Under the pieces are notes generated by a model. It was not told where the DNA came from. It did no database searches and saw nothing but the letters and a program-made list of their open reading frames with translations. Shown in pieces: positions 1-64,000 of a stretch of 64,000 bases of DNA; the stretch's first letter is position 1, and every line of letters begins with the position of its first letter. A program made the position numbers and the translations under genes. The DNA comes from Gammaproteobacteria bacterium (GTDB taxonomy: Bacteria; Pseudomonadota; Gammaproteobacteria; Pseudomonadales; Pseudohongiellaceae): the NCBI GenBank assembly GCA_002711845.1, contig PASF01000011.1:124001-188000 (forward strand). The letters are read 5' to 3'.

Positions 1-2
1 AG

Positions 3-476
3 CGCAAGGTTTTGCAGGAAATCGTCAAACTGGGCGATTCCAAAGCACTGATCACGGCCGACGACCTGCCCTTCATCATTGCCGATGTGCTGGAGCGCCG
101 CGAGTTTCGATATGTTGAGTTGCTTAACTGCTATATCAGCAGCGGCCTGGATGTTGACAGCACTGCCAGTATCCGCATCAGCATTCAGAACAAAGCCTAT
201 AACGCCTCCGGCTCGGGCAATGGCGGGTTCGCCGCATTCATCGACGCCATCAGCAAGATTCTCAAGAAACGTGATTTTGTCATGCCGGCGCTGCTGGATT
301 ACGAGGTGCACATTCCTCGCGGCGGCAACACCAATGCCCTGACTGAATGTATCATCACCTGGAAAATAGAGGATCGGGAACTGAAAACCCGAGGTGTTGA
401 TGCCAACCAGGTGCTGGCTGCCGTCAAGGCAACACTGCGCATGATCAATATGCGCATGCACAGCCTGATCCCCTGA
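3..476 (+). CDS. 2-isopropylmalate synthase-like protein, C-terminal regulatory domain (5' end outside window)
   Basis: This is the C-terminal end of a longer gene; the frame is open from base 3 with no need for a start inside the window. The 157 visible codons resemble the LeuA dimerisation/allosteric domain shared by 2-isopropylmalate synthases and citramalate synthases. The telling stretch is near the end, where an ITW motif is followed by KTRGVDANQVLAAVKATLRM. In those enzymes this domain binds the feedback inhibitor (leucine or isoleucine). The catalytic HMGL-like barrel is not in the window, so the choice between IPMS, citramalate synthase and a homologue stays open. The gene ends 9 bp before the convergent lptG stop. 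Confidence 0.75.
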   Translation, partial: RKVLQEIVKLGDSKALITADDLPFIIADVLERREFRYVELLNCYISSGLDVDSTASIRISIQNKAYNASGSGNGGFAAFIDAISKILKKRDFVMPALLDYEVHIPRGGNTNALTECIITWKIEDRELKTRGVDANQVLAAVKATLRMINMRMHSLIP

Positions 477-485
477 CGCGGAGGC

Positions 486-1559
486 TTACACGCGCCGCAG
501 CAGGAACAGGCCAAACAGTGCACACAGGACAATAGGGGCCAGGACAGCCACAAATGGACTGATGCCATATAGAATGGTTGCCGGCCCCAGCGTGCGCTGG
601 ATGATGGTGAAGCCCAGACCGATGGCAATGGCGACAAACACCCTGAAGCCCATGGTCGCTTCGCGCAGTGGGCCAAACACAAACGATACCGCCAGCAGCA
701 CCAGGCTCAGCGTCGCCAGTGGTTGCAACAATTTTTTCCAGAACGCCAGATAATAGTTGCTGCTATCCAGGCCTTCACTGTCGAAATAGCGGGCAAACTG
801 GTACAGCCCGCTGATGGACTGACGATCCGGACGTACCAATAGCACACTCAACAGCGACGGTGACATGTCCACGGACCAGCGCATTTCATCATGGTACTGT
901 GCCTGCAATGCGTCTCCGCCAAAGCGCGTTTCGCGCACCCCCGTCAGACGCCAATAGGGTTCACCCACGTCATCCACATAATGGCCCTGCTCGGCAAAAC
1001 TGCTGCGCAGCAATTCGCGCCGGTTACTCAGTTCGTAAACAGTGATGCCGAACAGCTCACGGCCGCCCGGTGCGATGGCATTGATATGGATATACTCGTT
1101 GCCGATTTTGCGCCAGTCACCCTGCGAACTGCTGATGGCCTGGCCACCGCTTTGTATCAGCGCCCGCTGACTCTGGGCAGTCTGCTGCAAAGTCGGCGCC
1201 ACCCATTCGCCCAGCACCAGACTGAACACCATGACCCCCAGCACCGGTATCATGACCCAGCCCACCAGCACGGAGGTTTTAACACCGGAGGACTGCATCA
1301 CCAGCAATTCCTGGCTTGAAGCCAGTATGCCCAGGCCGATCAGCGCGCCGCCCAGCGCTACAAACGGCAACAGCTCATACACACTGGTCGGCAGCGTTCG
1401 CAGCACATACACAATCGCATCCCAGGCGGTGTAGTAACGATTGGTATCTGCCAACTCTTCGGCAATGGTAAACACCAGGTCGATCATGGTGATCAACCCC
1501 AGCACCACCAACATGGAGAGCAGTACGGTTTTGGCCAGGTAACGGGCAAGCATTGGCAT
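486..1559 (-). CDS. lptG: LPS export ABC transporter permease LptG
   Basis: LptG is one of the two inner-membrane permeases of the LptB2FG complex, which extracts lipopolysaccharide and passes it to LptC/LptA. The 357-residue product has the YjgP/YjgQ layout: N-terminal membrane segments (about residues 5-30, 50-75, 90-115), a large periplasmic beta domain (about 130-260), and three C-terminal membrane segments. The start at 1559 (MPMLARYLA) is preferred over an in-frame codon 42 bp upstream. It lies one base after the lptF stop, and a GAGG sits about 10 nt before it. It is the last gene of a thioesterase-lptF-lptG operon. Confidence 0.93.
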   Translation of the reverse strand: MPMLARYLAKTVLLSMLVVLGLITMIDLVFTIAEELADTNRYYTAWDAIVYVLRTLPTSVYELLPFVALGGALIGLGILASSQELLVMQSSGVKTSVLVGWVMIPVLGVMVFSLVLGEWVAPTLQQTAQSQRALIQSGGQAISSSQGDWRKIGNEYIHINAIAPGGRELFGITVYELSNRRELLRSSFAEQGHYVDDVGEPYWRLTGVRETRFGGDALQAQYHDEMRWSVDMSPSLLSVLLVRPDRQSISGLYQFARYFDSEGLDSSNYYLAFWKKLLQPLATLSLVLLAVSFVFGPLREATMGFRVFVAIAIGLGFTIIQRTLGPATILYGISPFVAVLAPIVLCALFGLFLLRRV

Positions 1560-1560
1560 A

Positions 1561-2667
1561 TCAGGCAATCCTCGCCAGCGCTGGTTTTCGGGGACGGTCA
1601 CGCCACATCAGGGCAAAACCGGCGCCGATAAAAATGGTGTGTACCCACCACAGGCCAATGACCGGTGACAGGCTGCCGTCTTCCACTGCATCCCGCGACA
1701 CCTGTAGCAACATGAAATACAGGCCATACAGCAACGCCGCGGGCACCAAGCGGGCAAAGCGACCCTGGCGCGGATCCACTTTGCTCAATGGCACAGCCAA
1801 CAAGGTCAGCACCGGTATCAGCAGGATCACGGAAATGCGCCACTGCAGCTCCGCGACCAGTCCCGGGTCAGATGAACCGAGTAACGCGGTTGTGGGTAGC
1901 TCGGTGCCTCTCAGTACCGGGGCAATGGTGCTTTGTTCCGGCAGCAGAATGCCCTGTTCCTGAAACTCGGTGACACTGTAATCTGCCGCACCCGGGGTCC
2001 CATCGTAAAAATGCCCATTCTCCAGCAACATGAATCGGCGCCCACTGGCCTCATCAACGATGGGACGCGCCGATTCAGCCACCATGATCCGCAATCCTGA
2101 TTCGCCCTGCGGCGGATTGGGATCGCGCAGCACCACAAAGGCATTGTTCAACTGACGCCCCACCGCTGTCTCCGACAGGGACTCGGCATAGGTCACACGC
2201 TGGCCACGATTGAAGGACTGGAACTGCCCCGAGACGATAAGGTCGATCTCGGTCAGTTCATCCTGCGATTGCCGCAACGTTTCGGTCTGCTGCAACCCCG
2301 CCGGGGCGGCATACAGGCTCAGCACTGCCATGGCACAGGCAAGCAACAGGCCCACCCCCATGGTCATGTTCAGCAGCTTTGCGCGGCTGAAGCCACAGGC
2401 GTGCAGGACCACCATTTCATTTTCGGCGTACATCCGGCCATAGGCCAGCAGCACCGCCAGAAAAAACGCAAACGGGACAATGATCAGCAGAAACTCGGGC
2501 AAACGGTATAACATCAACATCAACAGGATGTCGGTTGTCATCTTGCCGGCCACGGCATCAGCGAGGTATTGCAGAAATCTGGAGGTGAACGATACCACCA
2601 GCAGAATCACAGACACTGCCATGGTGACCTGTAGAAGTTGCTGGGTAAAGTACCGAAACAGAATCAA
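1561..2667 (-). CDS. lptF: LPS export ABC transporter permease LptF
   Basis: LptF is the partner permease of LptG in the LptB2FG lipopolysaccharide extractor. The 368-residue product starts with the family-typical MILFRYFTQQLL and has the same three-plus-three membrane topology around a periplasmic beta domain (about residues 130-265). The start codon is TTG at 2667; the protein start matches the family, so the rare codon is accepted. It follows the thioesterase gene by 15 bp and touches lptG, so the three genes are probably cotranscribed. LptF-LptG divergent from pepA is a common gammaproteobacterial order. Confidence 0.93.
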   Translation of the reverse strand: MILFRYFTQQLLQVTMAVSVILLVVSFTSRFLQYLADAVAGKMTTDILLMLMLYRLPEFLLIIVPFAFFLAVLLAYGRMYAENEMVVLHACGFSRAKLLNMTMGVGLLLACAMAVLSLYAAPAGLQQTETLRQSQDELTEIDLIVSGQFQSFNRGQRVTYAESLSETAVGRQLNNAFVVLRDPNPPQGESGLRIMVAESARPIVDEASGRRFMLLENGHFYDGTPGAADYSVTEFQEQGILLPEQSTIAPVLRGTELPTTALLGSSDPGLVAELQWRISVILLIPVLTLLAVPLSKVDPRQGRFARLVPAALLYGLYFMLLQVSRDAVEDGSLSPVIGLWWVHTIFIGAGFALMWRDRPRKPALARIA

Positions 2668-2682
2668 TGGATAGCAGCCCGC

Positions 2683-3117
2683 TTATTCGTCCGACTCGCC
2701 TACCAGGCTGATGAAAGCCGGAGGCACCGCCGCGATCTTGTGTTTGTCGAAATCGAAAAAGACGACACCCTGTTTGGCGTTGCACACCACGCGGTCAAGC
2801 GCCGAATTGGTAATCTGGAAACAGATATCGCATCCGTACTTGTTGAACCGGCTGACGCCGACCTCGATCACCAGCACATCCTTGGCAAACGACTGCGAAC
2901 GGTAGTCCACCGCCATGTCAGTTACTACCATGCCGAGGCCAAAAATATTGGCTTCAGTCAGCCCCAGGCTGGCCAGAAACTGCAATCTGGCTTCATGCAG
3001 GATATGCACCATGGCAACACTATTCAAGTGCTTGGCGTAGTCCAGGTCGCTGAATCGCACTGGGTGCTCCATGGTGAACAGAAATTCTTCCGGCATGGTG
3101 ATTTTGACGCGGGGCAT
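2683..3117 (-). CDS. acyl-CoA thioesterase family protein (hotdog fold, 4HBT)
   Basis: A 144-residue single-domain protein of the 4-hydroxybenzoyl-CoA thioesterase (hotdog) superfamily. The visible core is RFSDLDYAKHLNSVAMVHI: an Asp-containing loop followed by the long central helix, as in YbgC-like enzymes, which hydrolyse short or medium acyl-CoA or acyl-ACP thioesters in the cytoplasm. The ATG at 3117 has a GGAG five bases upstream. It is the first gene of the operon with lptF and lptG. The substrate cannot be read from sequence; a link to lipid or LPS acyl supply is only suggested by the neighbours. Confidence 0.8.
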   Translation of the reverse strand: MPRVKITMPEEFLFTMEHPVRFSDLDYAKHLNSVAMVHILHEARLQFLASLGLTEANIFGLGMVVTDMAVDYRSQSFAKDVLVIEVGVSRFNKYGCDICFQITNSALDRVVCNAKQGVVFFDFDKHKIAAVPPAFISLVGESDE

Positions 3118-3250
3118 ATCAACTCCGTCTTACAGTGCTTCGAGTTTGGTCATGATAAATCGGCCGCCAATTTTAATCGCCCGCGCCGCTAAAGTACACT
3201 TAAGCCTGTGCAAATCACGCGACGCCCGAAAACGCCCGTGCTTAGCGTGT

Positions 3251-3256
3251 TATAGT
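3251..3256 (+). promoter_or_regulatory. possible -10 box (TATAGT) upstream of pepA
   Basis: TATAGT lies about 97 bp before the pepA start in the divergent pepA/thioesterase spacer. No convincing -35 box stands 16-18 bp upstream, so this is a weak assignment based on the -10 sequence and its place alone. Confidence 0.3.
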
Positions 3257-3352
3257 GCTTATTGGCGCGCGCTGCCTGGTTTTGACATACTCTCCAGGAT
3301 GAAACGCCTTCGCTTATGTATCAACACCACGGACTCGCTATAAGGAACCGCT

Positions 3353-4843
3353 ATGAAATACCAACTGCTCGCCGGTAAAACGCTGGATAAGAAGACGGAC
3401 TGCCTGGTGCTGGGCGTCTGGGACCGGACCGGACTTGATGCGCCGTCGGACATGCTTGCCCCCGCCGTTCATGAGCAGTGTTCTGCCATTATCAAAGCCG
3501 GCGACATCAAGGGTAAACCCGGCGAAACCCTGCTGGTTCATGCGCCGGCAAAAGCCGCGGCCAATCGTATTTTGCTGGTGGGGCTGGGTGACAAAAACAA
3601 ATTTGACGGCAAAGCCTACCGCAAGGCTGTGCGCGCCACCGCGCAGGCCCTGAACAGGACGCCGGCAAAAACCGCACTGGTGAGCCTGGCACAACTTCCG
3701 GTGACCAATCGCGATGCGGCATGGGCCACGACGCAGCTGGTCATGGAACTGGGCAATGCGCAATATCGCTATGACCAGACCAAAAGTAAAAAGGCCGACA
3801 AACCTGCCCTGACCTCGGCTGTCATCACCGCCGCGCCCGATGCCAGCCGCAAAGCACTCAATGACGCCATCAACGCTGGCGAGGCAATCAGTCTGGGCAT
3901 GAGTGTGGCCCGGGAACTGGGCAACCTGCCGGGGAATATCTGCACGCCCTCCTATCTGGCCGACCGTGCCGTCGAACTGGGCGCACGCAACAAGAGCGTC
4001 AAGACCAGAATATTGACCGAAAAACAGATGGAGAACCTGAAAATGGGTTCACTGCTTTCTGTCGGCTATGGTTCCAGGGAGGAGTCACGCCTGATCGTGA
4101 TGGAATACAAGGGCAGCCGCAAAGCCGGCTCTGCGCCCTACTGCCTGGTCGGCAAAGGCATAACCTTTGACACCGGCGGCATCAGTCTGAAGTCCGGTGC
4201 CGGCATGGATGAGATGAAGTTTGACATGTGCGGCGCTGCCAGCGTCATGGGCACCATGACCGCCATAGCCAAGCTGGGCCTGCCGATCAATGTTACCGCG
4301 GTGATCGCGGCCGCTGAAAACATGCCCAGCAGCACCGCCACCAAACCCGGCGACATTGTGACCAGCATGTCCGGCAAAACCATTGAAATCCTCAATACTG
4401 ATGCAGAGGGGCGCCTGGTATTGTGCGATGCCTTGACCTACGCCGAGCGCTTCAAACCCAAAACCGTCATTGATATTGCCACCCTGACCGGCGCCGCGGT
4501 AGCCACCTTCGGCGACGTCAACACAGCCATGCTCAGCAACAACGACGCATTGGCGCAGGAGCTGTTCGCGCTGGGCCAGGAAACCCTGGACACTGTATGG
4601 CAGCTGCCACTGGATGACGAGTACCAGTCACTGCTGGACAGCAATTTTGCCGATATCGCCAATATCGGCGGCCCGAAAGCCGGCACTATAACCGCGGCCT
4701 GTTTCCTGTCCCGGTTTGCTGAAAAATTCCACTGGGCGCATCTGGATATCGCTGGCACAGCATGGCTGGGGGGCGGGCAAAAAGGTGCCACGGGGCGACC
4801 GGTACCCTTGTTGGTGGAATATCTGCGCCAGCAAAAGGCCTGA
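3353..4843 (+). CDS. pepA: leucyl aminopeptidase PepA (M17)
   Basis: A cytosolic, two-metal M17 aminopeptidase that removes N-terminal residues; in E. coli the homologue also binds DNA. The 496-residue length is typical. The catalytic domain shows VGKGITFDTGGISLK at about residue 266 (metal-binding Lys and Asp) and the diagnostic NTDAEGRL at about 348-355. AAGGAA six bases before the ATG supports the start. It diverges from the thioesterase-lptFG operon and is followed by valS. In many gammaproteobacteria holC (DNA polymerase III chi) sits between pepA and valS; here there are only 158 bp and no such gene. Confidence 0.95.
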   Translation: MKYQLLAGKTLDKKTDCLVLGVWDRTGLDAPSDMLAPAVHEQCSAIIKAGDIKGKPGETLLVHAPAKAAANRILLVGLGDKNKFDGKAYRKAVRATAQALNRTPAKTALVSLAQLPVTNRDAAWATTQLVMELGNAQYRYDQTKSKKADKPALTSAVITAAPDASRKALNDAINAGEAISLGMSVARELGNLPGNICTPSYLADRAVELGARNKSVKTRILTEKQMENLKMGSLLSVGYGSREESRLIVMEYKGSRKAGSAPYCLVGKGITFDTGGISLKSGAGMDEMKFDMCGAASVMGTMTAIAKLGLPINVTAVIAAAENMPSSTATKPGDIVTSMSGKTIEILNTDAEGRLVLCDALTYAERFKPKTVIDIATLTGAAVATFGDVNTAMLSNNDALAQELFALGQETLDTVWQLPLDDEYQSLLDSNFADIANIGGPKAGTITAACFLSRFAEKFHWAHLDIAGTAWLGGGQKGATGRPVPLLVEYLRQQKA

Positions 4844-4932
4844 GCACCGGGCTTATCAACACCCAGCGAGTCATGGCTCTGCCAGCCCCGGTGTCGCCAT
4901 GACCGCCAGCCTGCCTTTTAGCCACGTGCTGT

Positions 4933-4961
4933 CTGACAGTCATCTGTGTATCGGGTATACT
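4933..4961 (+). promoter_or_regulatory. sigma-70 promoter for valS
   Basis: CTGACA (4933-4938) and TATACT (4956-4961) are separated by exactly 17 bp, five and five matches to the consensus hexamers. They lie in the 158-bp pepA-valS gap and predict a leader of about 35 nt, so valS can be transcribed independently of pepA. Confidence 0.75.
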
Positions 4962-5001
4962 TGCCGGCTTACCAAAGAGCCAACGCAGACCGAGCACAGA
5001 C

Positions 5002-7812
5002 ATGGACAAGACTTACCAGCCCAAAGACATCGAGCAACAGTGGTACAGCACCTGGGAAGCACGCAACTATTTTGCGCCCAGCGGCGAAGGCGAGTCCTAC
5101 AGCATCGTCATACCGCCTCCCAATGTCACCGGCCGCCTGCACATGGGTCATGGTTTCCAGAACGCCATCATGGATGCGCTGATTCGTTATCAGCGCATGA
5201 TGGGAAAAAACACATTGTGGCAGGTTGGCACCGACCATGCCGGCATTGCCACCCAGATGGTGGTAGAACGGCGGCTGGAACGCGACGGCCTCAAACGCAC
5301 CGACCTGGGCCGCGACAAATTCACCGACGAAGTGTGGAAATGGAAAGAAGAGTCCGGTGGCATTATTACCCAGCAGATACGACGCCTGGGCGGCTCCATC
5401 GACTGGTCGCGCGAGCGCTTCACCATGGACGAAGGCCTGTCTGCCGCGGTCGAGGAAGTGTTTGTCCGCCTGTATGATGAAGGCCTGATCTACCGTGGCA
5501 ACCGCCTGGTCAACTGGGACCCCAAACTGCATACCGCTGTGTCGGATCTGGAAGTACTGTCCGAAGAAGAAGACGGCTTTTTCTGGTATTTCAGATACCC
5601 GCTGGCTGACGGTGCTACCACCGCTGACGGTGACAACTTCATCAGCATTGCCACCACACGACCGGAAACCCTGCTCGGGGATACCGCGGTGGCTGTCAAC
5701 GCCGAAGACCCGCGCTTCAAATCGTTGATCGGCAAGTGGGTCGACCTGCCGCTGTGCAACCGACGCATCCAGATCATTGCCGACGACTATGTCGATCCTG
5801 AGTTTGGTACCGGCTGCGTCAAGATCACGCCGGCACATGACTTCAATGACTACGAAGTAGGTAAACGTCATGACCTGGAGATGATCAATATCTTCACCAT
5901 TGATGCCGCCATCAATGACAATGCCCCCGACGAATACCGCGGCCTGGACCGCTTTGAAGCACGCAAGAAGCTGGTTGCCGACATGGATGCTCTGGGCCTG
6001 CTGGCAAAAGTCGAGCCACATAAACTCAAGGTGCCTCGCGGCGACCGGACCGGTGTGGTGATCGAACCCTACCTGACCAACCAGTGGTATGTGGCAGTCA
6101 AGTCCCTGGCCGAGCCTGCCATCAAGGCCGTCGAAGACGGTGACATCGAATTTGTGCCCAAAAACTGGGAAAACACCTATTTTTCCTGGATGCGCGACCT
6201 GCAGGACTGGTGTATCTCCCGTCAGCTGTGGTGGGGCCACCGCATTCCGGCCTGGTACGACGCTGATGGCAATATCTATGTTGGCCGCAGCGAGGCCCAG
6301 GTCCGTGAAAAATACCGGCTCGACGCATCGCTGAACCTGCGCCAGGACGAGGATGTGCTGGACACCTGGTTCTCCTCAGCGCTGTGGACCTTCTCCACCT
6401 TGGGCTGGCCGGATGACCTGGAGACACTCAAAACCTTTCACCCAACCAATGTTCTGGTGACAGGCTTTGACATTATTTTCTTCTGGGTGGCCCGGATGAT
6501 CATGATGACCATGAAGTTCACCGGTGAGATTCCGTTCCGGAAAGTATATATCCATGGTCTGATCCGCGATGGACAGGGGCAGAAGATGTCCAAATCCAAG
6601 GGCAATGTGCTTGACCCTATCGACCTGATCGATGGTATCTCCCTGGAAGACCTGGTCGCCAAACGCACCGAAGGACTGATGCAGCCGCAATTGCAGCAAA
6701 AGATTGAAAAGAACACCCGGGCCGAGTTTCCTGACGGCATCACCGGCTATGGTACCGATGCGCTGCGTTATACCTATTATTCACTGGCCTCCACCGGCCG
6801 AGACATCAAGTTTGATCTGGGGCGTATGGAGGGATTCCGGAACTTCTGCAACAAAATCTGGAACGCGTCCCGTTATGTGATCATGAACACGGAAGAAAAA
6901 GGCATACAGTTCAGCGCCGATGACGTTGCCGCATTGCGCAATGAGCCGGACCTGAGTCTGGCTGACCGCTGGATTCTGTCGCGCTTGCAGCAGACCGTGA
7001 CGCAGGTGCATGAACACATGACCAGCTACCGTTTTGATCTGATGTCGCAGGTCATTTATGACTTTTTCTGGAACGAGTATTGCGACTGGTACGTAGAGCT
7101 GTCCAAGCCCGTGCTGTGGGATGCCGATAATCAGCCCGGAAAAGCACGCACGGCCCGGCTGACGTTGCTGACCGTGCTGGAAGCCAGTCTGCGCATGCTG
7201 CATCCGTTGATGCCCTTTATCACTGAAGAGATCTGGCAGAAAATCGCCACGCTTACCGGTGTTGATACCGCCGCCACCAGCATTATGCTGCAGGCATATC
7301 CGCGCGCGGACGAGACACTGATCAATACCAGCGCTGAACGTGATATTGACTGGGTCAAGGGTGTCATCATCGGCGTACGCAACATTCGTGGTGAAATGAA
7401 CATTCCGCCGGGTAAAACCTTCCCGGCCCTGCTACGTAAAACCGATGCCGACGATAACCGGCGACTCGATGAGAATCTGCAAAACCTGCTGAAGCTGGCC
7501 AAGCTGTCAGAGATCAGATGCCTGGCTGATGACGAAGAGGCCCCGGTCAGCGCCACGCAGCTGTACCAGGACATGGAAATACTGGTGCCGTTGTCTGACC
7601 TGATTGACAAGGATGCAGAGATTACGCGCCTGGAAAAAGAAATCGGCAAGCTGGAGAAAAACCTGCAGGGCATCAGCGGCAAACTCAACAATGAGAAGTT
7701 CGTACAGAATGCGCCGGCCGAGCTGGTCAATGTTGAACGCGAACGCCAGCGCACAACGCAGGCGGCCATAGTCGCTTTGCAAGAGAAGCTGGCGGCCATC
7801 CGGGCACTCTAG
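5002..7812 (+). CDS. valS: valyl-tRNA synthetase
   Basis: Class Ia aminoacyl-tRNA synthetase charging tRNA-Val in the cytoplasm. The 936-residue product carries the HIGH signature as HMGH (about residues 47-50, within [13 protein letters not shown]), the editing CP1 domain, KMSKS at about 528-532, an anticodon-binding helical domain, and a C-terminal coiled-coil arm (about 865-936) typical of ValRS. No strong ribosome-binding site precedes the ATG, but the N-terminus is family-typical. A good promoter lies 41 bp upstream. Confidence 0.97.
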
Positions 7813-7889
7813 CCAGGTAAACCAGAGCAGGTGCACCAGACCAGGACTAAGCCACACATAGATTTTGAGTGTGGATGCACAGGCTTTTG

Positions 7890-7918
7890 TTGCAAATGAT
7901 AATCTTTCGCATTACCAT
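7890..7918 (+). promoter_or_regulatory. promoter with Fur-box-like operator in its spacer
   Basis: TTGCAA (7890-7895) and TACCAT (7913-7918) are 17 bp apart. The spacer holds GCAAATGATAATCTTTCGC (7892-7910), which by my count matches the 19-bp Fur consensus at 14 positions, including the unbroken AATGATAATC core. A bound Fur-Fe(II) repressor would cover the promoter. It lies 40 bp before the small gene at 7958, so that gene is probably iron-repressed. Confidence 0.6.
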
Positions 7919-7957
7919 GACGACATCTGTCATCGGTAATTGAGGAGGACTCAGCGC

Positions 7958-8134
7958 ATGCGCAGCGACAACAGTATCCTGCTGGAAATGGATCTGACCA
8001 CGGTAAGACGATTACTCCAGGCGCGTATTGTCAGCCTGGAAGATATGCACAGCGTGGACAGTCACGGCAAACAATGCCTGCATCGGTTACTGCTGGAAGT
8101 GCTGAAGCGGGAACTGGTGCAAATGCCGCATTAA
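7958..8134 (+). CDS. small protein of unknown function, likely Fur-regulated
   Basis: A 58-residue acidic/basic mixed protein with no signal peptide, membrane segment or cysteine pair. It looks helical, with a leucine-rich C-terminal helix (CLHRLLLEVLKREL). The ATG at 7958 has GAGGAGG (7942-7948) nine bases upstream, among the strongest ribosome-binding sites in the window, which supports real translation. The Fur-box promoter just before it suggests expression under iron starvation. I do not recognise the family; a regulator or adaptor in iron physiology is possible, but only context argues for it. Confidence 0.65.
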   Translation: MRSDNSILLEMDLTTVRRLLQARIVSLEDMHSVDSHGKQCLHRLLLEVLKRELVQMPH

Positions 8135-8159
8135 AGATCAACGATCAGAAAACACTTGT

Positions 8160-9986
8160 TCATTGATTACCCGTTTTTACCCGGGTGTCATCCAGGCCGT
8201 GGATTGCGATCCCGGCAAAGGCCGGCGAGCTTTGCCATTCGCGCGACAGTGCTTCAGCGACTGTATTCAGCCGCGCCACATCGCCCGCAAACGTATAGTC
8301 CTCGGCCGGCACCAGGTAGTCAAATGCAAACGTAAATGCCCGACCTGGCAAGCCGGACTGCGGTGTATCGAACAGGACAAAGACAGATTCAGCGCCTACC
8401 GGCACCAACCACAGTTCGCCTTGCTGGGGGTGATGCCGGTAACGACGGTGAGTTTCGTCCGGCAGGAAGCCTGATTCGAGTCCAATCACCACCGGGACCG
8501 ATACCCGCTTGCCCCACGCCAGAAAGGGCGCCGCATTGGCGCGCAGTCGTTCGGCAGCGGTGTGATAATTCATGATGCTCAGCCGCAGATTGTCGACCGG
8601 CAACTGTGAGAGGAGCTGTTCTCCCCAGGCTGGATGCGCACCCCACCAGGCAGGCACGACAAGGTCCAGCGACAGCTGGCCATCAAGCATGCTGTGTATA
8701 TGCCGGATGACCGACAGATAGCGCTCACGCCAGTATGGCTGTGCTCTGCCGAAGCCACGCAGCAGGTAGGGCTCAATATCGAGCTGCACGCCGCTCAGTT
8801 GTGCTGACTGGGCTGCCTCCCTGTTGTAGCGCAGGAACGCGAGGATGCGTGCCTCCAGCGCGGGCAGACTGGCGGGCAGAACATCCCGTGGATCCCCGAT
8901 CACAACCCGGACCTGCAGATCACGATCATGCGCTTCAGCCAAAAACCGGGTTAGGCTATCACGATCAGCCACCTGACCAGCCTCGTTCACAGGAATGGAG
9001 ATATACACCTCGGTCAGTTGCTGCTGCCATTGCGCCTGCCAGACAATCTCCGGTGATTCCTGCCATAGCTGCGGCGACCACAGCCAGGCACCCCGTCGCG
9101 GTGGCAGCAGCGCCGGCATATCAAGCTGCTCGCGCTGCTGACGACCCGGCGCCGTGCTGATGGTGAGCGACAGCAACTCCAGTTCGCCCTGCTCCTCCGG
9201 ACAAATAATGGTCACCGATGTCCAGGGAAGTCTGTTGTCAGGTAAGCTGAAACGATAATTGTCTGCGCCGGACGCCGGCAACAACAACTCACCCACCGGC
9301 AAGGGTGCCTGCAGGCGGTCGCGTTGCATGTCCCCGATGGCAACCTGAAAGCGTCCCTCGCCGCGCGCCCGAACTTCCAGCTGCAAACCGGTCCCGACAG
9401 CCCAGGAACGTTCCGAGGCCAACAAGGCCCCGGCGATATTGTCGCCAGGTGAACATCGCAGTTGGCCAGGGCCACTTGCGGTGACGCGCTCGTCCACACC
9501 AAAGGTCCTGGAGACAAACTGCGGCAGAACAGATTCATTCAATGGCAACGGCGGCTGATCCGCGACGCGGGGCATTCTAATGTCGACGTCGACGTCGAAT
9601 TCGGTTTCGACGGCTGGCGCAGCCGCCGGGATGACCAGGACGTCGCTGACGGACATTGTTTCACCGGTAAAATCGCCAAGCAATCCCACTTGTTCGATGC
9701 TGTCTTCAGCTGGCATTGGCGCCGCCGGTGCAGACCACAGCACCGTGCCACCGGTCTGCAGCAATGCTGTCGTGCAGGAAGCAGGCAAATCGGCGTCGGC
9801 ACTGACTGTCAGAAACTGGCGACTGCCATCAGCAGCGTAATAGCGTTGACCGGCGTCACCGCCGGTAACGTCTTCATCCGGACACAAGGCAATCGTCACA
9901 AAGGTGTTGTCAGCAGACGTCGCCGACGTCATATACAACATGCCTGCCAACGTAATAACACAGATCGAACCCAACCGTTTAAGCAT
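8160..9986 (-). CDS. secreted protein with C-terminal glycoside-hydrolase-like barrel, unknown function
   Basis: A 608-residue exported protein. Residues 1-25 form a signal peptide (hydrophobic core after MLKR, cleavage likely near TSA). Residues about 30-285 look like beta-rich domains with several cysteines. From about residue 290 the sequence resembles a TIM-barrel hydrolase-like fold: GAWLW at the first strand, then LSGVQLDIEPYL (about 393-402), whose Asp-x-Glu is where catalytic acids lie in several glycosidase families. No specific family is recognised. It begins 11 bp after the NHL lipoprotein gene, so the two are likely one operon. Confidence 0.6.
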   Translation of the reverse strand: MLKRLGSICVITLAGMLYMTSATSADNTFVTIALCPDEDVTGGDAGQRYYAADGSRQFLTVSADADLPASCTTALLQTGGTVLWSAPAAPMPAEDSIEQVGLLGDFTGETMSVSDVLVIPAAAPAVETEFDVDVDIRMPRVADQPPLPLNESVLPQFVSRTFGVDERVTASGPGQLRCSPGDNIAGALLASERSWAVGTGLQLEVRARGEGRFQVAIGDMQRDRLQAPLPVGELLLPASGADNYRFSLPDNRLPWTSVTIICPEEQGELELLSLTISTAPGRQQREQLDMPALLPPRRGAWLWSPQLWQESPEIVWQAQWQQQLTEVYISIPVNEAGQVADRDSLTRFLAEAHDRDLQVRVVIGDPRDVLPASLPALEARILAFLRYNREAAQSAQLSGVQLDIEPYLLRGFGRAQPYWRERYLSVIRHIHSMLDGQLSLDLVVPAWWGAHPAWGEQLLSQLPVDNLRLSIMNYHTAAERLRANAAPFLAWGKRVSVPVVIGLESGFLPDETHRRYRHHPQQGELWLVPVGAESVFVLFDTPQSGLPGRAFTFAFDYLVPAEDYTFAGDVARLNTVAEALSREWQSSPAFAGIAIHGLDDTRVKTGNQ

Positions 9987-9997
9987 AGTGACAGCCG

Positions 9998-11140
9998 TCA
10001 GTCCACCGAGTACCGGGTAAAAGCACCACCCGCCTGATTCAGCGAGTTCGGCCCTTCCGCCGCGTAAACATTACCGTCAGCATCTACCGCGACACCCTCG
10101 CCAGCAGTGCCCTGGTAAACGCGGTCCTCGCGCTCGAACGGTGGAATGAAACCGGTCACATGATCATGATCTATGTGGCCGATACGGACCCCATTGCGCC
10201 ATCCCACGTGGTTGGTCGGACTTGACTCCGAATCGATTGCATAAATCATATCGTCGTCAGTGATAAAAATGCCACTGACACGGCTGAACATGTAGCGCGA
10301 TGCCAGGTAATTGCCGTCCTGATCGAAAATTTCCAGGCGGTGATTGCCCCGGTCTGCGACCCATAGCCGGCCCTGAGAATCAAAATCCACGGCATGGGGC
10401 GTGCGGAATTCACCGTGACGCACGCCAATCTGCCCCCATTGTCTGATAAACGTGCCATCCGGCGCGAATTTCATGATCCGCGCGGTGAGACCATTAGCAC
10501 GGCCTTCGGCCATGGCCTGGTTCGTCGTCATACCCTGGCCACTGTGGCCATCTGACACGTAGATGCTGCCATCAGGACCCACCACCACATCATTGGGCTG
10601 ATTAAAGTGCCGGCTGTCATTGCCGGTCCGACCGGGTGTGCCCAGGCTCATCAGCAACTCACCCTCGGCACTGAACTTGTGTACCTGCTGGCCCTTGGTT
10701 CTTTCCTCATTGGTGGCAAAGTCGGTTACCCAGACATTGCCCTCGTCATCAACATGAATACCGTGAGGCGTCACCATGATACCCGCACCAAAGTTGGCCA
10801 GCACTGCACCGGTATTGCGGTCAAATTTGAAGATGGGCGCCACCGGATTGGTATGGCAATTGATCGGCACACCGGCGCCGAAACTGCCGGCCCCGCAACG
10901 CTCATAGGCCCAGATGTGACCGTCAAACGGGTCTATGTCAACGCCTGCCGTTGACCCCCACTCCCGGCCTTCCGGCAGTTCGCCCCAGTTCCGGGTGACC
11001 AGAGGATTGGGGTTGGGCAACCCTTCGCCAGTAATGGTGTTGCCGTTGCTGTCGGAACTGCTCACGCAGCCGGTCAGCAGGGTCGTGACCAGCGCACTGG
11101 CAGCGAAAAACTGTTTAACGGAAATCATCGTATCAGTCAT
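9998..11140 (-). CDS. NHL-repeat beta-propeller lipoprotein
   Basis: A 380-residue lipoprotein. The signal peptide ends in a lipobox (LLTGC, Cys at about residue 23), predicting envelope anchoring. The rest contains repeated propeller blades with the NHL pattern (for example FNQPNDVVVGPDGSIYVSD and FRTPHAVDFDSQGRLWVAD), as in peptidylglycine amidating lyase-like and other six-bladed propellers. The ATG at 11140 is chosen over an upstream in-frame codon because it places the signal peptide at the N-terminus and has GGAG about 12 bases upstream. It heads the operon with the glycosidase-like gene and diverges from the cryptochrome gene. Confidence 0.8.
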   Translation of the reverse strand: MTDTMISVKQFFAASALVTTLLTGCVSSSDSNGNTITGEGLPNPNPLVTRNWGELPEGREWGSTAGVDIDPFDGHIWAYERCGAGSFGAGVPINCHTNPVAPIFKFDRNTGAVLANFGAGIMVTPHGIHVDDEGNVWVTDFATNEERTKGQQVHKFSAEGELLMSLGTPGRTGNDSRHFNQPNDVVVGPDGSIYVSDGHSGQGMTTNQAMAEGRANGLTARIMKFAPDGTFIRQWGQIGVRHGEFRTPHAVDFDSQGRLWVADRGNHRLEIFDQDGNYLASRYMFSRVSGIFITDDDMIYAIDSESSPTNHVGWRNGVRIGHIDHDHVTGFIPPFEREDRVYQGTAGEGVAVDADGNVYAAEGPNSLNQAGGAFTRYSVD

Positions 11141-11177
11141 GGGGCTTTCGGGCTCCTGATTGTGGTATTGCCTTTTG

Positions 11178-11206
11178 TTGTAATGCCTGGCCCGGTTAAG
11201 CATACT
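11178..11206 (+). promoter_or_regulatory. sigma-70 promoter for the cryptochrome gene
   Basis: TTGTAA (11178-11183), 17-bp spacer, CATACT (11201-11206), about 40 bp before the start at 11248. It is the best promoter match in this divergent spacer; no light- or LexA-type operator is visible. Confidence 0.5.
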
Positions 11207-11247
11207 CCCAAGAACCAACAGGTCAACCGAGACCGCAGGATAACGTA

Positions 11248-12588
11248 ATGCTGACAACGCTGTACTGGTTCACACAGGACCTTCGACTGGATGACAACCC
11301 CGCCCTGACCCGCGCCGCGCAAAGTGATGCCCTGCTCTGCGTCTATTGTGTCAATCGACGGTGGTTTAATCCGCACCGCTATCACATCAGTGCCATGGGC
11401 ACGCACCGCTGGCACTTCCTGCAGCAGTCACTGGACGCGCTTTCTGCCGCCCTCGCAGGCCTGAACCAGCATCTGTATATCGAACACGGTTACCCTGAAC
11501 AGCAACTTATCGGCCTGATCGCCCGACACAGGATCACACGCCTGGTGTGCAGCCGGCAATTTGGCAGCGATGAGCGCAAAGTGCTCAGGTTGCTCGCAGA
11601 ACGCTTCCCGGGACTCGAGATCGAAGAGGTCGACAGCACCACGTTGTTTGACCAGCAGCAGCTGCCGATGGCCCCCCCCGAACTTCTGAAAGGCTTTACC
11701 CCATTTCGCCAACAGGCCGAGCAGTTGCAAGTGCCTCCGCCCGCCCAGACCCCGATGTCGCTGCCTCGCCCGGTGCTCAGGGCTGTGCCAGCCATGGCCC
11801 TGCCGGAATGGATTCCCGGCAGTTACCGTCGACCTGCTGCCTCGCAGACCAGTCTCAGCATTGCCGCCATCGGTGGCGGTGAGCCAGCCGGCAAACAACA
11901 ATTGCATGATTACTTCAGCAGCCAATTGCCATCCAGTTACAAACAAGTGCGCAATAAGCTGGACGGCTGGGAAAACTCAACCAAATTGTCACCCTGGCTG
12001 AATCAGGGCTGCCTGTCACCGCGACGGGTCACGCAGGTTCTACGGCAGTATGAGCAAAGGCACGGTCAGAATGAATCAACTGGATGGCTTTACTTTGAAT
12101 TATTGTGGCGCGAGTACTTTCAGTGGCTGGCGCAGGCCCAGGGCGACAGGTTATACGCGCTCAAGGGCATCGCAGACAAACCGCAGCACGGCTGCCTGCA
12201 CCCGGAACGCTACCAGAAATGGTGCCACGGCAATACGCCTTGGCCACTGGTGAACGCCTGCATGCGCCAGTTGAAAGAGACTGGCTATCTGTCAAATCGT
12301 GGTCGCCAGATTGCCGCCAGCTGCTTTATCAATGAGCTGGGGATGGACTGGCGATATGGCGCCGCCTGGTTTGAACACCAGTTGATCGATTACGACGTCG
12401 CCGTCAACTGGGGCAACTGGCAATACATCGCCGGTGTGGGTGTCGATCCGCGCGGCGGCAGGCATTTCGATATCGAAAAACAGACCGCGCTTCATGACCC
12501 TGACCGTGCCTATATCAATCGCTGGGCTCCCGACGCGCCGGAACTGGCGCTGGACTCGGTCGATGCTGCCGACTGGCCAATAAGCTGA
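11248..12588 (+). CDS. DASH-family cryptochrome / photolyase-related flavoprotein
   Basis: A 446-residue flavoprotein of the cryptochrome/photolyase superfamily. An N-terminal alpha/beta photolyase domain (TQDLRLDDNPAL near the start) is followed by the helical FAD domain. Signatures are LSPWLNQGCLSPRR at about 246-259, TGYLSNRGRQ at about 345 and NWGNWQYIAGVGVDPR at about 387-402, which fit CRY-DASH better than class I CPD photolyase. CRY-DASH proteins repair CPD lesions in single-stranded DNA and may act as light sensors. A run of eight C (11672-11679) lies within the coding region. AGGA about seven bases before the ATG supports the start. Confidence 0.88.
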   Translation: MLTTLYWFTQDLRLDDNPALTRAAQSDALLCVYCVNRRWFNPHRYHISAMGTHRWHFLQQSLDALSAALAGLNQHLYIEHGYPEQQLIGLIARHRITRLVCSRQFGSDERKVLRLLAERFPGLEIEEVDSTTLFDQQQLPMAPPELLKGFTPFRQQAEQLQVPPPAQTPMSLPRPVLRAVPAMALPEWIPGSYRRPAASQTSLSIAAIGGGEPAGKQQLHDYFSSQLPSSYKQVRNKLDGWENSTKLSPWLNQGCLSPRRVTQVLRQYEQRHGQNESTGWLYFELLWREYFQWLAQAQGDRLYALKGIADKPQHGCLHPERYQKWCHGNTPWPLVNACMRQLKETGYLSNRGRQIAASCFINELGMDWRYGAAWFEHQLIDYDVAVNWGNWQYIAGVGVDPRGGRHFDIEKQTALHDPDRAYINRWAPDAPELALDSVDAADWPIS

Positions 12589-12595
12589 ACGGGTG

Positions 12596-14254
12596 CTAAA
12601 TGCGTGAGCGGGTCAGTACCACATCGGCGTTACGCCACTGATCCTGAAACTGTCGCTGCACCAGTTGTGCCTCTGCCGTTTTGTCCTGCGCTGCCAGTGC
12701 CTGAAACAGACCAAAGTTGGCCCAGCCGTTTTGCTGGTTCCATTCCAGGTCCTTGCGATAAACAGCTTCAGCTTCTTCTGCACGACCGGCGTCCAGCAAT
12801 ACGGCGCCCAGATACAGGCGCATTGACTGCGACCAGTCCGGCGGCTCGGTGTAATTGAGGTTATCCTGGTATCGCACTGCCTCCTGATAATGCAAAATCG
12901 CAGCATCCAGATTACCCTGCGCTTCTTCCATCTCGCCCATCAACGCATGCATGGCCAGCGTCAGGACATGCGCAGCAGGTGTCGGGCCAACACCCTGATT
13001 GACGTCATCAGCGGCTATCTGAGCCCGGATGTTGTCGAGCGCCTGCTGCGCCGGTCCGGGTTGACCTTTGGCGACATGAGCGCTGCCCAGGGTGTAACTC
13101 AGCATGCCCTTGAGATACGGTGTGCTGGCATTTTCCAGGCGCGTGTCATGCGCTGCATGAATCCGGTCCCATTGACCAAACACCTTGTCGATAATCCATT
13201 CATGCGCGATGTTCTTCTGGCCCCGGCCGCTGACCGCAGAGGCGTTGGCGGCATTGCGGGCCGCCGCTTCGGATGCCTGCGCATAGTTGCCCTGCAGCAT
13301 GTTGGCATAACGCACAAAATCCAGTGCGTGCGCCGAATGCGAGCGGTGCGACAGCGAGTAGGTACCAATGGTGGGGAAATTGGTGTCACCCCAAAGTTCT
13401 GCAAACTGCTGGTCAACCACCTGTGAGCGCTCATTGGTGCTGACCGCTTTCTCGTATTCACCCACACGCAGGTATATGTGCCCGGGCATGTGCACCATGT
13501 GCCCGGAAATAGGCACGATTGATTCCAGCTTCTGCGCCGCCGGCAGGGCCAGCTCCGGCTGGGACGAGGCTTCCATCAGGTGAATGTACAGATGATTGGC
13601 ACCAGGGTGATCATGTTCCACGGTCATCGCGGTTTCCAGCGCCGTCTGTGCTTCCGCTGTGCCGGGTTTGGCCGACCCGTCCATATTCCAGTAGTCCCAG
13701 CGCGTCGTGTTCATATAGGCTTCGGCAAACACCGTTGCGATATCCGGGTCATCCGGGTATTGCTGGTGCAGGCCTCGCATGGCATTCAGATAGGCGGCAT
13801 CACGTTCCCGATCATTGGCAATGGCATCTTTGTTGTACAGAACAAACAGGGCATTGATCATGTCCTGCTCTTTGGCGGTTGCGTTGTTGGAAAGCGCCAG
13901 CGCCCGGCGTATCGCGGCCAGACCGGCGCCCTGTGGATCATCCGGGAGATTGGCATACCGACTGTTGGGATTGGGACCCGCCGCATGCGCCAGCCCCCAG
14001 TACGGCATTGGGTTGTCAGGCGCCAAACGGGCGGCTTCCTGATAAGAGGCAATGGATTCGGGGAAATAGAAGCTCCACGCCATCCGCAGGCCCTGATCGA
14101 AAAACGCCTGCGCTTCCGCGTTGTTTATTGACGTCGGTCTGCTGTAGGTTCCGCCGCCGGGCACCAACACCGCCAGCGGCTCATCCTGCGCCAGCCCTTG
14201 AGTGGATGACAACAGCCCCGACAAAAGGGCAAAAACAGCCAGTATCTGCTTCAT
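12596..14254 (-). CDS. secreted tetratricopeptide-repeat protein
   Basis: A 552-residue exported protein with a signal peptide (MKQILAVFALLSGLLSS, cleavage near LAQ) and scattered TPR helices. The motif MPGHIYLRVGEYEKAV about halfway through is typical of a widespread family of exported TPR proteins without assigned function. The ATG at 14254 has GGAG six bases upstream and is preferred over an in-frame codon 93 bp further out, which would bury the signal peptide. A TATACT -10 box (minus strand, 14295-14300) lies about 40 bp upstream without a clear -35. A role in envelope protein interactions is inference. Confidence 0.78.
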   Translation of the reverse strand: MKQILAVFALLSGLLSSTQGLAQDEPLAVLVPGGGTYSRPTSINNAEAQAFFDQGLRMAWSFYFPESIASYQEAARLAPDNPMPYWGLAHAAGPNPNSRYANLPDDPQGAGLAAIRRALALSNNATAKEQDMINALFVLYNKDAIANDRERDAAYLNAMRGLHQQYPDDPDIATVFAEAYMNTTRWDYWNMDGSAKPGTAEAQTALETAMTVEHDHPGANHLYIHLMEASSQPELALPAAQKLESIVPISGHMVHMPGHIYLRVGEYEKAVSTNERSQVVDQQFAELWGDTNFPTIGTYSLSHRSHSAHALDFVRYANMLQGNYAQASEAAARNAANASAVSGRGQKNIAHEWIIDKVFGQWDRIHAAHDTRLENASTPYLKGMLSYTLGSAHVAKGQPGPAQQALDNIRAQIAADDVNQGVGPTPAAHVLTLAMHALMGEMEEAQGNLDAAILHYQEAVRYQDNLNYTEPPDWSQSMRLYLGAVLLDAGRAEEAEAVYRKDLEWNQQNGWANFGLFQALAAQDKTAEAQLVQRQFQDQWRNADVVLTRSRI

Positions 14255-14363
14255 AAGGTACTCCGTTTTTGTTTTGATTCTGCAACGGGCACTGAGTATA
14301 ACGCGAACCGGACACAAAGACCGTACTTCAGGCAGCCTGTGCGACAATCAGCCGCAGCGTCCA

Positions 14364-15308
14364 CTACATGTTGCGCAGCCTGATGACATCCCGTCCGACT
14401 TCCCACAGCGGGAACATGGCAATCACGATCAGCGTGAACATCGCGCTGCGCTCAAGCTGCTCCAGGTTGAAGACCGCCTGCCACTGCGCCGCCTCGGTAT
14501 TGATTAGCGGGCTGCTGGCGGCCAGCGTCAGCGTGGCAATCACCAGCGCGAGGTTCAAAGCAATATTGCCCAACAACATCTGCCGGCTCCAGAAACGCTG
14601 GCGTAGTTGCCACAGGCTGGCAGCGATGCCCAGCACAGCGAGAAGACTCGCCCACTTGAGAAACTGGTGCGCCTGGTCACTGACAATAAAGCGCAGGCTT
14701 GCCAACTGTTCGGCTGGCATCCACACCGGGTACCAGATCACCACCAGCAGAAAGGCGTAGGTCGCCAGGTCAGTGAATATGTCCTGCAAGGATATATGCT
14801 GCCAACCCGGTCCAGCGTCAGGGAGTTGCATGGGCTGCCAATCGGTGTTGCAGGCAGCGCTGTGGTCAGCAGGCTGGCGCGACATCAACCAGAACGCAGC
14901 GGTGATGCTGGCAAAACCGAAAATGGCGTCATTCAGAAAACCACCTGCCAGACCAAACAGATAGCGCACCAGCCCCATATCGGTGCTGGATAACCAGGTC
15001 ATGGTGGTCTCCAGCACCTGCAAGGGAAACAGGATGCCCAGCACCATATACAGTGTGTATTGGTAGAGTGGCATGTAGCTCAAGCGAATCAGCGGCTGCG
15101 GCGGCACAAACTGCTGCGCCACCGTGCGCGGTCGCCCCATCTGTTTCAGGACCGCGGCAATGTCTGCCTCTGTCAACCGGCCCTGCTGGTCCGCCAGGCT
15201 ATCCAGTTGATCCATGATATTGGCACTCAGCTCACGACCAATTTCATCACGCTTGTTCTCGGGAAGTTCACGCTGCACAGCAGCGACGTACCGTGTCACC
15301 AGATCCAT
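14364..15308 (-). CDS. PadR-linked membrane protein (HAAS-type N-terminal domain)
   Basis: A 314-residue protein. The first 80 residues form a soluble helical domain (LPENKRDEIGRELSANIMDQ, then AAVLKQMGRP) like the HAAS/permease-prefix domains encoded next to PadR regulators. About six membrane helices follow. Its ATG (15306-15308) overlaps the padR stop (15308-15310) by one base in a TGATG junction, so translation is probably coupled. PadR-HAAS pairs usually control or form membrane stress or export modules; the substrate here is unknown. Confidence 0.72.
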   Translation of the reverse strand: MDLVTRYVAAVQRELPENKRDEIGRELSANIMDQLDSLADQQGRLTEADIAAVLKQMGRPRTVAQQFVPPQPLIRLSYMPLYQYTLYMVLGILFPLQVLETTMTWLSSTDMGLVRYLFGLAGGFLNDAIFGFASITAAFWLMSRQPADHSAACNTDWQPMQLPDAGPGWQHISLQDIFTDLATYAFLLVVIWYPVWMPAEQLASLRFIVSDQAHQFLKWASLLAVLGIAASLWQLRQRFWSRQMLLGNIALNLALVIATLTLAASSPLINTEAAQWQAVFNLEQLERSAMFTLIVIAMFPLWEVGRDVIRLRNM

Positions 15309-15655
15309 CAGTTGCTCTCCTCTGTCGCGATATCCAGTAAACTGTCCAGAGCGGCATTCAATACTCGCCACTCGTCGGTCAGCTGTTCCAGCAGCGTTGC
15401 CCCAAGATCGGACAATTGGTAATAGCGCCGTTCCCGACCCTCGCCCTGGCGCCACTCGCTGTCCAGCAGCCCCTGATCCGCCAGTCGACGTATCAGCGGA
15501 TACAACGTGCCTTCATCAATATCAATGCCACGTCCCTGCAACTGCTTGCGCAGTGAGTAGCCGTAGTGTGGCTGTTTGAGCGAGGCAAGTACGGCCAGCA
15601 CCAGCACGCCACGGCGCAGTTCCAGTCGCATTTTGTCCAGCTGGGCGGTTGTCAT
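15308..15655 (-). CDS. PadR family transcriptional regulator
   Basis: A 115-residue winged-helix repressor of the short PadR type. The core reads LELRRGVLVLAVLASLKQ, then HYGYSLRKQL and DEGTLYPLIRRL, followed by ERRYYQLSDLG in the wing. The ATG at 15655 has AGGAAA eight bases upstream; an upstream in-frame codon is rejected because it lies in the promoter. Self-complementary sequences overlapping its own promoter (15683-15725) suggest autoregulation. It is cotranscribed with the HAAS-type membrane gene and diverges from the nitroreductase operon. Confidence 0.88.
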   Translation of the reverse strand: MTTAQLDKMRLELRRGVLVLAVLASLKQPHYGYSLRKQLQGRGIDIDEGTLYPLIRRLADQGLLDSEWRQGEGRERRYYQLSDLGATLLEQLTDEWRVLNAALDSLLDIATEESN

Positions 15656-15682
15656 GGGGTCATTTCCTGTGCGGTAAAGAAA

Positions 15683-15733
15683 ATACTGTGTGTCACACAG
15701 CATAATACTAGGCGCCACACAGTATAAATGCAA
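15683..15733 (-). promoter_or_regulatory. padR promoter with overlapping inverted-repeat operators
   Basis: On the minus strand TTGCAT (15728-15733), 17 bp and TAGTAT (15705-15710) form a sigma-70 promoter. Two dyads overlap it. ATACTGTGTG (15683-15692) and CACACAGTAT (15716-15725) are perfect inverted copies. CTGTGTG-T-CACACAG (15686-15700) is a perfect tight palindrome just downstream of the -10. Such TGTG/CACA dyads fit a PadR-type dimer binding to its own promoter. Confidence 0.6.
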
Positions 15734-15767
15734 GCACCGGGCAGGTATTTTGCGCAACCGCCATTTA

Positions 15768-15810
15768 GTTCGACATCGCACTTGTTTGGTTCGACATCGT
15801 ACTATATACT
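15768..15810 (+). promoter_or_regulatory. nitroreductase-marR promoter with duplicated operator
   Basis: TTGTTT (15782-15787), 17 bp and TATACT (15805-15810) form the promoter. TTCGACATCG occurs twice, at 15769-15778 and 15790-15799, exactly 21 bp (two helical turns) apart; one copy is upstream of the -35 and one sits in the spacer. Each copy is the centre of an imperfect palindrome (AGTTCGA-CA-TCGCACT at the first), the form expected for a MarR dimer site. The MarR gene at the end of this operon is the obvious candidate repressor. Confidence 0.6.
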
Positions 15811-15844
15811 AAGTTTCCGACTTCCAGTTCCGGAGACCGACATC

Positions 15845-17023
15845 ATGATCAGACAGGACGAACACTTGGGTGCACGCGACAAACTGTCTCGCCGACGTTT
15901 TATTGCCACTGTCGGTGGCGGCATCATCATTGCCGCGGGCACAGGGCTTGCCGGCTTCGCTGTCAGCCGGACACCCAGGGCCGCGCTGGCACCCTGGCAG
16001 GAAGCAGGACATTTTGCCGATCCTCGCCGCCACGCCCTGTCGTATGCGATTCTGGCACCCAACCCGCACAACCTGCAGCCCTGGATGGTTGATTTGCATG
16101 AGCCCGGTGTCGTGACGCTGCTCGTCGACCCGGGACGAAGACTGCCGGAGACCGATCCTTTTGACCGCCAGCTGACCATCGGGCTGGGTTGCTTTCTGGC
16201 ACTGATGCAGATTGCGGCATCAACACAGGGATACGAGACAGAAATACAGCTGTTTCCTGACGGATCAGATACCCGTCTGCTGGGCGCACGGGCGGTTGCC
16301 CGTGTACAGTTTCGTGGCAGCCCCATCGAGGCCGACACCTTGTTCAGCAGCATACTGGCGCGGCGTTCAACCAAAGAGCCCTTTGATATGGCTCGTTCAG
16401 TCGATAACACCACCCTTTCCGCGCTGAACCCCTGGATAGACGGTGTCAGGTTTGCCGGCACCGTTGACGCCACGCAGGTAGCCACACTGCGCGAGCTGAT
16501 CTGGGAGGCCTTCAAGGTCGAGTACGAAACCCCCGCCACTCTCCAGGAGAGCATAGACCTGATGCGCCTGGGCAAGTCAGCCATCAACGCCTCACCCGAT
16601 GGCATTGATATCGGCGGCATGCCACTGGAAGCACTGTACCGTCTGGGCCTTCTCTCACAACAGGATCTGGCCACACCGGGAACATTCGCCTACCAGACCG
16701 GGCTGGATATGTACCAGAACATGTTTGCGGCCACACCGGCATTTGTCTGGCTATCCACGGCCGACAATAGCCGCGAAAGCCAGATCGCTGCCGGCCACGC
16801 CTGGTTACGCCTGAACTTGCAGACCACCCGGCAAGACATTGCCCTGCACCCGGTCAGCCAGTGTCTGCAGGAGTATCCGCAAATGCGCGCGCACTACCAG
16901 CGCGTCCATCAACTGCTGGCCAATGACGGCGAAACGGTGCAGATGCTCGGCCGTTTGGGTTATGCTGCTGCCGTTCCTCCCACACCCCGCTGGAGTCTTG
17001 ATGAAAAAATCAGATTCACCTGA
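15845..17023 (+). CDS. Tat-exported nitroreductase-like (Acg-type) FMN oxidoreductase
   Basis: A 392-residue protein with a twin-arginine signal (SRRRFIATVGGG, residues 15-26) followed by a hydrophobic stretch, so it is probably exported folded with its flavin. The mature part resembles nitroreductase-superfamily proteins of the Acg type: ILAPNPHNLQPW near residue 70 corresponds to the conserved FMN-contacting segment, and STKEPFD to a later one. The ATG at 15845 has GGAG nine bases upstream. It overlaps the marR gene by 23 bp. The substrate (nitro compounds, quinones or none) is unknown. Confidence 0.75.
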   Translation: MIRQDEHLGARDKLSRRRFIATVGGGIIIAAGTGLAGFAVSRTPRAALAPWQEAGHFADPRRHALSYAILAPNPHNLQPWMVDLHEPGVVTLLVDPGRRLPETDPFDRQLTIGLGCFLALMQIAASTQGYETEIQLFPDGSDTRLLGARAVARVQFRGSPIEADTLFSSILARRSTKEPFDMARSVDNTTLSALNPWIDGVRFAGTVDATQVATLRELIWEAFKVEYETPATLQESIDLMRLGKSAINASPDGIDIGGMPLEALYRLGLLSQQDLATPGTFAYQTGLDMYQNMFAATPAFVWLSTADNSRESQIAAGHAWLRLNLQTTRQDIALHPVSQCLQEYPQMRAHYQRVHQLLANDGETVQMLGRLGYAAAVPPTPRWSLDEKIRFT

Positions 17024-17480
17024 TACACCCGATGTCGGCAACGCGCAGCTGATGTTTGATGTATTGAATGAAGTTGGCATCATTGCCCAGCTCAGCCGGA
17101 CGCTGCTGGAATCCCGGCTCGAGGGCGGGCTCACGCAGCAGCATTTCGGTGTGCTGAACCACCTGGTACGACTGGGCGATGGCCGGGCACCGCTGGAGGT
17201 CGCACGGGCCTTTCAGGTACCCAAAACCAGCATGTCACACACATTGGCCGGTCTGGAGAAACGCGGATTGATTCGCATGCTGCCAAACCCTGCTGATGGC
17301 CGCGGCAAACTGATATACCTGAACGACGAGGGTCGCAAACTTCGCGAACATGCTGTCACCGCTATTGTGCCGGATGTCCTTGCGCTGATTCCCCAGTTTG
17401 GGGCTGACGACGCGAATACCATGTTGCCGCTATTGAGAAAATTGCGGGTGTTGCTGGACGATGCGCGCGACCCTCGCTGA
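17001..17480 (+). CDS. MarR family transcriptional regulator
   Basis: A 159-residue winged-helix regulator. The DNA-binding part shows LTQQHFGVLNHLVRLG, then VPKTSMSHTLAGLEKRGLI (recognition helix) and NPADGRGKLIYLNDEG (wing with the family D-x-R motif). The ATG at 17001 lies inside the end of the nitroreductase gene, with GGAG five bases upstream, so the two are translationally linked. It probably represses its own operon through the duplicated site at 15768-15810; the inducer is unknown. Confidence 0.88.
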   Translation: MKKSDSPDTPDVGNAQLMFDVLNEVGIIAQLSRTLLESRLEGGLTQQHFGVLNHLVRLGDGRAPLEVARAFQVPKTSMSHTLAGLEKRGLIRMLPNPADGRGKLIYLNDEGRKLREHAVTAIVPDVLALIPQFGADDANTMLPLLRKLRVLLDDARDPR

Positions 17481-17610
17481 CTGGCTCCCAGTGCGTCAAT
17501 ATTCAGTGTCCTTCGTTCATGGCGGCTAAGGGTTAGACAGGGCACCTGGAGTCACCCCGGAAATTTTTGTTACGCTGGTGGCTGTTATTCCTGAGCAGGC
17601 AACATCTGTC

Positions 17611-18210
17611 ATGGACAAAAAACACAGCGAATACCGCAAGAAACGCGATACTGACAACAGCGGAGAGCCGTCGGGAAAGCAGTCAGGCGGCGGGAAAGGT
17701 AACAACCGCTTTGTTATTCAAAAGCACGACGCCAGTCAGCTGCACTACGATTTCCGCCTCGAAATCGACGGCACACTCAAATCATGGGCCGTGCCCAAGG
17801 GTCCCTCTACCGACACATCGGAGAAGCGACTCGCCATTGAGGTAGAGGATCATCCGCTGGACTATGCTGATTTTGAAGGCGTCATCCCGGCCGGCGAATA
17901 TGGCGCAGGCACTGTCATGGCCTGGGACCGCGGCAGTTATCGCAATTTGCGCCGCAAAGGCGACGAAGCGCTAACGATGAAGGAGTCCCATGCGGAGGGT
18001 CAGATTGAAGTCTGGCTGAAAGGCAGCAAGCTTCAAGGCGGATACGTTTTGAAGCGTTTTCGCAACGGCAAGAAGCCACAGTGGTTGCTGATCAAGATGG
18101 ACGACGAAGAGGCCGATGGCCGCCGCAACCCCACGTCCACCGAGAACAACTCGGTAAAAACCGGCCGTGACCTGAAGACCATCACCAAAGCAGAGTCGGG
18201 GGGGCGATAA
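17611..18210 (+). CDS. LigD-type 3'-phosphoesterase domain protein
   Basis: A 199-residue stand-alone version of the phosphoesterase (PE) module of bacterial LigD, which trims 3'-ribonucleotides and 3'-phosphates at DNA ends. The active-site residues known from Pseudomonas LigD (H42, H48, D50, R52, H84) appear with the same spacing as H39, H45, D47, R49 and H81 (KHDASQLHYDFRLE, then EDHP). Its TAA overlaps the ATG of the polymerase-domain gene by one base. A run of seven G (18198-18204) lies just before the stop; one extra G would fuse it in frame to the polymerase domain. Confidence 0.88.
   Translation: MDKKHSEYRKKRDTDNSGEPSGKQSGGGKGNNRFVIQKHDASQLHYDFRLEIDGTLKSWAVPKGPSTDTSEKRLAIEVEDHPLDYADFEGVIPAGEYGAGTVMAWDRGSYRNLRRKGDEALTMKESHAEGQIEVWLKGSKLQGGYVLKRFRNGKKPQWLLIKMDDEEADGRRNPTSTENNSVKTGRDLKTITKAESGGR
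18198..18204 (+). repeat. G7 homopolymer at the PE/POL gene junction
   Basis: Seven consecutive G residues, six bases before the start of the polymerase-domain gene. A gain of one G, or a -1 ribosomal slip here, puts the phosphoesterase frame into the polymerase frame, reading GCG ATA ATG across the junction. Confidence 0.95.
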
Positions 18211-19133
18211 TGACTGAGCGCAGATATGGCAATCACACCATAGCGCTTTCCAACCTTGAAAAACCCTTCTTTCCGGATGACGATCTGACCAAGGGTGACC
18301 TGATCGACTACTACGCCAGTGTCGCGAAGCTGATACTGCCTCATATTCGTGGCCGGCCACTGACCCTGCAGCGCTTCCCCGATGGCATAAAAAAATCGGG
18401 GTTCATCCAGCAATCCCGTCCCGATCATTTCCCGGACTGGTTCACGGGTTTGGATGTCAATCATGGCGGTGATACCGGCCATGTGGCGCATATGATTGCG
18501 GATAACCGGGCCTCTCTGATCTATCTGGCCGACCAGGGCACTGTTACCCTGCACCGCTGGCTCAGCCGCGGCGAGCAGTTGCGACGGCCCGATACGCTGG
18601 TCTTCGACCTGGATCCGCCAGGCAACAATTTCGAACCCGTTCGTCAGGGCGCGTTTTGGGTGGCCAACGCCATGCGCGCCCTGGGCATGACACCTTATGT
18701 CATGACCACCGGATCCAAAGGCCTTCACGTGGTAGCACCGCTGCGCCCGGAAGCTGACTTTGATGACATTCGGGCGCTGACGGAAAAGATGGCAAGCCAG
18801 CTGGCGGACAGGTATCCCGACGAATTGACGAGCGAACAGCGCAAGGACAAGCGCCAGGGTCGGCTCTATCTGGATATTATGCGTAATGCCTTCGGGCAGA
18901 CCACAGTCGCGCCCTATGCGGTCAGAGCCAAGACTGGCGCACCGGTGGCGACGCCTCTTGACTGGAATGAGCTGGACAACAAAGCGATCGGTCCGCGTCA
19001 CTACACCCTGCGCAATATAGCCAAACGGCTGGCTAACAAGTCAGATCCCTGGCGGCATATGCGCCGACATGCGATCAAGCCTGGCACCCTCGAGAAAAAA
19101 CTTTCCGCTCATGTATACTCTGGAGCCAAGTAA
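18210..19133 (+). CDS. LigD-type polymerase/primase (POL) domain protein
   Basis: A 307-residue archaeo-eukaryotic primase-like polymerase domain, as found in LigD, which adds nucleotides (often ribonucleotides) at DNA ends during repair. The metal-binding pair is FDLDPP (D133 and D135), the nucleotide-contacting TGSKGLHV follows at about 168-175, and a third acidic residue lies in LYLDIMRN near 221. There is no ATP-dependent ligase domain and no Ku gene nearby, so classical two-component NHEJ is not encoded here. The ATG overlaps the PE stop by one base. Confidence 0.88.
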   Translation: MTERRYGNHTIALSNLEKPFFPDDDLTKGDLIDYYASVAKLILPHIRGRPLTLQRFPDGIKKSGFIQQSRPDHFPDWFTGLDVNHGGDTGHVAHMIADNRASLIYLADQGTVTLHRWLSRGEQLRRPDTLVFDLDPPGNNFEPVRQGAFWVANAMRALGMTPYVMTTGSKGLHVVAPLRPEADFDDIRALTEKMASQLADRYPDELTSEQRKDKRQGRLYLDIMRNAFGQTTVAPYAVRAKTGAPVATPLDWNELDNKAIGPRHYTLRNIAKRLANKSDPWRHMRRHAIKPGTLEKKLSAHVYSGAK

Positions 19134-19180
19134 GATTGAGAATGCGTCCTTCATGTAACCAACCGGTCATATAAAACCCA

Positions 19181-20551
19181 ATGCACATAGCTCACACTGC
19201 ATACATATTATTGATTCTGATAGTGCTGGCAAGTTTCCGCGCACCGGCTGTGCTGGCCCAGCCCGACCCAGATGAGGCACCGGTCACGGCTGAACAGAGG
19301 CTTCCCCCGAATCCGGAAGATGCGGCAATACAGGAGCGCCTGGCGTCCGTTTTTGCCGTACTGGAGCCGCTGAGTCGCATCGACGTGCAGGTCACGAACG
19401 GCGTCGCCCTGCTGTCAGGTGCAGTGTCCAATGAAGTCCAGGCGGAACGTGCATTGACGCTGACAGTTCAGATTCCCGGTGTGGTTGCCGTCGATGACAG
19501 CATCGAGCGCCGCCTTGATGTCCAGGGTAATGTGTCCCCCATGCTGGAGACTATCCGTAGCAGGATGAGTCAATGGGTGCGGGCATTGCCGCTGGTCGCG
19601 CTGGCGGCCGGTATTTTTGGTCTGATCGTTTATCTGGGTTACGCGCTGGCACGTTGGACGTCATTATGGCAACGACTGACCACAAACCCGTTTCTGGTCG
19701 AGCTGCTCGGCCAGGGTGTACGGATCATCTCGGTGGTGACGGCGCTGGTCGTCACCCTGAATCTGCTGGGTGCAACGGCACTGATGGCAACCATTCTGGG
19801 CGGCGCCGGCGTGCTGGGTCTGGCCATTGGTTTTGCCGTGCGCGACACCATGGAAAACTTTATCTGCAGTATATTAATGAGTGTGCGTCAGCCGTTCAGG
19901 GCGAATGATCATGTTGTGATCAACTCACATGAAGGCAAAGTGGTACGCCTGACCTCCCGAGCCACGGTATTGATGACGCTGGAAGGTAACCAGCTGCGGA
20001 TACCCAACGCCACCGTATTCAAAGCGGTCATTCTCAATTACACACGTAACCCACAGCGCCGGTTTGCGTTTGAACTGGGTGTGGATGCCGCTGACGACCC
20101 CATCGCCGCAACACAGGCCGGTGTAGCAATCATGAAGACCTTACCCTTTATGCTGACTGACCCGGCACCCGGTGGCTCGATCCGCTCAATTGGCGACTCC
20201 AACATCGTTCTGTCATTTACGGGCTGGATTGACCAGCGCGAAACCGATTTTCTGCGGGCCCGCAGTCTGGCTATCCGCGCCGTCACCCGGGTGCTGGATG
20301 AAAAAGGTTTCTCCATGCCCGAGCCCATTTACCGGCTGAGGTTCGATGCCCATCGCCACGCAGATCACCTGATTGATCAGCTGCCGGGAGACGTGCCCGA
20401 TGTGAAGACTCCAACAGACGCAGTCGCCAGTCATGATGCCGGCGAGATACTCGATACACGGGCAGACAGGGCGATCGAAGCGATGGTCAATGAAGAGCGC
20501 GCACAACAGGACAAGCGTGACTTGCTGGATGTGGACAGGCCTGTGGAGTAA
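19181..20551 (+). CDS. MscS family mechanosensitive channel with N-terminal BON domain
   Basis: A 456-residue inner-membrane channel protein. After a signal peptide (cleavage near VLAQ), residues about 48-112 form a BON domain (IDVQVTNGVALLSGAV, then VVAVDDSIE) predicted to lie in the periplasm. Membrane helices follow at about 133-155 and 168-215, the last containing the Gly/Ala-rich pore-type segment GGAGVLGLAIGFAVRD. The MscS beta domain (RQPFRANDHVVI, then GNQLRIPNATVF) comes next. MscS proteins release osmolytes on hypo-osmotic shock. It converges with the tgpA operon. Confidence 0.88.
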   Translation: MHIAHTAYILLILIVLASFRAPAVLAQPDPDEAPVTAEQRLPPNPEDAAIQERLASVFAVLEPLSRIDVQVTNGVALLSGAVSNEVQAERALTLTVQIPGVVAVDDSIERRLDVQGNVSPMLETIRSRMSQWVRALPLVALAAGIFGLIVYLGYALARWTSLWQRLTTNPFLVELLGQGVRIISVVTALVVTLNLLGATALMATILGGAGVLGLAIGFAVRDTMENFICSILMSVRQPFRANDHVVINSHEGKVVRLTSRATVLMTLEGNQLRIPNATVFKAVILNYTRNPQRRFAFELGVDAADDPIAATQAGVAIMKTLPFMLTDPAPGGSIRSIGDSNIVLSFTGWIDQRETDFLRARSLAIRAVTRVLDEKGFSMPEPIYRLRFDAHRHADHLIDQLPGDVPDVKTPTDAVASHDAGEILDTRADRAIEAMVNEERAQQDKRDLLDVDRPVE

Positions 20552-20589
20552 CCGATAAAACCTTACCGGCAGCGCTTTTTCAACGCCTG

Positions 20590-22386
20590 TCACAATGTTT
20601 TCAACAACCCTCTGACCTTGCCACGGATAACCGATGGATCCGCCACGCCGGGGCCGTAGGCAGCCAGCGATAACATCTCTCCAAGGCTACGCCACTGCGC
20701 CGCATGTGCCGGACAGTGACTGCCAACACGTGCCATGTGCGCGAGGATCGTTTCGTGCTGCCGGCGTCCCAGTTGCCGGCGCCGCAGACGACCATCCAGG
20801 CGCAGATATAGCTGCATCACGGGCGACTGCCGTGTCCTGCTGCTCCACATGGCACGCAGCCCAACAAACAGCAACAAAGCTGCCAGCAACCAGACGGGCA
20901 GATCATCCAGCCCCTGTTCGGTCAGCCAGTCATTGAGGTCTTCGGTGCGCAGATTACCCTCACTGTCATAAATACCCAGATGCCAGCTGTAATGCGCGGC
21001 ATCCAGCGAATCCCGCACACGCTGGTAGCCAGGCACGGCGGCCAGCCACAGGCGCTGGCGGGTGGCGCGATCCAGTGTGCTGTCGTTGCGGTCAGCCACG
21101 GCGGCAAGCCAGGCATCCATGCCCAATAAGATGCGATCCGGTGCGACCCAGGCAGTGGGGTCCAGCCGCTTCCAGCCGGTACCCGGGTACCACGCCTCAA
21201 CCCAGGCATGGGCATTGTACTGATACACCGTCCAGTGCCCGGTAATGGGGTTAAAGTCCCCACCCTGATACCCGACCACGACGCGGGCAGGGATGCCGGC
21301 AGCGCGTAACATGAATGTCAGCGCACCTGCATAGTGTTCGCAATAACCTTCACGGCTATCAAACAGGAAATCATCAATCTGGTCTACCTGTCCTGGTGTT
21401 GGCGATGGGGTTGGCGATGGGGTTGGCGTCAACGTATAGTAAAACGCTTCTTCGCTGAAGTGACGCAGAATGGCAGAGGCGAGTGCCTGGTCGTCCACAT
21501 ACTGAGACCGCAGGCTACCGATCCAGTCACGTGTCCTTGGGTTGGCTCTGGCAGGCACTGCCAGGTTGCGCTGCCGGATGTCGCCATCCAGCGCCATGTC
21601 GACCGGCGGCTCGATTGACGTGACCGGGTAACGGACGCGTTGACGCACCATATCAGAAGTAATCAACATACCTCTTTCATCACGATAGGTTTGTGGCCGC
21701 GATGTATAGGCCTGATGTAAACCATAAAGCCAGAACTGACGTCTGGGCTCCAGCGTCACCCTGTACTGCAGACGCTGCGCAGCCAACGCCGGCGCCGGCG
21801 CCAGATCGAACTGCAGCCGATCATGCCGTGACCAGGTGTGGCCATCGAAGTTTTCCAGCACAAGGCCACGCCAGTACAGGTCCTCAGGCTGAAGAACAGG
21901 TGTGCTCTCTGCAAACATGACACGCATCGCCAGATCGCCATCATTCACCAGCTCACTGACAGATCCCGGTGTCATGGTATCGCTGACCCCGGTCATGGAT
22001 TGCGATGGCGTACGCGGGTCTGACCAGCCTGCACCCACAGCCAGGAGAGCGATGATGACCAGTAGCGGTAGTGACCAGAACAACTGCCGTAACGCGCTTG
22101 CCAGTTGAGCAGCACTGCCTGCCAGCGGGTCGCTGTGCATTCGCATCAGCAGCAACAGCAACAGGCCGGCATAATAAGACCCGGTCGCCCAGGTGTCGGC
22201 ATAACTGATGGCAGCGCACAGAAACACAAACGCCAGTGTACGCCAACGCAATATCAGGCAGATCAGGCACGGCAGAACCAGCCACCACGGCTGAGTCTGC
22301 AGAGCCGGCAGAATCAACAGGATGGCCGCACACAGGGCCGCCGGTATGACCAGGTCCTGCCCCGCAGGCATCAATCTCAAGTCCAT
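20590..22386 (-). CDS. tgpA: TgpA-type transmembrane transglutaminase-like protein
   Basis: A 598-residue protein with five or so N-terminal membrane helices (residues 10-125), a periplasmic transglutaminase-like domain, and one more helix near residue 500. The triad is visible as Cys in REGYCEHYAG (about 347), His in NAHAWVEAW (about 391) and Asp in LDPTAW (about 408). The homologue in Pseudomonas is essential. A 12-bp tandem repeat (21401-21424) encodes a TPSPTPSPTP linker just before the catalytic domain. It overlaps the DUF58 gene by 10 bp and is the last gene of moxR-DUF58-tgpA. Confidence 0.88.
   Translation of the reverse strand: MDLRLMPAGQDLVIPAALCAAILLILPALQTQPWWLVLPCLICLILRWRTLAFVFLCAAISYADTWATGSYYAGLLLLLLMRMHSDPLAGSAAQLASALRQLFWSLPLLVIIALLAVGAGWSDPRTPSQSMTGVSDTMTPGSVSELVNDGDLAMRVMFAESTPVLQPEDLYWRGLVLENFDGHTWSRHDRLQFDLAPAPALAAQRLQYRVTLEPRRQFWLYGLHQAYTSRPQTYRDERGMLITSDMVRQRVRYPVTSIEPPVDMALDGDIRQRNLAVPARANPRTRDWIGSLRSQYVDDQALASAILRHFSEEAFYYTLTPTPSPTPSPTPGQVDQIDDFLFDSREGYCEHYAGALTFMLRAAGIPARVVVGYQGGDFNPITGHWTVYQYNAHAWVEAWYPGTGWKRLDPTAWVAPDRILLGMDAWLAAVADRNDSTLDRATRQRLWLAAVPGYQRVRDSLDAAHYSWHLGIYDSEGNLRTEDLNDWLTEQGLDDLPVWLLAALLLFVGLRAMWSSRTRQSPVMQLYLRLDGRLRRRQLGRRQHETILAHMARVGSHCPAHAAQWRSLGEMLSLAAYGPGVADPSVIRGKVRGLLKTL
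21401..21424 (+). repeat. 12-bp tandem repeat inside tgpA
   Basis: GGCGATGGGGTT occurs twice in a row, with degenerate copies on both sides. On the coding (minus) strand it encodes Thr-Pro-Ser-Pro units in a flexible linker, so copy-number changes keep the frame. Confidence 0.9.
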
Positions 22387-23402
22387 AGCGCCAGCGCCTG
22401 CAGCAGTCGATGTTTGTGGGCTTCGCCATACCCGGGCCTGATGACCCCTTCGCCGGGCAGCCGCAGGCCGATGGCTTGCCCGCTTCTATTGAATTTTAGT
22501 ACCTGAAAACACAGACAGGCCAGAATGGTTTCAGCGTCGCGGCCTGGGAAATCTTCAAACGTCAGTAAAATCTGCGGTTCGGCATCCCGCACAAACTGTT
22601 TGGTTTTAAGCCCCTGGCCACGGGCCAGCGCCTGCCAGGCCACCCGGCGGATCGAGTCACCCGGCTGGTAATCTCGCAATCCGATAAAATCATCCATGCC
22701 CGCCTGGTTGACTAGCCGCTGCCGGCCATGATCACCCGCCGGGGCGGTGCTGATAAGCGGTGGCAGCAAGCAGGCCTGTGGCCTCGGGTAGACAAGACAG
22801 CGCATCAGCAGATCAGGGCGACTCCATGCCTGCCACAAACCAGCCGGATATCGTGTACGCACAATCAAGCGCGGGGCGGTCAGCAAGCCTCGCCGGTCAG
22901 CGGTCACATTCAGGTTGACCTCGACGTCGCCGCCAGGGGCCAGCGACACAGGCTGCAGGGTATTGGCGGTAAAACCCAGCCAGAGATTCTGGTACGAACG
23001 ACTGCGCGCCGGCGCTGACAACGACACCGTATATCGCGCGGTGTCTCCGACAAAACAACGGCGCCTGGGTAACGGATCATCGGCATCGTGCGCGGCCAGT
23101 CGCAGGCCGCTAAGGTTGCGATAGCACAGTATCAGTCCCAGCAGAAAAACGCCCAGCATCAGGGCGGACAGCATCAGAGCAACCGGATTGCGCTCAGCGA
23201 TGGCAATCACCATGACAATGCTGGCACCGAATCCGACAATAACGCCCTGCAGCGTCGGCAGAATAAAAATCGTTTTCTGGCTGAGTTGCAGCTGCGTGAC
23301 AGGTGGCACTCGGCGCGCCAACCAGCGGGCCTGCCGTGCAGACCAGTGTGCGTGCCAGTACTGCTTTAGCCCGGCAGCACGTTGACGGAGTCCAGTATCC
23401 AT
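22377..23402 (-). CDS. DUF58 domain protein
   Basis: A 341-residue protein with two membrane helices (about 50-95) and a C-terminal DUF58 domain bearing the defining LRDYQPGDSIRRVAWQALAR. DUF58 proteins are nearly always encoded with a MoxR ATPase and often, as here, a TgpA-type transglutaminase; they may act as membrane adaptors in a chaperone-like assembly system. The gene overlaps moxR by 37 bp and tgpA by 10 bp, which points to a single transcript with coupled translation. Function beyond the family context is unknown. Confidence 0.88.
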   Translation of the reverse strand: MDTGLRQRAAGLKQYWHAHWSARQARWLARRVPPVTQLQLSQKTIFILPTLQGVIVGFGASIVMVIAIAERNPVALMLSALMLGVFLLGLILCYRNLSGLRLAAHDADDPLPRRRCFVGDTARYTVSLSAPARSRSYQNLWLGFTANTLQPVSLAPGGDVEVNLNVTADRRGLLTAPRLIVRTRYPAGLWQAWSRPDLLMRCLVYPRPQACLLPPLISTAPAGDHGRQRLVNQAGMDDFIGLRDYQPGDSIRRVAWQALARGQGLKTKQFVRDAEPQILLTFEDFPGRDAETILACLCFQVLKFNRSGQAIGLRLPGEGVIRPGYGEAHKHRLLQALALWT

Positions 23403-24316
23403 TCAGCCAGCGTCCTGTCAGTGTCGATTTTTTTATCTGTTTGTTCCGTGAGCGGACGCAGGTTATCCATGCCCCCCAGGCGATGGTCTGCCACCGCGAC
23501 GAACACCGCCTGCACATCGTCAGGTGTCACATGGTCACGCCCGGCCATCAGTGCGTGACAGCGCGCGGCGCGGACAATGGCCAGCCCACCGCGCGGAGAC
23601 AGTCCGAGATCTATTCGCGAAGACTGGCGGCTGAAGTCAATCAGTCGCTGGATATAATCCAGTACGGCATCACTCAGGTGCACCTGCATTAACATGCGCT
23701 GCCAATGCTTAAGGTCATCAGCGTCAAGACAGGTGTTGGCTGACTGGGGTGTCAAGCGCAGATCAGGCTGCAACAGCAGTTGACGCTCCGCGGCCCGGTC
23801 GGGGTAGCCAAGCGACAGTCGCATCAGGAAACGGTCAGTCTGTGATTCGGGCAACGGGAATGTACCCGCCAGTTCTGAAGGGTTTTGAGTGGCAATGACA
23901 AAGAACGGCACGGGCAGCTGCCGGGTTTCACCGTCCATTGATACCTGCCCTTCCTCCATGGCTTCCAGCAGCGCACTTTGGGTGCGAGGCGTGGCACGGT
24001 TTATTTCGTCAGCCATCAACACCTGACAGAATACCGGCCCTTCGTGAAAACGGAACTGCCCGGTTGACGGGTCAAACACCGAGCCACCCAGAATGTCCGC
24101 CGGCAACAGGTCGCTGGTAAACTGGATGCGCCGAAATGACAGGCCCATCACACCGGCCAGCGCATGCGCCAGCGTCGTCTTGCCCATCCCGGGCAAATCT
24201 TCCAGCAGCAGATGTCCACCACTCAGCAAACAGCACAATGCCAATCGTATTTGCGCCTGTTTACCCAGCACAACGTCGTTTATCTGGGCCAGGGCCGCCT
24301 GAATCCTGTCTTGCAT
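23366..24316 (-). CDS. MoxR family AAA+ ATPase
   Basis: A 316-residue AAA+ ATPase. Walker A is DLPGMGKTTLAHALAG (about residues 38-55), Walker B is VLMADEINRATPRTQSALL (about 100-118), and a sensor-like ATQNPSELAGTFPLP follows. MoxR ATPases are thought to act as chaperones that mature or insert metal-cofactor or membrane complexes, usually with VWA- or DUF58-type partners. It is the first gene of the moxR-DUF58-tgpA operon. TTTATA (24344-24349) upstream, read on the minus strand as TATAAA, could be a -10 box. Confidence 0.92.
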   Translation of the reverse strand: MQDRIQAALAQINDVVLGKQAQIRLALCCLLSGGHLLLEDLPGMGKTTLAHALAGVMGLSFRRIQFTSDLLPADILGGSVFDPSTGQFRFHEGPVFCQVLMADEINRATPRTQSALLEAMEEGQVSMDGETRQLPVPFFVIATQNPSELAGTFPLPESQTDRFLMRLSLGYPDRAAERQLLLQPDLRLTPQSANTCLDADDLKHWQRMLMQVHLSDAVLDYIQRLIDFSRQSSRIDLGLSPRGGLAIVRAARCHALMAGRDHVTPDDVQAVFVAVADHRLGGMDNLRPLTEQTDKKIDTDRTLAEWILDSVNVLPG

Positions 24317-24577
24317 ATGCTGAATCGCTCCGTGGTTGACCGGAGTTTATAACGGATCAGCCCCGCAATACCATGACTGCCTGCCTGCATAACAGCCCGG
24401 AGACCCGGTCCCGGAACAATCAAGTGCCGCCCTGTTGCTGCCCGTGCCGGTACAACGGAGCGACCCCCTGGCCGGTCCATTCGGGGGTAGTCGTCAAACA
24501 TCTGCAACGGTGTGGTGTTGTTGCGGGCGCCAAGAAAGTCGACACGGTAATACACAGGCGGCGTTGCCTTCTCGGCC
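24317..24577. other. intergenic region between moxR and the CNT transporter gene, with a hairpin
   Basis: No supported gene lies here. A nested hairpin is present at 24463-24488: ACCCCC pairs with GGGGGT, and inside it TGG-CCGGT-CCA forms a small stem. It has no T-tract, so it is not a standard terminator, but it stands 90 bp past the transporter stop and could define the 3' end of the udk-transporter transcript. A GTG-started frame of 91 codons (24280-24555, minus) lacks a good ribosome-binding site and overlaps the start of moxR; I do not call it. Confidence 0.5.
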
Positions 24578-25786
24578 TCAGATCAGTGAGAAGAACAGAC
24601 CAGCAATGGCCGCGCTCATGAGGTTGGCCAGCGTAGCCGCCATCAGCGCCTTCAACCCAAGCTCGGCGATGTCACCGCGGCGGTCGGGTGCCATGCTACC
24701 AAGCCCGCCGAGCAAGACGGCAATAGACGCAAAATTGGCGAACCCGCACAGCGCGATGGTGACGATAATCTGTGTCTTTTCAGTCAGTTCATCCTGGTAG
24801 CGGACAAAATCCAGGTAGGCGACGAACTCATTGATAACCAGCTTTTGCCCGATAAAGCTGCCAGCCAGCTGTGCTTCGCCCCAACTGACGCCAATCAACC
24901 ATGCCAGTGGCTGGAACAGATAGCCAATGAGCAACTGCAAGGTCAGACCCTCGATGCCCAACAGGCCGGCCGCCCATCCCAGCACACCGTTCAGCAAGGC
25001 TATCAGGCCCACAAAAGCCAGCACCATGGCGCCGACATTCAGGGCCAGTTTCATGCCGTTGGCGGCGCCCGCTGCTGCCGCATCGATCACATTGGCATGC
25101 GCGGGCCCGGAGACGACTTCGGTCAAGTCGTTTTTGGTCGTTTCAGTTTCCGGCAAGATCATCTTGGCCATCAGGAACCCGCCTGGCGCTGCCATGAAAC
25201 TGGCGGCAATAAGGTATTTCAGTTCCACACCCAGGCCAGCGTATCCGGCAAGCACAGAACCGGCAACCGATGCCAGGCCGCCGACCATCACGGCAAACAG
25301 TTCCGAGCGGCTCATGGTGCTGATGAAAGGTTTAACCACCAAAGGCGCCTCTGTCTGGCCAACAAAGATATTGGCAGCTGCAGACATGGACTCGGGGCGA
25401 CTGGTACCCAGCACCTTTTGTAAGGCGCCACCAATCAGGCGAATCATCCATAACATCACACCCATGTGGTAAAGAACGGCAATCAACGATGAGAAAAACA
25501 CGATGACGCTCAAGACGTGTATGGCGAATATGAAACCCTGTGAAAAATTGCCAATTTCACCGAAGACAAACACAATACCCGCATTGGCGTACCCGATAAT
25601 GGCAGCCACGACTTGCGTAATCTCGTACAGAACCTGCTGGCCAAAAGGCAGATAAATAACAAAGGCACCCAGCGTAACCTGGATCGCAAATGCAAATCCG
25701 ATCGTACGCCAGTTGATTTTGCGTCTGTTTGAAGACAGGCCAAACGCAATCAGCAGCAGAAATACGATGCCCAACAGTCCGGTCAT
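24578..25786 (-). CDS. concentrative nucleoside transporter (CNT/NupC family)
   Basis: A 402-residue inner-membrane permease of the CNT family, which imports nucleosides with H+ or Na+. It has eight or more predicted helices, the family segment [16 protein letters not shown] at about residues 140-155, and [18 protein letters not shown] near 310-327. It lies 57 bp downstream of a uridine kinase gene on the same strand, so import and phosphorylation of uridine or cytidine are probably coexpressed. The nucleoside range cannot be read from sequence. Confidence 0.92.
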
Positions 25787-25843
25787 GATGCCTACCTTTC
25801 AAGTCGTGCTGTTAGAGCATTAGGAAAACAACTGCCCGTCAGG

Positions 25844-26491
25844 TCACGTGTCAGTCAAGCGATGAATTTTCATCCTGATCGTTTCCAATGCAGTATGGTT
25901 TTGGCCGTCGTGTGCGAGCACCATGTCGGCATATTCCCGCGACGGATTAACATGGGCAAAATAGGCGGGCCTCACCGTGCGCTCATACTGATCAATCACG
26001 GAATCCAGAGACCGCCCGCGCTCGCTCATGTCACGACGAATCCGGCGCAAGAGACAAATGTCCAGCGGCGTATCAACAAATATACTGACATCAAAAATCT
26101 GACGCAGGGCGGCGCTGCTCAGCAACAGAATACCCTCAACCAGAATCACCCTGGCGGAGGGCACAGCGACTGTGCCGGGCGCCCGTGTATGCAAACAGAA
26201 ATCGTATTGTGGCATCTGAATGGCTCGGCCGGCCCGCAGCTCAAGCAGATGATGGGCCAAAAGCTCATGATCAAACGCATCAGGGCGGTCATAGTCAGTC
26301 TGCACACGCTGAGCCATCGGCAAATGCGACTGGTCACGATAGTAAGAGTCCTCAGCCAACACTGCCAGCTGATTGCTACCGCTTTCGCCAGCCAGCTGCT
26401 GACTTATCTCTGCCGCCAACCAGCTCTTGCCTGACGCTGAGGCGCCGGCAATCGCAATGATGGCAGCAGGTGCAGTTGTTTTTTCCGGCAC
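25844..26491 (-). CDS. udk: uridine kinase
   Basis: A 215-residue P-loop kinase close to the length of E. coli Udk, phosphorylating uridine and cytidine with GTP or ATP in pyrimidine salvage. The P-loop is GASASGKSWLA (about residues 16-26), with DSYYRD and YDRPDAFDHELL as nucleoside-binding segments, VEGILLL as Walker B, and RRIRRDMSERGRS as the lid. It is followed by the CNT nucleoside transporter, which supports the assignment. Confidence 0.9.
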   Translation of the reverse strand: MPEKTTAPAAIIAIAGASASGKSWLAAEISQQLAGESGSNQLAVLAEDSYYRDQSHLPMAQRVQTDYDRPDAFDHELLAHHLLELRAGRAIQMPQYDFCLHTRAPGTVAVPSARVILVEGILLLSSAALRQIFDVSIFVDTPLDICLLRRIRRDMSERGRSLDSVIDQYERTVRPAYFAHVNPSREYADMVLAHDGQNHTALETIRMKIHRLTDT

Positions 26492-26611
26492 AGATTTTTC
26501 AGCCCAATCAGCAGCAAAGCGGCATTATCACCAATTATCAATCGGGAAAGTATGGCAAATCCATGACAGTTCCCAGCCACGCCCTGGCCGCTGCCCCTAT
26601 TCCGGACATGA

Positions 26612-26722
26612 CTACCGGTCAGGCGCCGGTTGTTCCGGGGCCGCCGAGTGTTGCTCATCACAGGCGCTCAGCGTTGCCGCCAGCACCACCGCAGTCATCA
26701 TTGGACGATTCCAGTTTTCCAT
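26612..26722 (-). CDS. very small lipoprotein (36 residues)
   Basis: A 36-codon frame reading MENWNRPMMTAVVLAATLSAC at its start, written here as MENWNRPMM plus TAVVLAATLSAC. It has a short hydrophobic core and a lipobox (L-S-A-C, Cys21), followed by an acidic and proline-rich tail ending in PAPDR. AGGTGA lies about five bases before the ATG. The pattern matches entericidin-like or LptM-like tiny lipoproteins of gammaproteobacteria, but the family is not certain. It lies alone in the 328-bp gap between udk and the methyltransferase gene, of which the remainder shows no other feature. Confidence 0.5.
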   Translation of the reverse strand: MENWNRPMMTAVVLAATLSACDEQHSAAPEQPAPDR

Positions 26723-26819
26723 GGGCTCACCTTTGATTCATTGTGATTTTAGAATTTATGTCTCCATTATTCAGCTTTACCGGGGATATAACAAGTCGGT
26801 CCGAGCCGACCGGGCATTG

Positions 26820-27428
26820 TCATTTCGCGCCAGTGCGACCGCGATTATCCCGGGCCAGTAATCGCGCCAGGGCGACCACGCTGCCGTCAGGATCATGAGT
26901 CACGCCTTCAGAGTAATCGATCAAATCCAGGCCTTCCGCGACGCTCGCCAACATGTCCGGCGCGACCCGGAAACGCTGGCTGGCGGGGCCGGTCACCGGC
27001 ACATCGGTCTGCAAGTGCACCTCCGCCAGCACAAATCCACCCTGAACCAGACGTTGAGCGGCCGCTCGCAGCAGGGCCACATCCAGGTAACGGATCATGA
27101 TGATCAGCCCGTATTGATCAAGGCCCACAGGCAGCCCGTCATCCAGATCATGCTCGTGCCAGCGGATTCCCGCCAGACCCTGCTCGGCGGCAGACGTCTT
27201 GCCTCGCGCCAGCCCCTCTGCGGAGATGTCCACGGCATCGACCTGATAGCCGTGCTGCGCCAGGTACAGGGCATTGCGGCCGGCACCACAGGCGAGATCC
27301 AGCGCCCGACGACACGGCGGTTCCAACACGGGTAGGTGTTGCTGCAGGTACACGGACGGATGACGCCTTGTTGCATAAGCGCCTTGCCGGTATTTGTGCT
27401 GCCATTTTTCGCGATCTTCGTGACTCAC
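26820..27428 (-). CDS. class I SAM-dependent methyltransferase (TehB-like)
   Basis: A 202-residue Rossmann methyltransferase. Motif I is ALDLACGAGRNALYLAQHG, followed by VDAVDIS (motif II) and a motif IV region YGLIIMIRYLD. The family resembles TehB and other small-molecule methyltransferases. A GTG start at 27428 is chosen because GGAGGGG lies five bases upstream; a further GTG 60 bp out lacks such a site. It diverges from the molybdoenzyme genes. The substrate is unknown. Confidence 0.8.
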   Translation of the reverse strand: MSHEDREKWQHKYRQGAYATRRHPSVYLQQHLPVLEPPCRRALDLACGAGRNALYLAQHGYQVDAVDISAEGLARGKTSAAEQGLAGIRWHEHDLDDGLPVGLDQYGLIIMIRYLDVALLRAAAQRLVQGGFVLAEVHLQTDVPVTGPASQRFRVAPDMLASVAEGLDLIDYSEGVTHDPDGSVVALARLLARDNRGRTGAK

Positions 27429-27544
27429 ACACACCCCTCCACAGACAGTTTGCCCTGCCACCTTGCTGGCGACAGCGTGCCCTTTCACGGTATCATTCCG
27501 TCAATTCATTTCACAGCGACCGTGCGTCAACCGCAGGAGGCTCC

Positions 27545-28021
27545 ATGCCCTACACTCTCTCGATCAACGGACAACAGCACGAACTGGACGTGGACGGTGA
27601 CATGCCGCTGCTCTGGGCCGTGCGCGATCATCTGCACTTCACCGGCACCAAATTCGGCTGCGGCATGGCGCAGTGCGGCGCCTGCACGCTGCACATCGAC
27701 GGTGTCGCCACGCGCAGCTGCGTGTTGCCGGTGGCAGATGCCGTGGGCAAAGCCATCACCACCATCGAGGGCCTGGGTTCGCCTGCAGCACAGGCCGTTC
27801 AAAGCGCCTGGGTTGAGCTGCAGGTACCCCAGTGCGGCTACTGCCAGTCCGGCCAGGTCATGTCGGCGACGGCCTTGCTCGAACAGAATGATACACCGAC
27901 TGACGCGGACATCGACGCTGCCATGTCCGGCAACATCTGCCGCTGCGGCACCTATCCACGCATCAAGGCCGGTATCAAAATGGCTGCCAGCCAGATCCGC
28001 AACGCCGGAGGAGCCGCCTGA
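27545..28021 (+). CDS. isoquinoline 1-oxidoreductase-type 2Fe-2S subunit (IorA-like)
   Basis: A 158-residue electron-transfer subunit of a xanthine-oxidase-family molybdoenzyme. The plant-type 2Fe-2S cluster ligands are C39, C44, C47 and C59 (GCGMAQCGACTLHIDG, then SC). The second cluster ligands are C97, C100, C132 and C134 (QCGYCQSG, NICRCG). The ATG at 27545 has AGGAGG five bases upstream. Its stop overlaps the start of the large subunit by one base (TGATG). The two-subunit form without an FAD subunit is the IorAB arrangement, which usually passes electrons to a cytochrome or quinone. Confidence 0.9.
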   Translation: MPYTLSINGQQHELDVDGDMPLLWAVRDHLHFTGTKFGCGMAQCGACTLHIDGVATRSCVLPVADAVGKAITTIEGLGSPAAQAVQSAWVELQVPQCGYCQSGQVMSATALLEQNDTPTDADIDAAMSGNICRCGTYPRIKAGIKMAASQIRNAGGAA

Positions 28022-30219
28022 TGAATATCAATCGCTTTGCGCGCAACAAGCAACAGCCCGGTGTGGACACTGGACGCAGAAACTTTCTCAAGGTCGCTGC
28101 CACCGGTTCAGCCGGGTTCACGCTGGGCATCAGCCTCAGCGCTGGCGCACAGGCACAGGCACAGGCGACGACCGCGTCAGGCGCCGTTAACGCACTGGAA
28201 TACAATGCTTTTGTCAGCATCACGCCGGAAAATGTGGTACGAATCTATATCAAGCACCTGGAAATGGGCCAGGGCGTCTACACGGGCCTGGCAACGTGCG
28301 TGGCCGAAGAACTGGACGCAGACTGGCAGCAGATCGTCTGTGAACACGCCCCCGTTGATACCGCCAAATATGCCAACCTGCTGATGGGTCAACAAGGCAC
28401 CGGCGGCAGCACGGCCATGGCCAACAGCTTCATGCAGCTTCGCCGGGCCGGCGCGGCAGCCAAAGCCATGCTGGTCAGTGCTGCGGCACAACGTTGGCAG
28501 GTGCCGATTGATGAAATACGCGTCAATGAAGGCGTTGTATCCCATGGCTCACATCGCGCCACCTTCGGTGAACTGGCCGTGGAGGCGTCCCGGCAGACCC
28601 CGCCTGCCACGGACGCCCTGGTATTGAAGACGCCCGCCCAGTTCCGCCTGATTGGAAGCGAAAACACACTGCGCAAGGACACCGGCAAACAGGACGGCAC
28701 CGCCATTTACACGCAGGACGTACAAGTGCCCGGCATGCTCACCGCCGTCGTGGCACACGCACCCCGCTTTGGCGCCCGGGTCAGGTCGTTTGACGCCTCA
28801 GCGGCGCTGGCTCGCAGGGGCGTCCGGCAGGTGTTCGAGATCGACACCGGCATCGCTGTGGTCGCCGACGACTATTGGTCCGCGACCAAGGGCCGAGAGC
28901 TGCTGCAGATTGAGTGGGATGAATCCAGCGCCGAAACCCGAAGCAGCGACACGCTGCTGCAACAATACCGCAACCTGGTGGAAACCGAAGGCGCGATTGC
29001 CGAGCAGCATGGCAACGCCGTCGACACCCTGGCCAGCGCCAACGACAAAGTGGAGCTGGTATTCGAGTTTCCCTACCTGGCGCACGCACAAATGGAGCCG
29101 GTCAACTGCGTCGCCCGGATCAGCGGCAACAGCGCCGAACTGTGGTATGGCTGTCAGAGCGCGACCGGGGATCAGGCGGCGATCGCGCAGTTACTGGGCA
29201 CCCGCCCGCAGGATGTAAAAATCCATACCGTGTTTGCCGGCGGTGGCTTTGGCCGGCGCGCCAACCCCAAGGCTGACTATGTTCTGGAAGCCGTGAATAT
29301 TGCCCGGCAGTTACCGGACACACCGGTGAAGCTGGTGTGGTCGCGTGAAGATGATATGCAGGGTGGCTTCTACCGGCCGGCCTATGCCCACAAACTCAGT
29401 GCGGCACTGGACGATCAGGGCAAGCCCCTCGCCTTTCAGGCACGCATTGCCGGCCAATCCATCATGGCCGGCACGTCCATGGCCGCCATGATGGTCAACA
29501 ATGGTATCGACAACACCTCTGTCGAAGGACTGACCGAGTTCAGCTACGAAGTGCCAGAGCGCCAGGTCGAACTTCATACTACCGACGTCGGCGTACCTGT
29601 CCAGTGGTGGCGATCTGTGGGTCATACCCATACCGCCTTCAGCAAGGAAGTGTTCATCAACGCATTGGCCCGCAAGGCCGGCATGGACCCGGTGGCGTAC
29701 CGGCTGTCACTGCTCACCCATAACCCGCGCGAGACAGCTGTGCTGAAGCTGGCGGCAGAAAAAGCCGGTTGGGGCAGCCGGGAATTGCCCGCGGGCTGGG
29801 GGCGTGGTGTCGCGGTGCATACCTCGTTCGGATCCACCGTTGCGGAGATAGCCGAAGTATCGGTACAGGGCAACAACTTCAAGGTGGAGCGCGTCGTGGC
29901 GGCAATCGACTGCGGCATTGCGGTCAATCCCAGCATCATTCGCGCCCAGGTTGAAGGTGCCATTGCGTACGGTCTGTCTGCAGCCCTGCAGGATGAGCTG
30001 ACGCTGAGCGAAGGGGTCGTTGATCAAAGCAATTTCCACAACTACCAGGTATTGCGTATGAATGCGATGCCGGTCGTGGAGACGCATATCCTGGCCTCGA
30101 CCAATGCGCCCAGTGGCGTTGGTGAGCCGGGCACTCCGCCCATCGCCGCGGCGGTGGCCAATGCCCTGGCCGATGCCACCGGCAATACCCTGACCCGATT
30201 GCCGCTGCGGCTGAGTTGA
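28021..30219 (+). CDS. isoquinoline 1-oxidoreductase-type molybdopterin subunit (IorB-like)
   Basis: A 732-residue large subunit that would bind molybdenum cofactor and hydroxylate an aldehyde or N-heterocycle. It has a Tat signal (GRRNFLKVAATG, R19-R20) and so is probably exported with its partner. Conserved points are VFAGGGFGRRANPKADY at about 403-419 and GVGEPGTPP at about 698-706, which contains the catalytic Glu of the family. The true substrate cannot be inferred; many IorB-like proteins act on aldehydes. A strong hairpin follows 14 bp after the stop. Confidence 0.88.
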   Translation: MNINRFARNKQQPGVDTGRRNFLKVAATGSAGFTLGISLSAGAQAQAQATTASGAVNALEYNAFVSITPENVVRIYIKHLEMGQGVYTGLATCVAEELDADWQQIVCEHAPVDTAKYANLLMGQQGTGGSTAMANSFMQLRRAGAAAKAMLVSAAAQRWQVPIDEIRVNEGVVSHGSHRATFGELAVEASRQTPPATDALVLKTPAQFRLIGSENTLRKDTGKQDGTAIYTQDVQVPGMLTAVVAHAPRFGARVRSFDASAALARRGVRQVFEIDTGIAVVADDYWSATKGRELLQIEWDESSAETRSSDTLLQQYRNLVETEGAIAEQHGNAVDTLASANDKVELVFEFPYLAHAQMEPVNCVARISGNSAELWYGCQSATGDQAAIAQLLGTRPQDVKIHTVFAGGGFGRRANPKADYVLEAVNIARQLPDTPVKLVWSREDDMQGGFYRPAYAHKLSAALDDQGKPLAFQARIAGQSIMAGTSMAAMMVNNGIDNTSVEGLTEFSYEVPERQVELHTTDVGVPVQWWRSVGHTHTAFSKEVFINALARKAGMDPVAYRLSLLTHNPRETAVLKLAAEKAGWGSRELPAGWGRGVAVHTSFGSTVAEIAEVSVQGNNFKVERVVAAIDCGIAVNPSIIRAQVEGAIAYGLSAALQDELTLSEGVVDQSNFHNYQVLRMNAMPVVETHILASTNAPSGVGEPGTPPIAAAVANALADATGNTLTRLPLRLS

Positions 30220-30233
30220 TTGGCCGCCCGACC

Positions 30234-30255
30234 CCCGGCCGGTGAGGCGGCCGGG
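30234..30255 (+). terminator. stem-loop after the iorB-like gene
   Basis: CCCGGCCG (30234-30241), a six-base loop, then CGGCCGGG (30248-30255) form a perfect 8-bp G+C-rich stem 14 bp after the stop codon. There is no following T-run, so it is terminator-like or an RNA-stabilising 3' hairpin rather than a classic intrinsic terminator. A second stem, TCCCGC-8-GCGGGA (30301-30320), follows and is trailed by AAAA. Confidence 0.45.
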
Positions 30256-30344
30256 ACGGATTGCCCATCCGCCACAAGCCAATGCTATACTCATACGCAA
30301 TCCCGCCACAGTGTGCGGGAAAACCTGCCGGGGCCGCCACTTAA

Positions 30345-31550
30345 GTGTTAACACTGATTGATGCGATTCAACCTCTGTATCTGGTTAATATTGCCGTCGG
30401 CATAGCGCTGGCATTGTGTGTGGCATTCGTTGCCACCCGGGCAGACCGCGACCTGTTGTTCTGGGCGTCCGGGTTCGCGCTCTACGCGCTGTCATTCGCT
30501 CTGTTTGGACTGCGCGATACCATTGCCAGTGCCACATCCATCATTGGCGGGAATACCGCCATGGCCTTGATGTTCGCCCTGTTTACAGAAGGCATCTGCA
30601 GACTCTACGGCATCAAAATCTCACGCTGGTATATCTGGACAACGCCGGTGCTGGCGATTCTGGGCTTTGCCTTGCTTACCGAAAACCTGGAAGGCCGCAT
30701 TACGCTAGGCGTGGCCATGACCACATACCACAGTCTGCTGGTTCTCTATCTGGTAACCCGCAGTCTGCTGCTGGCGGAGGGTCGTGGCAAGTGGATCATA
30801 TTTGCTGCGGTTGCCGGCTACGCACTGATGTTCCTGGTTCGATCGGCCCTGGTCGTATTGGGGATCAGTAGCGGTGCCAGTTTCCTGTCGCCCGGCACCG
30901 GGCAGTCCATCTATTTTTCAATTGCCACCGTCGCGGTTGTCATGTTCGCCATCGGACTGCTGGTCAACTACAAGGAACGAGCAGAAGCCATGGCCTGGCA
31001 GCAGGCTCACCATGACCCCTTGACCACAGTTGGCAATCGTCGGGTTTTGCAACAGCGGCTGATAGCACTGACCACTCAACAGGCGGCAACAGCAAGTTAC
31101 CATGGGCTGATCCTGATGGATCTGGACCACTTCAAGGACCTCAATGATACCTGTGGTCACACACTCGGTGACCAGCTACTGGTCCTGGTGGCAGACAGAC
31201 TGAAAAATACGGTCAGCAACACCGATGTTGTCATTCGGCTGGGTGGGGATGAGTTCGTCATACTGCTGGAAAGACTCGACCCTGATCCGGCCATTGCCCG
31301 CGACAATGCGCTGCACATAGCCAGGCGCCTGCTCGAACACATTCGCCAACCCTATCAATTGCTGACAACGGATGATAAAACAGGCGAACTCAAACACATT
31401 ACCTATAATGTGACCGCCAGCATGGGCGTGGAGATCTTCAGCGGCAATGCATTCAGTCACGAGGACGTGCTAAGGGCCGCTGATATCGCCATGTACAAAG
31501 CGAAACAGCATGGCCGAAATGACATTCACTGTGACAACATTGGCAAATAA
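30345..31550 (+). CDS. membrane diguanylate cyclase (GGDEF domain)
   Basis: A 401-residue protein with six or seven N-terminal membrane helices (residues 5-205) acting as an integral-membrane sensor, and a C-terminal GGDEF domain that makes cyclic di-GMP. The active-site motif is RLGGDEF (G300-F304), preceded by DPLTTVGNRR and MDLDHFKDLND. The allosteric RxxD I-site expected five residues before GGDEF reads SNTD, so product inhibition there is probably absent. The start codon is GTG with no clear ribosome-binding site. It lies 33 bp before sbcD, so cotranscription is possible. Confidence 0.9.
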   Translation: MLTLIDAIQPLYLVNIAVGIALALCVAFVATRADRDLLFWASGFALYALSFALFGLRDTIASATSIIGGNTAMALMFALFTEGICRLYGIKISRWYIWTTPVLAILGFALLTENLEGRITLGVAMTTYHSLLVLYLVTRSLLLAEGRGKWIIFAAVAGYALMFLVRSALVVLGISSGASFLSPGTGQSIYFSIATVAVVMFAIGLLVNYKERAEAMAWQQAHHDPLTTVGNRRVLQQRLIALTTQQAATASYHGLILMDLDHFKDLNDTCGHTLGDQLLVLVADRLKNTVSNTDVVIRLGGDEFVILLERLDPDPAIARDNALHIARRLLEHIRQPYQLLTTDDKTGELKHITYNVTASMGVEIFSGNAFSHEDVLRAADIAMYKAKQHGRNDIHCDNIGK

Positions 31551-31583
31551 ACATCGAATGACACGCACAGAGTTACCCCCACC

Positions 31584-32840
31584 ATGACTGTGAAGGTTCT
31601 GCACACGTCCGACTGGCACCTGGGCCGCAGTCTCTATGGACAGCGCCGCTATGCAGAATTTGATGCGTTTCTGGCCTGGATGCTGGACACCCTAAGCACG
31701 CAGCAGACAGATGTGCTGCTAATCGCCGGTGATGTTTTTGACACCACGGCCCCCAGTAACCGCGCCATGCAGCAGTATTACCACTTTCTGAGACAGGCCG
31801 CCGACACCGGCTGCCAGCATGTGGTCATCATAGGCGGCAACCACGACTCGCCATCGTTTCTTAATGCCCCGCGTGACATCCTGAAAATGCTGAACGTGCA
31901 TGTGGTGGGTGCCAAAACAGATGACCCGGCCGAGGAGGTGTTGCGTCTGGATGACCGCGAAGGCAGACCGCTGCTGCTGGTATGCGCCGTCCCCTATCTG
32001 CGCGACCGCGACATCCGCACGGCAGAAGCCGGTGAGACCATCGACGACAAGGAACAGAAGCTGCTGGCAGGCATCAGGGCCCATTACCAGGCCGTCACGA
32101 CGGCCGGCGAGCAGCAACGTCAGGCATTGCAGCAACAGTACAAAACTGACATCCCGCTCATCGGCATGGGCCATCTGTGGACAGCGGGTGCGCGGACCGT
32201 CGACGGTGACGGGGTGCGTGACCTCTATGTCGGCTCGCTGGCCCATGTGGGCACCGATATTTTTCCGGCGGCGCTGGACTATGTGGCACTGGGTCACCTG
32301 CATGTACCACAGAAGGTTGGCGGTCACACCCATATCCGCTACAGCGGCTCGCCCCTGCCGATGGGTTTTGGCGAAGCCAGGCAGCAAAAATCGGTCTGTG
32401 TGATCGAATTTGATGGCCATCGACCCCGACTCACCCTGCTTGATATTCCCGGCTTTCAGCGGTTACGCCAGCTCAGCGGCAGCCTCGCCAGCCTCCAGTC
32501 TGAGTTGCAGGCGCTGCTGACCGAGGGTGAATCAACCTGGGTGGAAATTATTTATACCGGCGCCGACATTGTGCCTGATTTGCGCGAGCATTTGATGGAA
32601 GCACTGGCTGAAGATTCCGAGGGATTGATCACTCTGCTACGCGTGAAAAACCAGCGCATCACCGCGCGCACCCTGCAGCCGCAAGAGGCAGAGCAGACCC
32701 TGGATGATCTCAGCCCGCAGGAAGTCTTCCAACGCTGCCTGGATGCGCATGCAGTGCCCGACGAGCAGCGCCGCGAGCTGCTGCATCTCTATCAGGATGT
32801 CCTGACAGAGGTGCAGGAGAAGGACACAAAAGCCCAGTAA
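31584..32840 (+). CDS. sbcD: exonuclease SbcCD nuclease subunit
   Basis: A 418-residue Mre11-type metallophosphoesterase, the nuclease half of SbcCD that opens hairpins and degrades blocked double-strand ends. The two-metal site is visible as DWHLGR, GDVFD, GGNHD, MGHLW and GHLHVPQ in order through the first 240 residues. The C-terminal part carries the SbcC-interaction region. Unlike the usual sbcD-sbcC operon, sbcC lies 1.9 kb downstream, with two genes on the opposite strand between them. Confidence 0.94.
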   Translation: MTVKVLHTSDWHLGRSLYGQRRYAEFDAFLAWMLDTLSTQQTDVLLIAGDVFDTTAPSNRAMQQYYHFLRQAADTGCQHVVIIGGNHDSPSFLNAPRDILKMLNVHVVGAKTDDPAEEVLRLDDREGRPLLLVCAVPYLRDRDIRTAEAGETIDDKEQKLLAGIRAHYQAVTTAGEQQRQALQQQYKTDIPLIGMGHLWTAGARTVDGDGVRDLYVGSLAHVGTDIFPAALDYVALGHLHVPQKVGGHTHIRYSGSPLPMGFGEARQQKSVCVIEFDGHRPRLTLLDIPGFQRLRQLSGSLASLQSELQALLTEGESTWVEIIYTGADIVPDLREHLMEALAEDSEGLITLLRVKNQRITARTLQPQEAEQTLDDLSPQEVFQRCLDAHAVPDEQRRELLHLYQDVLTEVQEKDTKAQ

Positions 32841-32848
32841 GCACCCGA

Positions 32849-33370
32849 CTACAATGCCGGATAACTCTCCAGCATTTGTGTGAAGGCATCCCGGATCTCG
32901 GGACGTGCTCCGTCTTCATGCATATACTCACCTGGCAATACCGTGTGGATACGGTTGATGCGACCTGCCCACACCTCTCGACCGGTCTCCGTTTCGCGCA
33001 TCTCCACCACAATGTTGGCGATGTAGCGCAGCATCTGTTCTTCCTCAATACGACGCTCAAACGGATCAATCTCTTCCTGCTCGGGGTTCAGGTTTACGTG
33101 GCGATAGGACAGCGTCACCACCAGATCATGGAGCCGGTCATTGCGCACCAGTCCTTTGTCCTGCATCACAGCATCGAACTCAGCTACCATGTAGTCACTG
33201 AGGAATCCGGGCATCTCCTGCAGCTCAATACTGTAGGCACGATAAGCCTGGTAGTTACCCGGGCAGCACAAGGTCACTGTGTGACCTACCTGCGGACCAC
33301 CGGACGCACAGGCAGCCATTAACAGCGCGGCAACCAGCATAAGCAGAGGGTATCGGACAATCTGGCGCAT
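32849..33370 (-). CDS. DUF4136-like lipoprotein
   Basis: A 173-residue lipoprotein. The signal peptide MRQIVRYPLLMLVAALLMAAC ends in a lipobox (Cys at about residue 21), here cited as MRQIVRYP plus LMAAC. The mature part has alternating strands and an invariant-looking WAGRINR near residue 137, which resembles DUF4136 envelope lipoproteins; this assignment is tentative. The ATG at 33370 has AGGAGT five bases upstream. It sits on the opposite strand between sbcD and sbcC, 8 bp past the sbcD stop. Confidence 0.65.
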   Translation of the reverse strand: MRQIVRYPLLMLVAALLMAACASGGPQVGHTVTLCCPGNYQAYRAYSIELQEMPGFLSDYMVAEFDAVMQDKGLVRNDRLHDLVVTLSYRHVNLNPEQEEIDPFERRIEEEQMLRYIANIVVEMRETETGREVWAGRINRIHTVLPGEYMHEDGARPEIRDAFTQMLESYPAL

Positions 33371-33460
33371 AGTGACTCCTTGAATAATGTGCAATCGGGA
33401 CTGCAATAGAATACCCTGTGTCAATGCGTACAAACTTGAGCGGTATCAACTGCAGCGCTG

Positions 33461-34483
33461 TTAGTTCTCTACCTCCTGCTGCTCATAGTGCTCCTGCCAG
33501 CGACGACCAGCCAGGGCCCCGACAATGGAATAGTTACCCTCGTGGCAGGCATACTCATAGATATGACTGCCGGGCGGCAGACGGCGCATAGGCACCTCTG
33601 CCGTCCAGGGTCGACCAAAGACCGTGTCATCGTTCATGGTGACCTGATAGATGATCTGGCCGTCGCTATCAAAGCGAAAACTTTCCGTTGTGGTGAGGCT
33701 ACCAGTCGACCCCCGAAATGACTGCTGGGGATGGAGGTTGCGGGTGCTCACCACTAACGTATCGCCCTGCCAGTGGCCTACAGAGTCCCCCATCCAGCGC
33801 TGCATGGCGGCTGGCTGATGCTCATCATCAATTCGGACAATCCTCACATCGTTGACCATCTCCGCCATGATCATCAGGTAGTCGGGCGTCTGCACGATGC
33901 GATAGTTGCTGTTGTATGACATTGGCAGCATGGGCGGCCCGGCTGTGGATAACACCGACAACAGGCAACGTTCACCGGTGGGTCGCACCTCCGGCCCATC
34001 GAAGACATCGACACCGGGCCGGGCCAGCTGCTGTGAAACCCAGTCCCGCCCGCGGCCATTCTCCGCATAGGGGATCTTGCCATCGGCCGGATCAATCACC
34101 AGTGACGTACGATATTCCCCATCTACCTGTGCCACATAGCCGCTGGCAAAGAACCAGTCCGCCTCCAGCCGGATCGGCGCACCTTTGGGCGGTGGCCCGC
34201 GATCGGGGTCAAGTCGTTCCTCGACTGTCAGATCGGTGAGACCGGCAGCAGACCCAGGGCGCCACGCGGCAGCCTCCTCCGCTGTCATGGTTTGGCGGTC
34301 GGCGAATTGCGCCGGGCGCTCAACCGGCGTTTCTGTCTCATTGGTCCATAATCCCTGAAAATCCGGGCGACCTTCAGCGGTGCGCGGGATATCGGCATAC
34401 GTCAAAGCACTGCCGGCCAGAGCGCCACCGATGAGCAGTGCTGTCTTAAACAGCCATGAACTGAATGATTTTTCGCTGGGCAT
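33461..34483 (-). CDS. secreted protein of the DIPRTAxGxPDxxGLW family, paralog 1
   Basis: A 340-residue exported protein with a signal peptide (cleavage near LTYA) and no recognised enzyme motif. It opens with IPRTAEGRPDFQGLW and shares a chain of motifs with the genes at 41129, 55654 and 56546: ERCL with a conserved Cys, MSYNSNYRIVQTPDYLMI, EMVNDVRIVRID, WMGDSVGHWQGDTLVV, then PWT and YEYACHEGNY with a second conserved Cys. The two Cys could form a disulfide in the periplasm (inference). AAGGA lies eight bases before the ATG. Similar proteins are common in Acidobacteria and some marine Gammaproteobacteria; no function is known to me. Confidence 0.75.
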   Translation of the reverse strand: MPSEKSFSSWLFKTALLIGGALAGSALTYADIPRTAEGRPDFQGLWTNETETPVERPAQFADRQTMTAEEAAAWRPGSAAGLTDLTVEERLDPDRGPPPKGAPIRLEADWFFASGYVAQVDGEYRTSLVIDPADGKIPYAENGRGRDWVSQQLARPGVDVFDGPEVRPTGERCLLSVLSTAGPPMLPMSYNSNYRIVQTPDYLMIMAEMVNDVRIVRIDDEHQPAAMQRWMGDSVGHWQGDTLVVSTRNLHPQQSFRGSTGSLTTTESFRFDSDGQIIYQVTMNDDTVFGRPWTAEVPMRRLPPGSHIYEYACHEGNYSIVGALAGRRWQEHYEQQEVEN

Positions 34484-34550
34484 ACATGAGTCCTTGATCG
34501 GGCGGCGAAACGATGACTGATTGTAACCAGGTTGAGCCGCTTCAGGTTTG

Positions 34551-34561
34551 ACAATCTGTCA
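34551..34561. promoter_or_regulatory. TGACA-N3-TGTCA dyad upstream of paralog 1
   Basis: TGACA-ATC-TGTCA spans 34549-34561. The 11-bp part TGACAGATTGT, read on the minus strand, recurs upstream of paralog 2 at 41019-41029. It is 68-78 bp before the paralog 1 start. A shared regulator is possible; the match is short. Confidence 0.3.
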
Positions 34562-34647
34562 CAACATGCAGAAAGCTGCCCGGCAATTGACATGCATCAA
34601 ACCCCACGTTGCCGCGATAGCGTTCGTCCTGCCAGGCCGGAATCCTG

Positions 34648-34653
34648 TATAGT
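34648..34653 (+). promoter_or_regulatory. possible -10 box (TATAGT) for sbcC
   Basis: TATAGT lies 63 bp before the sbcC start without a good -35 box. A GGCCGG/CCGGCC stem (34661-34666 with 34681-34686) would form in the leader. This suggests that sbcC has its own transcript, as its separation from sbcD requires. Confidence 0.3.
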
Positions 34654-34716
34654 CACCTGTGGCCGGAGGTCTTGCTGACACCGGCCTGGGCACAATAGCA
34701 CGAGGCACAACAAACA

Positions 34717-37700
34717 ATGCGGATCCTGGCAGTCCGGTTCAAGAACCTGAATTCCCTGGCAGGCGAGTGGGAGGTAGACTTCACCGACCCGGCCTATACC
34801 AGCGATGGCATATTCGCCATTACCGGTCCCACCGGGGCCGGCAAAACCACATTGCTGGATGCCATGTGCCTGGCACTTTACCGACAAACGCCGCGCCTGG
34901 GCGATATCACCGCGACCAGCAACGAAATCATGACGCGGCAGACCGGCGAGTGTTTTGCCGAAGTCCTCTTCAGTACCCAGAACGGCAACTTTCGCGCCCA
35001 CTGGTCACAGCACCGGGCCCGCAAACGACCGGATGGCAAGCTGCAGGCTGCCCGGCATGAAATCGCCGAGGCCGATGGCAACAAGATCATCGACAGCAAA
35101 TTCGCCACCGTCGACAAGCGCATTGTTGAGATCACCGGCATGGACTTTGGTCGCTTCACCCAGTCCATGCTGCTGGCCCAGGGTGGTTTCGCCGCTTTCC
35201 TGCGCGCCAGTGCCGACGAACGCGCGCCGATTCTGGAAAAAATTACCGGCACAGACATTTATAGCGCCATTTCCATCACTGTGCATGAACGGCGCGGCGT
35301 GGAAGAGCAGACATTGCAGATGCTGCTGGCCGAACAGGCAGGTATGCGACTGCTATCGTCCGAGGCCGAGGCCGAACTGCGTGCCGAAAAGTCAGCGCTT
35401 AAAGCACAGCTGAGTATTGATGTTGACAAGGCCAGCGCGCTGCGCGGTCAACGGCAATGGCAACAACACTGTCAGCAACTGGAACAGCAACAAGCCATAC
35501 TGACGCGGGATCTGGCATCCTGGCAACAGCATGACGATGCATTCAAGGATCAGCGCGCACAGCTGGCTGAGGCCACTCGCGCACTTGAGCTGAGTGCGGT
35601 TTATGCAACGCTGGTCAACCTGCGTCAGGAACAGCAGCATGAACAACACCTGTTAAGCGAGAGTCAGGCACAGCTGCCAACACTGACGGAAACCATCGAC
35701 AGGCAGCAGCGCCAGATAGAACGTCTCGGCAAAGCACTGCTGGCGGCAGAGCAGCAACTTGATGCCGCCCGCCCGGTACTGAAACAGGTACATGTGCTGG
35801 ACAGTCGTCTTACTGACACCCGACAACAACTGCAGGTCCAGCACGCGGTGCTGAAGGACAAGCAGGATGCGCTGCGTCAGTACCAGGTCGATATCGACCT
35901 GACGGCGTATGCCGATGTCCAGCACGCCGAGCAACACTACAGGCAGGCACAGCAAGCCACTGAGCAGGCGCAGCAGCACCTGGCAAACATTTCTCAGGGC
36001 GCCAGGCCAGCGCAGTGGCGCGAGCAGCACAACACGCTGAGCGAGCATATTGCCCGCACCGAAACGTTACAACAGCACCTGCAGGAACGCGCTCAGCAGC
36101 AGCAATTACTGGCTCAGCTGGAGACAGACATGCAGCGCCAGCAAAGCGACCTGGCTGCCAGCTCAGAGAAACTGGCACACGCCGACGCGCTGTTGTCCGC
36201 TCACAAAGGCACACTCAAATCGCTGCAGGATCAGCGAGCCCTGCAGCAACGCATTATCGATCTGGAAGCCCTGCGCGCCGAGCTGGAAACGGGTCAACCC
36301 TGCCCATTGTGTGGTGCCAGCGAGCACCCGTTTTCCGAACACGCGCCGTCACTGAACATCAACAGTCTGTCGCAACAGATCCGGTCGCAGGAAGAGCGGG
36401 TTAACGTCAGTGAGCAGCAACGCAATGCGGTGCAAACCACGCAGATTCAGCAAAATGCGACCAGCAAAAATCTCGATTCCCAGCGCCGGCAGCTTAAGCA
36501 GACCCATCAGACACTGATGGACGACATTCAGCACCTGTGTCAGACCATGGCCGTCAATGACAGCACCGACGCAGTGCTCGAACGTCAACAGGGTCTGCAA
36601 CAGCGCAAGCAGGAAATCACCCGCACACTGCAGGATATTGATGATCTGGAGGCTGCGCTTAAAATCTGTGAGCGCAACCAGAACCAGGCAAAATTGATCA
36701 GGGAAGTCATTGCCGAACGCAAGCGCCTGCAGGACCTTCAGCACAAGCTGGACACCCTGCAGGCCGATCGCTACGCCCTGCTTGAGGACAAAGACCCGGA
36801 CCGGGAAGAGGTTCGCCTGCGGACAATGACGCACAACGCACAACAGACGCTGTCATCCGCGCAGCAACAATACCAGCAGTCCGTCAACAGTCGCCAGCAA
36901 CTGCAACAGCAGATTCAGTCGTACGAACACAGTATCGCCGGTCGCACAGACAAGCTGACACAGGCGGAACAGGCATTCGCCGAACAACTTCAAGAGAAAC
37001 AGTTTCCGGATGAAAGATCTTTTATTGACGCACAGCTTCCCGAAGCCGATCGCAAAGCGCTCGAGGCCAGATCACAGACGTTGTTGCAACACGGCATTGA
37101 GCTGCGCAGCGCACTGGCGCGCAACCGACAGGAGCTGGACAGCGAACTGGCAAGGTCGCTGACGGACCTTTCTCCGGACATGCTGGAGCAACAATGCCAG
37201 TCTCAGGAAACCGTGGTCAGTGGCTTGCGCGAAAAGCTGGGCGCGATCCGGCAACGCCTGAAGGACAACGACGATACCCGCGCTCAGCAGCAGACATTAG
37301 CTACCAGGATTGATCGGCAGAAAACCGAAACGGAGCGCTGGCGGCGATTACATCTGTTGATCGGCGCCAGTGACGGCAAGAAGTATCGCAACTTCGCCCA
37401 GGGCCTGACGTTTGAGTTGATGATTCAACACGCAAACGCTCAGCTGCAAAAAATGACCGATCGCTACCTGCTGCAGCGCGACCTGGAACAGCCGCTGGAT
37501 CTCAATGTGATTGACGATTACCAGGCAGGCGAAGTGCGATCCACCAAAAACCTGTCTGGTGGCGAGAGCTTTATTGTGTCTCTGGCCCTGGCATTGGGCC
37601 TGTCGCGCATGGCCAGTCGCAATGTCCGCGTAGACTCACTGTTTCTCGATGAAGGTTTTGGCACACTGGATGAGGACGCGCTGGACACAGCGCTGGAAAC

Positions 37701-37851
37701 CCTGAGTAGCCTGCAGCAGGAAGGCAAGCTGATCGGTGTCATTTCGCATGTGACGGCGCTGAAAGAACGTATCGCCACGCAAATCAATGTGTCACCTCTG
37801 GCAGGTGGACGCAGTACCCTAAGCGGGCCGGGTTGCAGCGCTGTTACTTGA
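34717..37851 (+). CDS. sbcC: exonuclease SbcCD ATPase subunit
   Basis: A 1044-residue SMC/Rad50-like ATPase that controls the SbcD nuclease. The Walker A motif is GPTGAGKTT (residues 37-45), long Gln-rich coiled coils run from about 180 to 900, the zinc hook CPLC sits at 529-532 in the middle, and the ABC signature LSGGES (about 945) and Walker B LFLDEGFG (about 974) lie at the C-terminal end. All expected parts are intact. The start follows RILAVRFKNLNSLAGEW, typical of the family; the ribosome-binding site is weak. It converges with the LysE-type gene. Confidence 0.95.
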   Translation: MRILAVRFKNLNSLAGEWEVDFTDPAYTSDGIFAITGPTGAGKTTLLDAMCLALYRQTPRLGDITATSNEIMTRQTGECFAEVLFSTQNGNFRAHWSQHRARKRPDGKLQAARHEIAEADGNKIIDSKFATVDKRIVEITGMDFGRFTQSMLLAQGGFAAFLRASADERAPILEKITGTDIYSAISITVHERRGVEEQTLQMLLAEQAGMRLLSSEAEAELRAEKSALKAQLSIDVDKASALRGQRQWQQHCQQLEQQQAILTRDLASWQQHDDAFKDQRAQLAEATRALELSAVYATLVNLRQEQQHEQHLLSESQAQLPTLTETIDRQQRQIERLGKALLAAEQQLDAARPVLKQVHVLDSRLTDTRQQLQVQHAVLKDKQDALRQYQVDIDLTAYADVQHAEQHYRQAQQATEQAQQHLANISQGARPAQWREQHNTLSEHIARTETLQQHLQERAQQQQLLAQLETDMQRQQSDLAASSEKLAHADALLSAHKGTLKSLQDQRALQQRIIDLEALRAELETGQPCPLCGASEHPFSEHAPSLNINSLSQQIRSQEERVNVSEQQRNAVQTTQIQQNATSKNLDSQRRQLKQTHQTLMDDIQHLCQTMAVNDSTDAVLERQQGLQQRKQEITRTLQDIDDLEAALKICERNQNQAKLIREVIAERKRLQDLQHKLDTLQADRYALLEDKDPDREEVRLRTMTHNAQQTLSSAQQQYQQSVNSRQQLQQQIQSYEHSIAGRTDKLTQAEQAFAEQLQEKQFPDERSFIDAQLPEADRKALEARSQTLLQHGIELRSALARNRQELDSELARSLTDLSPDMLEQQCQSQETVVSGLREKLGAIRQRLKDNDDTRAQQQTLATRIDRQKTETERWRRLHLLIGASDGKKYRNFAQGLTFELMIQHANAQLQKMTDRYLLQRDLEQPLDLNVIDDYQAGEVRSTKNLSGGESFIVSLALALGLSRMASRNVRVDSLFLDEGFGTLDEDALDTALETLSSLQQEGKLIGVISHVTALKERIATQINVSPLAGGRSTLSGPGCSAVT

Positions 37852-37863
37852 GAACCAGCAACG

Positions 37864-38466
37864 CTACTGAAACAGCGGATACATCGATCCCAGCAACAGG
37901 ACGGCCATGACGATATTGAACACCCTTGCCCGCCGGGCATCCTGCAACAGGCGCCGCAACGATGAACCAAACAGGTTCCAGGTACTGATGCAGGGAATAC
38001 CGACCAGCACAAAAAGCAGAGCAATAATGAGCAGACTGGTCATCATGGCTGCCGGTTGTGCGTAGGTCGCGATGGCCGTGATCATCATCAGCCAGGCTTT
38101 CGGGTTGACCCACTGGAACATCGCTGCCTGCCAGAATGTCAGCGGTCTGGCAACCCTGATCTCACCTGATGCTGGCAATACCCGGGTTGGCCGCACCAAC
38201 GTCCAGGCCAGATAGATCAGCGCCATGCCACACAGAATCTTCAGCGCCGAGTCGAACAACGGATAACGGATCAGCAACTGTCCGATGCCCAGCGCCACCG
38301 CCAGCAGCAAAATCTGGCACCCCACGGTTATGCCAAAAATATGCGGTAACGACCGACGAAACCCGAAGTTGGCCCCCGATGCCAGCAACATCATATTGTT
38401 GGGGCCCGGTGTACCGGTCATCACAACCACAAATCCGACCAGAGCCAGTAGCTGTTCCAGGGGCAT
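37864..38466 (-). CDS. LysE/RhtB family amino-acid exporter
   Basis: A 200-residue membrane protein with about six helices. The N-terminal segment TPGPNNMMLLASGANFGFRRS is the LysE/RhtB signature, here cited as TPGPNNMMLL followed by GFRRSLPHIFG. Family members export amino acids such as lysine, homoserine, threonine or cysteine metabolites. It lies 14 bp downstream of the DUF5916 gene on the same strand. The exported amino acid cannot be predicted. Confidence 0.87.
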   Translation of the reverse strand: MPLEQLLALVGFVVVMTGTPGPNNMMLLASGANFGFRRSLPHIFGITVGCQILLLAVALGIGQLLIRYPLFDSALKILCGMALIYLAWTLVRPTRVLPASGEIRVARPLTFWQAAMFQWVNPKAWLMMITAIATYAQPAAMMTSLLIIALLFVLVGIPCISTWNLFGSSLRRLLQDARRARVFNIVMAVLLLGSMYPLFQ

Positions 38467-38480
38467 ATCGCTTTCCTCGT

Positions 38481-40922
38481 CTATGTACCCAGACGATAAC
38501 GCAGTTTGACAACCAGCTGACTGGCCAGAGGGTCATTCCAGGCGTTGTCGAACTGCTCGTTGAAATTGATCAGGTTGTCGCGCTTGTTACCATTGCGGTT
38601 ATAGACAATGAACAGGTCTGACAGTGGTGCCAGCTCAAGACGGTAGCGCAGCTGGAAGTTCATCTGCGAAATCGAGAAATCACCTGGCGTGCGGGCATGC
38701 TGATCTACTTCCACCAGATCGCGGTTACGGGTCGGTGCATCGGCGGGCAGGTTGAAGTAGCGGTCACCCGCCGCTTTGATGCCAACCCATTGCAGACCGG
38801 CGCTGAGCTGCTGCTTGGCGGTCAGGAAATACTCCAGCCGAAAGCCGGTTTCCCATTGACTGGTTTTGAAGGCAGTGAAATTTTGACCACCCTGGTGCAA
38901 CAACCAGCCATCGCGATCCTGATACTCCACTTCACCCGTTACATTGATATTTGCCGCTGGCCGCCAGGTCGCGCCCACTTCATAAGACTCACTGTAACCA
39001 CCGGCAAACTCGGTAGAGCGACCAATCTGGCCGTTCAGACTGAGCTCCCTGGCCGTGTTAGTGGTATAACTGGCGCTGTAGTTGGTACGTTCGCGGGTGG
39101 AGAACGTACCGTTGCCGAAGCTGTTCAGATCATCATAACGCTTAGGGAAATGCTGCAGGTTGATATTCAGCCGATCCAGATTGTTCAGTGTGATGGCAGT
39201 GCTGATGACCGGAATTGCATTGTTGGTGCGATCGCCCTGCAGGTTTTCCTCATAGCGCAGGAACGAGGACACTCGCACATCGCGCACCCGCGTCAATCCG
39301 GTCTTGATCCATTCAAAACGATACCAGGCTTCCTTGGCATTGTTGCGATCCTGATAACCGAAATCATTGACATCAAGGTCTTCATCAAAATAGGTCAAAT
39401 GCAGGGTGTGCTTGAAGCCCTGCCGCGGCGAGTACACGATATCAGTAAAGGCACCGAAACCCTGATCGCCATCGTCTACATCTGACGTCACCACCTGTCC
39501 GTCAAAGCTCCAGATACCACCGCGGGTCAGATACCTGAAATCGATCGCATGGACCTGGGCATCCGACTCCGGGTGTGCCACCAGGGTGCCTATGTAACCG
39601 ATGCCCCGATAGGCCGCACCGGTGCTGCCTCCCTGATCCTCATATAAAACGCGGAAGGCAGTGAAATCCCGTCCCTGTTGCTCAATTCGCTGTCCCGGCA
39701 GTTGAAACTGGGTGTCGTCCTCGGACGCGGCGAGCACGCCGTAACGGAAATTCCCCAGCTGACCGGTGGCCTTGGCTGCGCCCAGCAGGTCTGCCGTCTG
39801 AATGCGCTCTCGCGCTGGCAGCAACACCCCGTCAGGCAGATCCGGCGAGCGCGGCCGCCCACCGATACGGCGGGTATTCAGAATGGAAAAGCGCTTGCCA
39901 ATGCTGCCGTTGGAGCGAGATGTGGTGTTGAATATCTCCTGACCTTCCTGGAAGAACAGGCGTTTTTCCGGAAAGAATACTTCGGTGGCAGTCAGATTAA
40001 CCACGACATCATCGGCTTCGGCAGAACCAAAGTCCGGATTCAGCGTTGCCGTCATCTGGAAGTTACTTGAGGGACGCCAGAACACGTCCACGCCAGCCCG
40101 GTGTTCCCAGTCGGCATCAATTTCGTCGTAGGTGGAGGCAAAGGACGGGAACAGACTCCATTGCTGCTGCGGATTGACGCCCTCCATCTCCAGCAGCGGG
40201 AAATTACTCAGGAAAATCGGGTCGGACTTGGCAATCGGAGGCCATGCCCAGTTCTGGTTGAGGTGCGCTACCACACGCTCGGCATAGAACCCGATCTGCC
40301 GACGGCCTTCGCGGCCCGGCATTGCCAGCTGCCCCCAGGGGATGTAGAACTCGGCGCTCCAGCCATTGGCATTGTCGCTGGTGGCGCCGTACCAGGCGCC
40401 ATCCCACTGACTGTTGTATTGGCGCTCAGGCAGAATAGTGCCGTCAAGCTGATTGTCGCCCAGAGCCAGACTCACCCAGTAACCGTATTGCCCCTCGCCC
40501 GAGGTATCCAGCGTAATGGACACCCGGTCGCGGTTCACTTCCCGGTTGTCGCGCGCAGTAATACGGCGCACCAGCGTATCGGCCGGCTGCTCCATGACGA
40601 CGCCGATATAAATACCATCATCGGTATAGAACACCTTCATTTCCGTGTCGTAAGGTGCCTGGGCCAGGGTTTCCGGCTCCACAATCCACATGCCGCTCTG
40701 CGCAGGTATCTGGGACCACACCGCATCGGTCAGCTGACCGTCCAGTTCAAGCGCTACATTATCCGGCAAGCGCTGCAATGGAATCACCATCTCACTGCCA
40801 AAGCGGGCCTGCACACCCAGCGGGGCGGGATTGAGGCCAGCAACGCCGGGCTGAGCCTGGGCGACGGCGGAAAGACATAAGGACGACAGTCCCACAAGCG
40901 AGAGTCGGAGCAAGGAGTTCAA
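38481..40922 (-). CDS. DUF5916-type outer-membrane-associated protein
   Basis: An 813-residue exported protein with a signal peptide (cleavage near AQAQ). Residues about 50-230 resemble a family-9 carbohydrate-binding-like domain (ALELDGQLTDAVWSQ, then EMKVFYTDDGIYIGVVM). The rest is a long beta-rich region with FFPEKRLFFQEGQEIF (about 320-335), characteristic of DUF5916, and alternating strands consistent with a beta barrel. The start appears to be TTG at 40922, with AGG ten bases upstream; a second TTG three codons later is possible. A minus-strand TATACT (40970-40975) may be its -10 box. Function is unknown. Confidence 0.8.
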   Translation of the reverse strand: MNSLLRLSLVGLSSLCLSAVAQAQPGVAGLNPAPLGVQARFGSEMVIPLQRLPDNVALELDGQLTDAVWSQIPAQSGMWIVEPETLAQAPYDTEMKVFYTDDGIYIGVVMEQPADTLVRRITARDNREVNRDRVSITLDTSGEGQYGYWVSLALGDNQLDGTILPERQYNSQWDGAWYGATSDNANGWSAEFYIPWGQLAMPGREGRRQIGFYAERVVAHLNQNWAWPPIAKSDPIFLSNFPLLEMEGVNPQQQWSLFPSFASTYDEIDADWEHRAGVDVFWRPSSNFQMTATLNPDFGSAEADDVVVNLTATEVFFPEKRLFFQEGQEIFNTTSRSNGSIGKRFSILNTRRIGGRPRSPDLPDGVLLPARERIQTADLLGAAKATGQLGNFRYGVLAASEDDTQFQLPGQRIEQQGRDFTAFRVLYEDQGGSTGAAYRGIGYIGTLVAHPESDAQVHAIDFRYLTRGGIWSFDGQVVTSDVDDGDQGFGAFTDIVYSPRQGFKHTLHLTYFDEDLDVNDFGYQDRNNAKEAWYRFEWIKTGLTRVRDVRVSSFLRYEENLQGDRTNNAIPVISTAITLNNLDRLNINLQHFPKRYDDLNSFGNGTFSTRERTNYSASYTTNTARELSLNGQIGRSTEFAGGYSESYEVGATWRPAANINVTGEVEYQDRDGWLLHQGGQNFTAFKTSQWETGFRLEYFLTAKQQLSAGLQWVGIKAAGDRYFNLPADAPTRNRDLVEVDQHARTPGDFSISQMNFQLRYRLELAPLSDLFIVYNRNGNKRDNLINFNEQFDNAWNDPLASQLVVKLRYRLGT

Positions 40923-41018
40923 AACAGGATACCTATTATTTTAATGGGTGACAAAAACGTAACCGCGGGAGTATAACGGCAACAAATAGGGATGGCATCA
41001 ATGATTTGCAGTAAAGTT

Positions 41019-41029
41019 TGACAGATTGT
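41019..41029 (+). promoter_or_regulatory. TGACAGATTGT motif upstream of paralog 2
   Basis: This 11-bp sequence matches the motif upstream of paralog 1, in the same orientation relative to the gene, about 100 bp before the start at 41129. With the following AAG it forms an imperfect TGACA-N3-TGTAA dyad. Confidence 0.3.
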
Positions 41030-41078
41030 AAGCACCCGACAGCAGGCCCTGGCTGAGAGGCCCGCTTGTATGGGGGCC

Positions 41079-41094
41079 ATTATTGATCAATAAT
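41079..41094. promoter_or_regulatory. perfect 16-bp palindrome upstream of paralog 2
   Basis: ATTATTGATCAATAAT is a perfect, A+T-rich palindrome ending 34 bp before the paralog 2 start, in a setting otherwise rich in G+C. Position and symmetry suit a dimeric repressor site or the -10 region. It is not the spaced FNR site. Confidence 0.5.
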
Positions 41095-41128
41095 CGGGGA
41101 AAACACTGTTTTTAGCGGGAGAATAACA

Positions 41129-42136
41129 ATGACGACTCGACAGAAAACAACGTTTGCGACCCTGACCTTGGGCATCTTACTGGGCGCTGGTACTACCGCC
41201 TTGGCCCAGGACGATCTGCCCCGGACCCACTACGGCAAACCTGATCTGCAGGGCGTGTGGAGCAATGCCACACTCACGCCATTGACCCGTGACCGGGACC
41301 TGGGTGAGACACGGGTGCTCAGTGTTGAGCAGGTGCGTGCCATGGAGGGGGGGCATCAGGCATTTCTGGAAGCCGAGTATGCCGACAGCGATCCCGATCG
41401 CGAACCCGGCGCCGGCGCCCAGGGTGGCGACGACGGTGACACCAACGACGGTTATAACGAATTCTGGAAAGAAGTCGGTGATCGCATTCAGATCATCAAC
41501 GGCGAGCCCCGCTCATCGATCATCGTCGACCCGCCCAATGGCCAGATTCCCTTCGCCGGTGATCCCCGCGCCCGATTCGCCCGCGCCCCCGGTGCACCTG
41601 CTGCCAATGATGGCCCGGAAGGACGTCCACTGTCCGAGCGCTGCCTGATTTCCTTTGGCACGCACTCCGGCCCCCCCATGCTACCGGTGATGTACAACAA
41701 TAATTACCAGATTGTACAAACCGAAGACTACGTCATGATTCTCGCCGAAATGATTCACGATGCCCGCATCGTTCGCATAGATGATGAGCCGATGCCCCAC
41801 ATGCAGAAGTGGATGGGGGATTCTGTCGGACACTGGGACGATGACACGCTGGTCGTCACCACGACCGGCTATCATCCGCAACATACCGTATTTGGCGCCT
41901 CGGAAAACCTGACCGTGACCGAGCGCTTTGAGCGCGTCTCCACATCGGAGATTCTCTACTCATTTACTGTTGAGGACCCCACCGTGTTCAGTCAGCCCTG
42001 GACCGGTGAGCTGGTGTTCAATGCCAAATCGGCGGATGAACCGATGTATGAATACGCCTGCCACGAAGGTAACTATGCGCTGCCTGGTGTGCTGGCTGGC
42101 GCCCGACGGGCGGAAGCCGAGGCTGCGAACCAGTAA
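41129..42136 (+). CDS. secreted protein of the DIPRTAxGxPDxxGLW family, paralog 2
   Basis: A 335-residue exported protein (signal peptide cleaved near ALAQ) homologous to the genes at 33461, 55654 and 56546. It starts LPRTHYGKPDLQGVWSN and has a Gly/Asp-rich insert (about residues 92-110). It keeps ERCLISFGTHSGPPMLPV, YNNNYQIVQTEDYVMI, EMIHDARIVRID, WMGDSVGHWDDDTLVV and YEYACHEGNY. Paralogs 1 and 2 are the closest pair by eye. GGGAG stands nine bases before the ATG. A gene for a small membrane protein starts 9 bp after the stop, so these may form an operon. Confidence 0.78.
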   Translation: MTTRQKTTFATLTLGILLGAGTTALAQDDLPRTHYGKPDLQGVWSNATLTPLTRDRDLGETRVLSVEQVRAMEGGHQAFLEAEYADSDPDREPGAGAQGGDDGDTNDGYNEFWKEVGDRIQIINGEPRSSIIVDPPNGQIPFAGDPRARFARAPGAPAANDGPEGRPLSERCLISFGTHSGPPMLPVMYNNNYQIVQTEDYVMILAEMIHDARIVRIDDEPMPHMQKWMGDSVGHWDDDTLVVTTTGYHPQHTVFGASENLTVTERFERVSTSEILYSFTVEDPTVFSQPWTGELVFNAKSADEPMYEYACHEGNYALPGVLAGARRAEAEAANQ

Positions 42137-42145
42137 GGCGGGCCA

Positions 42146-42649
42146 TTGACAGTGCTGGAGTTGTACGCCAGTTTTGAACTGACCGGTTTTAGCACTGCAG
42201 TGCGTGAACTGTGGTGGGTATTTCCCACCATTCTGGTGTTCCATTCCCTGAGCATGGGGCTGATGGCGGGTATCGGCATCGTCTGCGCCTTGCGGGCCCT
42301 GGGCTTTGCCCGGCAAATCCCGATAGCCATGTTCAGCAAATTCCAGCCACTACTGTGGGTGGGCCTGGGGATCGCCGGCGCGTCCGGGCTTTTACTGCTT
42401 GCCGGCTACCCGGCCAAGGCACTAACCAACCCGCTGTTTTTTATAAAGATGCTCATGCTGGCTGGCGCCATCTGGCTGACCGTACGAATGACTTCAACAG
42501 CACCTCGTCTGTCGTCGCAGAGCCCGTCGCCGGCCCGGCTGCCGGCTCTACTGACCATCGGCCTGTGGTTGGGCGTCATCGCATCCGGGCGCTTCCTGGC
42601 CTACACCCACACTGTCCTGCTGGCCTCCTGGCTGGTGGTGGGCGGCTAG
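42146..42649 (+). CDS. small integral membrane protein, first of a pair (DUF6644-like, tentative)
   Basis: A 167-residue protein with four predicted helices. The N-terminal half reads WWVFPTILVFHSLSMGLMAG, with a conserved His in helix 1, and a second His sits late in the protein (LAYTHTVLLASW). The likely start is TTG at 42146, seven bases after AAGG; GTG at 42152 is possible. It resembles the next gene in layout, and the two may form a heteromer. The His pattern could suggest haem binding, but this is speculation. Confidence 0.6.
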   Translation: MTVLELYASFELTGFSTAVRELWWVFPTILVFHSLSMGLMAGIGIVCALRALGFARQIPIAMFSKFQPLLWVGLGIAGASGLLLLAGYPAKALTNPLFFIKMLMLAGAIWLTVRMTSTAPRLSSQSPSPARLPALLTIGLWLGVIASGRFLAYTHTVLLASWLVVGG

Positions 42650-42651
42650 CC

Positions 42652-43161
42652 ATGGTGGATTTTCTGAGCGCGCTGGGCCACAACACGGGCATTTTTGCTT
42701 TCATGAATACTCAGTGGGGCTGGCCAGCCATTGAGTCGCTGCACTTTATGGGTCTGACCTTGCTACTGGGAACGGTGGGCCTGTTTGACCTGCGCCTGCT
42801 CGGAGTCGGGCGTGGCATCAATATCGCTGCACTGCATTCACTGGTACTCTGGGGTATTGCCGGCTTTATTCTAAATGTGATCACCGGTTTCATGTTTCTG
42901 GTCAGTGACCCCGGCCAGTATGTCTACAACCCGGCGTTTCAGCTCAAGATGCTGGCGATGCTGATCGCCGGTCTGAACCTGATGGTATTTTACAGTCTAT
43001 TGGCGCCGCAGGTCAGGGCACTGCCCCACGCCGTGACGGTGCCCAGCGCAGCGAGGCTGGCAGCACTGGTATCACTGTTGTGCTGGATTGCCGTGATCAG
43101 TTTCGGTCGTCTGATCACCTTTTATCGTCCGCCGGAGTTCTGGTGTTTCTGGTGCCTGTGA
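42652..43161 (+). CDS. small integral membrane protein, second of a pair (DUF6644-like, tentative)
   Basis: A 169-residue protein with four helices: WPAIESLHFMGLTLLLGTVG in the first, then LHSLVLWGIAGFILNVITG, KMLAMLIAGLNLMVFYSLL, and SLLCWIAVISFGRLITFY. A His in the first helix parallels the preceding protein. The ATG lies 2 bp after that gene's stop, so the two are cotranscribed. The C-terminus ends in an aromatic and Cys-rich FWCFWCL. Role unknown; the link to exported paralog 2 is by operon only. Confidence 0.65.
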   Translation: MVDFLSALGHNTGIFAFMNTQWGWPAIESLHFMGLTLLLGTVGLFDLRLLGVGRGINIAALHSLVLWGIAGFILNVITGFMFLVSDPGQYVYNPAFQLKMLAMLIAGLNLMVFYSLLAPQVRALPHAVTVPSAARLAALVSLLCWIAVISFGRLITFYRPPEFWCFWCL

Positions 43162-43183
43162 TGCTGTGTCAGCGCTGCCGGGA

Positions 43184-43981
43184 TCAGACCCTGGACGCTA
43201 CCACGATGGCATTAAAACTGCGGCCATCCCAGGGCACAAGCCGGTCATAGTCGTGTTCCAGCAGGGTGACCTCGAAGCCGATGCTCAGAAGCAGTTGTTT
43301 CAGGTCGGCCAGGGTCATGGCCATCATGGTATGCTGATCGTGCCAGATTTGTGTGCGTTCAGCTGATGTGCGGCGAATCGACAGATGCAGATCCAGATCC
43401 TCGCCTTCGCCGGCATAATACCAACCCGAGGTAAACGTAAGACGCGCGTCAGTTGTCTGCACGTGCGTGACCACATCGTGCTGCTGGCGCGCGCCAGCAG
43501 CATCGACTGTATTGAAGACGAACACACCGCCGGGTTTCAGTGCGCGCCAGGTGCGCCGGAGTGTTTCGACGAACTGCTGACGCGGATGACTGTAATGAAT
43601 TGAATACAGAAAACAGCTGATCAGATCGAACCCGGCCTCTTGTTCGAACCCGGCCAGGTCACACAGCATCAACCGCGCCTCGGGGCAACGACGCTGCGCC
43701 TGCGCCAGCATCGCCGGGCTGTTATCGAGTCCCACAGGCGTGAAACCGAGCCTGGTCATCGCCTGCAGATGCTGACCGGTCCCGCAGGCCAGATCCAGGT
43801 AATCGCGTCCCCCGGCGCTGGCAAAGGCATCAAATACGCGGGCTGCAAATGCGCACTGACCCGCATAGTCCACCTCGGCGCAGAACTGGTCATAGTAACG
43901 CGCAAGATCGGCGTACAGGGCGCCCCGGCCAACTGGCTCAACCCCGGGATGTCCGGCTCGGTGTTTAACGGTATCCGACAT
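43184..43981 (-). CDS. class I SAM-dependent methyltransferase
   Basis: A 265-residue methyltransferase. ALYADLARYYDQFCAEVDY precedes motif I DYLDLACGTGQHLQAM, then PVGLDNSPAMLAQAQRR (motif II) and a motif IV region FDLISCFLYSIHY. The C-terminal half is beta-rich, as in small-molecule methyltransferases of the Methyltransf_11/25 type. The ATG at 43981 gives a compact protein; the ribosome-binding site is weak and an upstream in-frame start exists. It diverges from recC. The substrate is unknown. Confidence 0.78.
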   Translation of the reverse strand: MSDTVKHRAGHPGVEPVGRGALYADLARYYDQFCAEVDYAGQCAFAARVFDAFASAGGRDYLDLACGTGQHLQAMTRLGFTPVGLDNSPAMLAQAQRRCPEARLMLCDLAGFEQEAGFDLISCFLYSIHYSHPRQQFVETLRRTWRALKPGGVFVFNTVDAAGARQQHDVVTHVQTTDARLTFTSGWYYAGEGEDLDLHLSIRRTSAERTQIWHDQHTMMAMTLADLKQLLLSIGFEVTLLEHDYDRLVPWDGRSFNAIVVASRV

Positions 43982-44129
43982 ACTGGCAGACTCATGGCAA
44001 TCGCGATGTGCAAAACCCGCGCAGATTACACCAGACCCGACCATAACGCACCATACCAATTGCCGCCAAAAGCCTTATACTCACGATCATGATGCACAGA
44101 CCAAGTCAGGGACGATTACAGGCCAGTCA

Positions 44130-47100
44130 ATGAGTCCAGCAGGATCCCAAAAGACCACTCCGCCGCTGGCTGACGTGCCGATACAGCCGGGTTTCATGGT
44201 GTTGCAGAGCAACCGGCTGGAACAGCTGCGCCAGGTTACCGTGACCTGGCTTAGCCGCCACCCGCTAACGCCGTTGGAAAACGAAACCCTGCTGGTGCAA
44301 AGCAATGGCATCGCACAGTGGCTGAAACTGGCGCTGGCGGCCGATACCGATGCCCCTGAACCGGGTTGTGGCATCGCCGCCGCGATGAATATCAGTCTCC
44401 CCGGACGATTCCACTGGCAAGCCTACCGTGCGGTCCTGGGCGACCTGCCGGAAACCTCACCGTACGATAAGACGCTGCTGAGCTGGCGCCTGTTGCGCCT
44501 GCTTCCCACATTGCTGGCCGAACCCGAATTTGCTGCGCTGCGGCATTTCCTCAGCGAGGACAGCGGCCAGCGCAAACAGTTCCAGCTGGCCCAGCGCCTG
44601 GCTGACCTGCTCGACCAATACCAGATTTACCGCGCAGACTGGCTGCAGAACTGGGCACAGGGTGTCAACCAGATCACCCGCCAAAACCAGCAGTTTGCCT
44701 TGCCCGATGAACAGAGCTGGCAGGCGGAACTGTGGCGGCGCCTGTTACGCGACATCGCACCGGAGGCCCGCAACAGCGGCCGGGCCCAGGTCCACCAGCA
44801 GTTTCTGGACGCCTGCCAGGGACTGACCACCGACAGTCGGCCGGCTGCGCTGCCCCGCCGCGTGGTGGTTTTCGGCATTTCCTCGCTGCCTCGCCAGAGC
44901 CTCGAAGTGCTGTCAGCCATAGCCCGCTGCACGCAGGTACTCCTGTGTGTGCACAACCCCTGTTCACACTACTGGGGCGACATCATCGAGCCCCATATTG
45001 CCCAACGACTTTTCGCCCGTCCCTACAAACGCCAGCTGCCACGCGCCGACTTGCCCAATGCGGCAGATTCCGGTGCCGTTGATGAACTATTCCTGCGCGG
45101 CAACCCTCTGTTAGCGGCCTGGGGCAAGCAGGGCCGGGATTACATCCGCCTGCTTGATGAGCATGACAATCGCGCCGACTATGAACAGATATTCCAGGAC
45201 AACAAACTCGCTATCGATCTGTTCGAGCAGCCCGATGAACACAATCTGCTGGGCCGTCTTCAGGCGGACATCTTTCATCTGCGCAGCATCGACGAAGCGC
45301 GCGCGGCAAACGCCCATGTTGAGACCTCTGGCGGCCTGAGCTTTCACATCGCGCACAGCACCCAACGCGAGGTGGAGATTCTGCAGGATCATCTGCTGAG
45401 CCTGTTTGCCAGTGACCCGACCTTGCGGCCTCGCGACATTCTGGTCATGGTGCCTGACATCAATCAGTTTGCGCCGCATATTCAGGCTGTTTTTGGCCGT
45501 ATCAGCCGCGACGATACGCGGTACATACCGTTTACCATCTCCGATCAGGGCAAACGTCACCAAACACCGTTGTACCTGGCCCTTACCCTGCTACTGAACC
45601 TGTCCTCTTCCCGCTTTGGCGTCAGTGAGTTACTGGACCTGATGGATGTACCCGCGGTACAGAATGCCTTTGACCTTGATGCTGCCGACAAGGGACTGTT
45701 ACATCGCTGGGCTGAGGACGCCGGTATCCGTTGGGGGCTCAATGCCGAACAGCGCGTCGCTCAGGGCATGCCTGCGACACTGAACAAAGCGGCACTGGAG
45801 CAGAACACCTGGCACTTTGGCCTGCGCCGCATGTTGCTGGGCTACGCGGTGGGCAATGGCAGCGCCTGGCAGGATATCGAGCCCTACGCAGAGGTAGGCG
45901 GCCTGGGCGCCGCCGTGACCGGAAAGCTCGCGCACCTGCTACGCGTGCTGGAACATTACTGGCAGCTGTTCCGACAGCCCGCTGATGTGATGACCTGGAG
46001 CGCCCGCATCAGCGCCCTGCTCAACCAGTGTTTCGTGGCCACTGACGATCGGGATGCCATGCTGATCAGCCGCGCCGAACAGCACCTGCAGAGCTGGACA
46101 GACGCCTGCAGCCAGGCCGGCTTTCATGATCCATTGCCGATTGAAGTGGTCAGTGACTATTTTCTGGCGTCACTGGATGAACTGGAACTGAGTCAGCGCT
46201 TTCTGGCCGGCGCCGTCAACTTTGCCACGCTGATGCCGATGCGCGCCATCCCCTTCCGTCACATTTGTCTGCTGGGCATGAATGACGGCGACTATCCGCG
46301 CCAGCTTACCTCTGTTGATTTCGATCTGATGCGCCAGGACTATCGGCCTGGTGACCGTTCGCGCCGCGAGGACGATCGTTATCTGTTTCTTGAAGCGCTG
46401 TTGTCTGCGCGCGAATCGCTGTACCTGAGCTGGGCCGGTCGCAGTATCCGCGATAACAGTGAACGACCACCCTCAGTGCTGGTGGCACAACTGCGTGACT
46501 ACATTGAAGATACTTTTGATAGCACTTTTGAAAGTTCTGTCGAAAGCTCTGTCGAAAGCACCGTCGAAGAACCGGCTCACGATTCAAACATACTTCAACG
46601 CATCACTCACGAATACCCATTGCAGCCCTTCAGTGCTACCTATTTTAGTACCGAATCATCACTGGGCACGTATGCCAGCGAATGGGCGCCGGGCATACCC
46701 GCGCAAAACGAGACCGCCACAAAACTGCCGGCTACAGATCCGTCACAACCTGCGACCATCACACTGGGCGATCTCGGCGCCCTGCTGCGCAACCCGGCTG
46801 CCGTGTTCTTTGACCGGCGCCTGGGGGTGGTGTTCAGTCGCGACGAGCTGACTGGCGAAGACCATGAATCCTTTACCATCAATGGCCTTGATCAGTGGCA
46901 GATTCAGGATCAATTGATACGCGATGCGCAATATGCCCTGCGTACACAGATGGACGCGGACAGCGTCGATACCGAGCAATTGCTGACAGCATTGATCAGC
47001 AGGCAACAGCGCCAGGGGGCTCTGCCCATGCCGCCGTTTGCCGATCTTTATCGACAGCCTCTGATCCGACCGCTGATAAAGCCGCTTGATCGCTGTCATA

Positions 47101-47801
47101 CCCTGATGAACCAGGGCAACGCGACCCAGCCCCTGCCCGTGCAACTCACGCTGGAGGACGGGACTTTGCTGCTGGAAGACTCCGTCAATGACATTCTCGA
47201 AACTGACAACGGCGAACGCCTGCGCTGCGTCATGTTGAGCAGTCAGATCTGGGCTGGCAAATCCAGAGCTGGTGGTAAGGCGCAGGCCAAGGTCAAATGG
47301 CACTACCTGGCAAGGCACTGGCCCGCTCACCTGGCCGCGCAACTGCAGGGCCCGGTCAGAACTCATATCCTCGGCCCGGACACCGACGAAGTGCTGGCAC
47401 CCATGACAGCGGCGTCCGCACGCGACATCCTGCAGAAGTTGATGGAACTTTATCAGCAAAACCTGCAGCACCCGCTGGCCGCCGACGTTAAAACCAGTTG
47501 TGCTTACCTGACAGCCGATCCGGAGAAGGCACCACTGCTGGATGCAGAAAGAGAGTACCTGGGCGGGTACGACAGAGCTGGCCAGGTGCAGCAAAGTGAG
47601 GCACTGGCCCGTCTGTGGCCTGACTTCGACTCCCTGGTACTCGGACGTTTACCGGGTGACGGGCATGCTAGCGATCCGGCTCAGCAATCATCCACCACCA
47701 GTGCTTTTGTACAACACAGTACACAGCTGTATCAGGACCTGATCGAACATTGGCATCTGCATCGGCAACACCCGACAGCAGACCAGAGGGACCGTGTATG
47801 A
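44130..47801 (+). CDS. recC: exodeoxyribonuclease V subunit gamma RecC
   Basis: RecC is the scaffold and Chi-recognition subunit of RecBCD, which processes double-strand breaks. The 1223-residue length is slightly above E. coli RecC. N-terminal motifs are FMVLQSNRLEQL and NETLLVQSNGIAQWLKLALA, followed by ISLPGRFHWQAYRAVLG; further on come helicase-like remnants and ICLLGMNDGDYPRQ. A 12-bp tandem repeat (46530-46565) adds an ESSVESSVESTV stretch in a linker. It overlaps recB by 4 bp (ATGA). A TATACT box at 44076-44081 may be the promoter -10. No ptrA lies between recC and recB. Confidence 0.93.
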   Translation: MSPAGSQKTTPPLADVPIQPGFMVLQSNRLEQLRQVTVTWLSRHPLTPLENETLLVQSNGIAQWLKLALAADTDAPEPGCGIAAAMNISLPGRFHWQAYRAVLGDLPETSPYDKTLLSWRLLRLLPTLLAEPEFAALRHFLSEDSGQRKQFQLAQRLADLLDQYQIYRADWLQNWAQGVNQITRQNQQFALPDEQSWQAELWRRLLRDIAPEARNSGRAQVHQQFLDACQGLTTDSRPAALPRRVVVFGISSLPRQSLEVLSAIARCTQVLLCVHNPCSHYWGDIIEPHIAQRLFARPYKRQLPRADLPNAADSGAVDELFLRGNPLLAAWGKQGRDYIRLLDEHDNRADYEQIFQDNKLAIDLFEQPDEHNLLGRLQADIFHLRSIDEARAANAHVETSGGLSFHIAHSTQREVEILQDHLLSLFASDPTLRPRDILVMVPDINQFAPHIQAVFGRISRDDTRYIPFTISDQGKRHQTPLYLALTLLLNLSSSRFGVSELLDLMDVPAVQNAFDLDAADKGLLHRWAEDAGIRWGLNAEQRVAQGMPATLNKAALEQNTWHFGLRRMLLGYAVGNGSAWQDIEPYAEVGGLGAAVTGKLAHLLRVLEHYWQLFRQPADVMTWSARISALLNQCFVATDDRDAMLISRAEQHLQSWTDACSQAGFHDPLPIEVVSDYFLASLDELELSQRFLAGAVNFATLMPMRAIPFRHICLLGMNDGDYPRQLTSVDFDLMRQDYRPGDRSRREDDRYLFLEALLSARESLYLSWAGRSIRDNSERPPSVLVAQLRDYIEDTFDSTFESSVESSVESTVEEPAHDSNILQRITHEYPLQPFSATYFSTESSLGTYASEWAPGIPAQNETATKLPATDPSQPATITLGDLGALLRNPAAVFFDRRLGVVFSRDELTGEDHESFTINGLDQWQIQDQLIRDAQYALRTQMDADSVDTEQLLTALISRQQRQGALPMPPFADLYRQPLIRPLIKPLDRCHTLMNQGNATQPLPVQLTLEDGTLLLEDSVNDILETDNGERLRCVMLSSQIWAGKSRAGGKAQAKVKWHYLARHWPAHLAAQLQGPVRTHILGPDTDEVLAPMTAASARDILQKLMELYQQNLQHPLAADVKTSCAYLTADPEKAPLLDAEREYLGGYDRAGQVQQSEALARLWPDFDSLVLGRLPGDGHASDPAQQSSTTSAFVQHSTQLYQDLIEHWHLHRQHPTADQRDRV
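46530..46565 (+). repeat. 12-bp tandem repeat inside recC
   Basis: Three 12-bp units (GAAAGTTCTGTC, GAAAGCTCTGTC, GAAAGCACCGTC) in a row encode ESSV, ESSV and ESTV in an acidic linker; a further DSTF/ESSV-like unit precedes them. Copy changes would be frame-neutral. Confidence 0.9.
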
Positions 47802-50800
47802 CCACGCCTCTGGATATCCGCAGCTTCCCGTTACATGGCAGCCGTCTGATCGAAGCCAGTGCCGGCACCGGCAAAACCTTCACCATCGCCCTGCTCTATG
47901 CCCGGCTGATACTGCAGCATGGCGGTGAAGCAGCCTTTGTGAAAGCGTTGATGCCGGAGGACATCCTGGTCGTCACCTTTACCGATGCGGCAACCCAGGA
48001 ATTGAAAGACCGTATTCGTGCGAGACTGTCAGATGCCGCACGCTGTTTCATGAACCCGCAGGATGACTGCGACGACGTCTTGCGCGCATTGCGCAATGAT
48101 TACGACCGCACACAGTGGGCGCACTGTGCACGGCTGCTCAGCCTGGCGGCCCAAAGCATGGATCAGGCGGCTGTGTCCACTATTCACGGCTGGTGCTACC
48201 GCATGTTGCGCGAACATGCCTTTGACAGTGGCAGTCTGTTTCAGCAGACGCTGATCACCAATCAGCAGGACATCTTCGCCGAGTTGATTCGTGACTACTG
48301 GCGTCAGCATTTTTATGCCTTGCCGGCGGCCACAGTGCAGACCATTCATCGTGAATTTACTGATCCTGAATCACTGTTGCAGGCGGTACGACCGCTAATC
48401 AACAAAACCAGTACCACGCTCACGTTCGCCGGTGAGACGCTGCCCGATGTCGACGATCTGCACCAGGCGCTGGCGGGATTTACCGAGCAGGCCCGGGAGG
48501 TCGAAGATCTGCAGAACCTCGCACGCCAGGCCTGGATGGCGGGCAGAGCCGAACTGGAGGATGTGCTGGATAGCCTGCAGCTGGCGCTCAACAAAAACGC
48601 CTATGCGGAAGCAAAACAGCCGGCCGCATTTACTGAGCTCAAGCAGCGCCTCGCCGACTGGGCCAGCGGCGGTGAAGCACCGGATCGCATGGTGCGTTTT
48701 GCCCAGGACCAGTGGAAACTCAGCGGCGGCAAAAAGGCACCGGCTCAGCCGCACCATCCGGCGCTGCTGGCCATTGCCGAATGGCTGACCGCTGAACAGG
48801 TCATCGCTGACAGCACTGGCCCGGACGTCCGCGCCATCGTCCTCAGTCACGCCCGACGATGGCTGGAGTCGGCGTTACAGAAACGCCTGCAAGACAAAGC
48901 CGAACTGGGTTATGACGATCTGCTTTTACAGCTGGATCGGGCCTTGCAGGGACCACTGGGTGACAAATTGGCGGCACAGATTCGCCAGGATTACCCGGTG
49001 GCCATGATTGATGAATTCCAGGATACCGACCCGCTGCAATACCGGATTTTCGACCGCATTTATCAGCTCAACAGCAATCGCAATGACTGCGCCCTGATCA
49101 TGATCGGTGATCCCAAGCAGGCGATTTATTCATTCCGAAATGCCGACATCCACACTTACCTTGCAGCCCGCCTTGCCACCACCGGGCGTCACTACAGCCT
49201 GGGCACCAACTATCGCTCCACGACCGGCGTAGTCGAAGGCATCAACTATCTGTTCCGGCAGGCAGAAGCGTTCGCGGGCGGCGCCTTTCGTTTTCGACAG
49301 GATGCATACAACCCCCTGCCATTCCTGTCAGTGCAGGCCAGCGGGCGTCGCGAAGCCCTGTTCATCAATGATAAACCAGCGCCAGCTATCACATTCTGGC
49401 ACCTGGGCTGTATTGACGACGCTGACGGTGACCTCCATGACCTTCAGGACCGGCTTGAGACGATCGCCATAACTGCCTATCGCCGCGACATGGCAAAGCG
49501 CTGCGCCAGCGAAATCGCTGGCTGGTTGCACGGTGACAAAACCGGGTTCCGCTCTGACGCCGGGTTCGTCCGGCTGCGCCCCAGGGACATTGCCATTCTG
49601 GTGCGCAACCGCACTGAGGCCAATGCGGTCCGCGACGCTTTGCAGGCCTATGACCTGGCCAGCGTTTACCTGTCCGACCGCGAATCCGTATTTGCCTGCA
49701 ACGAGGCACATGATGTGTTGCGGTGGCTGCGTGCCTGCGCTGAACCGGCGGATGAACGCAAACTACGCGCCGCCCTGGCAACCCCCGCACTGGACTTGTC
49801 GCTCGCCCGACTGGCGCTATTGAACCGTGATGAACTGGCCTGGGAAGCTGAAACTGAACTGTTCCGTCGCCTGCATGGTCTGTGGCAAACCCAGGGCGTA
49901 CTTCCCATGCTGCGGCACCTGATGCAGTTTCATCAATTGCCACAGCGCCTGATCAATTCGTCTGGCGGTGAACGCCGTCTCACCAATCTGCTCCATCTGG
50001 CCGAGTATCTGCAAAAAGCCAGCCAGCAATATGAAGGTGAACAGGCCCTGATCCGTCACCTGGCCGAACAGATGCAGAACCCGGGCGACGAAGAAGTGCT
50101 ACGACTGGAAAGTGACAGCGACCTGATCCGGGTGGTGACCATTCACAAGGCCAAAGGTCTGGAATACCCGTTGGTATGTTTGCCATTTGCGCCGGATATG
50201 AAGGAAGTCAATCATCGGATCAAGCAGGTGACCATTGTCAGCCCCGATCATGGTGACAATCGGCGCCTGGAGATTGCCGGCCACAAACGGGATGCCGAGG
50301 CCTGGTCGCAGGCTGACCACGAGCGTTTGTCGGAAGACATGCGACTGCTCTATGTCGCGTTGACACGCGCGCGTCATGGCCTGTGGCTTGGTGCTGCAGC
50401 CCTGACCGCCGGCAACGGCTCGGCAGCCGTCAATCATAAAGGTGCGCTGGGTTATCTGATGGGCGGCGGTGAACCTCTGGATGCCATTGGCATTGCAGAT
50501 GCGCTGCAGACATGGGCTGAAGAATGCGAACATATCAAGCTCAGAGCAGCACCTGAGGTTCATGACCCCAGCGCACTGGCACCGGATACTGCCGCGGTCT
50601 CTGCCACCAGGATCAAACCGGCACGGGTATCCACGCACAGTCCGGCAGAGAACTGGTGGATAGCCAGTTATTCGGCATTAAAAACCGGACGTTCAGCAGA
50701 TGCCCGACTGAACACCCCGGTGGCGCCGGAACCCGAGGCACCACAGGATGACCAGGCGCAGGAGGAGCACATGACCGTCCGTGAGCACGGCGCTGAGCAT

Positions 50801-51601
50801 GGCACGCAGGCGCGGCGTGACTTCAGTCGGCAGGCGCCTGGACTGCACGGCTTTCATCGTGGCCCCAAACCAGGTACTTTCCTGCACAGTTTGCTGGAAT
50901 GGGCAGAAGCTCAGGGATTCGACAAAGCAGAGGATGACGATGAATCACGCCGACAGATGATCAGCCAGCGCTGCCTTCAACGTGGCTGGCAGGACGATGA
51001 GGCGCGTCTGGACACCTGGCTGAAGACCTTCCTGAGTACCCGCTTCGCTTTGCCCGACGGCCGCCGGTTACAGCTGACGCAACTGCACTGGCGGCAGGCA
51101 GAAATGGAGTTTCTGTTCGCCAGCCATCAGGTTGATGCACACAAACTGGACACGTTGTGTCAGCGCCATATACAGCCGGATGCCGAACGACCGGCACTGT
51201 TACCGGCGCAGTTAAACGGTATGATAAAAGGGTTTATCGACCTGGTATTTGAGCATCAGGGACAATATTACGTGGCTGACTGGAAGTCCAACTATCTTGG
51301 CCCACGCGACAGCCATTACACCCAGCCGGCCTTACAGGACGAGATACTGCACAGCCGTTATGACGTACAGTACGCCATCTATCTGCTGGCGCTACACCGC
51401 CTGTTGCGCAACCGGTTGCCCGGCTATGATTATGACAAGCACGTCGGCGGCGCACTGTATTTCTTCCTGCGCGGCCATGCGGCCGAGACTCAAGGGCTGC
51501 TGGCCGACAAACCGTCACTGGCATTTATTTCCGAACTCGACACGCTGTTTCTTACCGGCCAGTTGACAGCGTCAACCAGTCGCCAGGAGGTCCTGTTCTG
51601 A
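47798..51601 (+). CDS. recB: exodeoxyribonuclease V subunit beta RecB
   Basis: The 1267-residue 3'-5' helicase and nuclease subunit of RecBCD. Walker A is ASAGTGKTFT (about residues 20-29), motif II is IDEFQDTDPLQYRIF (about 403-417), motif V/VI is IHKAKGLEYPLV followed by YVALTRARHGLW, and the C-terminal nuclease has GFIDLVFEH and DWKSNYLG (about 1144-1162). The ATG at 47798 overlaps the recC stop by 4 bp; the N-terminus (MTTPLDIRSFPLHGSRLIEA) fits the family. It overlaps recD by one base (TGATG). Confidence 0.95.
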   Translation: MTTPLDIRSFPLHGSRLIEASAGTGKTFTIALLYARLILQHGGEAAFVKALMPEDILVVTFTDAATQELKDRIRARLSDAARCFMNPQDDCDDVLRALRNDYDRTQWAHCARLLSLAAQSMDQAAVSTIHGWCYRMLREHAFDSGSLFQQTLITNQQDIFAELIRDYWRQHFYALPAATVQTIHREFTDPESLLQAVRPLINKTSTTLTFAGETLPDVDDLHQALAGFTEQAREVEDLQNLARQAWMAGRAELEDVLDSLQLALNKNAYAEAKQPAAFTELKQRLADWASGGEAPDRMVRFAQDQWKLSGGKKAPAQPHHPALLAIAEWLTAEQVIADSTGPDVRAIVLSHARRWLESALQKRLQDKAELGYDDLLLQLDRALQGPLGDKLAAQIRQDYPVAMIDEFQDTDPLQYRIFDRIYQLNSNRNDCALIMIGDPKQAIYSFRNADIHTYLAARLATTGRHYSLGTNYRSTTGVVEGINYLFRQAEAFAGGAFRFRQDAYNPLPFLSVQASGRREALFINDKPAPAITFWHLGCIDDADGDLHDLQDRLETIAITAYRRDMAKRCASEIAGWLHGDKTGFRSDAGFVRLRPRDIAILVRNRTEANAVRDALQAYDLASVYLSDRESVFACNEAHDVLRWLRACAEPADERKLRAALATPALDLSLARLALLNRDELAWEAETELFRRLHGLWQTQGVLPMLRHLMQFHQLPQRLINSSGGERRLTNLLHLAEYLQKASQQYEGEQALIRHLAEQMQNPGDEEVLRLESDSDLIRVVTIHKAKGLEYPLVCLPFAPDMKEVNHRIKQVTIVSPDHGDNRRLEIAGHKRDAEAWSQADHERLSEDMRLLYVALTRARHGLWLGAAALTAGNGSAAVNHKGALGYLMGGGEPLDAIGIADALQTWAEECEHIKLRAAPEVHDPSALAPDTAAVSATRIKPARVSTHSPAENWWIASYSALKTGRSADARLNTPVAPEPEAPQDDQAQEEHMTVREHGAEHGTQARRDFSRQAPGLHGFHRGPKPGTFLHSLLEWAEAQGFDKAEDDDESRRQMISQRCLQRGWQDDEARLDTWLKTFLSTRFALPDGRRLQLTQLHWRQAEMEFLFASHQVDAHKLDTLCQRHIQPDAERPALLPAQLNGMIKGFIDLVFEHQGQYYVADWKSNYLGPRDSHYTQPALQDEILHSRYDVQYAIYLLALHRLLRNRLPGYDYDKHVGGALYFFLRGHAAETQGLLADKPSLAFISELDTLFLTGQLTASTSRQEVLF

Positions 51602-53721
51602 TGACTGACGTCAATACCAAAACGCCACAGCTACCGACCGACAGTCAGGCGGTACTGGCTGATAATCGGCAATTCTTGCTGACCCTGGACGACTGGGCAA
51701 ATGCCGGCTGGTTGCGCTGGCTGGATACCGAATTCGTGGTTTTTCTGCAGCATCAGGTGCCGGACGCGCCGACGGCACTGCTATTGGCAGCAGCGCTGAT
51801 CAGTCACCAGAACGGCCATGGCCACGTTTGCCTGGATCTGGACGACTGCCTGCACGCGCCCGGGCGGGCGCTGTCACTGCCGCCCGAGTCACCGGTACAC
51901 CAGCCTGCGGTGACGCCTCAGCAACTGCTGGCGTTGCTCAGCCGCGAACAGTGGCTACACACACTGCAACTTCCGGCACTGGTCGGCAATGACAATCAAC
52001 CACTGGTGCTGGACACCCGTAGCGGCCGACCGCTGCTTTATCTGCGTCGTTTCTGGCACTATGAACAGACGCTGGCTGATAACATTCAGCAACGCCTGTT
52101 GGCACCACCACCGGTAGATGACCTGCAGCTCGCGACCACCCTCGACTCTGTATTTGATCGATTGTCTCACCATCAACCAGACCCCGGCTCGACCGTCGAT
52201 CCCGCGATGCAACAGGACTGGCAACGAATTGCCTGTGCACTGGCCATACGGAATCGCTTTGCCATCATCACCGGCGGGCCGGGTACCGGCAAGACCACCA
52301 CCGTGGTCAAACTGCTGGCGGTGTTGCAGGACCTGCATCAAAACGCGGAGCAGCCTTTGCGGATCCGTCTGGCCGCACCTACGGGCAAAGCCGCTGCACG
52401 CCTGAGCGCCTCCATCACTTCGCAGCTGATCCGGCACGACCTGCAGGGTATTCCCGGGGACGTCAGTACTGTACACCGGTTGCTGGGCCCGATTCGCAAT
52501 AGCCGGTTCTTTCGGCATCATGCCGGCAACCCATTGCCTGCCGATGTGGTGGTTATCGACGAAGCCTCCATGGTAGACCTGGAACTGATGGCTTTACTGC
52601 TGGACGCTTTGCCTGCGCAGGCCCGATTGATCCTGCTCGGAGACAAAGACCAGTTGGCCTCAGTTGAGGCTGGCGCGGTGCTGGGTAGTCTGTGCCAGCA
52701 TGCCGGGCAAGCCCGTTACCAGCAAAACACCGCACACTGGATAACATCAGTGACCGGCCAGCACATCCCCGCAGCATTGATTCACGACGATGGCAGCGCT
52801 CTGGACCAGTCCATCACCATGCTGCGCTACAGTCATCGCTTTGGGCAGGTACCGGGCATTGGCCAGCTCGCAGCAGCGGTCAATGCCAGCGCCAGCGGTG
52901 ACACGCTCAACACATTTTTTGACGGTCGCTTTAGCGAATTGCAACGACTCAGAATTCACAGTACCCGCGACGCAGCGTTTGAGCGTCTGATCTGTGACCG
53001 TCAATCCGGTTACGGTGTTTACCTGACGTTAGCCGGAGAGTTGCCAGCGCCCGATGCCAGCAGCCATGTCTGGGACACCTGGGCACAAAGGGTGTTGCAG
53101 GCCCAGGGTCAGTTCCAGTTGCTGGCAGCGCTGCGCATGGGGGAATTTGGTGTTGAAGGGCTGAATGCACGCATCGAAGCGATCCTGCGCACAGACGGTT
53201 TATTGAGCACCGCTGCCGACAATGCCAGTATGGCGGATGCTGCTCACCTTTCCGGCACCCGGTGGTACGCTGGCCGGCCGGTGATGGTGACACGTAATGA
53301 CTACAACCTGGATCTGATGAACGGCGATATCGGCATAGCGCTGCCGTACCCGGGTGCAGTGCCTGGCGGCGGTCACTCTGATCTGCGCGTGGCCTTCCCG
53401 ACCGCTGATCCACAACGACCGGTGCGCTGGATACTGCCCAGCCGTTTGCAGTCAGTGGAGACAGTGTTTGCCATGACCGTGCATAAATCGCAGGGCTCGG
53501 AGTTCACCCATACGGCGCTGATACTGCCGCAGCATGACAACCCGGTACTCACCCGTGAGTTGATCTACACCGGTATCACCCGCGCCGCCAAACGCTTCAC
53601 ACTGATTGACGACAATCCGACCGTGCTGCCTCAGGCTGTGGCCAGCAGCGTGTTCCGGGCCAGCGGCCTGCTGCACGCCATCAACAGCAGAACCGCCACA
53701 ACACACCACCTGCCCGGCTGA
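51601..53721 (+). CDS. recD: exodeoxyribonuclease V subunit alpha RecD
   Basis: The 706-residue 5'-3' helicase subunit of RecBCD. Walker A is GGPGTGKTTTVVKLL (about residues 225-239), followed by APTGKAAARLSAS, VVVIDEASMVDLELM (Walker B), LLGDKDQLASVEAGAVLG, and a C-terminal UvrD-like motif VHKSQGSEF with YTGITRAAKRF. It ends the recC-recB-recD operon, with overlapping start. It converges with the dipeptidase gene 7 bp away. Confidence 0.95.
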   Translation: MTDVNTKTPQLPTDSQAVLADNRQFLLTLDDWANAGWLRWLDTEFVVFLQHQVPDAPTALLLAAALISHQNGHGHVCLDLDDCLHAPGRALSLPPESPVHQPAVTPQQLLALLSREQWLHTLQLPALVGNDNQPLVLDTRSGRPLLYLRRFWHYEQTLADNIQQRLLAPPPVDDLQLATTLDSVFDRLSHHQPDPGSTVDPAMQQDWQRIACALAIRNRFAIITGGPGTGKTTTVVKLLAVLQDLHQNAEQPLRIRLAAPTGKAAARLSASITSQLIRHDLQGIPGDVSTVHRLLGPIRNSRFFRHHAGNPLPADVVVIDEASMVDLELMALLLDALPAQARLILLGDKDQLASVEAGAVLGSLCQHAGQARYQQNTAHWITSVTGQHIPAALIHDDGSALDQSITMLRYSHRFGQVPGIGQLAAAVNASASGDTLNTFFDGRFSELQRLRIHSTRDAAFERLICDRQSGYGVYLTLAGELPAPDASSHVWDTWAQRVLQAQGQFQLLAALRMGEFGVEGLNARIEAILRTDGLLSTAADNASMADAAHLSGTRWYAGRPVMVTRNDYNLDLMNGDIGIALPYPGAVPGGGHSDLRVAFPTADPQRPVRWILPSRLQSVETVFAMTVHKSQGSEFTHTALILPQHDNPVLTRELIYTGITRAAKRFTLIDDNPTVLPQAVASSVFRASGLLHAINSRTATTHHLPG

Positions 53722-53728
53722 ATGATGG

Positions 53729-55171
53729 TCAGACGCCTTCCGAGGCCTGAATCTCTTCGGCGATACGCTGAACTTCATCCAGTATTCGCAGCACATTCCC
53801 GCCCCAGATCCTGGCAATGTCTTCTTCGCTGTATCCGCGGCGCACCATTTCCAGTGTCACGTTGAACGTTTCGGATGCATCGGCCCAGCCGGTGACGCCG
53901 CCACCGCCGTCAAAATCACCGCTGATACCGACATGTTCAACACCGATCAGCTCCACCATATAATCAATGTGATCAACAAAATCGCTGACGTCCACAGGCG
54001 GCGCAATCGCATCGACCTCGGTGGCAATACGGGGCGCAACGAGTGCATTGATATTCGCCAACTGCTGTTGGTAGGTGTTAAGGGCATCCGGCTCCAAAGC
54101 TCGTACGTCAGCAGATGCCAGCAGCGTAAAACCGAGATCTTCTGCAACATCAGCCTGTAAAGCGCGCATAGCCTGGGTGTAGGCCTGGTGTTTCTCGGAG
54201 TCCACATAGCCGCGGAAGGCAACCGCCTGCACGACGCCACCGTTGTCACGGATGGCCAGCAGCTCATCGTCATACAGGTTGCGGCTGACGTTGGGGTCCA
54301 GTGCCCGCGCCGACGAATGCGATGCCATCACCGGCGCCCGTGACAAGGCGATGGTCTCCATGTTGGACGCATACGATGGATGAGACACATCAATAATGAT
54401 GCCCCATTTGTTCATCTCGGCAACAGCCTGCCGACCCAGGTCGCTGAGCCCATTGTGCAGCCAGACATCGTCACGCTCACCGGTATTGGAGTCGGCAAAC
54501 TGGCTGTGGCCGTTATGCGACAGCGATACATAGCGGGCACCGAGCTCGTAGTAGCGGCGCACATTATTGATGTCCATGCCCATAGGGTAAGCATTCTCGA
54601 CGCCGATCATGGCGACTTTCTTGCCGCTGTCGACAATGCGACGCACGTCGTCGGCGGTGTAGGCCAGTTCGATCTGATCGGGTGCAATTTCGCTCACCAA
54701 TCGCTGAATTGCACTGAATTTGTCCATGGCGTTGGCCTCAGCTGCGGCAAACCCTTCGTCTGTTAGCGGCCCCTGGCCGGTGTAGACGACGAACCAGGCG
54801 ACATCCATACCACCGGCTGCCATTTTAGGCAGATTGACCTGCGTATCGAGATCCTGCACGTAGTTGGTATCGGGCGCAAAATTGGCTGTGTTGATATCGA
54901 CATGGGTATCCATGACGATGACCCGCTCGTGAATACCGCGGGCACGCTCAATCAATTCGGCCTCGCTTTCGGCTGATGACGCACGGGTGACCGGCGCCGC
55001 CATGGCAGGCTCGGGTGCGGCGCCTGACGGCGTTTCTGCCGGTCCGCAAGCCGCCAGTATCAGTGACGTGGCAAACACGGCTGCCACAGCCAGACGCGAA
55101 GGTGAAACAGCCAGCAGGCTGATTATGTCACCGGTTGCCCGGTCAGATTCTTTCATGTTGTTGTCAACCAC
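53729..55171 (-). CDS. membrane dipeptidase lipoprotein (renal dipeptidase, M19)
   Basis: A 480-residue zinc dipeptidase. The N-terminal region ends in a lipobox (SLILAAC), predicting an envelope lipoprotein. The catalytic barrel shows the HxD zinc motif in VMDTHVDI, then IGVENAYPMG, SLSHNGHSQFAD, DVSHPSY, MASHSSARAL and VGISGDFDGGGGV. M19 enzymes split dipeptides, including those with D- or dehydro-amino acids and Cys-Gly. A GTG at 55171, eight bases after GGAGG, is preferred over the ATG five codons later. It lies 41 bp after the gamma-glutamylcyclotransferase gene. Confidence 0.88.
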   Translation of the reverse strand: MVDNNMKESDRATGDIISLLAVSPSRLAVAAVFATSLILAACGPAETPSGAAPEPAMAAPVTRASSAESEAELIERARGIHERVIVMDTHVDINTANFAPDTNYVQDLDTQVNLPKMAAGGMDVAWFVVYTGQGPLTDEGFAAAEANAMDKFSAIQRLVSEIAPDQIELAYTADDVRRIVDSGKKVAMIGVENAYPMGMDINNVRRYYELGARYVSLSHNGHSQFADSNTGERDDVWLHNGLSDLGRQAVAEMNKWGIIIDVSHPSYASNMETIALSRAPVMASHSSARALDPNVSRNLYDDELLAIRDNGGVVQAVAFRGYVDSEKHQAYTQAMRALQADVAEDLGFTLLASADVRALEPDALNTYQQQLANINALVAPRIATEVDAIAPPVDVSDFVDHIDYMVELIGVEHVGISGDFDGGGGVTGWADASETFNVTLEMVRRGYSEEDIARIWGGNVLRILDEVQRIAEEIQASEGV

Positions 55172-55212
55172 AAGCACTACCTCCGAAAAATGAAACAGGA
55201 AAACGTTGTCGA

Positions 55213-55578
55213 TCATGTCGTTGGCTGCCAGCCACCTGCCCGCATCGGCATCAGCCCCGACACCGACGGATTGTACAGATAGACCCAGGCCGTGCCGTAT
55301 CGGGTAGTGAACTGGCGGCGATCGTACAAGCCACGGGCACGTGCAGCGGGCTCATATTCTTCCAGGCCATCAAGTGCCTGCAACTGTTGTGCCGTGACGG
55401 AGAAAATCTCGACATCAATGCCAGCGGAAGGCTCCGCCTTGGCACCGGGATAGGCACCCAGATCATACAGCGAAATGGATGTCAGGGTATCGTTGCCCAG
55501 ATACGTTGCGGCCTGTAAATAATGGTCATTGCTCAACCCCCGTTTGAGGGTTCCGTACACAGCAACCAGCGTAGACAT
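55213..55578 (-). CDS. gamma-glutamylcyclotransferase family protein
   Basis: A 121-residue cytosolic protein of the GGCT (YtfP/BtrG-like) fold. The N-terminal substrate loop is VAVYGTLKRGLSNDHYL, and a likely catalytic Glu lies in ALDGLEEYEP. Such enzymes release 5-oxoproline from gamma-glutamyl peptides or amines. It has no signal peptide. It heads a two-gene operon with the M19 dipeptidase, 41 bp upstream of that gene's start. A link to glutathione breakdown (gamma-Glu removed, Cys-Gly hydrolysed) is possible, though the two proteins would lie in different compartments. Confidence 0.82.
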   Translation of the reverse strand: MSTLVAVYGTLKRGLSNDHYLQAATYLGNDTLTSISLYDLGAYPGAKAEPSAGIDVEIFSVTAQQLQALDGLEEYEPAARARGLYDRRQFTTRYGTAWVYLYNPSVSGLMPMRAGGWQPTT

Positions 55579-55653
55579 GTTTACTTCTCTGTGGGATAGT
55601 TGGGCAACATAAGCACCCCGACACAATAAAGAAGAACACGCGGGAGAACAAGT

Positions 55654-56523
55654 ATGTCGAAAGACTTCATAACGGCGTCGGTCCTTGCCGCCGTGGTGGC
55701 GGTAAGCCTGACCGGCATCAGCACAACGGTCAATGCCCAGCCCGGGGACATTCCCCGCACAGCGGACGGCAAACCGGACATGAACGGGCTGTGGCAGGCG
55801 CTGGGCAGCACCCACTGGAACCTGGAGCCCAGTGCTGCCAAAGCCGGCCCCGATTACCGAATGGGTGCCAATGGCGCCATTCCTGCCACGCTGGGTGTGG
55901 TTCAGGAGGGTCCGATTCCCTACACGCCTGCGGCCCTGCAAACCCGCAACGAAAATGCTGAAGACTGGGCCGCGCTGGATCCGGTGGGTAAATGCTATAT
56001 GCCGGGCGTGCCGCGCGCCAACTACATGCCCTTCCCGTTCCAGATTGTGCAGTCGCCGGAACACATGGTCATGGCCTATGAATTCGCCAGCGCCATGCGA
56101 ATTGTTTATATGGATCAACCCGACTTTGACGGGCCGGTACCGGCCTGGATGGGGCATTCACGTGGCCACTGGGAAGGCGACACGCTGGTCATCCGGGTCA
56201 CCGACTTTATGCCCTATACCTGGTTTGACCACGCCGGCAATCATCACAGCGACCAGCTTGAGGTTATTGAACGCTACACACTGGAAAGCCCCAATCTGAT
56301 CAGTTACGAAGCGGAAATCCGCGACCCGCAGACCTTCACCCGCCCCTGGACCTTGCGTTTACCATTATACCGACGCATGGAAGAGAACGCGCAGTTGCTT
56401 GAATTCAAATGCGTGGAATTCGCCGAGGAACTGATCTACGGTTATCTTAACAAGGACGCACCGCCGGACCGCGAGCCGCCACGCGGCATGCCCTTCACCA
56501 TTCAGGAACCGGTCACCCCTTAA
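55654..56523 (+). CDS. secreted protein of the DIPRTAxGxPDxxGLW family, paralog 3 (divergent)
   Basis: A 289-residue exported protein (signal peptide cleaved near VNAQ), the shortest and most divergent of the four paralogs. It keeps IPRTADGKPDMNGLW, FPFQIVQSPEHMVM, WMGHSRGHWEGDTLVI and PWT. A His-rich segment (TWFDHAGNHHSDQLE) replaces the equivalent of the other three, and the C-terminal Cys is in LEFKCVEFAEEL rather than YEYACHEGNY. The first Cys is in GKCYMPG. GGGAG lies eight bases before the ATG. It is followed 22 bp later by paralog 4. Confidence 0.75.
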   Translation: MSKDFITASVLAAVVAVSLTGISTTVNAQPGDIPRTADGKPDMNGLWQALGSTHWNLEPSAAKAGPDYRMGANGAIPATLGVVQEGPIPYTPAALQTRNENAEDWAALDPVGKCYMPGVPRANYMPFPFQIVQSPEHMVMAYEFASAMRIVYMDQPDFDGPVPAWMGHSRGHWEGDTLVIRVTDFMPYTWFDHAGNHHSDQLEVIERYTLESPNLISYEAEIRDPQTFTRPWTLRLPLYRRMEENAQLLEFKCVEFAEELIYGYLNKDAPPDREPPRGMPFTIQEPVTP

Positions 56524-56545
56524 TCCGGACTCGTGGAGCCCCCTC

Positions 56546-57532
56546 ATGAAGACAACGTTTCACAAACCCGCTTTACTGGCACTGCTGTGCACCAGCAGCC
56601 TTTACACCTTTGCCCAGGACGCCGACTGGCAGGTCCCTCGCACCATCAATGGCGACCCCGACCTGCAGGGCGTGTGGGCCAACAACAGCAGCACCCCACT
56701 GGAGCGCCCGGCATTTTTTGGCGACCGGCCGGAGCTGACCGCCGAAGAATTCGCCGAACTGCGCGCGCAGGCGGCAGAAATTGAAGCCAGCGGCGGTGAT
56801 GCACTGTTTGGTGACGGGTTCCTCAATGCTGTCATCACCGGCGAAGTTCAATCCTATGACCCGGCCACCGGCAACTACGATGCGGCCTGGATGGTTGACC
56901 GCAACCTGGAGAATCGCACCTCGCTGATTGTGGACCCGCCCAACGGCCGTATCCCTGCCATGACCGAAGAGGGTCGTGCCCGACTGCAGGCACGTGCTGC
57001 CAATCGCCCCGGCGCCACCGACTCGTACCTGGGCCGTCCATTGCAGGAGCGCTGTATCACCTGGGGAATGCCTTACATCATGGCGGGGTATAACAGTTAC
57101 TACCAGATCGTGCAGAGCGAGGACACCGTTGCCATCATTCAGGAAATGATCCACGACGTCAGAATAGTCCCCCTGAGTGACAAACCCCACGCCGACGAAC
57201 GCATCGAATTGTGGCATGGCGACTCGCGCGGCTGGTGGGAGGGAGACACGCTGGTGGTGCAGACCAAAAACTTCTCCGATCAGAGCCAATTCCGCGGCGC
57301 CGGCGCCAACCGCCTGTTCACCGAACGCTACACCCGCATCGCCAACGACATCCTCGAATACCAGTTCACCGTCGAAGATCCCAGCACCTGGGAACGACCG
57401 TGGACCGCTGTCATCAACTACACCGCCAGCGAAGACCCGATCTACGAATACGCCTGTCACGAAGGCAACTACGCCCTGATGGGTATCTTATCGGGTGCCA
57501 GAGCCGCAGAACGCGACGCACAGAACAACTAG
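56546..57532 (+). CDS. secreted protein of the DIPRTAxGxPDxxGLW family, paralog 4
   Basis: A 328-residue exported protein (signal peptide cleaved near TFAQ). It has the family start WQVPRTINGDPDLQGVWAN, then ERCITWGMPYIMAGYNSYY, QIVQSEDTVAII, EMIHDVRIVPL, WHGDSRGWWEGDTLVVQT, PWTAV and YEYACHEGNYALMGIL. GGAG eight bases before the ATG supports the start. It is in an apparent two-gene operon with paralog 3; the structured 84-nt element starts 28 bp after its stop. Function is unknown. Confidence 0.78.
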   Translation: MKTTFHKPALLALLCTSSLYTFAQDADWQVPRTINGDPDLQGVWANNSSTPLERPAFFGDRPELTAEEFAELRAQAAEIEASGGDALFGDGFLNAVITGEVQSYDPATGNYDAAWMVDRNLENRTSLIVDPPNGRIPAMTEEGRARLQARAANRPGATDSYLGRPLQERCITWGMPYIMAGYNSYYQIVQSEDTVAIIQEMIHDVRIVPLSDKPHADERIELWHGDSRGWWEGDTLVVQTKNFSDQSQFRGAGANRLFTERYTRIANDILEYQFTVEDPSTWERPWTAVINYTASEDPIYEYACHEGNYALMGILSGARAAERDAQNN

Positions 57533-57560
57533 AAACCAACAGATAAATTACTACCACACT

Positions 57561-57644
57561 GGCAGAGAGCGTCAGTGTGCAGGGCGCATCGCCTCGAAGC
57601 GCATGCCGCGAGAGCCGATCGCCCTTTGCGCTGGTGCCCGATCC
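57561..57644 (+). ncRNA. 84-nt structured element, copy A
   Basis: A hairpin element whose central 33 nt (57588-57620) are identical to copy B at 63287-63319. The arms differ in sequence between copies but pair internally in the same register. In A, AGGGCG (57581-57586) pairs with CGCCCT (57620-57625), and the outer arm 57569-57579 pairs with 57627-57637 with several G.T pairs. The apex can fold with ATCG/CGAT, CTC/GAG and GCG/CGC stems. It lies between convergent paralog 4 and ispH. The type is my best guess; a DNA repeat remains possible. Confidence 0.55.
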
Positions 57645-57670
57645 ACTAACCGAGAGCCGACCGCAAACAA

Positions 57671-58666
57671 CTAACGAGCCAGCTCCCGCGGCATCCTAAA
57701 CACGATATTCTCCTCAACCCCAGGCACCTCCAGCGGCGCCTGCCCCGAGATTTCCCGCAGCCGGTCAACCACCTGTTGCACAAGAATCTCCGGCGCCGAT
57801 GCACCCGCGGTCACCCCAAAGCGCTTTTTGCCTGCAAACCATTCAGGCTTCAGGTCATCCACACGGTCAATCAGATACGCTTCACAGCCCATACGTTCAG
57901 CCAGTTCACGCAAGCGATTGGAGTTGGAACTGTTCGGAGAGCCTACAACCAACAGCAGGTCCGACTCCAGCGCCAGTTGCTTAACCGCATCCTGGCGATT
58001 CTGTGTGGCATAACAGATATCCTTCTTGCGGGGCCCTTCGATGAGCGGAAAGCGCTCGCGCAGAGCATCGATGACCTTGGCAGTATCATCCATGGACAGG
58101 GTTGTCTGGGTAACATACGCCAGACGGGACGGATCTCTTACTGCCAGGCTGTACGCATCCTCAACTGACTCGACCAGGTATATACTGCCGCCTTTGCTGC
58201 AGTCGTACTGCCCCATGGTGCCTTCGACTTCAGGGTGGCGTGCATGACCGATCAGCACGCATTCGCGACCTTCCGCACTAAAACGCATGACTTCGAGGTG
58301 TACTTTGGTCACCAATGGACAGGTAGCATCAAACACCTGGAACCCGCGAGCAACGGCTTCCTCCTGTACCTGCTGCGAAACGCCGTGAGCGCTGAAAATG
58401 ACAATGGGCTGCCGCCCCAGGCTATCAGCAAGCGGCACGTCGCCAAGTTCGTCAACGAATATCGCGCCGCGCTGACGCAAAGTATCCACCACAAACTTGT
58501 TATGCACGACTTCGTGCCGCACGTAGATGGGCGCACCGTACACATCCAGCGCACGATTGACTATATCGATGGCACGGTCAACACCGGCGCAGAAACCTCG
58601 CGGATTGGCGAGTCTTATCTGCGCACCCGGCGGGACCTCCACGTCGAACATCTGCACTGCACTCAT
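57671..58666 (-). CDS. ispH: 4-hydroxy-3-methylbut-2-enyl diphosphate reductase
   Basis: The last enzyme of the MEP isoprenoid pathway, reducing HMBPP to IPP and DMAPP with an iron-sulfur cluster. The 331-residue product is typical. The three cluster cysteines are in [10 protein letters not shown] (C26), FDATCPLV and [16 protein letters not shown] and SAHGVS carry the conserved active-site His residues, and [11 protein letters not shown] follows. It is downstream of fkpB on the same strand, the usual gammaproteobacterial order. Confidence 0.96.
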
Positions 58667-58716
58667 TTACATCTCCTGATGCCTGCCTTGCGAAACCACA
58701 GGCTCAATGACCGGAA

Positions 58717-59238
58717 TTACAACTGAATCCTGACAGCCTCGGTACCTGGCGCAATCACTGACAGTATATCGGCTGTGAACAGGATATCGCGTCCTGCCAG
58801 TGGGTGATTGAAGTCAATTAGCACATGCAATTCACCGATCTGGCGCAGCACACCGGGTATTTCATTGCCACCGGCATCGGCGAACGACACCACAGTGCCT
58901 TCCTCCACCGGATCGGTGGTATTGGCCAGCAACCCGGCAAAACGCTGCCTCGGGAAGGACTGCACGTTGTCCGGATTGATCGCGCCGAACGCCTGTTCCG
59001 GCGGAAGCGTTACCGACACTGAAGCGCCCTGCCCGGCGCCCAACAGCGCCGCTTCGAAACCCGGCAGTAAATTGCCATCGCCCACCCTGAAGGTCGCCGG
59101 TGCTTTGCCATAATTACTGTCGATTTCCGTCCCATCAGGCAGTGATAGTGAAAAATGCAAGGTCACACGGGCGCCTTCACAGACCACGGGGCTGGCAACT
59201 GCCGGCGCCTGCTGATCGTCTTTCTCGGGATCATGCAT
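58717..59238 (-). CDS. fkpB: FKBP-type peptidyl-prolyl cis-trans isomerase (FkpB/SlpA)
   Basis: A 173-residue SlyD/FkpB-type isomerase. The FKBP core shows [19 protein letters not shown] and [18 protein letters not shown], with an insert-in-flap domain ([19 protein letters not shown]) and [18 protein letters not shown]. It probably acts as a cytoplasmic chaperone. The start at 59238 overlaps the ileS stop by 8 bp, so the genes are translationally linked. In most relatives lspA sits between ileS and fkpB; it is missing here. The N-terminal tail is longer than in E. coli. Confidence 0.9.
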
Positions 59239-62068
59239 AATAACGTTGCTCGCCGTCGCCGCTGATATTGTCCACACAACGGCCACACAGTTCGGGGTGC
59301 GATGCATGGGATCCGACGTCCGGACGATGATGCCAGCAGCGTACACATTTTTCCTGTGCAGACGGCGTGACCCGCAGCCGCAATCCTGGCAGCTCGGTGG
59401 CAACGGTGTCCGCAGCGTCGCCCGATGCCATGGGCTGCAAGGTGGCGGCTGACACAATCAGCACAAAACGCAGCTCATCTTTGAGTGTCGACAGCCGCTT
59501 CAGCAATACCTCGTCGCAATACAGGGTCACTTCCGCAGACAAGGCCGCACCTACTTTTTTCTCGGCGCGCTGTTTTTCCAGCTCCTTGTTGACGGCGGTC
59601 TTCACCTCGATGAGTTCGCGCCAGAAGGCATCGCTGAAATCATCCCGAACCGGCAATGCCGGCAGGCCCTCATCAAATTGTGCCAGGAATACCGACTCGG
59701 ACCGCTCACCGGGCACAAACTGCCATATTTCATCCGCTGTAAAGCTCAGGATCGGCGCAATCAGGCGTACCAGCACTTCGGTGATGTGATACATCGCAGT
59801 TTGTGTTGAGCGACGCGCCAGACCCTCTGGCTTGGCGGTGTATTGCCGGTCCTTGATAATATCCAGATAAAAACTGCCCAGCTCTATGACACAGAAATTA
59901 TGAACCTTTTGATACAAATTCAGGAACTGATAGTTTTCATAGTCCTGCTTGACCTGATCACGCAACTGCTGTGCCTGGCGAGTGATCCAGTAGTCCAGCG
60001 CCAGCATGTTTTCCGGTGCGACTGCGTCCGTGACCGGGTCAAACCCGTTCAGGTTAGACAATAGAAAACGCGCGGTATTGCGAATGCGTCGGTAGGCATC
60101 GGCAACCCGCTTGAGGATTTCCGGCGACACCGCCATCTCGCCGCGGTAATCCGTGGCCGCAACCCACAAACGCAGAATGTCGGCACCGTAGTCATTGAAT
60201 ACTTCCTGCGGAGAAATGGTATTACCGATGGATTTTGACATCTTGCGGCCATCGGCATCCACAGTAAAGCCATGTGTCAGCACCTGCTTGTAAGGTGCTG
60301 TCCCATTCATGGCGATGGCGGTTTTTAATGACGACTGAAACCATCCGCGATGCTGGTCGGATCCTTCCAGATACAGGTCAGCCGGATAACCCAACCCTTC
60401 ACGTTGTTGCAGGACAGAAAAATGCGTGACACCGGAATCGAACCAGACGTCGAGGGTGTCAGTCACTTTATTGTAGTCACGGGCATCAGCACCCAGCAGG
60501 TCTTCTGCACTGGCTTCAAACCAGGCCTCAATACCTTTTGCTTCAATGCGTGTCGCAACCTGCTCGATCAGATCTGCCGTATCCGGGTGTAACGTCCCGG
60601 TCTGTTTATGGACAAACAGCGTGATGGGCACACCCCAGGTACGCTGTCGCGACACACACCAGTCCGGGCTGCCCTTGAGCATCAACTCGATTCGTGCCTG
60701 TCCCCACTCGGGCACCCACTTCACACCCTTGACGGCGGCAAGCGAGTCATCCAGCAACCCTTTCTCAGTCATGCTGATAAACCATTGCGGCGTGGCCCGG
60801 TAGATCAACGGCGTTTTGGTGCGCCAGCAATGCGGATAGCTGTGGCGGATTTTCTCCATCATCACCAGTGCCTGCTCGCGACGCAGTATGTCCAATACCT
60901 GCTCATCCGCCTTGTACACATGCACCCCGGCCAGCTCACCAGCTGCCTCGACAAACACGCCGTTTTCATCGACCAGATTCAGTGTCCCCAGGCCATAAGT
61001 CTGACCGGCGATAAAGTCTTCCATGCCATGATCGGGCGCCGTGTGCACCGCGCCGGTACCGGCGTCTGTGGTGACATGATCGCCCAGCAGCACGGGCACC
61101 TGACGGTTGACAAAAGGATGCTGCAAACGCTGGCCTTCCAGCACCGCGCCTTTCGCCAGTCCGAGACGCTCGACCCTGTCACAACCGTAACGCGCCATGA
61201 CTTCGTCCTGCATGTCGGCGGCAACGATCAGCAGCTCTTCACCCATTGCCTCATCAACCGTGCAACGCAGCAGCGCATATTCCAGGTTTTCGTTCAGGCA
61301 GACTGCCTGGTTTGAAGGCAATGTCCAGGGTGTTGTGGTCCAGATGACCAGAGACATGTTTCTGTCACCCGCCACCGCCTCGGTGACTGCAAACGCCGTC
61401 AACCACGATGCCCGCTCCAACACCGCAAACCGGACATCGATGGCGAAGGACGTTTTATCCTGATATTCGACTTCTGCTTCAGCCAGGGCTGACGCTCCCA
61501 CTACACTCCAGTAAACTGGCTTGAAACCTTTCACCAGATGGCCGTTGGCGGCGATACGCCCGAGCGCGCGCACGATATTGGCCTCGGTATCAAAATTCAT
61601 GGTCAGGTAGGGATTATCCCAGTCGCCAAACACGCCCAGACGCACAAAATCCTTCTTCTGATTCTCCACCTGCCTGGCGGCGTAATCACGACAGGCCTGG
61701 CGGAATGCCGCATGACTGATCTTCTGCCCGGCCTTGCCTTTTTTCTTTTCCACATTGTGTTCGATCGGCAACCCGTGGCAGTCCCATCCCGGCACATAGG
61801 GCGCATCAAAACCCGCCAGTGTGCGTGACTTGACGATGATGTCTTTCAGCGTTTTATTGACTGAGTGACCCAAATGCAGATCGCCGTTGGCGTAAGGGGG
61901 GCCATCATGAAGAATGAAAGACGGACGACCAGCACTGCTCTCACGAATCCGGCGATACAGATCCATGTCTTGCCAACGGGCCAGCATACCCGGCTCCCGC
62001 TGCGCCAGGCTGGCTTTCATGGGGAAGTCGGTAAAGGGCAAATTCAGGGTCTGTTTGTAGTCAGTCAT
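59231..62068 (-). CDS. ileS: isoleucyl-tRNA synthetase
   Basis: Class Ia synthetase charging tRNA-Ile in the cytoplasm. The 945-residue bacterial-type protein has HLGH (residues 65-68, in [13 protein letters not shown]), a full CP1 editing domain, KMSKS at about 609 ([10 protein letters not shown]), and a C-terminal zinc finger with CVRCWHH and LCGRCVDNI. The start fits the family. It lies between ribF (149 bp upstream) and fkpB (8-bp overlap) in one strand-wise cluster. Confidence 0.96.
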
Positions 62069-62216
62069 CTTGTCTCACTCATCGAACAGGTTGTGCCTGT
62101 GGTTCATCAATTTTGGCGCTCATCTGGCTCGTTCATGTCGCTGTTGTCGGAACACATCAGTCAGAACGCTTACGTCAGAACGTATCTCTAGTCGTTATTG
62201 CAGTGGCCCGACGCTG

Positions 62217-63173
62217 CTATTGCCTGAAGCGCGAGAAGTATTGTCGGACCTCCTCCACATCCAGGGCAATCCGGGTCTTGAGCGCTTCCAGCGAATCAAA
62301 CTTCTGCTCCGGTCGCACCCGGTGCCGAAATGTCACTGACACTCTGGCGCCATATATTTCCTGATCAAAGTCCAACAGGTGCACCTCAAGCAAGGCCTTG
62401 CCAGCCTCTTTGACCGTCGGGCGATAACCAATGTTGGCCGCACCCACTGCATCAATTTTCTCATCCTCGCCCAGGATAATTTCCACGGTGCAGGCATACA
62501 CGCCATGCAAAGGGATATTGCGCCGATTCAGCGCCAGATTACAGGTTGGAAACCCGAGATCGCGACCCAGCTGTTGTCCGCGTACCACCGTGCCGGAGAT
62601 GGCATACGGTCGGCCAAGAATGTCTGCCACCCGGCCGAAATCCGCTTTGGCCAGACATTCACGCACATATGTACTGCTGACACGAACACCTTCGGACTCG
62701 CAACTGGCGGTTTCCTCGACATCAAAGCCGGCACTCTGACCAACGCGACGCAGCAGTTGAAAGTCGCCGGCACGCTGATAGCCAAAGCGGAAATCGTTTC
62801 CTACGATCAGACAGCGAACCTTGAGACCCGCTACCAACACATCGTCAATATAGGATTCGGGACTCAGCCGGCTGAGTTCCCGATTGAATTCCAGCAGGTA
62901 TACGTAGTCAACGCCCAACGCCCGCAGCAACGCCACCTTCTCGCCCGCTTCGCTCAGACGCGGCGGACAATCCCGGGGATCACTGGCGAAAAACTCCTCC
63001 GGATGCGGCTCAATGACAATCACCACAGACGGCACGCCATAGGCAGCCGCTTTCTCCAGCAACTGCGCCACAATGCGCTGATGCCCAAGATGGACCCCAT
63101 CAAATTTGCCAATCGTCGCTACACAGCCATCATGCTGGCGCAGGAACCCTTCAGTACTGTGGATGACTTTCAT
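62217..63173 (-). CDS. ribF: bifunctional riboflavin kinase / FAD synthetase
   Basis: A 318-residue enzyme that makes FMN from riboflavin and FAD from FMN. The N-terminal adenylyltransferase domain has ATIGKFDGVHLGHQ (about residues 19-32) and a later VGNDFRFGY and VSSTYVREC. The C-terminal kinase domain shows GRDLGFPTCNL and GVYAC. It precedes ileS on the same strand, as is usual. A TATAAT box lies 26 bp before the start. Confidence 0.95.
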   Translation of the reverse strand: MKVIHSTEGFLRQHDGCVATIGKFDGVHLGHQRIVAQLLEKAAAYGVPSVVIVIEPHPEEFFASDPRDCPPRLSEAGEKVALLRALGVDYVYLLEFNRELSRLSPESYIDDVLVAGLKVRCLIVGNDFRFGYQRAGDFQLLRRVGQSAGFDVEETASCESEGVRVSSTYVRECLAKADFGRVADILGRPYAISGTVVRGQQLGRDLGFPTCNLALNRRNIPLHGVYACTVEIILGEDEKIDAVGAANIGYRPTVKEAGKALLEVHLLDFDQEIYGARVSVTFRHRVRPEQKFDSLEALKTRIALDVEEVRQYFSRFRQ

Positions 63174-63198
63174 CGCCGGAAGCTGCCGAAAAACGCGG

Positions 63199-63204
63199 AT
63201 TATA
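63199..63204 (-). promoter_or_regulatory. -10 box for ribF
   Basis: On the minus strand TATAAT (63199-63204) is a perfect -10 hexamer placed 26 bp before the ribF ATG. The best -35 at 17 bp (TGGGAA) is poor, so the promoter may be weak or need activation. Confidence 0.5.
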
Positions 63205-63259
63205 ACGCGTCAAGGCCCAGCTTCCCACCGCCGAATACCATCGCCCGCCGCACGGGCCA

Positions 63260-63343
63260 GGCAGCGGGTCGCAGAACACGGCGTGTATCGCCTCGAAGCG
63301 CATGCCGCGAGAGCCGATCACGCCGGGTTCTGCGGCCCGATCC
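63260..63343 (+). ncRNA. 84-nt structured element, copy B
   Basis: The second copy, with the same total length, the same ends (GGCAG at the left, GCCCGATCC at the right) and the same 33-nt apex (63287-63319) as copy A. Its arms are nearly perfect: 63265-63277 pairs with 63327-63339 (13 pairs, one T.G), and 63279-63285 with 63319-63325 (7 pairs). It lies between ribF and a small membrane-protein gene, ending 8 bp short of that gene's stop on the other strand. Confidence 0.55.
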
Positions 63344-63351
63344 CCAGACCC

Positions 63352-63585
63352 TCAGGACTCGCTATCGGCAGCAGCATCTGCCAGCCTGGCGCGTCCGCTC
63401 CGGTACAACCACCGCCCCAGCACCAGCGCCCCGACGATCACAACAAACTGCCCCACAAACACGTTCGCCACCGAAATGGAATCCGGACGCGTCATGATAA
63501 AACCGAGATTGACTGCCGTGAGCAACGCTAAAACCACACAGAATAGAGACAGTGCTAGAAGGACAAAGCCAGCTATTTTTTGCAT
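63352..63585 (-). CDS. small two-helix membrane protein
   Basis: A 77-residue protein with hydrophobic helices at about 5-28 and 42-62, and a charged C-terminal tail. The ATG at 63585 has GGGAG eight bases upstream, supporting translation. No family is recognised. Its stop is next to structured element B, and it diverges from the right-edge membrane gene. Confidence 0.6.
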   Translation of the reverse strand: MQKIAGFVLLALSLFCVVLALLTAVNLGFIMTRPDSISVANVFVGQFVVIVGALVLGRWLYRSGRARLADAAADSES

Positions 63586-63716
63586 TGTTGGCTCCCGCGA
63601 ACGCTATAGAATCTTTGGTTTCGATTATGGCAGCGTCAGCGGCCACCGACAACTGGATCAACATCGCACAGGGCGGTATCATCAGGGTTTACGCAAACCG
63701 GGAAAAATGGAGCCTT

Positions 63717-64000
63717 ATGCTGGGCCAATTGTTGATAACCCTGCTGGTCATCGTTGCTGCCGTCATCGTTGTTCGCCGACAGCGTGCTGCGCAACGGGCT
63801 GCCGCGCCCAAGCCCCAATCTGGCAAACCTGCTGACCCCTGGCAAGGGCACAACCGGCAGAATGCCGCAGCGCCCCGGCCCACCAACACCCAGACGCCCA
63901 TGGCCCAACCCATGAAATCAGTCCTGTGGCTGGTGCTGGCGGGCATTGTTGTGATTGGCAGCATGGTCAGCTTTCTGCACTGGCAGGATCAACAACGCCT
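63717..64000 (+). CDS. membrane protein of unknown function (3' end outside window)
   Basis: At least 94 residues, cut by the window edge. A first helix (LLITLLVIVAAVIVV, about residues 5-19) is followed by a basic RRQR stretch, a Pro/Gln/Ala-rich linker of about 45 residues, then a second helix (VLWLVLAGIVVIGSMV). The ATG at 63717 has GGAG four bases upstream. The frame is open upstream to an ATG at 63627, but that start lacks a ribosome-binding site. No function is assigned. Confidence 0.55.
   Translation, partial: MLGQLLITLLVIVAAVIVVRRQRAAQRAAAPKPQSGKPADPWQGHNRQNAAAPRPTNTQTPMAQPMKSVLWLVLAGIVVIGSMVSFLHWQDQQR

Follow-up and report, generated by a model that had tools for sequence, protein, structure and literature searches.

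An imperfect hairpin with a near-invariant apex and covarying arms at both ends of the ribF–ispH block in four Pseudohongiella species

The window analysed here is a stretch of 64,000 nucleotides from contig C11 of a 3.59 Mb genome assembled into 15 contigs (G000). It carries a ribF–ileS–fkpB–ispH block with two copies of an imperfect hairpin, referred to as copies a and b, at its opposite ends (Table 1). The reading frames of ileS and the fkpB-like gene overlap by 8 nt (59231–59238) and no lspA lies between them; lspA usually sits between ileS and the fkpB-like gene in the gammaproteobacterial operon. The gene convergent to ispH is the second of two adjacent plus-strand genes (55654–57532) which, by eye, encode secreted-looking proteins of similar build. 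Neither protein gave a Pfam or NCBIfam family at E <= 0.001, and the second of the two genes adjoins ispH in the genus members printed. The membrane protein encoded upstream of ribF gave best Pfam and NCBIfam E-values of 0.012 and 0.013, with no family over its cut-off. The ATTATAA box between this gene and ribF was recognized by eye, was missed by a consensus promoter scan and is kept in most of the genus members printed, with or without the hairpin. The TTATAA within it is symmetric, and firing on the plus strand could also be possible judging from the motif.

Table 1. Features of the window at and around the two hairpin copies (CM, covariance model).
Feature	Coordinates	Strand	Remarks
Secreted-looking protein (by eye)	56546..57532	+	Ends 28 nt 5' of copy a; no Pfam or NCBIfam family at E <= 0.001
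Hairpin copy a	57561..57644	+	Between the 3' ends of the convergent + gene and ispH; CM 99.4 bits
Copy a apex, 33 nt	57588..57620	+	Identical in 10 of 13 aligned copies
ispH	57671..58666	-	NCBIfam NF002188, E 1.3e-152; end 26 nt from copy a
FKBP-type peptidyl-prolyl isomerase (fkpB-like)	58717..59238	-	Pfam PF00254, E 2.8e-13
ileS	59231..62068	-	NCBIfam TIGR00392 above its cut-off
ribF	62217..63173	-	NCBIfam NF004159, E 4.7e-109; start 86 nt from copy b
Conserved ATTATAA	63199..63205		TATAAT -10-like box of ribF on -, by eye
Hairpin copy b	63260..63343	+	Between the small membrane-protein gene and the ribF promoter region; CM 102.5 bits
Copy b apex, 33 nt	63287..63319	+	
Small membrane-protein gene, 77 aa, upstream of ribF	63352..63585	-	Stop 8 nt from copy b

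Both copies are exactly 84 nt long and share 33 identical central nucleotides (offsets 27–59), as the initial annotation of this DNA had stated; over their full length, 62 of 84 nt are identical. The pairing rule that it had proposed, in which offset i pairs with offset 84-i from offset 8 to offset 25, also holds on recounting. The 18 pairs are standard apart from one mismatch per copy (19/65 in copy a and 18/66 in copy b), and seven pairs (10/74, 11/73, 15/69, 16/68, 20/64, 22/62 and 24/60) are changed on both sides with pairing kept. The repeated direct 20-mers of the window number 14; they overlap and all come from the hairpin apex. Copy b is the most stable 90-nt fold on the plus strand of the window and the second most stable on the minus strand, while copy a lies outside the 14 best 90-nt folds of either strand. 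The fold z-score of copy b is -5.40 on the plus strand (0 of 200 shuffles as good) and -4.32 on the minus strand; the corresponding values for copy a are -2.23 (4 of 200 shuffles as good) and -0.81. The flanks of the two copies are unrelated, and descent from a larger repeat, which had been named as a possible refutation, is thus not borne out.

In the genome of the window these two copies are the only ones found with a 20-nt core at up to three mismatches. A search of 95 relatives with the core at up to two mismatches gave matches in six genomes: two in G000, three in G006, two in G011, seven in G013 and a single two-mismatch match in each of G055 and G066. The last two genomes are from outside the genus and their matches, which have no matching arms, were set aside. 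A covariance-model search of 137 family genomes, the kind of check suggested in the initial annotation, produced strong matches solely in G000, G006, G011 and G013; those in G013 comprise seven on the strand of the element and four weak ones antisense to the same hairpins. The element was not found in the other 11 of the 15 genus genomes. Four further family genomes gave one weak match each (E 0.0065, 0.0094, 0.30 and 0.45), and these were read as chance; the apex is broken in all three of the alignments shown, and two of these three also have many broken arm pairs. In a sample of 390 genomes from the order, only G000 and G006 have matches at E <= 0.01. A relaxed apex pattern searched against 84,980 species genomes, a set that may omit the genome of the window itself, found four stretches in Pseudohongiella sp. 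HyVt-330 and CAJXPR01, which are two of the four carrier species.

Searches of mobile DNA gave no match to the element in phages, and the 20-nt core has no match in viral contigs. Three plasmid matches are short only (23–27% of the query covered, E 0.3–0.9). A looser 18-nt pattern found 14 stretches in viral contigs, of which the best reached a covariance-model E-value of 0.22 (L117), and a weak partial match in L116 (4545–4601, E 0.27) overlaps its pattern site; all of these were read as chance. Rfam 15 gave no matches in the window at the gathering score, the threshold at which alone copy b was scanned. At E <= 5, one match falls beside the hairpin in 57400–57800, where it scores 13.7 bits and the gathering score is 80, and three further matches in L011, L014 and L017 do not fall on a hairpin. 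Among the open-access PMC papers listed by literature searches, no title or abstract start describes the element. The element is real and constrained, clade-specific among the genomes searched and not represented in Rfam.

In all four carriers the element occupies the same two syntenic spots. Their RibF proteins are 93% (G011), 91% (G013) and 87% (G006) identical to that of the window, compared with 60–70% for the other 11 genus members. No hairpin was seen by eye in the 420 nt before ribF or in the 330 nt after ispH in 10 of the 11 non-carrier genus genomes (G012 excluded). The small membrane gene is visible before ribF in eight of the 10 non-carrier genomes read, and the gene convergent to ispH is printed for seven and recognizable in the DNA of the other three. 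Sister species that lack the hairpin have the same neighbours, so the gene block is ancestral, and comparison of these sequences indicates that the hairpins were most likely gained within the four-species clade, at both ends of the block. Movement of the operon as a cassette between two recombination sites was considered and rejected, as the neighbours are conserved in the hairpin-less sister species.

The carriers other than G000 have one to at least four tandem copies per site. The head-to-tail unit is 109 nt at site b of G006, 122 nt at site a of G013, where there are three copies, and 141 nt at site b of G013. The last array lies at contig ends: C12 closes with two copies, and C3 opens with two more before it runs on into the small membrane gene; at least four copies would be present at this site if C12 and C3 are neighbours, as the gene order suggests. 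The G011 contig ends 8 nt past the model match of copy a, so that the flank of this copy falls outside the contig and further copies may lie there. Fragments of copies are found beside the arrays, such as CGAGAGCCGATC after the last G013 copy, and at the sequence level the arrays look like the product of local birth and decay. Within positions 80–300 of L011 (G013, contig C3), short GCCCGATCCACTGACC repeats lie between the hairpins and a half copy (CGAGAGCCGATC...) lies past the last one. All matches to this 3'-end motif with zero or one mismatch in the 15 genus genomes are at the two sites. With two mismatches, GCCCGATCCACTGACC occurs elsewhere 54 times, compared with 28 times for the reversed pattern, hairpin-less species included.

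Fourteen copies were extracted, of which one G013 copy, identical in its hairpin letters to its neighbour, was dropped, leaving 13 for alignment. RNAalifold predicts 28 pairs for these 13 copies. In the apex the predicted register differs from the i/84-i rule, with AUCG opposite CGAU, followed by CCUCG opposite CGAG and a G; the predicted features are two single-base bulges on the 3' side, a 2 × 2 internal loop and GC(GCAU)GC. Pairing is standard in 96.4% of the 364 cells, compared with 34–46% in slid registers, a control that favours the structure because the structure was derived from the same sequences. Compensatory changes exceed chance: 11 of the 28 pairs are doubly changed, compared with 6.1 in shuffles (0/500), and the covariation score is 0.299, compared with 0.156 (0/500). 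The number of further pair types does not rise above the shuffles (180/500 for 13 copies and 142/500 for eight copies). The smaller set, taken from the 14 copies as one per site and species to avoid counting tandem copies, gives a similar picture, with 96.9% of cells paired and 11 of 28 pairs doubly changed (5.4 in shuffles; 0/500). Seven pairs are changed on both sides among the four site-a orthologues and five among the four site-b orthologues. The copies in relatives thus keep their pairing, and the loss of arm complementarity that had been proposed as a refutation is not seen.

The three copies that depart from the common apex are all from G013 and are one or two bases off: each has a C-to-T change at alignment column 49 and one also has an A-to-G change in the tetraloop. 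Among the four species, 65 of 158 to 90 of 146 fourfold sites of ribF differ (41–62%), and between copies the arms diverge by as much as 53%. At this divergence, identity of the 33-nt apex through drift alone would be very unlikely. The apex pairs are invariant save for one that adjoins the tetraloop; since these pairs hardly vary, it seems to be the sequence of the apex, and not its pairing alone, that is constrained. Exchange between copies of one genome could account for part of this uniformity. Pairing of the loop with an antisense target was also considered and rejected. Among the matches listed for a loop-complementary 12-mer, the five exact sites outside the element include no conserved target and all lie in unrelated open frames. 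When one mismatch is allowed, sites for the 12-mer outnumber those for its reversed control in the four genomes (for instance 54 versus 13 in G000, among the matches listed).

Several features differ between the two strands. G.U cells outnumber A.C cells on the plus strand by 30 to 5 for in-register pairs of the 13 copies, by 15 to 3 in eight copies and by 20 to 2 within the 28 modelled pairs, a bias that comes from few column types (10 versus 3 in 13 copies and 7 versus 3 in eight) in a structure that was itself predicted on the plus strand. The C-to-T change in the apex of three of the 13 copies keeps a pair, as G.U, on the plus strand only. The z-score is lower on the plus strand in 11 of 13 copies and on the minus strand in two; the raw folding energy is lower on the minus strand in eight of 13. 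Taken together, these features suggest, but do not prove, that it is the plus strand that folds, whether as RNA or single-stranded DNA. The promoter scan found no clear plus-strand promoter just before copy a or copy b; its sole plus-strand match (9/12, 63106–63133) lies inside ribF. No terminator-like site follows either copy on the plus strand. Near copy a there are two short terminator-like stems on the minus strand, one of which includes the outermost 5 nt of the copy; no intrinsic terminator was found near copy b and none is formed by the hairpin itself. The two sites share no transcript context on the plus strand, whereas on the minus strand each copy comes directly after a stop codon (8 nt for copy b and 26 nt for copy a).

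The covariation at both sites in four species, the near-invariant apex and the excess of G.U over A.C agree with the original suggestion of selection for structure around an apex that is recognized through its sequence. The explanation favoured here, held with moderate confidence, is that the plus strand specifies a lineage-specific structured RNA with a bulged, protein-bound apex and with arms that selection keeps paired. The hairpin, irregular and some 28 pairs long, would present the apex, with its two 3'-side bulges, 2 × 2 loop and GCAU tetraloop, to a putative protein or other ligand that reads it; the arms would need to do no more than pair, so that compensated drift would be tolerated. 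At site a the RNA would form part of the plus-strand gene's 3' UTR, reading towards ispH. At site b it would belong to a transcript that starts in the ribF promoter region and runs away from ribF, in antisense to the gene for the small membrane protein; pseudo-symmetric bidirectional promoters are described in bacteria in part of one report (PMC12825309). Tandem copies (two, three or at least four) would raise the number of binding apices per transcript. The fold, its covariation, the constraint on the apex, the fixed positions and the tandem copies are shown by the sequences; an RNA as the acting molecule, protein binding by its apex, this transcript layout and any effect are what we infer from them. 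A more elaborate version, in which the element is an RNA module that arose in one Pseudohongiella clade, whose tandem-expandable arrays of identical apices mark both ends of the ribF–ispH block and, by titrating or recruiting a single RNA-binding protein, coordinate expression of the block and its neighbours, is a speculation that is unlikely to hold.

The same folded strand could instead act as DNA, as a single-stranded hairpin or a cruciform resembling REP/BIME or transposase substrates, which would serve a DNA protein as its binding site on either side of the block and would be multiplied in tandem by replication slippage; this is a tentative alternative. Both sites are intergenic, tandem arrays occur and the raw energy of the minus strand is about equal to that of the plus strand. 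In DNA hairpins, too, G.T is better tolerated than A.C. Genes for Y1 (IS200/REP-type) transposases, relatives of which act on one-strand hairpins, are present in all six genus genomes searched (10 Y1_Tnp matches in all). However, the one Y1 gene inspected (L131 on contig C10 of G000, 744–1463, minus strand) has a different hairpin on either side, the element has no GTAG tag, its positions are the same in four species, and two copies were found in its genome and no dispersed ones in the relatives. The initial annotation had also offered a hairpin-dependent mobile element, here inserted twice, and such an origin would fit two equally oriented copies whose flanks are unrelated and the empty spots in the 10 sister genomes printed. 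The fixed two intergenic spots shared by four species, the different hairpin beside the inspected Y1 gene and the lack of dispersed copies in the genomes searched do not bear this out: no other insertion was found in 15 genus genomes and none that is convincing in 137 family genomes, and phages, plasmids and viral contigs gave, respectively, nothing, short matches only and nothing significant. The arms also differ between copies, unlike those of a recent transposition, and a mobile element is regarded as highly improbable.

Alternatively, the apex (inverted repeat ATCG.CTCG...CGAG..CGAT) might be an ordinary double-stranded operator that a DNA-binding protein reads, with arms that form a quasi-palindrome kept paired by template switching and no selection on the fold. 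Part of one study describes template switching as able to create and repair hairpins, to make multibase compensatory changes and to mimic selection for pairing (PMC8794818). The apex stem pairs below the tetraloop show no covariation, as in a sequence read by a protein, and copy b sits immediately upstream of where the ribF promoter is placed. Much of the pattern would be explained in this way. The many G.U pairs in the arms fit this reading less well, since template switching would be expected to turn them into Watson–Crick pairs, and the location of copy a between two gene ends would be odd for an operator; an operator of this type is considered doubtful. Whether read as RNA or otherwise, the element clearly exemplifies a fold that was gained recently and is under strong constraint, with a frozen tip and drifting arms. 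Knowledge of the empty sister sites and of the two-site layout makes its origin, its function and any role of template switching directly testable, and the element may lead to a new RNA-binding or hairpin-binding protein in Pseudohongiella.

With regard to known systems, the MS2 operator and the IRE are bulged RNA hairpins with invariant loops that serve as operators for proteins. The element resembles them in its sequence-fixed, bulged apex on a stem where pairing alone matters, but its stem is much longer, it occurs in tandem and its binding through the apex is only predicted. The attC sites of integrons are imperfect hairpins with conserved parts and variable paired arms, and can be in tandem. 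In contrast to attC, the element has a constant middle and varying outer arms, no recombination boxes were seen by eye at its outer ends and its neighbour genes are ancestral to the genus rather than cassettes.

REP and BIME sequences are characterized in parts of two papers as short, intergenic, imperfect hairpins that are often in tandem and possibly transcribed, and in which a bulge can serve recognition (PMC3733652, PMC8266576). The element shares with the GTAG and CGTC families its intergenic position, imperfect pairing, bulges and tandem copies, but it is 84 nt long rather than 20–50 nt, it combines a near-invariant apex with covarying arms and it is present in two copies, at two loci only, rather than in hundreds. 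No conserved GTAG or CGTC was seen by eye beside the 13 aligned copies, the counts of two, three, two and seven copies in G000, G006, G011 and G013 at two sites are not those of a highly dispersed repeat, and the covariance model placed no copy beside any other gene. Separately, three similar hairpins (GGGGACGGAGGC...GCCTCCGTCCCC) flank the Y1-type transposase gene in L131 (718–773, 1516–1553 and 2172–2209) and are probably a REP-like family of G000; GAGGCGATA of two of them is also found on the minus strand of the apex region studied here, probably by chance.

A further likeness is to lineage-specific families of structured RNAs and stem-loops, identified through comparative genomics, of the kind treated in parts of PMC8632094 and PMC2267715, with which the element has in common an intergenic location, a covarying stem, a conserved apical sequence and no known family. 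It differs in its observed range of four species within a single genus, in its two sites flanking one gene block and in its local tandem arrays. As a lineage-specific structured intergenic element it is of a kind that is already known, set apart by an unusually clean frozen apex and by its two-site layout.
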